From: a virus
Direction: 5' to 3' (one strand)
DNA: 30,711 nucleotides
IMG/VR virus record: IMGVR_UViG_3300025162_000136
Span: 1 to 30,711 of that record
Under the pieces are notes generated by a model. It was not told where the DNA came from. It worked only from the letters and a program-made list of their open reading frames with translations, and ran no database searches. This document shows positions 1 to 30,711 of this stretch, piece after piece; within the stretch, counting starts at the first letter, position 1, and each line of letters opens with the position of its first letter. The position numbers were made by a program, and so were the translations under genes.

Positions 1-196
1 TGCACTTGGCTTCGAAGCCGTCCACGAGCAGGACCAGGTTGACGCCGGCGCCGTCGTTGTTCTCGATCTCCGCCAGCGGGCCGGAGTTCTTGGGGGTGAC
101 CTGGATGGATTCCCAGATGGCCCCGGCGGGCGAGGCGACGGTGTTGTTTGTGCCCCACAAGATAGCGAGGCCCTTTTGGATGGGTGACGGTGCCAT
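1..196 (-). CDS. Phage structural-region protein, 3' end outside the window
   Basis: Open on the - strand from an ATG at 196 to the window edge, giving 65 residues beginning MAPSPIQKGLAILWG. It is the most distal late gene visible, four bases after the stop of the exported protein at 200-700. The residues show no membrane segment or motif I recognise. The pattern of small polar and hydrophobic residues fits a beta-rich virion protein, for example a head-tail or tail component. This position follows gp36/gp37-like genes, where Mu-like phages place neck and tail genes. The function is unassigned. Confidence 0.6.
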   Translation of the reverse strand, partial: MAPSPIQKGLAILWGTNNTVASPAGAIWESIQVTPKNSGPLAEIENNDGAGVNLVLLVDGFEAKC

Positions 197-199
197 AAT

Positions 200-700
200 T
201 TAATTTGATGTTGGTGGTGTTTGCGGATTGACGGACGGGAACGTGATTACATTCGTCTGCACCAGCCGGTTCGGGCCGGGGCGGAAAAAGCGGGCTGGAT
301 CGGTGGGCATGATGCGCAGATGATTCGTGGCCCACGGCGTCCAGGTAGCAGGGCCGCCGGCCAGATTGGTGCTGCTGAAAACCACCGTTTGCAGATCCAG
401 CGCCGGGTGGTTTGTAATGACGAGCTCGTTTGAAAAAGTGGACATTTCCAGAATACCGCCCTCCACCTTGAATGCCGCAGCGGCAAAGTAGTTTGGGCCG
501 TCCACGAGCGTGCCCTGGTAATCGTAATGGCTAGCCAAACCAACCGAATATATCTCCGAGTAGGTGCGCGAGCCGGTGCCATGAAAAAGCACATAGCCAT
601 CGGCGGCCTGGTTCGTGGGCGCAAGCAAGCCAATTTCAAAGGCGAGGCACGGGAGTCCCAGCAAAGACAAAATGGAAATTATGCGCGAGAGGGATTTCAC
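200..700 (-). CDS. Small exported protein of unknown function
   Basis: About 166 residues. The chosen start is the GTG at 700, which overlaps the TGA stop of the upstream gene (697-699), so the two are translationally coupled. A TTG at 721 in the same frame would only add a hydrophilic tail. The N-terminus has a short basic stretch, a hydrophobic core (about residues 5-20) and small residues, as in a Sec signal peptide. The mature part is rich in Thr, Asn, Ser and aromatics, with no cysteine motif, suggesting a beta-sandwich fold. It shares this composition with its upstream neighbour. An exported product among connector and tail genes is odd; it may be virion-associated or alter the host surface. 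Confidence 0.6.
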   Translation of the reverse strand: MKSLSRIISILSLLGLPCLAFEIGLLAPTNQAADGYVLFHGTGSRTYSEIYSVGLASHYDYQGTLVDGPNYFAAAAFKVEGGILEMSTFSNELVITNHPALDLQTVVFSSTNLAGGPATWTPWATNHLRIMPTDPARFFRPGPNRLVQTNVITFPSVNPQTPPTSN

Positions 701-1473
701 TGGATGATGTTCGTCACACAAAGTCCGTTGCTGAAAACCGTCAGATTCACGTTGGTTACGATGGTTCCAGAAATGGCCGTCACACTGGGAGCCGGCGCAT
801 CGGAATTATAGGGAATAAACACCAAGCCTTCCGGCGTGGCGGCATTCGTGGGGCAATAATAATCCGGCACGCATTGAAGTGATCCGATGTAGCAATTCGT
901 TGTGTTGCCAATCGCCCAGCCGTCCACTCCGTAAAATAAAACCGATGCCACGCCATCCTCTTTGAAGACCCGCGTAGCGATCTGACGATAAATCCCGTTT
1001 TGGTATCCAGGATAAAAACCACCGCCCGCCACCTCGTAAGCAACTCCAGTATTAATGATGCAGGTATTCGTGACCGTGCCGGAAAACCCGCTCGTGCTGC
1101 CGCCGCCGGATCCACCGGTCCACGGATAAAACGTCTGGAGGTTGTTCGTGATCAGCGTGAGCACATTCAAAGTCACATTGGTGTTATAAACGTTGAAGTG
1201 CAGTGTGTGCGCCCAGCCGGGCACCAGCAGCGTGTAGCCGATGGGTGAGAGGTTTGTCGTCACTGTGCCATTCACGCATTGCAACTGGCTCGGGAATCCG
1301 CCGATGAGGTTTGTGCCGTCGGTGTGCGGATTATATTTTGCATCCGGCACCACCGAGAAGCGGCTGAGATTCGGCTTGCCCGTGATCTGGAGCAAATTGA
1401 ACAACACCGGCGTGGCACCTAGCGGTGCGGCCACCATCAAAACTAGAATTAAAAAAGCGCTGATCTTTTTCAT
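697..1473 (-). CDS. Exported Asn/Thr-rich protein of unknown function
   Basis: 258 residues beginning MKKISAFLILVLMVAAP, a clear signal peptide: two lysines, a hydrophobic core and an AxA-like end near residue 20. The mature region has repeated TNV/TNL/TNN patterns and glycines, typical of secreted beta-rich proteins. No catalytic motif was seen. The ATG overlaps the TGA stop of the preceding gene (ATGA, 1470-1473), and its own stop overlaps the GTG of the next gene, so it belongs to the late operon. The product could be a virion or surface-interaction protein; no family was recognised. Confidence 0.65.
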   Translation of the reverse strand: MKKISAFLILVLMVAAPLGATPVLFNLLQITGKPNLSRFSVVPDAKYNPHTDGTNLIGGFPSQLQCVNGTVTTNLSPIGYTLLVPGWAHTLHFNVYNTNVTLNVLTLITNNLQTFYPWTGGSGGGSTSGFSGTVTNTCIINTGVAYEVAGGGFYPGYQNGIYRQIATRVFKEDGVASVLFYGVDGWAIGNTTNCYIGSLQCVPDYYCPTNAATPEGLVFIPYNSDAPAPSVTAISGTIVTNVNLTVFSNGLCVTNIIQ

Positions 1474-1979
1474 ACGGCAGTTTCCGGGTCGGGGGCGGTG
1501 GGCTCGGCGGTCACGTCCACGGCGGGCAGTTGGACACCGATACTGAACACGATCTTGTAGGCATCCATCAGGAAGCCTTCCGTATTGAACGGGGAAATCT
1601 CGGTGACGTTCGGCGTCACTTCGGTGGTGGCATCGTCGAAGCTGAGATGCCGGATGGTTTCGCGCGCCTCTTCCACCAGGTCGAACAACGGCTTGCCGTC
1701 GGCCACGCCGGCGATGAGGTTCGCGCCCGGCTCCAGCTTCAAGCCCTGGCCGCGCGTGATCACCACCCAGAACGTCCGGTCCACCGCGCCGCGTTCCTCA
1801 TATTCGCCCCGCTTGGTCTCGCCATGGAACATCACCACGGCGCTCATGGCCTTGCTGGCCGTGCGCAGCAGCACCACGAGCTGGTAAGGATCGGCGGCAA
1901 TGGCGACCACGCCGCTGTTGCCTTGCGCCCACGCCGCGAAGGCATCGCGAACCTGCTTGAGTTGGGCAACAATGGTCAT
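1470..1979 (-). CDS. Mu gp37-like connector/tail-completion protein (tentative)
   Basis: 169 residues starting MTIVAQLKQVRDAFAAW. The start is the ATG at 1979, which overlaps the TGA stop of the gp36-like gene (ATGA). A longer upstream frame exists but would run through gp36. The sequence is mixed alpha/beta and soluble with an acidic, proline-rich tail. Immediately after gp36, Mu-like phages encode gp37, a small neck or tail-completion protein, and the length is compatible. The assignment rests on position rather than on a recognised motif. Confidence 0.55.
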   Translation of the reverse strand: MTIVAQLKQVRDAFAAWAQGNSGVVAIAADPYQLVVLLRTASKAMSAVVMFHGETKRGEYEERGAVDRTFWVVITRGQGLKLEPGANLIAGVADGKPLFDLVEEARETIRHLSFDDATTEVTPNVTEISPFNTEGFLMDAYKIVFSIGVQLPAVDVTAEPTAPDPETAV

Positions 1980-2389
1980 GCCAGGGAAGCGTCGAGGCTG
2001 TTGGGGGTGGTGATGGCGGTGCCGGGCACAAAGGTCTTGTCCACGGCGGCGTCGAACGGGATCTCGCGGTTGCCGACCTTTTGCAGATGGTTCCGCCACC
2101 ATTTGGCGGTGATGGAAAACGGATTCTTTTCCTCGGCCACGTTCCGGCGCTGATAAACGGATTCGCACACGAACACGATGGCGGCCTGCACCACCTTGGA
2201 CGGCGCTGGATCCGCGAACGGCACGGTGAACAAGCCCTGCAAATAACCATCCACCTCGGCGCTGGCGGCGGCGACCAGGCTGTCGAACAGCCCGGCATCT
2301 TCGGCGGCATCGCCGTCATCATCCAGCGCATCGGTCAGGACCGGCGGCGGGATCTTGGCGGTGATTTGTTCGCGGGTGCAGTAGGCCAT
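1976..2389 (-). CDS. Mu gp36-like protein (DUF1320), head-tail connector
   Basis: 137 residues starting MAYCTREQI. The N-terminal 'M-Y-C/S-T-R-E-Q-I' opening followed by an acidic stretch (LTDALDDDGD) and the central 'AxAEVDGYL' segment match the DUF1320/gp36 family of Mu-like phages, small helical proteins of the head-tail joining region. The family typically measures about 140 residues, so this copy looks full length. The start lies directly after a tandem heptamer array (2393-2420) with no Shine-Dalgarno sequence. The stop overlaps the start of the next gene. Confidence 0.85.
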   Translation of the reverse strand: MAYCTREQITAKIPPPVLTDALDDDGDAAEDAGLFDSLVAAASAEVDGYLQGLFTVPFADPAPSKVVQAAIVFVCESVYQRRNVAEEKNPFSITAKWWRNHLQKVGNREIPFDAAVDKTFVPGTAITTPNSLDASLA

Positions 2390-2392
2390 AAT

Positions 2393-2434
2393 AATCAGTG
2401 ATCAGTAATCAGTGATCAGTGGTTGAAGGTTGAG
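2393..2434 (-). repeat. Tandem heptamers ACTGATY x4 plus YTCAACC x2 in the gp36 leader
   Basis: On the + strand four 7-mers (AATCAGT, GATCAGT, AATCAGT, GATCAGT) run from 2393 to 2420, followed by GGTTGAA and GGTTGAG. On the coding strand this is the whole leader of the gp36 gene. It also supplies the stop codon and last residues (STTDH) of the upstream fusion gene. Confidence 0.85.
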
Positions 2435-3731
2435 GGGTGAACGGATTTCCAGATTGCATCGGCAGCGGCCAGACGCCGCGTCCGGCGTGGCGCAGGAAGA
2501 CGCGGGTGTCCGCATACACCTTTTCGCCCAGATCCAGCCAGCGCTGGCAGAAATACCAGTCCTCGGTCAGGAACCGGCGCCGGCCACCGTCGGCGCTGAA
2601 GATGCCTTCCATGAAGAACGCATATTCCGTGCGATGCCCTTGCTCGTCGGATGTGTATTCCAGTGAGGGATCGGTGACGATGAGCTTGAGCAGGGCTTCG
2701 CGGGCGATGCAGAGAAAGCCGGTGCCGATGTAGCGCACTTCCTGCAAGCCGTCGGGCCGCACTGCGGTCTCACGGCCCAGACCGTTGCCGCACCATTCCA
2801 CGTGGGTCTTGTCGCGCTTGAGCGGATACATGCCGCCCACCACGAGCTCGGTGTGGCTGATGATGTCCACGAAGTTCTGCGGGGTGAACCCGATGTCCGA
2901 GTCGATGAACAGCAGATGCGTGCAATCGGAGTCGAGGAAGTTCTTCGCCAGGACGTTCCGGGAACGGTCAATGCAGGGATCCGCATTCCAGCCCACTTGG
3001 AACCGGCTCGGCGCGGCGACGATCAGCGCGCACAGGCTCTGCACGAACAGCATATCGCTACTGGAATAGTGCCCGGTGAGCGCGATGTATATCTTGCGAT
3101 TAGTGGATTGGTGGATTGGTGGATTGGTGGATTCGTCAGCGAGCACGCCGGGCTTGGTGAATTTCAGGATGCCGTAGCCGGGCTGTTTCTCATCCACAGC
3201 CGCCGCCAGAAGAAAGCCTTTGCTCGTCATCAGCCGGATGATCTGCTCCGAGTCGCCGCGATGATATTCGCAGAGGACGGCGAGCGTCTGGGACAAGTCC
3301 AGGTGCGTCAGGATTTCCAGTTCGCAACCTTCGGTGTCCACTTTGACGAGTTGGCAACTGGGTAAATCCCTCGCCGCGGCGATCCGCACCACGATGGATT
3401 TATCGGTCTGCCGTCCGAGGTTGTAGAAGCTGCAAGTGACATCCCGGTCGCCCGCTTTCATTTCTGCCACGCCGGCCATCTCGCGCACGGCGAAATTGAA
3501 GGGGCGGATGTTGTCGAAAGCGTCCGTCTCGGCCAGCAACCGTTCGAAGGTCTCCGGCACCGGCTCGTAAGCGAAGACGGTGGCCGACGGATATTTCTCC
3601 GCGCAGCGGAGGGCGAACGCGCCGACGTTGGCGCCAATGTCGAGGATGCAGACGGGCGGCGACTTCAGCGGCAGATCGTATTCGGCGGCTTCAGCATCGC
3701 GCCACGGTTCGGAAGGGAAAAAGTTTTTCAT
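2409..3731 (-). CDS. FkbM-type methyltransferase fused to a GT-A glycosyltransferase-like domain
   Basis: 440 residues with two domains. Residues about 25-190 are a SAM-dependent FkbM-family methyltransferase: motif I DIGANVG at 31-37, an acidic residue after the second strand (YEP, 55-57) and the FkbM signature VDTEGCE at 131-137. Residues about 212-425 look like a GT-A glycosyltransferase, with a D-x-D-like DSDI at 277-280 and a late ED-W pair (LTEDWYF). The two halves are joined by a linker (about 196-211) encoded by an 8-bp tandem repeat. A sugar-modifying fusion between head genes suggests glycosylation and methylation of virion proteins, or cargo that alters host surface polysaccharide. 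The C-terminus ends within the heptamer array at 2393-2420. Confidence 0.8.
   Translation of the reverse strand: MKNFFPSEPWRDAEAAEYDLPLKSPPVCILDIGANVGAFALRCAEKYPSATVFAYEPVPETFERLLAETDAFDNIRPFNFAVREMAGVAEMKAGDRDVTCSFYNLGRQTDKSIVVRIAAARDLPSCQLVKVDTEGCELEILTHLDLSQTLAVLCEYHRGDSEQIIRLMTSKGFLLAAAVDEKQPGYGILKFTKPGVLADESTNPPIHQSTNRKIYIALTGHYSSSDMLFVQSLCALIVAAPSRFQVGWNADPCIDRSRNVLAKNFLDSDCTHLLFIDSDIGFTPQNFVDIISHTELVVGGMYPLKRDKTHVEWCGNGLGRETAVRPDGLQEVRYIGTGFLCIAREALLKLIVTDPSLEYTSDEQGHRTEYAFFMEGIFSADGGRRRFLTEDWYFCQRWLDLGEKVYADTRVFLRHAGRGVWPLPMQSGNPFTPQPSTTDH
3098..3133. repeat. 8-bp tandem repeat GATTGGTG, about 4.5 copies, inside a gene
   Basis: The + strand reads GATTAGTG, then GATTGGTG three times, then GATTC. 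Three 8-bp units make 24 nt, so the repeat stays open. On the coding strand it specifies the linker PPIHQSTN-type peptide between the methyltransferase and glycosyltransferase halves of the 2409-3731 gene. Confidence 0.9.
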
Positions 3732-3753
3732 GGGTATTAAATAAAAGTGACCG

Positions 3754-3841
3754 CTTCATGGGGCTTTGGTTGCCCGGCGAGGTGCGCCTTTCAGAAACCG
3801 GATGACGGGGAATGCACACCCCGCCACCCGGCCCCATGAAG
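3754..3841 (-). ncRNA. Candidate structured RNA with predicted three-way junction
   Basis: This gene-free spacer (3732-3864) contains a perfect 11-bp inverted repeat: 3754-3764 (CTTCATGGGGC) pairs with 3831-3841. Two arms lie inside it: GGCG/CGCC (3776-3779 with 3785-3788, five-base loop), and CCGG plus CGGGG (3798-3801, 3806-3810) pairing with CCCCG plus CCGG (3819-3823, 3828-3831) around an 8-base loop. Together they form a closed three-way junction. The late operon is transcribed across it on the - strand. It could be an mRNA-processing or stability element, or a leader regulating the fusion gene that starts at 3731. No known RNA family was recognised. Confidence 0.5.
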
Positions 3842-3864
3842 AGATCTTGCGATCTCACGTTCGT

Positions 3865-4266
3865 TCAGACCACCAGCTCGTAGGAGATGCTGGCGTTGTT
3901 GCCGTTGCCGCCGTTGGCGGGGATGGCCTGGTTGAAGCGCACATAGCGCCGGATGCCGGGCACCAGCGGGACCTTCTTGACGGTCGCCACGCTGCCGGTG
4001 CTGGCCACGCCCACCACGCTGACCTGCACGAGCGGGTTCGTGTTGGCGAAGTTGCCGTTGTCGGTGCTGTCCTGGAGCGTGAACAGGTTGCTCACGCTGG
4101 TGTTGGTGTGGTCGGCCAGGGCCGGGATGCTCAGGGCGATGTAGCCCTGGCGCCATTGGTTGGTCAGGAACCCCGTCGCTTCCGGATTGAAATCCAGAGC
4201 GGCGGTGTTGTTGTTGGCGGCCGTGTTGGGCAGCGCCTTGGTCAGAGTCAATGCAGAATCTTTCAT
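3865..4266 (-). CDS. Head-associated protein following the major capsid gene
   Basis: 133 residues starting MKDSALTLTKALP, soluble and rich in Asn, Thr and Ala. The composition predicts beta structure: alternating hydrophobic strands and a C-terminal VRFNQAIPANGG then SYELVV. The opening 'aLtLtkALPn' and the internal 'PLVQVSVV' resemble small head proteins encoded directly after the capsid in Mu-like and Bbp-type phages, which decorate or stabilise the shell. It starts at 4266 after a heptamer leader with no ribosome-binding site. The function is inferred from position and composition. Confidence 0.65.
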   Translation of the reverse strand: MKDSALTLTKALPNTAANNNTAALDFNPEATGFLTNQWRQGYIALSIPALADHTNTSVSNLFTLQDSTDNGNFANTNPLVQVSVVGVASTGSVATVKKVPLVPGIRRYVRFNQAIPANGGNGNNASISYELVV

Positions 4267-4298
4267 TTAGTTATGCGTTATGAGTTGCGATTGGAGCC

Positions 4299-4326
4299 GG
4301 GCGGCGGGCTTTTAACCCCGCCGCCC
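4299..4326 (-). terminator. Strong GC hairpin after the major capsid gene
   Basis: A perfect 10-bp stem, GGGCGGCGGG (4299-4308) with CCCGCCGCCC (4317-4326), closes an 8-base loop. It starts 8 bases after the capsid stop. No U-tract follows on the - strand, so it may protect the capsid mRNA 3' end or attenuate transcription rather than terminate it. Confidence 0.6.
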
Positions 4327-4333
4327 GTCAGGT

Positions 4334-5320
4334 TCAGAACGGGTTGGCGTTGGCGGCGATGATGCTGTCCGTCGGGATGATCGGGATGCCCGAGCCCGTG
4401 GTGGCCGGCAGCGGCGCGATGGCGCTGATGTTGTTGAAGTCCGGACGATTCGCGCCCACGTTGCCGTAGAGCGTGACGGTGCGGGACGCCTGCAAGCCGG
4501 CGCGGCTGGCGCGGCTCATGAAGCAGAGGTTCGGCGCGATGCCGACCGGGAAGCTGGCTTCCACCTGGGCGATCATCTTGTCGGTGATCGGCTTGGTGTA
4601 GTTGCCGCCGCTGATGGTGTTGTCGATGTTCTTGACGGCACCCACGGCGCGCACGTGCGCACAGGAGAGACCGATCAAGCCCATCAGGTTGGACACATAG
4701 GCCATGAGCGACAGGTTGTTCGCGTCCTTCACCTGCTGGAGGCTCCACGGCGTGATGTCGATGCCGGAGTTGCCGCCGAACAGGAAATGCACGCCCTGCG
4801 GATGCATCCAGATGAACCAGGCCACTTCGCACGCGCCCACAGCCGAGCCGCCGGCGTCCACGACTTGCGCCGTGTTGACGAAGTTGGTGAGACCGGGGAA
4901 ACCGCCGTTCGGATCGTCCTGCAAACCAGTGTAGAACTGCGTGCCCAGAGCGATAGCCTTCTGGCGAAGCGCGCCGGCGGCTTCATCGGCCTGCAACGAG
5001 GCGAGCGAATCGCCCTGTTGATTGGCCATGAGGGCGGACGCCTGGTCCACCTGCAACTGCGCATCGAAGATGAAACAGTCGAAGCGTTTCTGGACGTAGC
5101 GGCTGGCGCTGATGGCCGAGCCGACGTTCGCCTTGCGGAACGCGCCGCCCGTCGGGAGCGCGGTGCGGACCTTGGCGAGGTAACTGTTGCCGGGAATCAC
5201 GCGGCCCATGACCTTCTCGATCTCGGGGGCGTAAGTCACGACCTCTTCGACGAGGCCCACGGCCTGGTCGGTGTTGCGCCGGGCAGTGATGTCCAGCAGG
5301 GAAATGAATTGATCAGCCAT
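4334..5320 (-). CDS. Major capsid protein (Mu gene T equivalent)
   Basis: 328 residues starting MADQFISLLDITAR. It lies directly downstream of the gene I protease/scaffold and upstream of a small head protein, the position of Mu T. The sequence resembles HK97-fold major heads of Mu-like phages: an N-terminal helical arm with 'DQAVGLVEEVVTYAPEIEKV', a central 'FRKANVGSAISASRYVQKRFDCFIFDAQLQVD' and long Ala/Gly-rich loops. The length is in the usual 300-350 range. No processing site could be placed with certainty. Its leader has the sequence CAATAAATTATT directly before the ATG and no Shine-Dalgarno sequence. Confidence 0.85.
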   Translation of the reverse strand: MADQFISLLDITARRNTDQAVGLVEEVVTYAPEIEKVMGRVIPGNSYLAKVRTALPTGGAFRKANVGSAISASRYVQKRFDCFIFDAQLQVDQASALMANQQGDSLASLQADEAAGALRQKAIALGTQFYTGLQDDPNGGFPGLTNFVNTAQVVDAGGSAVGACEVAWFIWMHPQGVHFLFGGNSGIDITPWSLQQVKDANNLSLMAYVSNLMGLIGLSCAHVRAVGAVKNIDNTISGGNYTKPITDKMIAQVEASFPVGIAPNLCFMSRASRAGLQASRTVTLYGNVGANRPDFNNISAIAPLPATTGSGIPIIPTDSIIAANANPF

Positions 5321-5358
5321 AATAATTTATTGGTGAGAGTTGCGGTTGCGGGTTTCGG

Positions 5359-6441
5359 TCAGTTGGTGGCGTTGACGGCGTCCTGCGCGGCGATGAAGCG
5401 GGCGCGGCCTTTGAGGTTCGGGTCAACGGCTTTGCTGTCGACCGGGGTTTTGCGCGCGCTCAGCGGCACGGTGGCCGGCGTGTTGGCGTGCAGCACTTGC
5501 AGCGTGGGCAGGTCGAGCTTGCTCAGCTCTTCCACGGTGTAAGCTTTCTTCGTGGTGTGGTTCACCGGGAGCTTGCCATCGGCGGCGAACAGCGCCACGA
5601 GGCGGACGGCTTCGGCGGCATTGGCCTGGCCGGCCTGCTCTTTCAACTTCGCTTCGATCCCGTCGAGGCGGGCGGTGAGCGGCGCAAGCAGCGCGGCGGT
5701 GTCAATCTTCTCCGGTGCGGTGACCGTGAGACGTTTCTTGAGTTCGGTCGTGACGGACGCTTCATCAGCGCTTTCCGCCAGACCAAGCGCGGCAGATAAG
5801 ACTGCCAGTTTGATCATGGTATCCATGTTTGTGTTTTTGTTGTTGTCGTTGGTTGCAACCACCGGCAACAGACCGGCGGAAAGGATTTTCAATTCAGCGT
5901 TGAGCTGGGCCTGCTCGGCGCTGAGCGTGGCCGGGGCCTGCGAAAAGGTGATGCCGTAAGTCGCGCCGGTGCGCGTGAGCCCGACGCTGTGCGCGCCAAT
6001 GACGCGATTCTCTTTGTCGAGATACGGCGCCAGGGAAAGATCAGCGAAGTCAGCGGCACTTTTCTGGCCGGTGGCCGTGTAGGTGACGGCTTCACCGAAG
6101 ATGCCTTCGCCGGTAACACAGACGAGATTGGTATAACCGCCAATGGCGCGGGGTTCGGCGGTGCGCAGATATTCCGGCGTGCCGGGCACCGTGTTGTGTT
6201 CGAAATCAATCGCCACCTGCTCGCGGCCAATGGCCTTCTGGTTCGCGGCAAAAACCTTCACGGTCAGATCGTCCACCAGGATGACGCCTTCGCTCGTGGC
6301 GTTCCGGCCCCAGCCCAGCACCTTGACGCGCGTGGGTAGTTGGCCCGTGGCGGCATCGCCACCCGCCGACGCTTTGAGCGCGACTGATGGGGCGAGTGCA
6401 ATCCTGATTCCGTTCACGCTGGTGAGAATGGCAGCGGTCAA
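5359..6441 (-). CDS. Mu gene I-like head maturation protease with internal scaffold (Z)
   Basis: 360 residues. The N-terminal half (about 33-170) matches the Mu I protease family: LPTRVKVLGWGRN, then a VAIDFEHN block with the conserved Asp-x-Glu-His, and SLAPYLDKENRVIGAHSVGLT. The C-terminal third is helical and charged like a scaffold. A start codon in frame at 5828 (MDTMIKLAVLSAALG) could give a separate scaffold, as Mu makes Z from within I. The frame opens with TTG at 6441, inside the promoter-like box at 6436-6477; a GTG at 6417 is an alternative start. The protein cleaves the scaffold during capsid assembly. Confidence 0.85.
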   Translation of the reverse strand: MTAAILTSVNGIRIALAPSVALKASAGGDAATGQLPTRVKVLGWGRNATSEGVILVDDLTVKVFAANQKAIGREQVAIDFEHNTVPGTPEYLRTAEPRAIGGYTNLVCVTGEGIFGEAVTYTATGQKSAADFADLSLAPYLDKENRVIGAHSVGLTRTGATYGITFSQAPATLSAEQAQLNAELKILSAGLLPVVATNDNNKNTNMDTMIKLAVLSAALGLAESADEASVTTELKKRLTVTAPEKIDTAALLAPLTARLDGIEAKLKEQAGQANAAEAVRLVALFAADGKLPVNHTTKKAYTVEELSKLDLPTLQVLHANTPATVPLSARKTPVDSKAVDPNLKGRARFIAAQDAVNATN

Positions 6442-6477
6442 GCAAAGCCGTTATTCTGCGGTGCAATTCCAAATGGG
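6436..6477 (-). promoter_or_regulatory. Late-promoter-like element upstream of gene I (PI position)
   Basis: 42 bp that match 34 of 42 positions in 15307-15348. Read on the - strand it has the invariant core GCACCGCAGAATAACGG, then six variable bases and TTGACC, preceded by a CCC-TT--GAA block. CAGAAT could act as a -10 box; no good -35 is visible, as expected for an activator-dependent promoter. It lies between a terminator-like hairpin and gene I. In Mu this is the site of the C-activated promoter PI. Confidence 0.65.
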
Positions 6478-6483
6478 TGTAGC

Positions 6484-6544
6484 AGCCGACGTGAGGAGGC
6501 TCTAACTAAAACTTGAAACTAGAATGAGCCTCGTCACCTCGGCT
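6484..6544 (-). terminator. Long hairpin between gene G and gene I
   Basis: 6484-6502 pairs with 6526-6544: 17 of 19 positions are complementary, including an uninterrupted GAGGCTC/GAGCCTC. The 23-base loop is built from heptamers. It begins 10 bases after the stop of gene G and directly precedes the PI-like element. It fits a terminator or processing site separating two late operons. There is no U-run. Confidence 0.6.
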
Positions 6545-6553
6545 CTACGCAGA

Positions 6554-6988
6554 TTAAATGCCGGCTTGCGCTTTGATGGCGCGCATGGCGGCGGCGCCGA
6601 TCTTTTCCTCGGCAGCGGCGGTGAGCTTGCCATCCTTGACCGGGAAGAACGGACGGGCCGGCAGGTTGCGCTTGGCATAACCGAACTGGTGCGCGGCGGC
6701 GTAGGGCGTGGGGTTGCTCAACGTGGCGGCGCGGTCGGTGATGGTGAGATGGAACGAATGCCAGAGCAGCCCGGACTTTTTGAGGTTGCTCGGCGTGCCA
6801 TCCTTTTTATCGGCCCACTTGGACGGGCGATAGGCTTCGCCCACGGAATTGAAGTTGCCCTCAGTGATGCTCTTGAACACGGTGCCCATGGCGCGGAAGA
6901 CGGCGCTCGGGTTTTTGGCGGCACTGGCCAGCCCCGCCAGCTTGGGCGAGACGTCGTTGCGGGTGATGGTGAGGGCGGTGGTGGCCAT
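6554..6988 (-). CDS. Mu virion morphogenesis protein G-like
   Basis: 144 residues starting MATTALTITRNDVSPK. The order of motifs fits the phage virion morphogenesis (gpG) family: an N-terminal helix, 'FRAMGTVFKSITEGNF' and the C-terminal signature AAAHQFGYAKRNLPARPFFPV. The latter corresponds to 'HQ.G......iPaRpFl' in Mu G. Family members act in head-tail joining or tail completion, and the usual length is 140-160 residues. Its leader holds the heptamer array 6994-7014. In Mu, G ends the first late operon; here a large hairpin likewise follows its stop. Confidence 0.88.
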   Translation of the reverse strand: MATTALTITRNDVSPKLAGLASAAKNPSAVFRAMGTVFKSITEGNFNSVGEAYRPSKWADKKDGTPSNLKKSGLLWHSFHLTITDRAATLSNPTPYAAAHQFGYAKRNLPARPFFPVKDGKLTAAAEEKIGAAAMRAIKAQAGI

Positions 6989-6993
6989 TCGAA

Positions 6994-7014
6994 AGGTTCA
7001 GGGTTCAGGATTCG
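6994..7014 (-). repeat. Heptamer array in the gene G leader
   Basis: Three + strand 7-mers, AGGTTCA, GGGTTCA and GGATTCG, lie immediately upstream of the gene G start (6988). They belong to the same NGTTNNN family seen in the leaders at 2421, 4269, 14451 and 15128. Confidence 0.7.
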
Positions 7015-7469
7015 GCGGCGTTCTCATATGCGTGGTTAGTTTCCGCCAGGTAGTCCATCGCTTCCGCATGACTGACCGACTTATGATATTTTTTGCGCAT
7101 GGTGTTGGTCCGATAATGGAGGTTTCTCCGATAGTCCGCCGCTATTTGCCAGAGTTTGAAACGGGCTTGCATACGGTCCATTTCCCGACGCATCTGGATC
7201 ACCATACCCGCCAGATCGGTATTGGAGTATTCGCCGCCCTTGACCACCGCGATGCCTTTCGCGCGGAGTTTAGCCTTGCGGATTTTTTCGCGGCAGCGGT
7301 CGCAAGTCCGATATTCGAGACCACGGGGATGGCCACAGCGCGGGCAGCGCGTTTTATCTTTGCGCCGTTCGATCACCGCCGCTTGGAATGCCTGAGCCTT
7401 GGCAATGCGTTCCGGCGTCCGGTCAGCCCGGTCAAATCCGAAACCTTTTTTTATTTCGCTGGCGCTCAT
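7005..7469 (-). CDS. Zinc-ribbon protein of unknown function
   Basis: 154 residues from the ATG at 7469, which overlaps the stop of the preceding gene (ATGA). Residues about 41-61 hold two Cys pairs, CPRCGHP and CDRC, spaced as in a zinc ribbon. A very basic helical stretch follows (REKIRKAKLRAKG), as does a C-terminal helical region rich in Arg and Tyr. This suggests DNA or RNA binding. It and its partner at 7466-7753 sit between F (gp30) and G, which are adjacent in Mu, so the pair looks like an insertion. No HNH motif was found. Confidence 0.7.
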   Translation of the reverse strand: MSASEIKKGFGFDRADRTPERIAKAQAFQAAVIERRKDKTRCPRCGHPRGLEYRTCDRCREKIRKAKLRAKGIAVVKGGEYSNTDLAGMVIQMRREMDRMQARFKLWQIAADYRRNLHYRTNTMRKKYHKSVSHAEAMDYLAETNHAYENAAES

Positions 7470-7753
7470 TTGCGGAAAAAGTTTTCCAACCCGGTAGCAT
7501 AGCCAGCCTTCCATTCAGTGTGTGCACGGGTGCCTTTCGGGTTGGGGTTTTTAGGGTCGGCCCCCCATTTGAACCGCGCCTGCTCGAATTTTTCCCACGC
7601 GGCCATGCCCGTTTGAAATTGACCACCGCCAAAGACTGTGATGTTTGTGGGTGCGACAAGTAAGCGTCCTTCCTTCACAGAAACGTTCCCCGTAGCAGCT
7701 GATTTGCGCTTTGAGTTAATTGTTTTAATGTTAGTTGGTTGATTATTTGGCAT
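7466..7753 (-). CDS. Small basic protein with W-x2-GY motif
   Basis: 95 residues starting MPNNQPTNIKT. ATG 7753 was chosen over a GTG at 7762 because AAGGAG lies 8 bases before the ATG; this is one of few clear Shine-Dalgarno sites on the late strand. The C-terminus contains AHTEWKAGYATGLENFF, similar in layout to the short W..GY..G proteins related to ribosome modulation factor; this similarity is weak. It has a disordered, Asn/Thr/Lys-rich N-terminus and lower GC than the flanking head genes. It is coupled to the zinc-ribbon gene downstream and is likely a cargo pair. Confidence 0.6.
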   Translation of the reverse strand: MPNNQPTNIKTINSKRKSAATGNVSVKEGRLLVAPTNITVFGGGQFQTGMAAWEKFEQARFKWGADPKNPNPKGTRAHTEWKAGYATGLENFFRK

Positions 7754-7792
7754 CCCAATCACTCCTTGGATTCTGGCGGTGGCGGTAAGATC

Positions 7793-8650
7793 TTATGTTT
7801 TCTTTTTGGCCGGTTTGGAGAAATCCCGCTGCCTTTGGTTCAGCCAGTCCCACACGGAAACATTTTTCGCGAGGTCGTTTTTTTCCGCCCAGCCTTGGAA
7901 CTCGTCCCACACAGGCGCATCGTAGCGCGCCTGCAAATCTTTCACGGGCAGCCGCAAGTTGTCCGGGTGCCATTGGAAGGCGCTCCCGCCATCCGGTCCA
8001 TCGCTCGGCGGCGTGACGTCGTAGCGCTGGCCTTCGCTCATCAGCGTGCCGTTACGAAGCTGATCTAGTTCCGGCCCTTCGATGACGAGCTTGTCTTCCG
8101 GGTTGCGGTTTTCATCCGCGGCCTTGGTCTCATCCACCATGTCCGGGTTCATCGGGCGGCACATGCAGCGGCAATTCCATTCCCACGGCGGATAATGTTT
8201 TTCCCAGAACGGATCGTCCTTGGGCAGCACCACGCCGTCGAGCGCGGCGTGCGTGTCGCGCACGCGCTCATCTTCCATGGTGAGATATTGCAGGTGCGTG
8301 GTGTCGGCGTCTTCCTGGGCCACGCGCCAGTTCGCCGCCTGGAATGCCTGAAAGGCGTGCGTGCGCAAAAGCAATTCAGCCCGGAACTCCGCGCCGTCAC
8401 CGAGCCACGGATCCAATTCGGAGATGATTTGTTTCTTCGCCTCGTCCCAGGTGCCGCCGGTGGCCACGCCCGCGATGGCATCGCGAGTGCGTTGCATGAC
8501 GGTCGCGCCTTCCACGCCGGAGATGGTGAACGCGCGCCCGCGCAGCTCGGGCAGCAGTCCCGCGAAGACTTCCTGCGTGACGACAGGTTTGTCATGGATT
8601 AGCGCGGCGGCTTCCGCGTGCGGGGCGGTGATGGCAAAAGTTGTATCCAT
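7793..8650 (-). CDS. Mu gp30/F-like head morphogenesis protein
   Basis: 285 residues starting MDTTFAITAPHAEAA. The diagnostic part of the Mu F (SPP1 gp7-like) domain lies at about 115-170: DERVRDTHAALDG followed by PFWEKHYPPWEWNCRC and CRP. That is the conserved D-x-R-T-x2-H-x-A-x-D-G and the C-R-C cluster. These minor head proteins bind the portal and act in head assembly or DNA injection. Its position after the portal is the Mu order. Its entire leader is the palindromic repeat at 8659-8733. The basic C-terminus (KPAKKKT) is ordinary for the family. Confidence 0.9.
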   Translation of the reverse strand: MDTTFAITAPHAEAAALIHDKPVVTQEVFAGLLPELRGRAFTISGVEGATVMQRTRDAIAGVATGGTWDEAKKQIISELDPWLGDGAEFRAELLLRTHAFQAFQAANWRVAQEDADTTHLQYLTMEDERVRDTHAALDGVVLPKDDPFWEKHYPPWEWNCRCMCRPMNPDMVDETKAADENRNPEDKLVIEGPELDQLRNGTLMSEGQRYDVTPPSDGPDGGSAFQWHPDNLRLPVKDLQARYDAPVWDEFQGWAEKNDLAKNVSVWDWLNQRQRDFSKPAKKKT

Positions 8651-8658
8651 TTTTATTT

Positions 8659-8733
8659 AGCCACAGATTGAACACAGATGAAACACGGATTTTAATTCCA
8701 GATCTGTGTTGAATCCGTGTTTTATCCGTGGCT
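8659..8733. repeat. Dispersed-type palindromic repeat with 11-bp units
   Basis: The left half repeats AACACRGATNN-type units (ccacagattg, aacacagatga, aacacggat) and the right half repeats the inverse (atctgtgttg, aatccgtgtt, ttatccgtgg). The outer arms AGCCAC-GAT pair across the element. It fills the space between the portal stop, which lies in its right edge, and the F gene start. Similar degenerate CACAGATGAACACGGAT palindromes are common dispersed repeats in environmental bacterial genomes. Confidence 0.8.
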
Positions 8734-10513
8734 AGGGTTTGGCTTGGGCGGCCCCGGCTGCTGCCGCAATCTGAAGCGCGGTATTGATCTCGCTGGTCAA
8801 CCGTTCCGGTGTCCAATCGGCGTAGAGCGTTTTCAAGCGCGCTTCCAGATCGGCGCGGCTGGTGCTGTCTTCAATCGCCTTACGGAAGGGAGCCATGCTG
8901 CCCTTGTAAGCGGCGGCGAGCACGGCCTGCCGGGCGATGACGAGTTTTTCCACGGCGTCGGGCTCGGTCGGGGCCCGGAGCGAGGCGAGCAATTTTATTT
9001 TTTGAGGTTGTCCACCCTCACCCCGGCCCTCTCCCCCAGGAGAGGGAGGGCGTTGCGTTGCGTCGGGTTGCGCCGCTGCCTTCCGTTCCCACTTCATGCC
9101 GGTCTTTTCTTCCACGACGGGGAGGGATTCATCGGCGGCCTGGTAGCCGGCGTCGCTCATGGTCTTGAGCAGCGTGGCGAACTCCGCCGAATCTTCCGCG
9201 CTCAAGCCGCCCAGCACCACGCGCACGCGGCCGGCGAGTCCGTTGAACTGGAGCAACCGCGCGAACGGCTGTTTCTCCAAAGTCTCGGCCAGTTTTTTGC
9301 CGTCGAAAATCCGCACGTCGCTGCGGATGCTTTCGCTCTGATCGCTTTCGCCGGCATTGATGCCCGCGGGTTGCGATCCGGATTTGTAGCCGGTGATGGC
9401 GAAGCTGATGGCGTCGTTGCAGGTCTTGATCCAGAGCGCGTGGCCTTCCGCCCCGCCCTGCACCACGGCGCTCTGCAATTCGATTTGATCATCCTGGCCG
9501 ATGACGAGCCCGCCGATCTTGGTGGCGGTGCTGAACGCGGCCTGAAGGAACAGCACGCTCTGCGGATCCTGCACGTTCGTCTTGCCGACGGGGAACGGCG
9601 AGCCGTAGCGTTCCATGAACCGGCCGAACCAATCGCGCCCGAGCTGGCGCAGCAGATACCAGCCGAGGATGCAGCGGCCGGGACCGCCCCAGTTGTCTTT
9701 CATCTGGGTGAGCAGATGGCCGCGATGCGTCACGTAGCGCTCCGGATCCAGATAGCTCGCATTGGCGGCGTCATAGATCAGCCGGCCCGCCTCGTCAATC
9801 GGCCAGAGCTTGAGCCACGGTTCCCAGCGTTCGAGGTCGATGGTGTAGGGCGAGGCCGCGCCGACCTTGCCCAGGCCGACATTCTGCACCGGGGAAGCAA
9901 CGCCCAGTCCGACGCCGCCGGAAAAATATGCCCACCGGTAACAGAACAAAATCGGATTGACCGGCGCCCAGCGTCGGAACGTGTATTGAAACGGCACGGC
10001 CTCGCCGTCGGAAGTTTTCGCGGCACGGTTGGCCGGCTGGAATAAAAGTTCGTTGGCGGACACGGGCCAGAGCGCGGCGGAATCCAGCAGCGCGGCGAGG
10101 CCGTCGCCCCAGTTCGCGCAATCGGCGATGGCTTGCAGGCAGACCGCGGCGGCCTTGACGTCCTCGGGATCTTCCTTGTCGCAGGGCAGCACAGCGAGCG
10201 GCTGGCCGAGCACGGCGAGCTTGCGCTTGGTGATCTCGCCCTGGATGTGATCATCGCCGAGTAGCACGTCGCGATAGAAACGGAATAATTCCTTCGGCTC
10301 GCCCGACTCGGCTTCGCGGACGGCGTTGTTGATGGTGGTGGCCACGGCCCCGGCGGAGATGTTGCCGGGCTCGTAACGCGGATTGAGCCACCACGCCTGC
10401 TGCGTGGGGATCGGTTCGGCGGCGGGCACGGGCGGCTGGCTCTGAGCGGCGGCACGGGCGGCCGTGAACGCACCGGAAAAGGTGGCGGCGAGAATCTTTA
10501 TTGGATTTTTCAT
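8732..10513 (-). CDS. Portal protein, Mu gp29-like (DUF935)
   Basis: 593 residues starting MKNPIKILAATFSG. Features of the DUF935/gp29 portal family: NPRYEPGNISAGAVATTINNA near 45-65, DVLLGDDHIQGEITKRKLAVLGQP near 85-110, WGDGLAALLDSA, and 'GWYLLRQLGRDWFGRFMERYGSPFPVGK', which matches the conserved 'W..f.E.fG.P...G' core. The portal is the dodecameric DNA channel of the head and docks terminase. It is somewhat longer than usual because a Pro/Gly/Glu-rich insert (about 489-500), encoded by a hairpin repeat at 9021-9050, and a variable C-terminus follow the core. It lies directly after terminase, as in Mu. Confidence 0.92.
   Translation of the reverse strand: MKNPIKILAATFSGAFTAARAAAQSQPPVPAAEPIPTQQAWWLNPRYEPGNISAGAVATTINNAVREAESGEPKELFRFYRDVLLGDDHIQGEITKRKLAVLGQPLAVLPCDKEDPEDVKAAAVCLQAIADCANWGDGLAALLDSAALWPVSANELLFQPANRAAKTSDGEAVPFQYTFRRWAPVNPILFCYRWAYFSGGVGLGVASPVQNVGLGKVGAASPYTIDLERWEPWLKLWPIDEAGRLIYDAANASYLDPERYVTHRGHLLTQMKDNWGGPGRCILGWYLLRQLGRDWFGRFMERYGSPFPVGKTNVQDPQSVLFLQAAFSTATKIGGLVIGQDDQIELQSAVVQGGAEGHALWIKTCNDAISFAITGYKSGSQPAGINAGESDQSESIRSDVRIFDGKKLAETLEKQPFARLLQFNGLAGRVRVVLGGLSAEDSAEFATLLKTMSDAGYQAADESLPVVEEKTGMKWERKAAAQPDATQRPPSPGGEGRGEGGQPQKIKLLASLRAPTEPDAVEKLVIARQAVLAAAYKGSMAPFRKAIEDSTSRADLEARLKTLYADWTPERLTSEINTALQIAAAAGAAQAKP
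9027..9046. repeat. Palindromic repeat inside the portal gene
   Basis: CCCTCTCC (9027-9034), loop CCCA, GGAGAGGG (9039-9046): a perfect 8-bp hairpin. It is flanked by CCACCCTCACCCCGG and AGGGC, the arrangement of a widespread dispersed bacterial palindrome. In the portal frame it encodes PPSPGGEGRGEGG, a disordered insert. Confidence 0.8.
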
Positions 10514-10642
10514 GGTTGAATGGGTCTAAATACGGGTTTAGGGCACGCTCCAGAATCAATCCGCCGCGCTTCGCGATGGGGTAGGCTGCGTTTGTGGCAC
10601 CACGGCCCTGTCTCGGTGGCTGCAAACGCCTGTAATCGAATC
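10514..10642 (-). other. 129-base spacer with a 14-bp imperfect stem-loop
   Basis: There is no convincing gene between the terminase stop and the portal start. GCGTTTG (10588-10594) plus GGC and ACC (up to 10601) pair with GGT, a bulged G, GC and CAAACGC (10615-10629), with two G-T wobbles, around a 13-base loop. A second short stem, CGCG-CTT-CGCG (10565-10575), precedes it. It may process or stabilise the late mRNA. It is not a tRNA, since no cloverleaf can be drawn. Confidence 0.45.
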
Positions 10643-12256
10643 CTAGGCGGCATCGTTGAACCCTTGAAATGACCCCAGCCCGACGGGAATGGCAGTGGTC
10701 AGGTTGTTCTTTTCCGCCAGGGCATGAAGCCCGAGCTTGTCGCCGTCGAAAGTGTCGCCGTGCATTCCCTGATCGTTCGGCTCGCACACGAACTTGCCCC
10801 GGTCTTTCATGACGAGCCGGTAATCGGTGCGGGTGTAAGCATCCGGCGGCAGCGTCAGATTGTTGTCATCCAGTTTCGCGACCAGGCGTTCGCCGAGATA
10901 TTCCTTGTAGTTGGTCGGCTTGTCCAAGCCGGGCTTGTCCAGCCCTTCGCTGGCGACGATCAGCAGCACGGGCAATTTTGCGCGCAGCCGTTTGCGGTTA
11001 GCCTCGGCAAAATACTTTTCGTTCGTGGCGTCCTGCGCGAGCGCCTTGGCGCGGCCACCCGGACGGCGGGCGATGCAATCAATGATCTGATCCAGCCGCT
11101 CGTTCGCGATGTCGGGGTTCTTCGTCTTCCACACGAACCGGGCGCGGACGGTGATCTCCGGCCCGTTCTCTTCCACCACGCTCGCCACCGACGGGTTGCT
11201 CGTGCCCTTGGTGGTGGTGGCCACGTCGAACCCGATGCCGATCCGGGCGGTCGCATGAACATGCGCCGCCATCCAGTTCACGGCCTTGACCATGTCGGCA
11301 TCCGTCTCCACGAGAAAATTCTGGCAGGTGCCGATGCCCCGCTCTTGCGCGGTCTGCAAGCGCATCAGGTCACACGCGGCGGAACCGCCGAGCACGAACT
11401 TCACGCCGTAGTTGCGATCCCAGGCATCCTTGTTCGCTTCGCGCCGGCGCGATTCTTCCGGCGTGATGGGCTCGCCGGTGTCGTCATCATAGAGCAGCAC
11501 GCCATCGGCGGCGGCGTCCCAGGCAGTGACCATGCGCACGAACACGCCCGACTCGGTGCGGTAGGTGTGGCCGGCGGGATTCGGCTCGCGGTTCCAGCCG
11601 GGCGGCGGCGCGAGTAGTTCGAAGGAATAATGCGTGTCATCCGGCGGCGGCGTGGTGGTGAGCAGACACCGGAAATCCGGATTGCTGGAGATGATCGGCT
11701 TGACGGCTTCCCAGACCTCGCGGAATTTTTTCACGCGGCCCACTTCATCCAGGATGAGGTCGCCGGTTTCGCCGACGGCATCCGGCGTGAGCGCCACCAC
11801 CTTGGTGCGGCTGTAGATCGTTTTGGAATGGTGCAGCCGAAATTCCAGCCGCTGCGATTCGTAGAGCTCGGCGAAGTCGTCCGGGGTGATCAGCGATTTT
11901 TTTGACGAGGCCAGCTTGTCCGCTGCCGTCCCGGTGGCCGTCCGCAAGGACTTACCGGTCTGGCCGTCGGCGAGTTCCAGTTCCATCTTCGCCGAGGCCG
12001 CGGAGGCGGTGACTAACTGAAATGCCTTGCTCATCTGTTCGGATTCTTTCCGGACGATTTCGCGGCCGAGGTCGAGCTTGACGGAACCGAACACGACGGT
12101 GTGCCCGGCGGTGCGCATCATTTTCTTGAGCGCGATGCGCGCGGCGTTGGTGGTCTTGCCGTATTGGCGGCGGGTCAGGAACGCGGAGATGCGATGAAGA
12201 TCAATGTCCTTTTCGAAGGCCACCTGCCCGGCGCGTGCTTTGTAGAGTGCGGCCAT
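10643..12256 (-). CDS. Terminase large subunit, Mu gp28-like
   Basis: 537 residues starting MAALYKARAGQVAFEKD. The N-terminal ATPase has a Walker A-like RRQYGKTT at about 29-36 and Walker B DLILDEVGRV with Asp170 and Glu171. A coupling motif, CLLTTTPPP, lies near 198-205. The C-terminal RNase H-like nuclease begins with GIGFDVATT (Asp344) and continues with DATN and a late H-x-D-x-F-D cluster (MHGDTFDGDK). It packages phage DNA; in Mu-like phages this means headful packaging from inside the integrated copy. It lies between gp27-like and gp29-like genes, as in Mu. Its length is within family range. Confidence 0.92.
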   Translation of the reverse strand: MAALYKARAGQVAFEKDIDLHRISAFLTRRQYGKTTNAARIALKKMMRTAGHTVVFGSVKLDLGREIVRKESEQMSKAFQLVTASAASAKMELELADGQTGKSLRTATGTAADKLASSKKSLITPDDFAELYESQRLEFRLHHSKTIYSRTKVVALTPDAVGETGDLILDEVGRVKKFREVWEAVKPIISSNPDFRCLLTTTPPPDDTHYSFELLAPPPGWNREPNPAGHTYRTESGVFVRMVTAWDAAADGVLLYDDDTGEPITPEESRRREANKDAWDRNYGVKFVLGGSAACDLMRLQTAQERGIGTCQNFLVETDADMVKAVNWMAAHVHATARIGIGFDVATTTKGTSNPSVASVVEENGPEITVRARFVWKTKNPDIANERLDQIIDCIARRPGGRAKALAQDATNEKYFAEANRKRLRAKLPVLLIVASEGLDKPGLDKPTNYKEYLGERLVAKLDDNNLTLPPDAYTRTDYRLVMKDRGKFVCEPNDQGMHGDTFDGDKLGLHALAEKNNLTTAIPVGLGSFQGFNDAA

Positions 12257-12259
12257 GGT

Positions 12260-12979
12260 TCATTTGCCGACGGGTGCCGGCTCCGCTGCCTTCCATGTCT
12301 CGCCGAACATCAACTGGCCGAGCGCTTCGATCTTGTCGCTGTTGGTGCCGGTGCCGGCGGCGACCTCGGCGGCGCGCTGATCCTCGTGCCATTTCAAAAA
12401 GAGCGTGCAGGTATCGCGCTGGAATTTCTCGCGGGCCATGGCGAGCTCTTCATCCTTTTGCGCGAGCCGCTTGTCATTCTGTTGCAGGCGCACATCGTTC
12501 TGTTCGCTGGTGCGGAGACTCCCGAGCGCGCCGGTGATCTTCACCAGGGCTTCGGGATCCAGCTTGGCGTCGCCGGTGGCCTCGTCCACGGCTTCGAGCA
12601 GTTCGAGCAGCTTGCCGCTGGCGATGCTCGCCGCGCCATCCGCGATGCTGCTGCCGTTGGCGCGCGAGACCTCGGCGGCATAGCGGCTGAGTTCGCGCGT
12701 GCGTTCAATGCGTTCATGCCGGCGCAGCCAGTCGTGGTAACCGGTGCCGCGCCACACGGAAAGGTTCTGATCGCTCACGAGCACCCCGCCGAACTCGGCG
12801 GCGATGATGGTCTGCACTTCGGGCTGGGCATTCAGCCAGGGCAGGATCTTGGAACCGCTGTGGCCGTCGTGGATCCGGCGGCAGACTTCCTCGCGCAGCT
12901 TGGCGGGCAGGCGCGCGATCTTGCCCTTGAGCGCATTATCCTGCAAACGTGGTTCAGTTGTGGATGGTTCAGTGCTCAT
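12260..12979 (-). CDS. Mu gp27-like protein (DUF3486), probable small terminase
   Basis: 239 residues starting MSTEPSTTEPRLQDN. The N-terminal 'KGKIARLPAKLREEVCRRIHDG' and following W-L block match the start of Mu gp27/DUF3486 proteins, which begin with a helix-turn-helix near 'i.rLP..vr..ln..l..G.s..ei..wL'. The rest is a long charged helix with coiled-coil character (residues about 90-200). It ends 3 bases before the large terminase gene. The most likely role is the DNA-recognising small terminase subunit, inferred from family and position. Confidence 0.85.
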   Translation of the reverse strand: MSTEPSTTEPRLQDNALKGKIARLPAKLREEVCRRIHDGHSGSKILPWLNAQPEVQTIIAAEFGGVLVSDQNLSVWRGTGYHDWLRRHERIERTRELSRYAAEVSRANGSSIADGAASIASGKLLELLEAVDEATGDAKLDPEALVKITGALGSLRTSEQNDVRLQQNDKRLAQKDEELAMAREKFQRDTCTLFLKWHEDQRAAEVAAGTGTNSDKIEALGQLMFGETWKAAEPAPVGK

Positions 12980-13242
12980 GCCCGTTCCTCTTGTAAAACG
13001 CCGGTGGTGGTCGCCCGCCAGAATTTTCCACCGCCGAGTTCGTCAAAGGTGAAGTCCACCTGCGGCGGCGTGTGCCCGCGCAAAAACTCCAGCGCGGCGA
13101 TGACATCGGTTTCCTCGAACAGGAAATCCAGTTCCTTTTTGACCACCTTGGCGATCTGGCGCGGCGAGAGCGCGGCGGGATGGCGATGGACCAGTGCGGC
13201 GCGCACTTCGTGGCGGAGATCGGATTTTTGCGATTCGTTCAT
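12976..13242 (-). CDS. Mu gp26-like small DNA-binding protein (tentative)
   Basis: 88 residues starting MNESQKSDLRHEVRAAL. The middle 'ALSPRQIAKVVKKELDFLFEETDVIAALEFLRG' looks like a winged helix: two helices with a turn, followed by beta residues. Its stop overlaps the start of the gp27-like gene (ATGA at 12976-12979). In Mu the gene before gp27 is gp26, also small. Involvement in packaging or regulation is inferred from position. Confidence 0.65.
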   Translation of the reverse strand: MNESQKSDLRHEVRAALVHRHPAALSPRQIAKVVKKELDFLFEETDVIAALEFLRGHTPPQVDFTFDELGGGKFWRATTTGVLQEERA

Positions 13243-13245
13243 AAA

Positions 13246-13668
13246 TCAGTCTTTAGATAGTTCCCCTTCAATCCGGCCCAGGGCGCGGCTGATGGAATCA
13301 AATTTCTCAGCCACTTCGCGGCGAATGGCCTTATCTTCATCGCGCATGGTGCTCCAGATCTGGCCGAGCTCGGCGTCGTGCTTGTCCAGCCGGCGGCCGT
13401 GCTCGTTCTTGGCGTCGGCCAGTTCCTTGACGGTGGCGCTCGGATAAACCTTTTGCATCCGGAGCGGATTGTTTTCCAGCGTGGTGCTCGTGGGCTTGCC
13501 CTCGCGCCGCTTGTCGGCGTAATACTGCAAGACCGCGAAGATGGCCGAGACCACGAACGCCGTGGCCACCATGCCGGCGATGATCGTCAGCACGAGATAT
13601 TTCAGCCAGTTGGCCGGAACGCTATCAATGGACGCTTGGGCTAATAGACAGGTCATGTTATGACTCAT
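13246..13668 (-). CDS. Single-pass membrane protein with coiled coil, candidate holin or spanin-like
   Basis: 140 residues from the ATG at 13668, which overlaps the lipase stop (ATGA). The longer frame upstream lies inside the lipase gene. Residues about 14-46 hold one strong membrane segment (LKYLVLTIIAGMVATAFVV) followed by YYADKRREG. A helical coiled-coil domain follows (about 80-140: NEHGRRLDKHDAELGQIW, then EKFDSISRALGRIEGEL). One N-terminal membrane helix with a periplasmic or cytoplasmic coiled coil, next to the lipase and lipoprotein, fits a lysis-module membrane protein (Rz-like spanin or holin partner). No specific family was recognised. Confidence 0.7.
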   Translation of the reverse strand: MSHNMTCLLAQASIDSVPANWLKYLVLTIIAGMVATAFVVSAIFAVLQYYADKRREGKPTSTTLENNPLRMQKVYPSATVKELADAKNEHGRRLDKHDAELGQIWSTMRDEDKAIRREVAEKFDSISRALGRIEGELSKD

Positions 13669-14471
13669 GAAAGGAGTTGGATGCGGCGTTCGTAACTGCT
13701 GATGAAATGTTGACTGATGAGAACGTCGCTGCGGCGGCGATACGCGCCCCACAGACCGAGGACATCGCACAGGACTTTGTAGCCGAGCGAGGGATTTACG
13801 CCCCAACCGGTGACGGGTTCGAGAAAAATTTCCTGCCCGACATGGCGATAACCCATCAGCCAGCCCGGCGTGCGCGGGACGATGTCATTTTGATTCACCA
13901 CGCGGAAGGTGATGTCGTGAAGATTAACCGGTGATGAGTGACCGGTAACTGGCGCGGCATCGTAGAGGGCGCGGAAGGCGGCATTGCCCACGCGCGGCCC
14001 GCCGAACGTGGTCACTTGCGTGACGGCCAACTTCAGCCGGGAAAATTCCAAGGCGCACAAAATGGCGAGCGCGCCGCCGAGGCTGTGCCCGGTGATGTAA
14101 ATGCCAGCCGCCGGATACTGCGCCAGCAGCGCGCGGACCTGCAGCACCACGGCCACACTGATGGCATTGAAGTCTTCGAGGAAACCGTGATGGACTTCGG
14201 CGATCACCTGGTAATCGCGCCGGACCAATTCCGTGAACCAGAACTCCGCGTCCTGCAAGAAATCCCGCGCTGAACTCGAACCCCGGAACGCCACGACGAC
14301 TGCTGGCGCAGGGCCACCATTGGGGCCGGTCCCGATAGTGGGGTCAAGCGTCACGCTTGCCTGGGCGTCCGTGAACGGATCGTCCACGGTGCTGCGCGAG
14401 TAAGCCATGGCGCTGGCCAGCGCCATCTGGCGCACGAGCGGCCACTGAACGGTTGAAGGTTGCGGGTTCAA
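13665..14471 (-). CDS. Class 3 lipase, candidate lysis enzyme
   Basis: Up to 268 residues. The alpha/beta-hydrolase class 3 lipase pattern is complete: VVAFRGS near 59-65 (oxyanion), GHSLGG with Ser130, FGGPRVGN at 156-163, NDIVPR with Asp196 and GYRHVGQEIFL with His210. There is no signal peptide. The frame opens at TTG 14471, inside a heptamer array, so initiation at GTG 14435 or ATG 14426 is also possible. It sits at the head of the late operon between a lipoprotein and a membrane protein, where Mu has its endolysin. It could hydrolyse host membrane or outer-membrane lipid at lysis. No muramidase is visible in this operon. Confidence 0.88.
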   Translation of the reverse strand: MNPQPSTVQWPLVRQMALASAMAYSRSTVDDPFTDAQASVTLDPTIGTGPNGGPAPAVVVAFRGSSSARDFLQDAEFWFTELVRRDYQVIAEVHHGFLEDFNAISVAVVLQVRALLAQYPAAGIYITGHSLGGALAILCALEFSRLKLAVTQVTTFGGPRVGNAAFRALYDAAPVTGHSSPVNLHDITFRVVNQNDIVPRTPGWLMGYRHVGQEIFLEPVTGWGVNPSLGYKVLCDVLGLWGAYRRRSDVLISQHFISSYERRIQLLS

Positions 14472-14485
14472 AGTTGCAAGTTGAA
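14451..14485 (-). repeat. Five heptamers RGTTNMR in the lipase leader
   Basis: The + strand reads GGTTGAA, GGTTGCG, GGTTCAA, AGTTGCA, AGTTGAA without gaps. On the coding strand these are TTCAACT, TGCAACT, TTGAACC, CGCAACC and TTCAACC. They span the proposed start region of the lipase gene. Confidence 0.85.
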
Positions 14486-14575
14486 AGTTTGTTTCCGGTT
14501 TTCTGGGACTTTTACCGTGAACCCATCTGCTCTTTTGTCTTGGTGACCGCCGAGGCGGTGCGTTTAATTTCGTGG

Positions 14576-15112
14576 TTACTTCGCGGTGGCAGCCGGGAGC
14601 GGGTTGCCGGCGGCGGCTTTGGCAGCGGCGCCGATCAGGTTCCCCCCGGCGGAGCCCACGGCGGTGATGGCGACGACGGCATTGCTGCTGATGGTGGCGC
14701 TGACTGCCCCCACAGCGAACTCATGACTGCCCGCCAGCGCGGCCTGGTTGTTCACGCTGCTGCTGACCTGGCTGGCCTGCGGATCGGTGAAGAGGAACGT
14801 GCCGCCCCCTTTGCTGCGATCCGTCCACGTTTCGCGATATGCCACGAAGATGCGGGGATGATTGGCGAACAGGCCGCTCGCGGAGTTGGTCTCGCCCACA
14901 AACGCGAAGTCGGTGTAACCGTTCGTCTCATCGGCGGGCAGGTTCAACTGGCCGGTGGGCACGATCACGCGCCAGTCCGGCGGCACCGCCGCGCCGTATT
15001 TGACGAGCGCATGTTCCGTGGTGGAAGATTTGGTGAAGTGCGCACATGCTGGCAGCGCCAGCAGGGCAATGGTGAGCAGGAGCAAGGGCAGGAAACGAGT
15101 CAGCTTTTTCAT
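14576..15112 (-). CDS. Lipoprotein of the lysis module
   Basis: 178 residues starting MKKLTRFLPLLLLTIALLALPACAH. It has a signal peptidase II lipobox, LPAC with Cys23, after two lysines and a leucine core, so it should be lipid-anchored. The middle region is beta-like, and the C-terminus contains an Ala/Gly-rich hydrophobic segment (AITAVGSAGGNLIGAAAKAAAG) that could be a membrane hairpin or glycine zipper. It is the first gene after the late-promoter-like element at 15307-15348 and is preceded by a structured leader. Outer-membrane spanin-like function is possible, though it is larger than Rz1. No family was recognised. Confidence 0.7.
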   Translation of the reverse strand: MKKLTRFLPLLLLTIALLALPACAHFTKSSTTEHALVKYGAAVPPDWRVIVPTGQLNLPADETNGYTDFAFVGETNSASGLFANHPRIFVAYRETWTDRSKGGGTFLFTDPQASQVSSSVNNQAALAGSHEFAVGAVSATISSNAVVAITAVGSAGGNLIGAAAKAAAGNPLPAATAK

Positions 15113-15306
15113 ATGGTGTTAACGATGGGAGTTGAGGGTTGGGGAAAAGGGGAGACGCGCAGCGTAATGGCCCCACCGCAAGGTGGCACCGAGGCGGGGG
15201 AAAATCGTAAACCCCGCCTTCCCACTGGAAGGAAAGCCCGAATGCAGCGGGCAAAAAACAGCAGGCTTGTCGGTGGCGCGTCTCATGCAGGCGCCATCCT
15301 GCCACG
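15113..15306 (-). promoter_or_regulatory. Structured 5' leader of the late operon
   Basis: No gene was found here. Four consecutive hairpins: CCACC-GGTGG (15173-15177/15182-15186, loop GCAA on + or TTGC on -), AGGCGGGG-CCCCGCCT (about 15192-15219), CCTTCC-GGAAGG (about 15217-15232) and GCCCG-CGGGC (about 15236-15252). Adjacent stems share a few bases, so alternative folds are possible. A heptamer pair (15128-15142) precedes the ATG. If transcription starts at the element at 15307-15348, this is a leader of nearly 200 bases for the lysis operon. Confidence 0.5.
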
Positions 15307-15348
15307 GGTCAATGAATCCCGTTATTCTGCGGTGCAGTTCTGAAAGGG
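15307..15348 (-). promoter_or_regulatory. Late-promoter-like element upstream of the lysis operon (Plys position)
   Basis: Partner of 6436-6477, identical at 34 of 42 positions. The shared parts are CCC-TT--GAA-TGCACC, then GCAGAATAACGG without mismatch, six free bases, and TTGACC. TGC-ACC-GCA is a small dyad inside it. Both copies lie on the late strand, each just after a hairpin and before an operon. It is likely bound by a phage late activator. Confidence 0.65.
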
Positions 15349-15375
15349 CGGGAAGAAAACAGCGCGGCGAAAATT

Positions 15376-15401
15376 CAAATACCGCACTCGTGCGGTATTT
15401 G
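15376..15401. terminator. Perfect palindrome after the Sel1-repeat gene
   Basis: CAAATACCGCAC (15376-15387) and its exact complement GTGCGGTATTTG (15390-15401), separated by TC. As RNA it gives an 11-bp stem with a CTCG loop. It lies 54 bases after the Sel1 gene stop and just before the late-promoter element. It could be a terminator insulating the late operon or a protein-binding operator. Confidence 0.55.
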
Positions 15402-15454
15402 ATGAATCATTGGATTTTTGAAAGATTCGGACCCATTCCAAGGCTGTTTTTTGG

Positions 15455-16129
15455 CTATTTTGGCAGTTTATCCAGGGCGGACTGTGCCGATGGCGATCCG
15501 GCGGCCGCGGCCTTGGTGAAGTAAACGCGCGCCGTCGGCAGGTCCTTCGCCACGCCGTCGCCGTCACGATAGCGCTCGCCCATGCGCAACAGCCCGTAAG
15601 CATCGCCCTTGTCGGCGGCGGCCTGGTTGCTCGCCAGTGCTTTTTCATCGGCGGCTTTTTTTGTGGCGGCGGCTTTGGCTTTAGCGGCGGCAGCATTTTC
15701 TGAACGCTGGGCGGCGGCATCGGCGGCGCGCTTCCGGATTTCCTCCAAGGATAGATGCGGCGCTACAAATTCAAAGTCTTCGATGCTCGCGCCGGAGCGG
15801 GCCGACTGCGGATCAATCAGCCCCATGTTGAAATCGTGAATCGTTTTAGAGGTGTGGGCGCGGAAAACCTTGTAGATAGTGCGCGTGTTCTCATCAATCG
15901 CGGTGCCACTGGCCGCGGAATGGTGACAGGTAATCTTCACATCCTTGATATCCCAGGGCGAGGTGTTGGTGATCTCAAAGTCGGCCATCATGATCACGCC
16001 GAACCCGTCGATGTGCCAGTTCCATGAAGCAATGCCGATGTATTTGGCCGCTTCAACTTTGTCGGCGGCTTCATCGGCGCGAGTTAAAACCGCTGCCGCA
16101 AATAAGAGGAAAAAGGTGAGATTTTTCAT
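15455..16129 (-). CDS. Exported Sel1-repeat protein
   Basis: 224 residues from the ATG at 16129 (MKNLTFFLLFAAAVLTRA), chosen because it begins a signal peptide; a start at 16156 would add a hydrophilic tail. Residues about 25-130 form an uncharacterised domain with FEITNTSPWDIKDVKITC, reminiscent of an immunoglobulin-like beta fold. An Ala/Lys-rich helical linker follows (about 135-175). The C-terminus has one clear Sel1/TPR-like repeat (GDAYGLLRMGERYRDGDGV, then AARVYF-type residues). It is isolated between the lysogeny switch and the late promoter, with a palindrome after it. It may be lysogen-expressed cargo acting in the periplasm. Confidence 0.75.
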   Translation of the reverse strand: MKNLTFFLLFAAAVLTRADEAADKVEAAKYIGIASWNWHIDGFGVIMMADFEITNTSPWDIKDVKITCHHSAASGTAIDENTRTIYKVFRAHTSKTIHDFNMGLIDPQSARSGASIEDFEFVAPHLSLEEIRKRAADAAAQRSENAAAAKAKAAATKKAADEKALASNQAAADKGDAYGLLRMGERYRDGDGVAKDLPTARVYFTKAAAAGSPSAQSALDKLPK

Positions 16130-16198
16130 GTTTAGAAAGTTGTTAGACTTATTCACACGGACAGCCGTTGTCCTACCAGCACCGCAATCATATTCGCC

Positions 16199-16378
16199 AT
16201 GAAGAATCTGGAAAATATCGCCATGGAAACCGTAACGGGATTAAGCAATGCACAGGCACATTTGGCCGCCGACGAGCTGGAGGAGATTGCGCGCATCATT
16301 CGGCTCCAGGCTTGTGGCGCTTGCGAATTTTGTAGGCAACCGTTTTGCTCGCGTCCCGGACAACTTTGGCGGAATTAG
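16199..16378 (+). CDS. Possible 59-residue protein overlapping the RHH gene
   Basis: ATG at 16199 to TAG at 16378. The first 40 residues (MKNLENIAMETVTGLSNAQA, then DELEEIARIIRL) look like a real helical protein, and the end carries CGACEFCRQPFC. Its last 83 bases lie antisense to the repressor-like gene at 16296-16568. Codon choice upstream of the overlap looks natural. The overlap makes it doubtful; it could be a truncated remnant. Confidence 0.3.
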   Translation: MKNLENIAMETVTGLSNAQAHLAADELEEIARIIRLQACGACEFCRQPFCSRPGQLWRN

Positions 16379-16568
16379 CGTCGGCCTCGGCAATTTCTTT
16401 CAACACCATTTCCCGCTCGTTCTCGGGCAGGTAATTCATCAGCGCCTTGCGCACGATGTCGGACTGATTGGTCATTCCCATCCGCGCGTTGCGCTTCACG
16501 GCATCAAATAGTTGCCGGGGCAAAGTGAAAGAGGTCGCCACGGTGTTCGGGTCGGGTTGGTTGGCCAT
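16296..16568 (-). CDS. Ribbon-helix-helix regulator, candidate phage repressor
   Basis: 90 residues starting MANQPDPNTVATSFTLPRQL. The pattern 'tSFTLPrqLFDAVKRNARMGMTNQSDIVRKALMNYL' (about 11-46) is a CopG/Arc-type ribbon-helix-helix: one beta strand, a first helix, a turn with TNQS, and a second helix. The C-terminal part is a charged helix with basic residues. It is transcribed away from another RHH gene, with a perfect 25-bp palindrome between them. Mu uses a different repressor fold, so this is an alternative immunity switch if the role is right. It is the best candidate for the lysogenic repressor in the window. Confidence 0.75.
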   Translation of the reverse strand: MANQPDPNTVATSFTLPRQLFDAVKRNARMGMTNQSDIVRKALMNYLPENEREMVLKEIAEADANSAKVVRDASKTVAYKIRKRHKPGAE

Positions 16569-16617
16569 GGGCCTAGGTATAATAAGAATAAATATTTTTT
16601 CAAGATTTAGTTGACAG

Positions 16618-16642
16618 GGGTATAATATTGAATATTATACCC
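16618..16642. promoter_or_regulatory. Perfect 25-bp palindromic operator with overlapping promoters
   Basis: GGGTATAATATT (16618-16629), a central G, then the exact complement (16631-16642). Each strand contains TATAAT. TTGACA at 16611-16616 lies just left, and TTGAAA with a TATACC box reads towards the - strand gene. The palindrome sits 49 bp from one RHH gene and directly before the other. The layout suggests dimer or tetramer binding that blocks one or both promoters. Confidence 0.75.
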
Positions 16643-16645
16643 ACA

Positions 16646-16834
16646 GTGAAACAACGAAAGAAGAACTTCAGCGGCGACGTTCCCACGAGCGTCCTCCTTC
16701 CCGAACCACTTCAGCGCGCCGTGCAGCGCCGGGCGCACGCGGAAGAGCGCAGTTTCAGTTCGGTGGTGCGGCGCGCCCTTAAAAAGGAAATGGGTCTTCC
16801 GCTCGAAGATGAACATGCCAGGAGCAGCCAATGA
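16646..16834 (+). CDS. Second ribbon-helix-helix regulator, Ner-like position
   Basis: 62 residues from the GTG at 16646. The frame is open back to TTG 16628, but that start lies inside the palindrome. The sequence 'SVLLPEPLQRAVQRRAHAEERSFSSVVRRALKKEMG' is an RHH fold: strand SVLLP, helix LQRAVQRRAHAEE, turn RSFS, helix VVRRALKKEM. A basic N-terminus (KQRKK) may contact DNA. It is the first gene of the early operon and overlaps the next gene by ATGA, so it takes the place of Mu ner, the early-operon negative regulator. The mRNA may have little or no leader. Confidence 0.72.
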   Translation: MKQRKKNFSGDVPTSVLLPEPLQRAVQRRAHAEERSFSSVVRRALKKEMGLPLEDEHARSSQ

Positions 16835-17394
16835 ATACTTTCTCCCCTTCCGACGGTGACCCCAAGCTGATCTGTGAACATTGTCCGCGGATCGCCGCCG
16901 ACGAGTGGCGCGTGCGCGGTGCTATTCTCCGCATGGAACTCCGCCGGCATGACCTCAATTTCCGCGAACTCCAGATCGCCGAGCTCGTCCTGGAAAAGAC
17001 CTACGGCTGGCAGCGCGCGGATATCATTTTTCCCCAGCTTCGTTTCTTCACCGACCTGACCGGCATCGGCACGCCGGACGTGGTGAAGGTGTTGAAACGT
17101 CTGCACGCGCGCCGGGTGCTGCGCATCATCACGGTCAAGGGCCAGCCCACCTACGCGCTCAATCCTGACACGGAATCCTGGAAGGCATTCCCGCGGGTGA
17201 CTAAAGAGACGATGCAGGCCACGACGAACCTGATGCGCGAGATCAACGGCCTGGACCCGCTCCACGTTGAACAGGAGACCGCGACGGTTTTTAAGAACGG
17301 CCCCGACGCCAAACTTTTTGCGGCCATCATTGGCAATAAACCAATGGGCGAGGATGCGGGCGAACAAACCCCCGATTTCCCCAACCTGATTTAA
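16831..17394 (+). CDS. Winged-helix protein resembling phage replication protein O N-terminus
   Basis: 187 residues starting MNTFSPSDGDPKLICEHCP. AGGAG lies 7 bases upstream, inside the preceding gene. Residues about 40-105 (ELQIAELVLEKTYGWQRADIIFPQLRFFTDLTGIGTPDVVKVLKRLHARRVL when read in sequence) have the layout of the winged helix of phage lambda O-type replication proteins: 'lt.re..ill...r.tyG..k....is...la..tg.....v...l..L...gll'. The C-terminus is hydrophilic. It is probably a DNA-binding protein of early replication or regulation. Transposable phages replicate through MuA/MuB, so an O-like role is uncertain. Confidence 0.7.
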   Translation: MNTFSPSDGDPKLICEHCPRIAADEWRVRGAILRMELRRHDLNFRELQIAELVLEKTYGWQRADIIFPQLRFFTDLTGIGTPDVVKVLKRLHARRVLRIITVKGQPTYALNPDTESWKAFPRVTKETMQATTNLMREINGLDPLHVEQETATVFKNGPDAKLFAAIIGNKPMGEDAGEQTPDFPNLI

Positions 17395-17409
17395 CCATTG
17401 GACCCATCT

Positions 17410-17676
17410 ATGACCACCACCATCGACTATTTGAAAGTGAGCGCGCAGATCGCCAGCGCCAAGCGGGCGCGCGAGTTGCACGACCTGAATGCCGAGCTCA
17501 GTCATTTCGGGTTCAGCCCGGAGGAATTGAAAGCCTTGCGCGCCAAAGTAAGCGCCCGCTTCGGAGAGTTGAACCACCAGGCAGCGGCGACTACCGGCAT
17601 CTGCGCCGCTCCGATCGGCCGGTTCACGCTGGCGCCGCGCACGAATGCCTCGGTGCTGCACCTGCTTGGAAAGTAG
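17410..17676 (+). CDS. Small hypothetical early protein
   Basis: 88 residues starting MTTTIDYLKVSAQIASAK; an in-frame TTG at 17398 is less likely. A helical, charged N-terminal half contains 'ELHDLNAELSHFGFSPEELKALRAKV', and the second half is Ala/Thr-rich. No motif was recognised. It lies 15 bases after the winged-helix gene and abuts the next small gene, so it is part of the early operon. Confidence 0.55.
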   Translation: MTTTIDYLKVSAQIASAKRARELHDLNAELSHFGFSPEELKALRAKVSARFGELNHQAAATTGICAAPIGRFTLAPRTNASVLHLLGK

Positions 17677-17832
17677 ATGAAACGCGAACTGCCAGAGCTG
17701 GAAAAGTTGCGGGCGTGCGAGGCCCGGCTGGAAGCGGAGATTGCGGAAGAAAAACGGGATCTGGCGCGGACGATGAAGAATTTGAATCGGCTGGTCCTGA
17801 TGTTGAGCGATTGCAAAAAAAATGATCGGTGA
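17677..17832 (+). CDS. 51-residue coiled-coil protein
   Basis: ATG at 17677 directly after the preceding TAG, stop TGA at 17832. Residues MKRELPELEKLRACEARLEA then EIAEEKRDLARTMKNLNRLV have heptad-spaced leucines and many charges, predicting one long coiled-coil helix. Translation may be coupled to the gene before it. The function is unknown; small coiled-coil proteins of phage early operons often bind host enzymes, which is only a suggestion here. Confidence 0.5.
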   Translation: MKRELPELEKLRACEARLEAEIAEEKRDLARTMKNLNRLVLMLSDCKKNDR

Positions 17833-17859
17833 ACTGACCCTGGTAAAAATGCACAAAGT

Positions 17860-18078
17860 ATGAAAATCAAAACCATCGAAGACGTCAAGCCCCTGACCGA
17901 CGGCCATCTGGCCGATGAAATGAACATCCCCGGCGAGGTGGCCGTGCCGGTGATCCCCACCCATCACGAGCTCACCGTGTTCTTCTCGCTCGTCAAGAAT
18001 CCGCTCCGGGCGTTCGACGCCTGGCTGCGTATGAGCGAACGCCGCTCCCTCAACTCGCAACGTCCCTCCCTGAATTGA
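17860..18078 (+). CDS. Small hypothetical early protein
   Basis: 72 residues starting MKIKTIEDVKPLTDGHLADE. It is acidic at the N-terminus and basic at the C-terminus, without membrane segments or cysteine motifs. The last residues (RRSLNSQRPSLN) come from a CTCAACTCGCAACGTCC stretch of the heptamer type seen in other leaders, next to the following gene. The function is unknown. Confidence 0.5.
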   Translation: MKIKTIEDVKPLTDGHLADEMNIPGEVAVPVIPTHHELTVFFSLVKNPLRAFDAWLRMSERRSLNSQRPSLN

Positions 18079-18082
18079 ATCT

Positions 18083-18826
18083 ATGAAAAGCCTGCAAAAA
18101 TATCCTGAATCGGCCACGGCCATCTATCTGGCGTCCGATAGCATCATCAACGTAGTGCGTGAGGCCCTGGTGGCCGTGGAAGGTGCCAAACAGAAATGTC
18201 TGGCCGCCGGCCAACTGCTCAACGACTTCAAGGCCACGCTGGCCTATGGCGAGTTTTTAATCTGGCGCGAAAAGAATCTGCCGGAGATCTCCGCCGACTG
18301 CTGCGAACGCTGGATGCGCGCCGCGGCCAACATCGTCAGGGCGCTGCCCGAAGGCTGCATTGACGTGGAGACCATCAGCCTCAGCGAGGTGCTCAGCACG
18401 CCGGATCATTGCCTCTCGGCGGCGCACCAGAAATACAAGCAAGCCTGGTTGGACTTCACCAACGACAAGACGATCAAGGAATGCTTGAACGGCGTGTTCG
18501 TGGAAGGCGACGAGGCCCACCGCGTGGATCGCGCCATTAACGGCAAGACGATGGGAGGCAAGGGCAGCGGAGATCGGAAAGACTGGTCGCTCTTCATTGG
18601 CGTCAAACAGAACGACATGGGCGCACACCTGGCGCATTGGAAAAAGATGTCGGCTATCCAGCGCAGCGAGATCGAGCAGGTGGTGCGCGGGGCGATCCTG
18701 GGCGATGACGTGCGGCTCACGCGCGGCCAGAAGAGCCGCCTCTTCAAGTTTGAACCGTGGCCGGAGGATTTCTCCCGGCTGGTGCTCGAAACCCTCAAGG
18801 AACGCCTGAAAGGGACCAGCCGCTAA
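18083..18826 (+). CDS. DUF3102-like phage protein
   Basis: 247 residues starting MKSLQKYPESATAIYL. The segment at about 33-75 (GAKQKCLAAGQLLNDFKATLAYGEFLIWREKNL when read in sequence, then SADCCERWMR) follows the DUF3102 pattern 'A...G..L...K..l.HG.F..Wl..n...s...a...M'. These proteins occur in phages and plasmids and often accompany DNA-binding functions. The C-terminal half is helical with a basic tail (LKERLKGTSR). It lies just before the transposase gene. The exact role is unknown. Confidence 0.6.
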   Translation: MKSLQKYPESATAIYLASDSIINVVREALVAVEGAKQKCLAAGQLLNDFKATLAYGEFLIWREKNLPEISADCCERWMRAAANIVRALPEGCIDVETISLSEVLSTPDHCLSAAHQKYKQAWLDFTNDKTIKECLNGVFVEGDEAHRVDRAINGKTMGGKGSGDRKDWSLFIGVKQNDMGAHLAHWKKMSAIQRSEIEQVVRGAILGDDVRLTRGQKSRLFKFEPWPEDFSRLVLETLKERLKGTSR

Positions 18827-18861
18827 CCGATTTCAATAATGCACATCACTGCATCTATTAA

Positions 18862-21189
18862 ATGAATCTGTTGACCGACAACTCACCCGCGCTGGCTGCG
18901 CACGACGAATCCACGACTGCGGCCCGCGCTTCTCAACTCCCGGCGGCGCCCGCGTCAGGCGCGCCGGTTAATTTCGATGCCCCCGCTGGTGGCCGCGCTG
19001 CCAAGCGCTCAGCGGTGGCGGACTATTTCGATCTGGACGAATCCGCCTTTGACGCGGCGGAAGCCGCCTTAGATCAAGTCACCAGTAACCAGTCACCAGT
19101 CACCAATTTAGATTTGTCGGGTAAATACAGGCACGCAGAGAGCGGCGTGGCGGACTCCGGTCCCGACGGGGGTGATGCCCCTTTTCAGCCGGCCCCGCAA
19201 CATAGACCCGTGGACGGACGGGTCGCTCTCACCGTCCCCTCTTCCGGCCCGGACGAAACCAGCGCCACGTGCAACGCTGTGAGCAGTCCGGCGCCGGCTC
19301 TTTCCCGTGAGTCCGATCTGCGCGCCGCCGAGGCCACCGCGGCGGTGCTGCGTGCGTTCGATCAACTGATGGCCGACGGCCACCACAGTCTGCGCACGGC
19401 CGCCCGCGAGCTCGGCCGGCCGGCCAGCATGTTCAGCGGCGACACCAGCGCCCTGGCGCGGTTCCGCCGCGAAGGCATCGCGGGGCTCTTGCCGCAGCGC
19501 GGCACGGTCTCGGCGAACATCCGCTTCGAAGTCCCGGCGTGGTTCGTGCCGGCGGCGAAGTTCTTTTATCTGCTTTCCAACCGGGTGCGCAACGGGGGCT
19601 CAGTGCCCGAAGCCATCCGGCGCACGATCTCGCTGCCAGTGCTGCCCACCGGATGGACCAATGCCCACAAGGCGCGATTCCTCAAGGCCATTGGCCAGAC
19701 CGGCACGGTCCCATCATGCCCGGATGAACTGCGCGCTTTGATTCTTGCCCGCCAGGATGCCGGCCAGCCGCTGGTGCCGGAACGGCTCGCGCGCCAGATC
19801 GCGGTGAACGCCTCGGTGGTGCAACTATTCCGCAGCCCGCGCGCCTGGTCGCTCGACAACCAATCCGCGCCGGGCAGCCAGCGCCGCTACTTCGACAAGG
19901 AAACCTGCCAGCGCGAGATCATGCTGCCGGGCGACTGGTTCGGCGGCGATGACGCCACGCCAGGCATCGCGGTCTGCGTGCCCTGCACGGCGGTGATCAC
20001 GCCGTGCTCGCAAAAGTTCGGCGTGCTGCTGGGCCGGTTCCAATGGCTGGCCTTTCCCGACGCTCGCACCGACAAGCTGCTGGGCTGGGATTACGTGGTG
20101 CGCCCGCGGGGCAGCTATCGCGCGGAGGATATTTTGAACGGCATGGGCACGGTGGTGCGCACCCACGGCGTGCCGCGCAAGGGCTGGCAGTTCGAAGGCG
20201 GCACGTTCAACAGCAAGCTGGTGCGGCAGGCCATCGAAGCGCTGAAGTGCGAACACTGGCGCACCTACTCGCCGCATCAAAAGGCCATCGAGAGCGTGTT
20301 CAACCGGGTCTGGACGCGGATCGCGGTGCAGTTCCCGCACGCGGACATGGGCCGTTACCGCTCCGAGAACGAGGCCAACTGCCGGATCTATGAGCTGTGC
20401 AAAAAGGGCGGGCAGGATCCCCGCAAATATTTCCCGACCATCGAACTGATCGTGGCCGTGTTCGATGAGGAAGTGAAGGCGCACAATGCCAAGCGCATTT
20501 TCAGCGAGCAATATGGCCAGTGGGTGCCCGATGAATTTTTCACGCAGGCCACCTCAGAAGCGCCACTCCGTGGCTTTAGCAATGACAGCATGGGTTGGAT
20601 CTTTGCGCCGTTCGCGGTGGAGCGCGTGGTGAACAAGATGATCGTGAAGTGCCGGGTGCCGATGTTTGAGGATTTCAGCGTGCCGTTCGAGTTCAACGCG
20701 CCCTGGATGCCGCTCTACGATGGCAAGCGCGTGCGGATCCACTTTAACCCGCGCGAGCCAAAATGCACCGCCAAGGTGATCCTGCTGGACAACTGCGGCA
20801 CGGCCAAGGCCGGCGACATCCTGGGCGACGCGCAACTGATCGGTGAGACCAGCGGGCACATCCGGCTGGTGATGAGCTGGGCGGATGACAACCAGCGCGC
20901 CGGCTACGTGGCCCGCCAGAAGACGAACAACTTCATGCGCCGGATGAGCCGGGGCATCGGCGCCAACGGCCGAGTGACCTACGCCAGCGACGAGCAGCGC
21001 GACGGCATTGCCGGGGTGGCCAAAGTTGAGCAGGTGGCACCTGCTGGCCATCAATCTGAAAAGACGGAAAACAACCAATCCGAAGAGTCCCGACTGGTGG
21101 CCGTCCGCCAGGACCGGGATGCCGTCCGGGCCGCCCGGCGCGCTGAACTGGAACGCCTCGAAAACGAAACCGCAGAACACCGCTACTGA
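18862..21189 (+). CDS. MuA-like DDE transposase
   Basis: 775 residues. The N-terminal 150 residues are low-complexity and Ala/Ser/Pro-rich and include a heptamer-encoded stretch; a helical DNA-binding part follows (about 150-330). The RNase H-like core spans about 340-500: GGDDATPGI (Asp363/Asp364), FEGGTFNSKLV with Glu445 where MuA-type enzymes carry Asp, and SPHQKAIESVFNRVW with Glu477. After it comes a beta-barrel/C-terminal region with VPFEFN and HFNPREP, matching the Mu transposase C-terminal domain. It should join phage ends to target DNA for integration and replicative transposition. The order A then B matches Mu. Confidence 0.9.
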   Translation: MNLLTDNSPALAAHDESTTAARASQLPAAPASGAPVNFDAPAGGRAAKRSAVADYFDLDESAFDAAEAALDQVTSNQSPVTNLDLSGKYRHAESGVADSGPDGGDAPFQPAPQHRPVDGRVALTVPSSGPDETSATCNAVSSPAPALSRESDLRAAEATAAVLRAFDQLMADGHHSLRTAARELGRPASMFSGDTSALARFRREGIAGLLPQRGTVSANIRFEVPAWFVPAAKFFYLLSNRVRNGGSVPEAIRRTISLPVLPTGWTNAHKARFLKAIGQTGTVPSCPDELRALILARQDAGQPLVPERLARQIAVNASVVQLFRSPRAWSLDNQSAPGSQRRYFDKETCQREIMLPGDWFGGDDATPGIAVCVPCTAVITPCSQKFGVLLGRFQWLAFPDARTDKLLGWDYVVRPRGSYRAEDILNGMGTVVRTHGVPRKGWQFEGGTFNSKLVRQAIEALKCEHWRTYSPHQKAIESVFNRVWTRIAVQFPHADMGRYRSENEANCRIYELCKKGGQDPRKYFPTIELIVAVFDEEVKAHNAKRIFSEQYGQWVPDEFFTQATSEAPLRGFSNDSMGWIFAPFAVERVVNKMIVKCRVPMFEDFSVPFEFNAPWMPLYDGKRVRIHFNPREPKCTAKVILLDNCGTAKAGDILGDAQLIGETSGHIRLVMSWADDNQRAGYVARQKTNNFMRRMSRGIGANGRVTYASDEQRDGIAGVAKVEQVAPAGHQSEKTENNQSEESRLVAVRQDRDAVRAARRAELERLENETAEHRY
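19077..19104. repeat. Heptamer AGTMACC x4 within the transposase gene
   Basis: AGTCACC, AGTAACC, AGTCACC, AGTCACC run without gaps. They encode the peptide VTSNQSPVT in the variable N-terminal part of the transposase, before its conserved domains. Confidence 0.9.
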
Positions 21190-21212
21190 ATAAACCATCA
21201 ACCAAAAATCAA

Positions 21213-22244
21213 ATGCACAACGAAAAATTAAATCAACTGCGCACGCTGGCGCGCGAATGCCAGTCCTACCAGATCGAACGCGGCCTCAGCGACGCCAAGT
21301 TCGTGACCAAGGTTTCCCAGGTGGGTTCCACCAAGACCTACAAGCGCATCCTGGACGACGCTGATCCGCTGGAAGAGCTGAACGTGGACAAGCAGCTCGC
21401 CAATTACGTGGCGGCGGTGGAGTTCATCAAGGTGCTGCGCGCCAGTGATCGCCCGCCGGAACCGGAATATCCCGACTTCGACAACATCGAGAGCAGCCGC
21501 GCCGCCGTGGCCCGCGCCATGAGTGAGGAAACCATCGCCCGGTTTGTGGTGATCGAAGGCGAGAACGGCACCGGCAAGGACGCCGTGAAGAACGCCCTGC
21601 TCAAGACGTGGAAGAGCAGCATCGTGGTCGTGGAAGCCACCGAGCTCTGGCGCGAGAACGTGAACCCGGCCCTGGCTGACATCATCGTGGCGCTCGGCAT
21701 CCGCCGGCGGGAGGATGACAGCGGAGATTCGTTCAAGCTGCCCATGCATCCGCAGGCCCGGCTGAACACCATCCGCGAAGAACTCTGCAAGCGGAAGCTG
21801 ATCCTGCTGATCAACGAAGGCCATCACCTCGGCCCGCAAATGTTGAACCTGGTGAAGTCCCTCATCAACCAGACGCCCACCGTGGTGGTGCTGGAATGCA
21901 TTCCCAAGCTGCTCGCCCGCCTCGTGGGCCAGAACTATGAGGAAGCCATTCAACTCTTCGGCAACCGGCTCTGCGAGCGCGTGCGCCTGGTGAGCCCGTC
22001 GCAGGATGAGATCGCCACGCTGTTCGAACGGCGCGGGGTGAAGTTCGCCGATACCAAGACGGAGAACCAGGCATCCGGCGCGGTGGCCACGGAAGCCCCG
22101 CAGTTCGGCAACTGGCGCTACGTGGTCCAGGTCTGCCGCGAAGCCCGCGAATCGGCCAACGGCAAGGCCATGACGATGGACCAGTTCGCCAGCGCCGTCA
22201 CCCGTGCCCGCAGCCGCCGGATCATGCAACAGAAGGCAGCGTGA
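21213..22244 (+). CDS. MuB-like transposition ATPase
   Basis: 343 residues starting MHNEKLNQLRTLARECQ. The N-terminal ~60 residues resemble the MuB helix-turn-helix that modulates DNA binding. The AAA+ domain has Walker A GENGTGKD (116-123), Walker B LILLINEGHH with Asn201-Glu202 in place of the usual Asp-Glu, and a sensor region VVLECIPKLL. MuB polymerises on DNA, selects targets and activates MuA. It starts 23 bases after the transposase stop and ends in a GCAGCG-TGA-CGCTGC palindrome whose centre is the stop codon. Confidence 0.9.
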   Translation: MHNEKLNQLRTLARECQSYQIERGLSDAKFVTKVSQVGSTKTYKRILDDADPLEELNVDKQLANYVAAVEFIKVLRASDRPPEPEYPDFDNIESSRAAVARAMSEETIARFVVIEGENGTGKDAVKNALLKTWKSSIVVVEATELWRENVNPALADIIVALGIRRREDDSGDSFKLPMHPQARLNTIREELCKRKLILLINEGHHLGPQMLNLVKSLINQTPTVVVLECIPKLLARLVGQNYEEAIQLFGNRLCERVRLVSPSQDEIATLFERRGVKFADTKTENQASGAVATEAPQFGNWRYVVQVCREARESANGKAMTMDQFASAVTRARSRRIMQQKAA

Positions 22245-22250
22245 CGCTGC
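22236..22250 (+). promoter_or_regulatory. 15-bp palindrome centred on the MuB-like stop codon
   Basis: GCAGCG, TGA, CGCTGC: the stop codon is the loop of a perfect 6-bp stem, followed by ACCC. The same 19 bases (GCAGCGTGACGCTGCACCC) occur at 25495-25513, again centred on a stop codon. Confidence 0.7.
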
Positions 22251-22271
22251 ACCCCCATAAAAAGGAACCTT

Positions 22272-23048
22272 ATGACGACTACAACTGAGAATATTTCCCC
22301 TGCGGATGCACGCCTTTATCTCGAAAACAATGAAGGGAATCGGTCTATTAACGATGCGCGCGTTGACAGTTATGCCCAAATGATGACGGCCGGTCTGTGG
22401 CTATTAAATGGCGAGAGCATAAAGTTCTGCAACGGCAAGTTGGTTGACGGCCAACACCGCCTGTTGGCAATCATAAAAAGCGGCGTAACGATCCAAACGC
22501 AGGTTGTGCGCGGGCTGCCAGAAAATGCGCTGATCACTATTGACAGCGGTCAGCCACGGGATGTCGGGGACGTATTCCACTTTTTAAAGATAGACCATGC
22601 CGACACGATGGCAAAGGCCATCAGGCTGATATTTAAAATCGAATCTGGTTTTTCTGGCAGCTCAAAATCGTCTGCCCCATCTGTATGCCTGGAGTTTTTC
22701 AAATCCAATGAACGGCGGTTGCTCCGTTCTTACGAACATGTTGGAATTGTAAAACGCGGGATTTTGGGTCGTGAAAGTCTTATCGCATGGCACTTCACGT
22801 TTTCGAAAAGTTCAGACACTGCTGATGAGTTTATTACGGCCTTGATCACCGGCGAGAACTTATCAAGAGAGAATCCAATATTTCTGATGCGGAAAATCCT
22901 TTTAGAGGACGTCCGGTCACTGCGCCGCATGAAATTAGTGGTTCGCTGGGCATTGCTGGTGAAATGTTGGAATGCCTGGCTTAAAAAGGAACAGGTGCCA
23001 TTTCTCAGGTGGTCGCCTCGCGTAGAGAAATTTCCGGAGGTGCTATGA
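22272..23048 (+). CDS. ParB/DGQHR-like phage protein
   Basis: 258 residues starting MTTTTENISPADARLYLENN. AAGGAA lies upstream. The core is a ParB-like N-terminal fold: 'RVDSYAQMMTAGLWLLNGESI' then KLVDGQHRLLAIIKSG, where DGQHRL is the signature, and ITIDSGQPRDVGDV. The C-terminal half is helical. Such single-domain proteins are common in phages; some relatives are NTPases or nucleases, but no activity can be assigned here. Base composition is clearly more AT-rich than its neighbours, and codons differ, suggesting recent acquisition into the early operon. Confidence 0.75.
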   Translation: MTTTTENISPADARLYLENNEGNRSINDARVDSYAQMMTAGLWLLNGESIKFCNGKLVDGQHRLLAIIKSGVTIQTQVVRGLPENALITIDSGQPRDVGDVFHFLKIDHADTMAKAIRLIFKIESGFSGSSKSSAPSVCLEFFKSNERRLLRSYEHVGIVKRGILGRESLIAWHFTFSKSSDTADEFITALITGENLSRENPIFLMRKILLEDVRSLRRMKLVVRWALLVKCWNAWLKKEQVPFLRWSPRVEKFPEVL

Positions 23049-23464
23049 AAAACATCTACGAAATCCCCTACGGCTACCGGGTGATCATCAACCGGACGGA
23101 GGTCCGCTTCCAGGCGTTCTTCCAGTTTGGGGACGACAAGGCGGCGGCGCTGCAACGCGCCATTGCCGAGCGGGACAACTTCTTTGCCGTCCACGGTTCC
23201 GGCGGCATCAGCGGCCAGCGCCCGCGCAGCAACACGGGCATCAGTGGCCTGAGCGAGGTCACGAAGTGGTTTCATAACCAGCCCTACAACTGTTTTCAGG
23301 TGACCGTGGGCAAGAGCAACACGAACCCGCCGGTGCGGTTTCATTATCGCGGCACCAGCGGCCGGTTGGTGGCGTTCCACAAGGCGCTGGCGTATCGCGT
23401 CAAGCAAACCGGCGAGGACAAGACGGCGCTGATCGCCCAAGCCCGGGAGGCGCTCTGTGTCTAA
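23045..23464 (+). CDS. AP2-like DNA-binding domain protein (tentative)
   Basis: 139 residues from the ATG at 23045, which overlaps the preceding stop (ATGA) and has CGGAGGT upstream. The opening 'YGYRVIINRTEVRFQAFFQF', then 'DDKAAALQRAIAERDNFFA' resembles AP2-type domains of phage proteins (three strands followed by a helix with A..A...RD). The second half, including VTKWFHNQPYNCFQVTVGK, could be a second copy of the same layout (strand-rich, then AFHKALAYR). A DNA-binding role is likely but unproven. Confidence 0.55.
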   Translation: MKNIYEIPYGYRVIINRTEVRFQAFFQFGDDKAAALQRAIAERDNFFAVHGSGGISGQRPRSNTGISGLSEVTKWFHNQPYNCFQVTVGKSNTNPPVRFHYRGTSGRLVAFHKALAYRVKQTGEDKTALIAQAREALCV

Positions 23465-23669
23465 TCCCCCCTACAAACTGATGCAGATTGCAGACGTCTT
23501 TACACCCGAGCGGCTGGTGACGTTCGAACGGCCCAACGCCGACCACGACACTGTAATCATCCGGATCGAAGGGGCGGAAGATTTCCACCTGAAAGCCCAC
23601 ACGCTGCGTGAAGTGGCGCTGATCATGAACTTCACGCCCCAATCGGCAATCGTAAATCGTAAATCGTAA
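23457..23669 (+). CDS. Small hypothetical early protein ending in a tandem repeat
   Basis: 70 residues from a GTG at 23457 that overlaps the preceding gene; an ATG at 23481 would give MQIADVFTPERLV. It is mixed alpha/beta with IIRIEGAEDF in the middle. Its final residues (SAIVNRKS) are encoded by the ATCGTAA heptamer array, so its C-terminus was probably redefined by the repeat. The function is unknown. Confidence 0.5.
   Translation: MSNPPYKLMQIADVFTPERLVTFERPNADHDTVIIRIEGAEDFHLKAHTLREVALIMNFTPQSAIVNRKS
23649..23669 (+). repeat. Heptamer ATCGTAA x3 before the GemA-like gene
   Basis: Three exact tandem copies of ATCGTAA are followed by AT and the ATG at 23672. They encode the stop of the upstream gene and form the whole leader of the next one, with no Shine-Dalgarno sequence. 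Confidence 0.9.
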
Positions 23670-23671
23670 AT

Positions 23672-24151
23672 ATGTCCGCCCCCCTCTCCAACCTGCAAAA
23701 GCGCGATCTGTCCAAACTGGCCAGCCGTGCGTTCGCCCGTGAATGTGCCATAGCCCGAGGCCGTGGTGAGACGCCGGACAGCACCACGAAGGCGACCGAT
23801 GCGTTTCGTCATGGTCAGGTGGCACTGGCCACGGGCAAGAATGGGCTGCGCTGCTGTTCGCAGGATGATTACAAGATCGTGGAGGCGCATTTCCTGAATC
23901 TGCTCGGCGAGACGGGCCGGGCGATGAACGCCCTGGTGCAGCACCAGAGCAATCCGCGCCGGGTGGCGGAATACAAACTCACCCAGGCGTGCCGCGAGGC
24001 CGGTGTGAATATCGGCTACGCCGCGGCCATCTGCCAGCGCGTGTTCAAATGCTGCCTCGACGACGCCAGCGCCGAGGTGATCTGGAAGGTGATGTTCACG
24101 GTGAAGAATCGTGGTCGCAAGGTGACGTATGCCGAAAAGGAGGCTGCATGA
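23672..24151 (+). CDS. gemA: GemA/gp16-like regulatory protein (DUF1018)
   Basis: 159 residues starting MSAPLSNLQKRDLSKLASRA. It matches the gp16/GemA (DUF1018) family of Mu-like phages. The N-terminal 'R....l..ihia...l' helix is represented by KRDLSKLASRAF. A central HQ/QDDYKIVEAHFLNLLGE block follows, then a C-terminal HTH-like 'CREAGVNIGYAAAICQRVF'. In Mu, GemA modulates host gene expression and DNA topology during early infection. The usual length is 140-190 residues. It is preceded by three ATCGTAA heptamers. Confidence 0.75.
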   Translation: MSAPLSNLQKRDLSKLASRAFARECAIARGRGETPDSTTKATDAFRHGQVALATGKNGLRCCSQDDYKIVEAHFLNLLGETGRAMNALVQHQSNPRRVAEYKLTQACREAGVNIGYAAAICQRVFKCCLDDASAEVIWKVMFTVKNRGRKVTYAEKEAA

Positions 24152-24573
24152 GCGCGGATAAACGGGCCTTCATCGCCGCACTGCACCGGCTGTATTGCCA
24201 GCTCACGGGCTTGGTGATCCCGCTGGATATGCAGCGCGAGACGATCTGGTTTGAGTGGCAGCGGCGCGGCCATGGCGAGCAGGAACTGCGCGACGTGATC
24301 GCCCATCTCCAGCGCGGGATCCGCGAACAGCGCCGGAATCCGGGCGCGTTGAAGTTCCGCAACCTGATCGGGATGCCGGACTATTTCGAGGAAGACCTGG
24401 CCGAAGCGCGGGCGGCCCGGCGCGCGTATCAGAGCCGCCCCCAGGGCGACAAGCAATCCGTGCTCAAGGCCACCCACCGCGACACCACGCCGGCCAACCG
24501 CGAACGGAAGCTGGACGAAATTCTCAGCAGCGACGCCTTTAAGGCATTCATCGACCTCAAGAAATCACTATGA
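24148..24573 (+). CDS. Conserved-type early phage protein, helical
   Basis: 141 residues from the ATG at 24148, overlapping the GemA stop, with AAGGAGG 6 bases upstream. An N-terminal 'FIAALHRLYCQLTGLVIPLDMQR' is followed by 'LRDVIAHLQRGIREQRRNPGALKFRNLIGMPDYFEEDLAEARA'. The 'lkf.nLi.d...Fe.dl..ara..r' stretch is typical of replication-associated or DnaT-like phage proteins next to GemA. The C-terminus is basic. The function is not established. Confidence 0.6.
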   Translation: MSADKRAFIAALHRLYCQLTGLVIPLDMQRETIWFEWQRRGHGEQELRDVIAHLQRGIREQRRNPGALKFRNLIGMPDYFEEDLAEARAARRAYQSRPQGDKQSVLKATHRDTTPANRERKLDEILSSDAFKAFIDLKKSL

Positions 24574-24881
24574 AACCGATTGATCTGCGCAATGAGACCT
24601 TTGACAGCCTGAAGAACCGGCTGGAAGCGGACCGGCTGGCGGCGCATCGCGCCTGGCTCGCGCACGGTCCGGGCACCACCCGCGAGATCTCCGCGAAGGC
24701 GGGGCTGGAACTGCTGTCCTTCCGCCCGCGCAGCACCGAGCTCTACCAGATCGGCGTGCTGGAACTGCTGGAACGGCAGGGGCACGAGGGCGTTTATCGC
24801 GCCCGCACCATCGAATCGTGGGAAGCCTGGTTCGCCCAAACCCGCAACGCCCTCATCACCGGCCAACAACAGTTACTCTGA
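24570..24881 (+). CDS. Winged-helix regulator-like small protein
   Basis: 103 residues from the ATG at 24570 (ATGA overlap). 'GPGTTREISAKAGLELLSFRPRSTELYQIGVLELLERQGHEGVYRA' has the plan of a winged helix: a helix, ISAKAGLELLSFRPR as the recognition unit, LYQIGVLELL, and a beta wing. Similar small wHTH proteins are common in Mu-like phage early operons; the middle operon regulator Mor/C class is a candidate role. This copy lacks the usual Mor C-terminal layout, so only DNA binding is claimed. Confidence 0.55.
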   Translation: MKPIDLRNETFDSLKNRLEADRLAAHRAWLAHGPGTTREISAKAGLELLSFRPRSTELYQIGVLELLERQGHEGVYRARTIESWEAWFAQTRNALITGQQQLL

Positions 24882-24883
24882 TT

Positions 24884-25036
24884 ATGACAAAATTGAACCG
24901 CGCCAAAGCTGTGCAAGTCGTGTTCGACTTCGTGAAGGATGCCCACCCATTCCCCGACCGCTACAAAAGCTGGCTGGAAGGGCTCGCCGATGAACGCCTG
25001 CAATATTTCTACGGCCTCGTGCTGGGGGTCCTATGA
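24884..25036 (+). CDS. 50-residue hypothetical protein
   Basis: ATG at 24884 (MTKLNRAKAVQVVFDFVKDA) to TAG/TGA-coupled stop at 25036. The longer frame to the left overlaps the previous gene. Compact and probably helical with aromatic residues (FPDRYKSWLEGL, then YFYGLVLG). Its stop overlaps the start of the transglycosylase-like gene, so co-translation is likely. The function is unknown. Confidence 0.5.
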   Translation: MTKLNRAKAVQVVFDFVKDAHPFPDRYKSWLEGLADERLQYFYGLVLGVL

Positions 25037-25503
25037 AAACAATTTTCCTCTGCTTTATGACGCAACTGGTGCTCCTCCCGGTGGTGGCCGCGGACGCCGG
25101 TTCAACACACAACCAGAAACCGACCCCGGTCTTGGCCGCTACTGCCATGGATCGGGACGCTTTACGGATGACGGCTTTGGCCGCCATCGAATCCGGCGGG
25201 AACGATCACGCTGTGGGCCGGGCCGGCGAGGTGAGCCGCTACCAGATCAAGCCCCTCGAATGGTGGCGCGTATCCACCACGCCGTTGAGCCAGGCCACCG
25301 AACCCGCCGCGGCCCTCACCGTCACGCGCCGGATCCTGGACAACCGCTGCGCGGCGTTCGCGGCGCGGTTCCACCGGGCCCCGACGGACTTCGAGTTTTA
25401 CGTCCTCTGGAACGCGCCGAATCAACTGCTGCTGGGCAACGGCCCCACGGCGGTGGTGCGCGAACGCGCCGAAAGGTTCGCCAATTTAGTCAACGCAGCG
25501 TGA
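25033..25503 (+). CDS. Exported lytic transglycosylase-like protein
   Basis: 156 residues starting MKTIFLCFMTQLVLLPVVAA, a Sec signal peptide (cleavage near 20-21). The mature part has an SLT/lysozyme-like core: ALAAIESGGNDHAVGRAGEVSRYQIKP, where Glu53 is the likely catalytic acid, followed by W-x2-V and repeated Ala helices with FEFYVLWNAPNQLL. It would cut peptidoglycan in the periplasm. It lies in the early operon, away from the late lysis genes, so it may help lysis on a delay, or entry or secretion functions. Its end is a palindrome centred on the stop codon. Confidence 0.72.
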   Translation: MKTIFLCFMTQLVLLPVVAADAGSTHNQKPTPVLAATAMDRDALRMTALAAIESGGNDHAVGRAGEVSRYQIKPLEWWRVSTTPLSQATEPAAALTVTRRILDNRCAAFAARFHRAPTDFEFYVLWNAPNQLLLGNGPTAVVRERAERFANLVNAA

Positions 25504-25509
25504 CGCTGC
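25495..25509 (+). promoter_or_regulatory. 15-bp palindrome centred on the transglycosylase stop codon
   Basis: GCAGCG, TGA, CGCTGC, then ACCC: identical over 19 bases to 22236-22254. It lies at the end of an unrelated gene, so the identity is not due to protein homology. Confidence 0.7.
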
Positions 25510-25540
25510 ACCCATCAACAACAAAACACCGCATATATAT

Positions 25541-26086
25541 ATGAGTAAAGCCCGAATCAACATCAAGCTGTCCACCGAAGTCCTGATCACCCGCGCCGAT
25601 GCGGAGATGGCCATGAACGAGCTGGCCCTGGCCGAGAACAACAAGCGCAAATCCGTGGCCGAGCGCGATGCCCTGGTGCTGAAGGTGCAGGAGAACTTCG
25701 CCCCGCTCATCAGCGAGTGCGAGACGTTCATTGGCCGCAAGTCCGCCGAATTGCAGGCGTGGGCGGAGACCCATCCCGACGCCTTCGCCAAGGGCCGGAA
25801 GAGTCTGGAACTGGCCGCCGGCACGCTCGGCTTCCGCACCGGCACGCCCAAGCTCTGCCTGCTCTCGCGCGCCTGGAACTGGAAAAAGGTGACCGACGCC
25901 CTCATGGTGCATCTGCCCAACTTCATCCGCTCGGTGCCGGAACCGGACAAGGAATCCTTGCTCGCGCAGCGCGAGGAACTGGCGCCCATGTTTCCCCTGA
26001 TCGGCATCAAGGTGGAGCAGGGCGAATCGTTCTTCATCGAACCGAATCTCACGGATACCGATGCCCGCCAGTCTGTGGCCAATTAA
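25541..26086 (+). CDS. gam: Mu Gam-like host-nuclease inhibitor
   Basis: 181 residues starting MSKARINIKLSTEVLITRAD. The family pattern of Mu Gam is visible: an N-terminal long helix with 'AEMAMNELALAENNKRKSVAERDALVLKV', 'CETFIGRKSAELQAWAETHPDAFA', then GTLGFRTGTPKLCL, the conserved 'G.igwR...P.v'. Gam dimers coat DNA ends and block RecBCD-type exonucleases; they are related to Ku. The length of 170-190 residues is normal. It starts after an A-rich leader (ACCGCATATATAT) lacking a Shine-Dalgarno sequence. Confidence 0.88.
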   Translation: MSKARINIKLSTEVLITRADAEMAMNELALAENNKRKSVAERDALVLKVQENFAPLISECETFIGRKSAELQAWAETHPDAFAKGRKSLELAAGTLGFRTGTPKLCLLSRAWNWKKVTDALMVHLPNFIRSVPEPDKESLLAQREELAPMFPLIGIKVEQGESFFIEPNLTDTDARQSVAN

Positions 26087-26100
26087 CCCCGAGGACCCAA

Positions 26101-26379
26101 ATGCACAACGCCGAAAGTCTAATCAACATCCTGACCGCCCGAATGGTGACGGTGGAAAAGGGCTATCTCAAATTTGAGGACGGGCATGAGATGACGGATG
26201 CCCAGCTCGCCACGATGAATGAGGCGCTGGGTCTGGAGAAAACGAAAGCCTACCGGCCGTATTGCCTGAACTGCACTTTGCTGCCGCGCGTGGTCCTCAA
26301 GCCGGATGGCTTCGAATGCTGGCACTGCGGCAACCGGTTCGGCTTCGACCTGGTCCGCCAACCGAAGGAGGCCAAATGA
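26101..26379 (+). CDS. Small zinc-ribbon protein
   Basis: 92 residues from the ATG at 26101. Residues about 1-50 are helical. The C-terminal part carries CLNC and CWHC (YCLNCTLLP then FECWHCGNRFGF), a classic zinc ribbon. Such modules bind nucleic acid or polymerase. A longer frame extends upstream but overlaps Gam and lacks family features. Its stop overlaps the next ATG, with AAGGAGG before it. The role is unknown. Confidence 0.65.
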   Translation: MHNAESLINILTARMVTVEKGYLKFEDGHEMTDAQLATMNEALGLEKTKAYRPYCLNCTLLPRVVLKPDGFECWHCGNRFGFDLVRQPKEAK

Positions 26380-26690
26380 CCAGCATCCGCGAACAGATCG
26401 AAGCCGACTGTAACGACGTGGCCGAGTCGGTTAAGGCCTTCAAGCAAGCCATTCATGAGGTGACGGAACTGCACAGCCAGTTGTTCGTTCCCTTGGGTGC
26501 TGCAAACTTGGCTCTGCGGGTCATCCAGTCGAAATCCTTCATCGGGAGAAATGATCCGCTGATGAAGGAAATCCAACGACTCAATGAGCTGGTAGAGAAA
26601 GTCCAACAACTAAGAAACCAGATGGATCTGGGCACGCTGGTGGTGAAAACCGACCGCGTGATGGATGCGGTCTGGAAATCACTGCCATGA
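26376..26690 (+). CDS. Helical hypothetical early protein
   Basis: 104 residues from the ATG at 26376 (MTSIREQIEADCNDVAESVK), with AAGGAGG 5 bases upstream. It is almost entirely helical, with two amphipathic helices (KEIQRLNELVEKVQQLRNQM among them). No motif was recognised. Its stop overlaps the start of the ASCH gene. It is the last gene before the integron-linked region. Confidence 0.6.
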   Translation: MTSIREQIEADCNDVAESVKAFKQAIHEVTELHSQLFVPLGAANLALRVIQSKSFIGRNDPLMKEIQRLNELVEKVQQLRNQMDLGTLVVKTDRVMDAVWKSLP

Positions 26691-27127
26691 AAGCGCTCTC
26701 CATCCGCCAACCGTGGGCATGGCTAATAATCCGCCCGGACATCATCGGCGACGAGGCCCGCGCCCAGGCCGCGCAGACCGGCCTGCTCAAAGGCATTGAA
26801 AACCGCGACTGGCGGACCTCTCTGCGCGAGCGGATTTACATCCACGCCAGCAAAGGCCTGACCCGCGCTGAATATGATCAGGCCGTTGAATATGTCCGCA
26901 CGGTGGTTCACGCCTCGATTGAAATTCCGCCGATGGCTGAGCTGGAGCGCGGCGGCATCATCGGCGAAGCGGATTTGACCGATTGCATCTGGGAATCCTG
27001 CTCGTGGTGGTTCAATGGCGAGTTCGGCTTCGTGCTGGAAAATGCCAAGCCGCTGCCGTTCCAACCGTGCCGGGGGATGCTGAAATTCTTCGAGGTATCC
27101 AACGCTGACTCCAGCCGCCGCGAATGA
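26687..27127 (+). CDS. ASCH-domain protein whose 3' end lies in attC1
   Basis: 146 residues starting MKALSIRQPWAWLIIRPDII. The ASCH signature is clear: 'kaLSIRQPWAwlI..G.K.iEnRdw.T..Rg.i.IHAs' is seen as KGIENRDWRTSLRERIYIHAS, and 'GGIIGEADLTDC' is the usual second strand. ASCH domains bind modified nucleotides or RNA and recur in phages and integron cassettes. Translation is coupled to the preceding phage gene (ATGA), yet its last 31 bases are the left half of an attC site. It is either a cassette captured at that point or a phage gene used as the insertion boundary. Confidence 0.85.
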   Translation: MKALSIRQPWAWLIIRPDIIGDEARAQAAQTGLLKGIENRDWRTSLRERIYIHASKGLTRAEYDQAVEYVRTVVHASIEIPPMAELERGGIIGEADLTDCIWESCSWWFNGEFGFVLENAKPLPFQPCRGMLKFFEVSNADSSRRE

Positions 27128-27203
27128 CTGACATGAGAACGCACCAGACGTTACCGATTAAGACGCAGCGCCGCTCGCGGTTGGCTGCGAGGACGGGTTG
27201 GAC
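27097..27203 (+). other. attC1 recombination site (107 bp)
   Basis: R'' ATCCAAC (27097-27103) fits RYYYAAC and R' GTTGGAC (27197-27203) fits GTTRRRY; the two are near-perfect complements. Next to each is a 5-base spacer (gctga, gacgg). L'' CTCCAGCCGCCGCGA then pairs with L' TCGCGGTTGGCTGCGAG, leaving two unpaired bases on one side. That is the extrahelical-base pattern IntI uses to choose the strand. The cleavage point would be G/TTGGAC. Confidence 0.85.
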
Positions 27204-27219
27204 AGCCCGATAAAAAACT

Positions 27220-27462
27220 ATGCAACTGAAAAATCGAAAATTCAAACGGTGGCAATTTGCAATGCAGCTTGCGAGCTGCGGCTACGGTCTAAAGCCGCCT
27301 GTCAACCGCCTTAACACTCGTCGCAACCGTGACCGGTTGTGCGCCAAATGGTGGAATCTGGCGAATGAAGATATGCGTCGCCACATGAAATCTCTGCTGG
27401 CAAAACGCGCCGCCGGGCTGTCCAACGACAAGCTGAGGCACGGCGGGGACAACGAGCAATGA
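27220..27462 (+). CDS. Cassette 1 gene, basic hypothetical protein
   Basis: 80 residues starting MQLKNRKFKRWQFAMQLASC. It is very basic, with many Arg and Lys, and probably helical; no motif was recognised. It starts 17 bases after attC1, and its last 43 bases overlap attC2, the compact layout of an integron cassette. The TGA stop overlaps an ATG (27459) in another frame. No promoter is visible, so expression would rely on the upstream early operon. Confidence 0.6.
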   Translation: MQLKNRKFKRWQFAMQLASCGYGLKPPVNRLNTRRNRDRLCAKWWNLANEDMRRHMKSLLAKRAAGLSNDKLRHGGDNEQ

Positions 27463-27542
27463 ACGTAGAAGCGACATCTGAATTGAAAGCGAGCGACGAG
27501 CGCACGGCGCACCCGCCGTTGTCCTCCAGCGTCTTGTTAGGT
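27420..27542 (+). other. attC2 recombination site (123 bp)
   Basis: R'' GTCCAAC (27420-27426), spacer gacaa, L'' GCTGAGGCACGGCGGG. On the other side are L' CCCGCCGTTGTCCTCCAGC, spacer gtctt and R' GTTAGGT (27536-27542). L'' and L' pair throughout except for extra bases on one strand, again the extrahelical pattern. Between them is the variable loop region. Confidence 0.82.
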
Positions 27543-27551
27543 GTCCCTTCC

Positions 27552-28061
27552 GTGACTCTCGCGCTTCCGGGTCTGGAATCCGAAAGCGTCCGACTCGACG
27601 ACATCATCCTCACGCCGCTGGACGTGGCGCGTGACGTGGTGAAACACTTCAAGCCGTCTGGACGCATCCTCGACCCGTGCCGTGGCAACGGCGCGTTCGC
27701 TGACCTGATGCCAGGATGCGACTGGTGCGAAATCCGCCAAGGCCGCGACTTCTACGCATGGCGCGAGCCGGTGGACTGGATAGTGAGCAACCCGCCCTAT
27801 TCGGTGTTCGCGGACTTCCTGCGGCACAGCCTGACCGTGGCGGAGAACATCGTCTATCTGATACCAGTGAACAAAATCTTCAACAGCGACCGAATGATGC
27901 GCGAAATCTGGACGTGGGGCGGCGTGCCGGAAATCTACACCGTGGCCGGTGGTGGCGCGCTCGGCTTCCCGATTGGCTTCGCTATCGGTGCTGTCCACTT
28001 CCGGCGGGCATACCGTGGCGAAACACGGGTGACGTTCAGGACACCTAACGAAAAAAGCTGA
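27552..28061 (+). CDS. Cassette 2 gene, orphan N6-adenine DNA methyltransferase
   Basis: 169 residues from the GTG at 27552, 9 bases after attC2; the frame is open back to ATG 27459, which would read through the attC. Motif I is ILDPCRGNGAF and motif IV is VSNPPYSVF (NPPY), the amino-methyltransferase pattern for N6-adenine. The C-terminus holds LIPVNKIFNSDRMMREIW and IGFAIGAVHFRR. The enzyme is short, with no clear target-recognition domain and no restriction partner. Likely role: protecting phage DNA from host restriction, or marking it. attC3 begins 18 bases before its stop. Confidence 0.82.
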   Translation: MTLALPGLESESVRLDDIILTPLDVARDVVKHFKPSGRILDPCRGNGAFADLMPGCDWCEIRQGRDFYAWREPVDWIVSNPPYSVFADFLRHSLTVAENIVYLIPVNKIFNSDRMMREIWTWGGVPEIYTVAGGGALGFPIGFAIGAVHFRRAYRGETRVTFRTPNEKS

Positions 28062-28141
28062 GCCACCGCTGACTCACGGCGTGAACCGCGACAGCGGAAC
28101 TGACAGCGCCAACGGCGGTTGGCTCCGGCGACTTGTTAGGC
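28043..28141 (+). other. attC3 recombination site (99 bp)
   Basis: R'' ACCTAAC (28043-28049), an A-rich spacer, L'' GCTGAGCCACCGC. On the right are L' GGCGGTTGGCTCCGGC, spacer gactt and R' GTTAGGC (28135-28141). The arms pair as GC-GAGCCA-CCGC with two unpaired bases in L'. An additional CCGC-GACA-GCGG hairpin lies in the variable terminal part. It shares GCGGTTGGCT with attC1. Confidence 0.87.
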
Positions 28142-28164
28142 ATCAGCGATAACGACATACAAAA

Positions 28165-28422
28165 ATGATAACTCAAACACCGATAGTAAATGCTGCGGCA
28201 TACGACATAACAGACAGCGGCGACATCCGGCGGAGAACCACTGGCGACCATGTGTGCGCCACCGATGCCCGCGAAATAGAACTCGCGCTAAACCAATGGC
28301 GCGACATCGCAAAACGTCTCGCTGAAAACGGCGGCGGACTCGGCAGATATGACGCCGGAAAGTATCTCGATGCGATTGATGAATATAAACGCATGGCCGC
28401 GATGCCTAACAGTAAAATATAG
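28165..28422 (+). CDS. Cassette 3 gene, hypothetical protein
   Basis: 85 residues starting MITQTPIVNAAAYDITDSGD. It is hydrophilic; the second half is helical with REIELALNQWRDIAKRLAEN and YDAGKYLDAIDEYKRMAA. No family was recognised. It starts 23 bases after attC3 and is less GC-rich than phage genes. GCCTAAC, a left attC core, lies at 28403-28409 inside its last codons, but no right half follows before intI. Confidence 0.6.
   Translation: MITQTPIVNAAAYDITDSGDIRRRTTGDHVCATDAREIELALNQWRDIAKRLAENGGGLGRYDAGKYLDAIDEYKRMAAMPNSKI
28403..28409 (+). other. Truncated attC (R'' core only)
   Basis: GCCTAAC fits RYYYAAC and sits at the end of the cassette 3 gene, where R'' is expected. No L'', L' or GTTRRRY is found before intI or in its first 100 bases. 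This suggests the array was cut here when it was joined to intI; a chance match cannot be excluded. Confidence 0.45.
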
Positions 28423-28443
28423 AACCCCACTTCGCATATCGCT

Positions 28444-29421
28444 ATGAGCCTTTACGCCAAACTCCAGTTCGCCGTGGCCTCGAATAATCACGACGCCAAC
28501 ACGCTGGAATCGTATTGGGCGGCCTGCAAAAAGTTCTATGCGTTCTGCGGCAAACCCGCCAGCCAGTGGACCGGGCCGGAGGTGGAGCGGTGGCTGGTGA
28601 GCCTGCACGATCAAAACTATTCCCGGTCGTCGCGTAAGAATGCGTTGTGCGCGATGGCCTACGTTTTTAAGCACGTTTTAAAGGCCGATATGGGCCGACT
28701 AAATCTGCCTGCCATGCCGCCGGAACGGAAGCCGCTTAAGATCATTCCCACGCGCGAGGAGATTGCCCGCATTTTCGCCGGGCTGAAAGGCCAGCCGCGC
28801 CTGATCGCCGCGCTGGAATATGGAGCCGGCACCCGGATCGGCGAGACGTGCGAGCTCCGCGTCCAGGATATTGACTTCGCGGCGCTCACTGTGCGCATTC
28901 ACCAGGGGAAAGGCGACAAGGATCGCATGACGGTGCTGCCTACGATGCTGGTGCCGGCCTTGCAGCGTCACATCGCCTGGCGGAAGGCGCAGCATGACAT
29001 TGATCTGGCGCACGGCGGCGGGTTCGTGGAATTGCCCGGTCAACTGGCCAAGAAATATCCGAACGCCAAGCGCGAGCTGCGCTGGCAGTTTCTTTTCCCG
29101 TCTGCCGTGACGCGCGGCCAGTATCGCTGGCATATCACGCCCAAGGCGGTGCAGGATGCCATGCGCGAGGCCGTGAACGCCGCCGGCATCATGAAGCGGG
29201 TCACGCCGCATACCCTGCGCCACGCCTTTGCCACCCATTCCATGCGGATGGGCAATGACATCGAAACCGTGCGCGATCTGCTGGGCCATGATTCGATTGA
29301 GACGACGGCGATTTACTTGCACGCGGACGCGGCCAAAGGCTGCAGTCCGCTGGATGTGGCGATGGATCTGCCGTTGCCGGCCAAGAATCTCGCCGCGCCT
29401 AGGGCGGCGCTGCTCAAATGA
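28444..29421 (+). CDS. intI: Integron integrase (IntI-type tyrosine recombinase)
   Basis: 325 residues starting MSLYAKLQFAVASNNHD. It has a SAM-like core-binding domain (about 5-85) and a catalytic domain with GTRIGE (Arg131), a beta-hairpin Lys near 155-159, HTLRH (His256, Arg259), LLGH (His282) and the nucleophile Tyr291 in AIYLHA. The diagnostic IntI insert, absent from XerC/D, is at about 196-219: LPGQLAKKYPNA then LRWQFLFPS, followed by the attC-contacting region and C-terminal GCSPLD. It should excise and insert cassettes by cutting one strand of folded attC. Its start is 22 bases after cassette 3; its stop overlaps the next gene. It faces the same way as the cassettes. Confidence 0.9.
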   Translation: MSLYAKLQFAVASNNHDANTLESYWAACKKFYAFCGKPASQWTGPEVERWLVSLHDQNYSRSSRKNALCAMAYVFKHVLKADMGRLNLPAMPPERKPLKIIPTREEIARIFAGLKGQPRLIAALEYGAGTRIGETCELRVQDIDFAALTVRIHQGKGDKDRMTVLPTMLVPALQRHIAWRKAQHDIDLAHGGGFVELPGQLAKKYPNAKRELRWQFLFPSAVTRGQYRWHITPKAVQDAMREAVNAAGIMKRVTPHTLRHAFATHSMRMGNDIETVRDLLGHDSIETTAIYLHADAAKGCSPLDVAMDLPLPAKNLAAPRAALLK

Positions 29422-30020
29422 AAACCAAATTTCCCCGTGCTGCCGCGCTCGCCGTCGCCAAGGAATTGTGCGAATTACTGAAGCCTTTAACGGATCGTTT
29501 GGTCGTGGCCGGTTCGCTGCGCCGGCGCAAGCTGGAAGTCGGCGACGTGGAAATCCTCTTCATCCCCCAAATGGTCACGGTGCCGGATGGGTTGTTTGAT
29601 TCAAAGCAGGTGAGCCGGGTGGATGCGTTGCTGGAAGTTTTGCTGCGCCCGCCGCCCATTGTTTCAAAGCGCCTATCGGCCTCGGGTTCCACGGCGTGGG
29701 GCGCCAAGAACAAACTCGCCGTCCACGTAGCCAGCGGGATCCCGGTGGATCTGTTCACGGCCACGGCGGAGAACTGGTTCAATTACCTGGTCTGCCGGAC
29801 CGGCTCGGCGGAGAGTAATATGGCCATCTGCAACGCAGCCATCGCCAAGGGCTGGAAATGGAACCCCTACGGCGCCGGCTTCACGGATACCCACGGCAAC
29901 CTGGTGCCGGTCACCATCGAGCGCGAGGTGTTCGAATTGGTGGGCTTGAAATACCTTGAACCGTGGGAACGGAACGGCCCGCCGGCCATCGGCGCGGCCC
30001 CGGCGAACTGCCCGCGATGA
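29418..30020 (+). CDS. PolX-like nucleotidyltransferase
   Basis: 200 residues from the ATG overlapping the intI stop (ATGA). A DNA polymerase beta-like palm is visible: VVAGSLRRRKLEVGDVEILF with Asp43 and Glu45 as metal ligands (D-x-E rather than D-x-D), SGSTAWG-type residues near 90, IPVDLFTAT with Asp111, and the PolX 'TGSaesNm..c..A...GwkWnpyG.g' end. The N-terminal HhH domains and C-terminal PHP domain of cellular PolX are absent. It could fill gaps or act on ends after recombination or transposition. Coupling to intI suggests they work together; that part is inference. Confidence 0.8.
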   Translation: MKTKFPRAAALAVAKELCELLKPLTDRLVVAGSLRRRKLEVGDVEILFIPQMVTVPDGLFDSKQVSRVDALLEVLLRPPPIVSKRLSASGSTAWGAKNKLAVHVASGIPVDLFTATAENWFNYLVCRTGSAESNMAICNAAIAKGWKWNPYGAGFTDTHGNLVPVTIEREVFELVGLKYLEPWERNGPPAIGAAPANCPR

Positions 30021-30026
30021 CCCCGC

Positions 30027-30545
30027 ATGATCGGCTTAAACGACAATTATTCCGGGCGCGTCGAGGTGGACTTCACCCATCGGCAGCCATTGCTCACGGT
30101 CGGGGCCGTGGCGTGGATCGCGCGCATGGACCCTTTCCGGGTAATTCAAGCCTGCGAGGACGGCACGTTCGCGTGGGCGTTTGACCTGGCTGAGCCGTCG
30201 GCCCGCAAACGGTCGCTCCGAATCTGGCGCGGCTCGGTCTGCGAGAATCTTAAGACCATGGGCCGGTGCGGTGGCGAATCCGCCGCTGAATCAATGGTCC
30301 TGGATGACATCATCCCCGTCGGTCGCAACCCATTCAGTTCGGAGATGACGCGCCGGCTGTCGATCCATCGGACGACGCTGGCGGATTTCATTGATGCGGG
30401 ACAAGTGAAGGTGAGCGGCCCCGCGCACGCGAAGTATGGGATCGAAGCGGCCTGCAAATTGGAACGGGCGAGCCTGGTGAAATTTCTCTCTTCTCGGCGC
30501 CTCGGATTCTGCGGTGCTCGCCAGCTCGAAGCCCCATTTGCCTGA
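30027..30545 (+). CDS. Hypothetical protein preceding attC5
   Basis: 172 residues starting MIGLNDNYSGRVEVDFTHRQ, 6 bases after the nucleotidyltransferase stop. The sequence VGAVAWIARMDPFRVIQACEDGTFAWAFDLA suggests a small DNA-binding or excisionase-like fold. A second similar block (SSEMTRRLSIHRTTLADFIDAGQV) looks like a helix-turn-helix with a wing, as in MerR/Xis-type proteins. No exact family was recognised. The TGA stop falls in the putative R'' of attC5. Confidence 0.6.
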   Translation: MIGLNDNYSGRVEVDFTHRQPLLTVGAVAWIARMDPFRVIQACEDGTFAWAFDLAEPSARKRSLRIWRGSVCENLKTMGRCGGESAAESMVLDDIIPVGRNPFSSEMTRRLSIHRTTLADFIDAGQVKVSGPAHAKYGIEAACKLERASLVKFLSSRRLGFCGARQLEAPFA

Positions 30546-30664
30546 CCCATTCAAAGCTGAAGCCTCGGAAAGTGAGGTCGGAATGCGGTTTCTCTCCAGT
30601 TAAATCAAGCCTTCCAAAGCCATTTCACCTCCGTTCAAGGACAAAGCTGGTGTCCTCGTTAGGC
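30540..30664 (+). other. Probable attC5 recombination site (about 125 bp)
   Basis: R' GTTAGGC (30658-30664) is identical to that of attC3. The left core GCCTGAC (30540-30546) deviates at one base from RYYYAAC. Spacers ccatt and tcctc follow, and GAGGT near 30570 pairs with ACCTC near 30629 within a partly matching arm. Pairing is weaker than in attC1-3. The stop of the previous gene lies in R'', and a new ATG follows 3 bases after R', both usual for cassettes. Confidence 0.55.
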
Positions 30665-30667
30665 GTC

Positions 30668-30711
30668 ATGTCACACGAATATCCACATGGAGTTGGTCCG
30701 GCAGGTCGGTG
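30668..30711 (+). CDS. Start of a further cassette gene, cut by the window
   Basis: ATG at 30668, three bases after the attC5 right core, open to the end: MSHEYPHGVGPAGR. Too short to assign. It suggests that the cassette array continues to the right. Confidence 0.4.
   Translation, partial: MSHEYPHGVGPAGR

Follow-up and report, generated by a model that had tools for sequence, protein, structure and literature searches.

A probable phage-adapted integron closing the early operon of a Mu-like tailed phage

The virus record IMGVR_UViG_3300025162_000136, analyzed here over its entire length of 30,711 bases (hereafter the window), carries an integron within a Mu-like transposable phage. An integron integrase (IntI) with its characteristic insert, an attI site beside intI and at least two attC sites are all present in the window, as are a MuA-type transposase, MuB and Gam. 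Very probably, the integron is adapted to its Mu-like tailed phage and forms the distal part of the early operon, with canonical attC polarity and reversed cassette genes that would be read by the early transcript. The record is linear and has no terminal repeats, so it is likely a fragment. The structural genes (TerL, portal, MuF and capsid) run leftward from about 16 kb and the early genes run rightward, with the integron following them:

18862-21189, plus strand: MuA-like transposase, 775 aa (Foldseek match to the Mu transpososome, 4fcy)
21213-22244, plus strand: MuB-like AAA ATPase (phrog_296 DNA transposition protein, E 1.3e-8; AAA_22)
25541-26086, plus strand: Mu Gam-like protein (PF07352, E 1.2e-19), also in six sister contigs
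26687-27127, plus strand: ASCH-like gene (phrog_3193, E 5e-43; name from a reading of the sequence)
27097-27203, minus strand: attC1 (covariance model 35.4 bits, E 1.4e-6)
27220-27462, plus strand: cassette gene of 80 aa without assigned function, an ORF between attC1 and attC2 (coding score +1.1)
27420-27542, minus strand: attC2 (covariance model 23.5 bits, E 0.001)
27555-28061, plus strand: DNA methyltransferase cassette gene with an NPPY motif (phrog_799 DNA methyltransferase, E 3e-27)
28043-28141, minus strand: attC3 (covariance model 32.0 bits, E 9.3e-6)
28165-28422, plus strand: cassette gene of 85 aa without assigned function, its end crossing the attI core (coding score +1.8)
28407-28443, minus strand: attI, with the core GCCTAAC (plus strand) at 28407-28413, then the attI arm
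28444-29421, plus strand: integron integrase IntI, 325 aa (TIGR02249, 263.8 bits)
29418-30020, plus strand: DNA polymerase X-like phage gene (PolX), downstream of IntI (PF14791, E 4.5e-12)
30027-30545, plus strand: c30.0k, a phage gene without assigned function, downstream of IntI

The MuA-like protein matched no Pfam or NCBIfam family in a sequence-profile search. Because the rve profile detected the transposase in none of the contigs, we relied on fold comparison. The AF2 model had a mean pLDDT of 50 (70-87 in the core), and the top Foldseek match of the predicted core, in this model of low overall confidence, was the Mu transpososome 4fcy (E 8e-10). MuA-like homologues are present in the sister contigs G002, G003 and G004. 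The window protein seems to have a Glu (E445) at the position of the second catalytic Asp of MuA, as do four of four aligned copies, and from these sequences a D-E-E catalytic triad is possible. A further, divergent MuA-like protein is encoded at G003:22305-24839 (L180). The phage thus shares a MuA-like transposase, a MuB-like ATPase, Gam and MuF with phage Mu and its relatives. It differs from phage Mu in that its structural genes are divergent from the early genes, and in that an integron closes the early operon.

The preliminary description of this DNA had recognized a tyrosine recombinase with the IntI-specific insert, and had named a grouping with XerC/D as the observation that would speak against an integron. 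The insert (patch) is present (LPGQLAKKYPNAKRELRWQFLFPS), the catalytic residues R131, H256, R259, H282 and Y291 are all in place, and the top match in the PDB is IntI4 (2a3v). The integron integrase profile TIGR02249 scored 263.8 bits, roughly twice the scores of XerC (125.7) and XerD (121.1); as judged by profiles, the XerC/D grouping was thus not borne out. An identity as XerC or XerD was also considered and rejected, since their profiles were not the best match and the IntI insert is present. The window IntI lies 1.2 bits below the curated TIGR02249 cut-off of 265, and its sisters L006, L007, L008 and L014 lie above it. Twelve members of the phage IntI clade share the attI core AACAG and its position, while the right arm of attI is conserved among sister pairs and poorly so in the window.

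All three attC sites claimed initially were recovered by a home-made pattern scan and, as an independent test, by a covariance model. They scored 17-19 in the pattern scan, where shuffled windows are expected to yield 0.025 sites at scores of at least 16. The covariance model, whose training set consisted only of class 1 and chromosomal (bacterial) attC oriented by their genes, returned exactly these three sites across the full window, all on the minus strand and with the next match at E 0.68. Rfam gave chance matches only over the integron region. A fourth attC, proposed at about 30540-30664, did not hold up: it has a GTTAGGC box but no inverted arms and a fold z of -0.04, and the covariance model had no match there even at E 10.

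Small cassette genes had been described between the attC sites, and we confirmed ORFs there. The methyltransferase ORF is open from 27459 and likely starts at GTG 27555. The antisense ORF opposite the 28165-28422 gene has a coding score of -2.2. It also held true that the array continues the early operon without a gap, as the 26687-27127 ORF terminates inside attC1. This ASCH-like gene, which has a homologue (45%) between Gam and IntI in G008, either precedes the array as the final phage gene or is the most distal cassette of the array.

Two features were absent from the preliminary description, namely the attI core at 28407-28413 and the minus-strand orientation of the attC sites. The extra bases of bacterial attC occupy the arm that is 5' with respect to the cassette gene. 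Our class 1 control arrays follow this rule and were read correctly. The extrahelical bases of the window attC lie in the right arm, which orients the sites to the minus strand and thus against the cassette genes. A plus orientation, which the end of each ORF at an R box might suggest, was ruled out by the covariance model together with the class 1 control. The attC thus point away from intI, as they do in bacterial integrons, and the cassette genes lie on the plus strand, toward intI. The arrangement in which cassette genes are oriented with their attC, typical of bacterial integrons but not obligatory in them, is not found in the window, where the genes oppose the attC.

This reversal extends well beyond the window. 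With attC located by the covariance model and gene strand assigned by a codon classifier that recalls 64% of known genes, viral cassettes were reversed in 61 cases and normal in two, as against five reversed and 49 normal bacterial cassettes (Fisher 1e-24, treating cassettes as independent). All 11 cassettes of the window clade were reversed, as were 50 in a second phage clade, where two were normal. Per locus, 21 of the 22 viral loci were mostly or wholly reversed. For the methylase cassettes, gene strand was fixed by homology. Two phages with attC clusters (CALINs) from Qi et al. 2023 (PMC9892861) differ in polarity: the GenBank phage MW202573, whose annotation was made by others, also has reversed cassettes, whereas Tetrasphaera phage TJE1 is normal. 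The latter rules out that reversal is universal in phages.

Relatives of the window were recovered through IntI alignment only. Scanning viral contigs with single proteins (MuA, MuB and portal) gave no matches, and neither did MuA and TerL protein searches of phage records. The viral IntI found by alignment are 46-75% identical to the window IntI. In six viral contigs (G001, G002, G003, G004, G006 and G008), Mu Gam is followed by IntI on one strand at a distance of 1.5-5.4 kb. With the window this makes seven contigs, two of which (G003 and G004) are near-copies of each other. In G003/G004 the gene directly after IntI is MuF, TerL lies downstream of IntI in G006, and further clade members carry TerL, portal, capsid or helicase. 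Homologues of PolX and c30.0k are found inside G001, where the c30.0k homologue is on the strand common to Gam, PolX and IntI. Short PolX-like genes recur, with homologues in G001, G005, G006, G009 and G011.

These contigs bear on whether the integron belongs to the phage at all. The preliminary description had placed it inside a Mu-like phage, which would be mistaken if the contig were a chimera or if the right end of the phage lay before 27097. Neither was found. The order of Gam and IntI, together with phage genes beyond IntI in sister contigs, indicates that the integron is a stable part of the phage rather than host DNA past the phage end. A chimeric contig, or a Mu-like prophage end adjoining a host integron, would agree with a linear record of undefined ends, but it is highly improbable given that the Gam-IntI order is repeated elsewhere, that structural genes follow IntI in G003, G004 and G006, and that composition is uniform, with no shift at 27 kb of the window.

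In the larger contigs (G001, G003/G004, G006, G009, G011, G012 and G013), nearly all attC hits are upstream of IntI and on the strand opposite to it. The one exception is G010 (L166), where an attC-like site (7035-7143, E 0.007) with no array nearby is situated about 6 kb downstream of intI. L007 and some other relatives have no detectable attC despite possessing intI and attI. The contigs G001, G002, G005, G007, G008 and G010 end about 0.1-1.4 kb from intI, which fits assembly breakage at variable cassettes. Integron loci have probably been overlooked so far, with assemblies often ending near intI.

We placed the window IntI in a tree of 139 rows, obtained by a quick search and with a long-branch warning on L022, which lies just outside the window clade. 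The window falls in an all-viral clade of 13 rows (SH-aLRT 99). A second clade of 40 rows is nearly all viral and close to class 1. Members of this second clade (L046, L059, L019, L026, L080 and others) have their own conserved attI and reversed cassettes, in arrays of up to about ten attC sites, as in L019. L046 and L059 have a separate phage integrase just downstream of IntI. L052, L064 and L070 form a third viral IntI group, in which the array is downstream of intI and the attC are in the intI direction.

Could the integron be a piece of a host chromosomal integron, accidentally picked up and carried as a passenger, as in Vibrio anguillarum phage p16? The published intI-bearing Vibrio phages are explained in this way (PMC9892861). 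However, the window IntI belongs to a 13-row virus-only clade at a constant genomic place, and its cassette genes have a polarity opposite to that of bacterial cassettes. Cellular IntI are at most about 45% identical to it, and a search of 388 Verrucomicrobia-phylum genomes yielded no close IntI (best 44%). We therefore regard a passenger origin as unlikely. It also seems improbable that IntI serves as a phage integrase or dimer resolvase, for example by integrating the whole phage through attI x host attC, with the cassettes as by-products. Conservation of attI even where no attC was detected, such as in L007, would agree with such a role, but these phages possess a MuA-like transposase of their own, a separate phage integrase lies beside IntI in the second phage clade, and arrays reach about ten attC (L019).

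The preliminary description had proposed searching for related phages with different cassettes at the same place, and two sister pairs were found to diverge exactly left of the attI core. Between L007 and L008, whose IntI are 83% identical, DNA homology starts with the initial base of the AAC core and runs through intI, and there is no alignment immediately left of the core. The homology between L016 and L017 breaks at the same base, and that between L015 and L016 within four bases of it. Such breaks at the attI core are the expected trace of cassette insertion at attI, and at the level of sequence they point to real cassette exchange between phages. DNA methyltransferase cassettes are found in the window, L014, L016 and L017, and a PAPS-reductase-like protein is cassette cargo in L016. 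Cargo identified by homology thus consists mostly of DNA methyltransferases, whose role is plausibly anti-restriction; we infer that the cassette methylases would protect the phage.

These observations suggest how the integron might work. IntI, which is presumably recombination-active, would recombine the folded attC of circular cassettes with attI. Since attI overlaps the 5' region of intI, each new cassette would land directly upstream of intI. Genes turned round inside their cassettes would then be in sense with the early operon, and the early transcript (MuA-MuB-...-Gam-cassettes-intI) would read them from the early promoter, instead of a Pc promoter at attI. A normal bacterial cassette would be antisense here, so selection would favor a reversed pool. 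By means of such cassettes, phages would exchange cargo among themselves.

In Qi et al. 2023 (PMC9892861), integrons and CALINs were described in phages; the intI there derived from integrons of the hosts (Vibrio, class 1 and Shewanella), and phage attC were shown to be recombined by IntI1. The phages of that paper share attC arrays, sometimes intI, and DNA methylase cargo with the window, whereas no Mu-like phage, phage-only IntI clade or reversed polarity is reported in the text consulted. The suggestion that an integron in such a phage is not a standard described system is therefore partly upheld: phage integrons are published (PMC9892861), but the open-access literature searched gave no account of an integron in any transposable phage, and none of a phage-only IntI clade or of cassettes that are reversed. 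The window shares with bacterial integrons (class 1 and chromosomal) the IntI patch, attI beside intI, attC cores with extrahelical bases, and attC polarity away from intI. It differs from them in being phage-borne, in its phage-only IntI clade and in its reversed genes, which are aligned with the early operon. The Acidobacteria integrons L087 and L100 also have cassette genes in the intI direction, but there the attC follow the genes and the array is 3' of intI, whereas the window has its array 5' of intI, with attC and genes opposed.

Taken more broadly, environmental tailed phages likely own dedicated integrons, whose IntI form two or more phage-only lineages, which have an attI of their own and which draw on a distinct pool of reversed cassettes fitted to phage operons. 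By this route, phages would trade small genes, anti-restriction genes among them, independently of bacterial integrons. If true, phages would be capable of swapping small genes, such as methylases, in modular fashion by site-specific recombination, and part of phage mosaicism would be explained. Cassette polarity would then be invertible to match the way the carrier is transcribed. It would thereby become testable what share of the cassette pool is in circulation among viruses, and whether phage cassettes are taken up by bacterial integrons.
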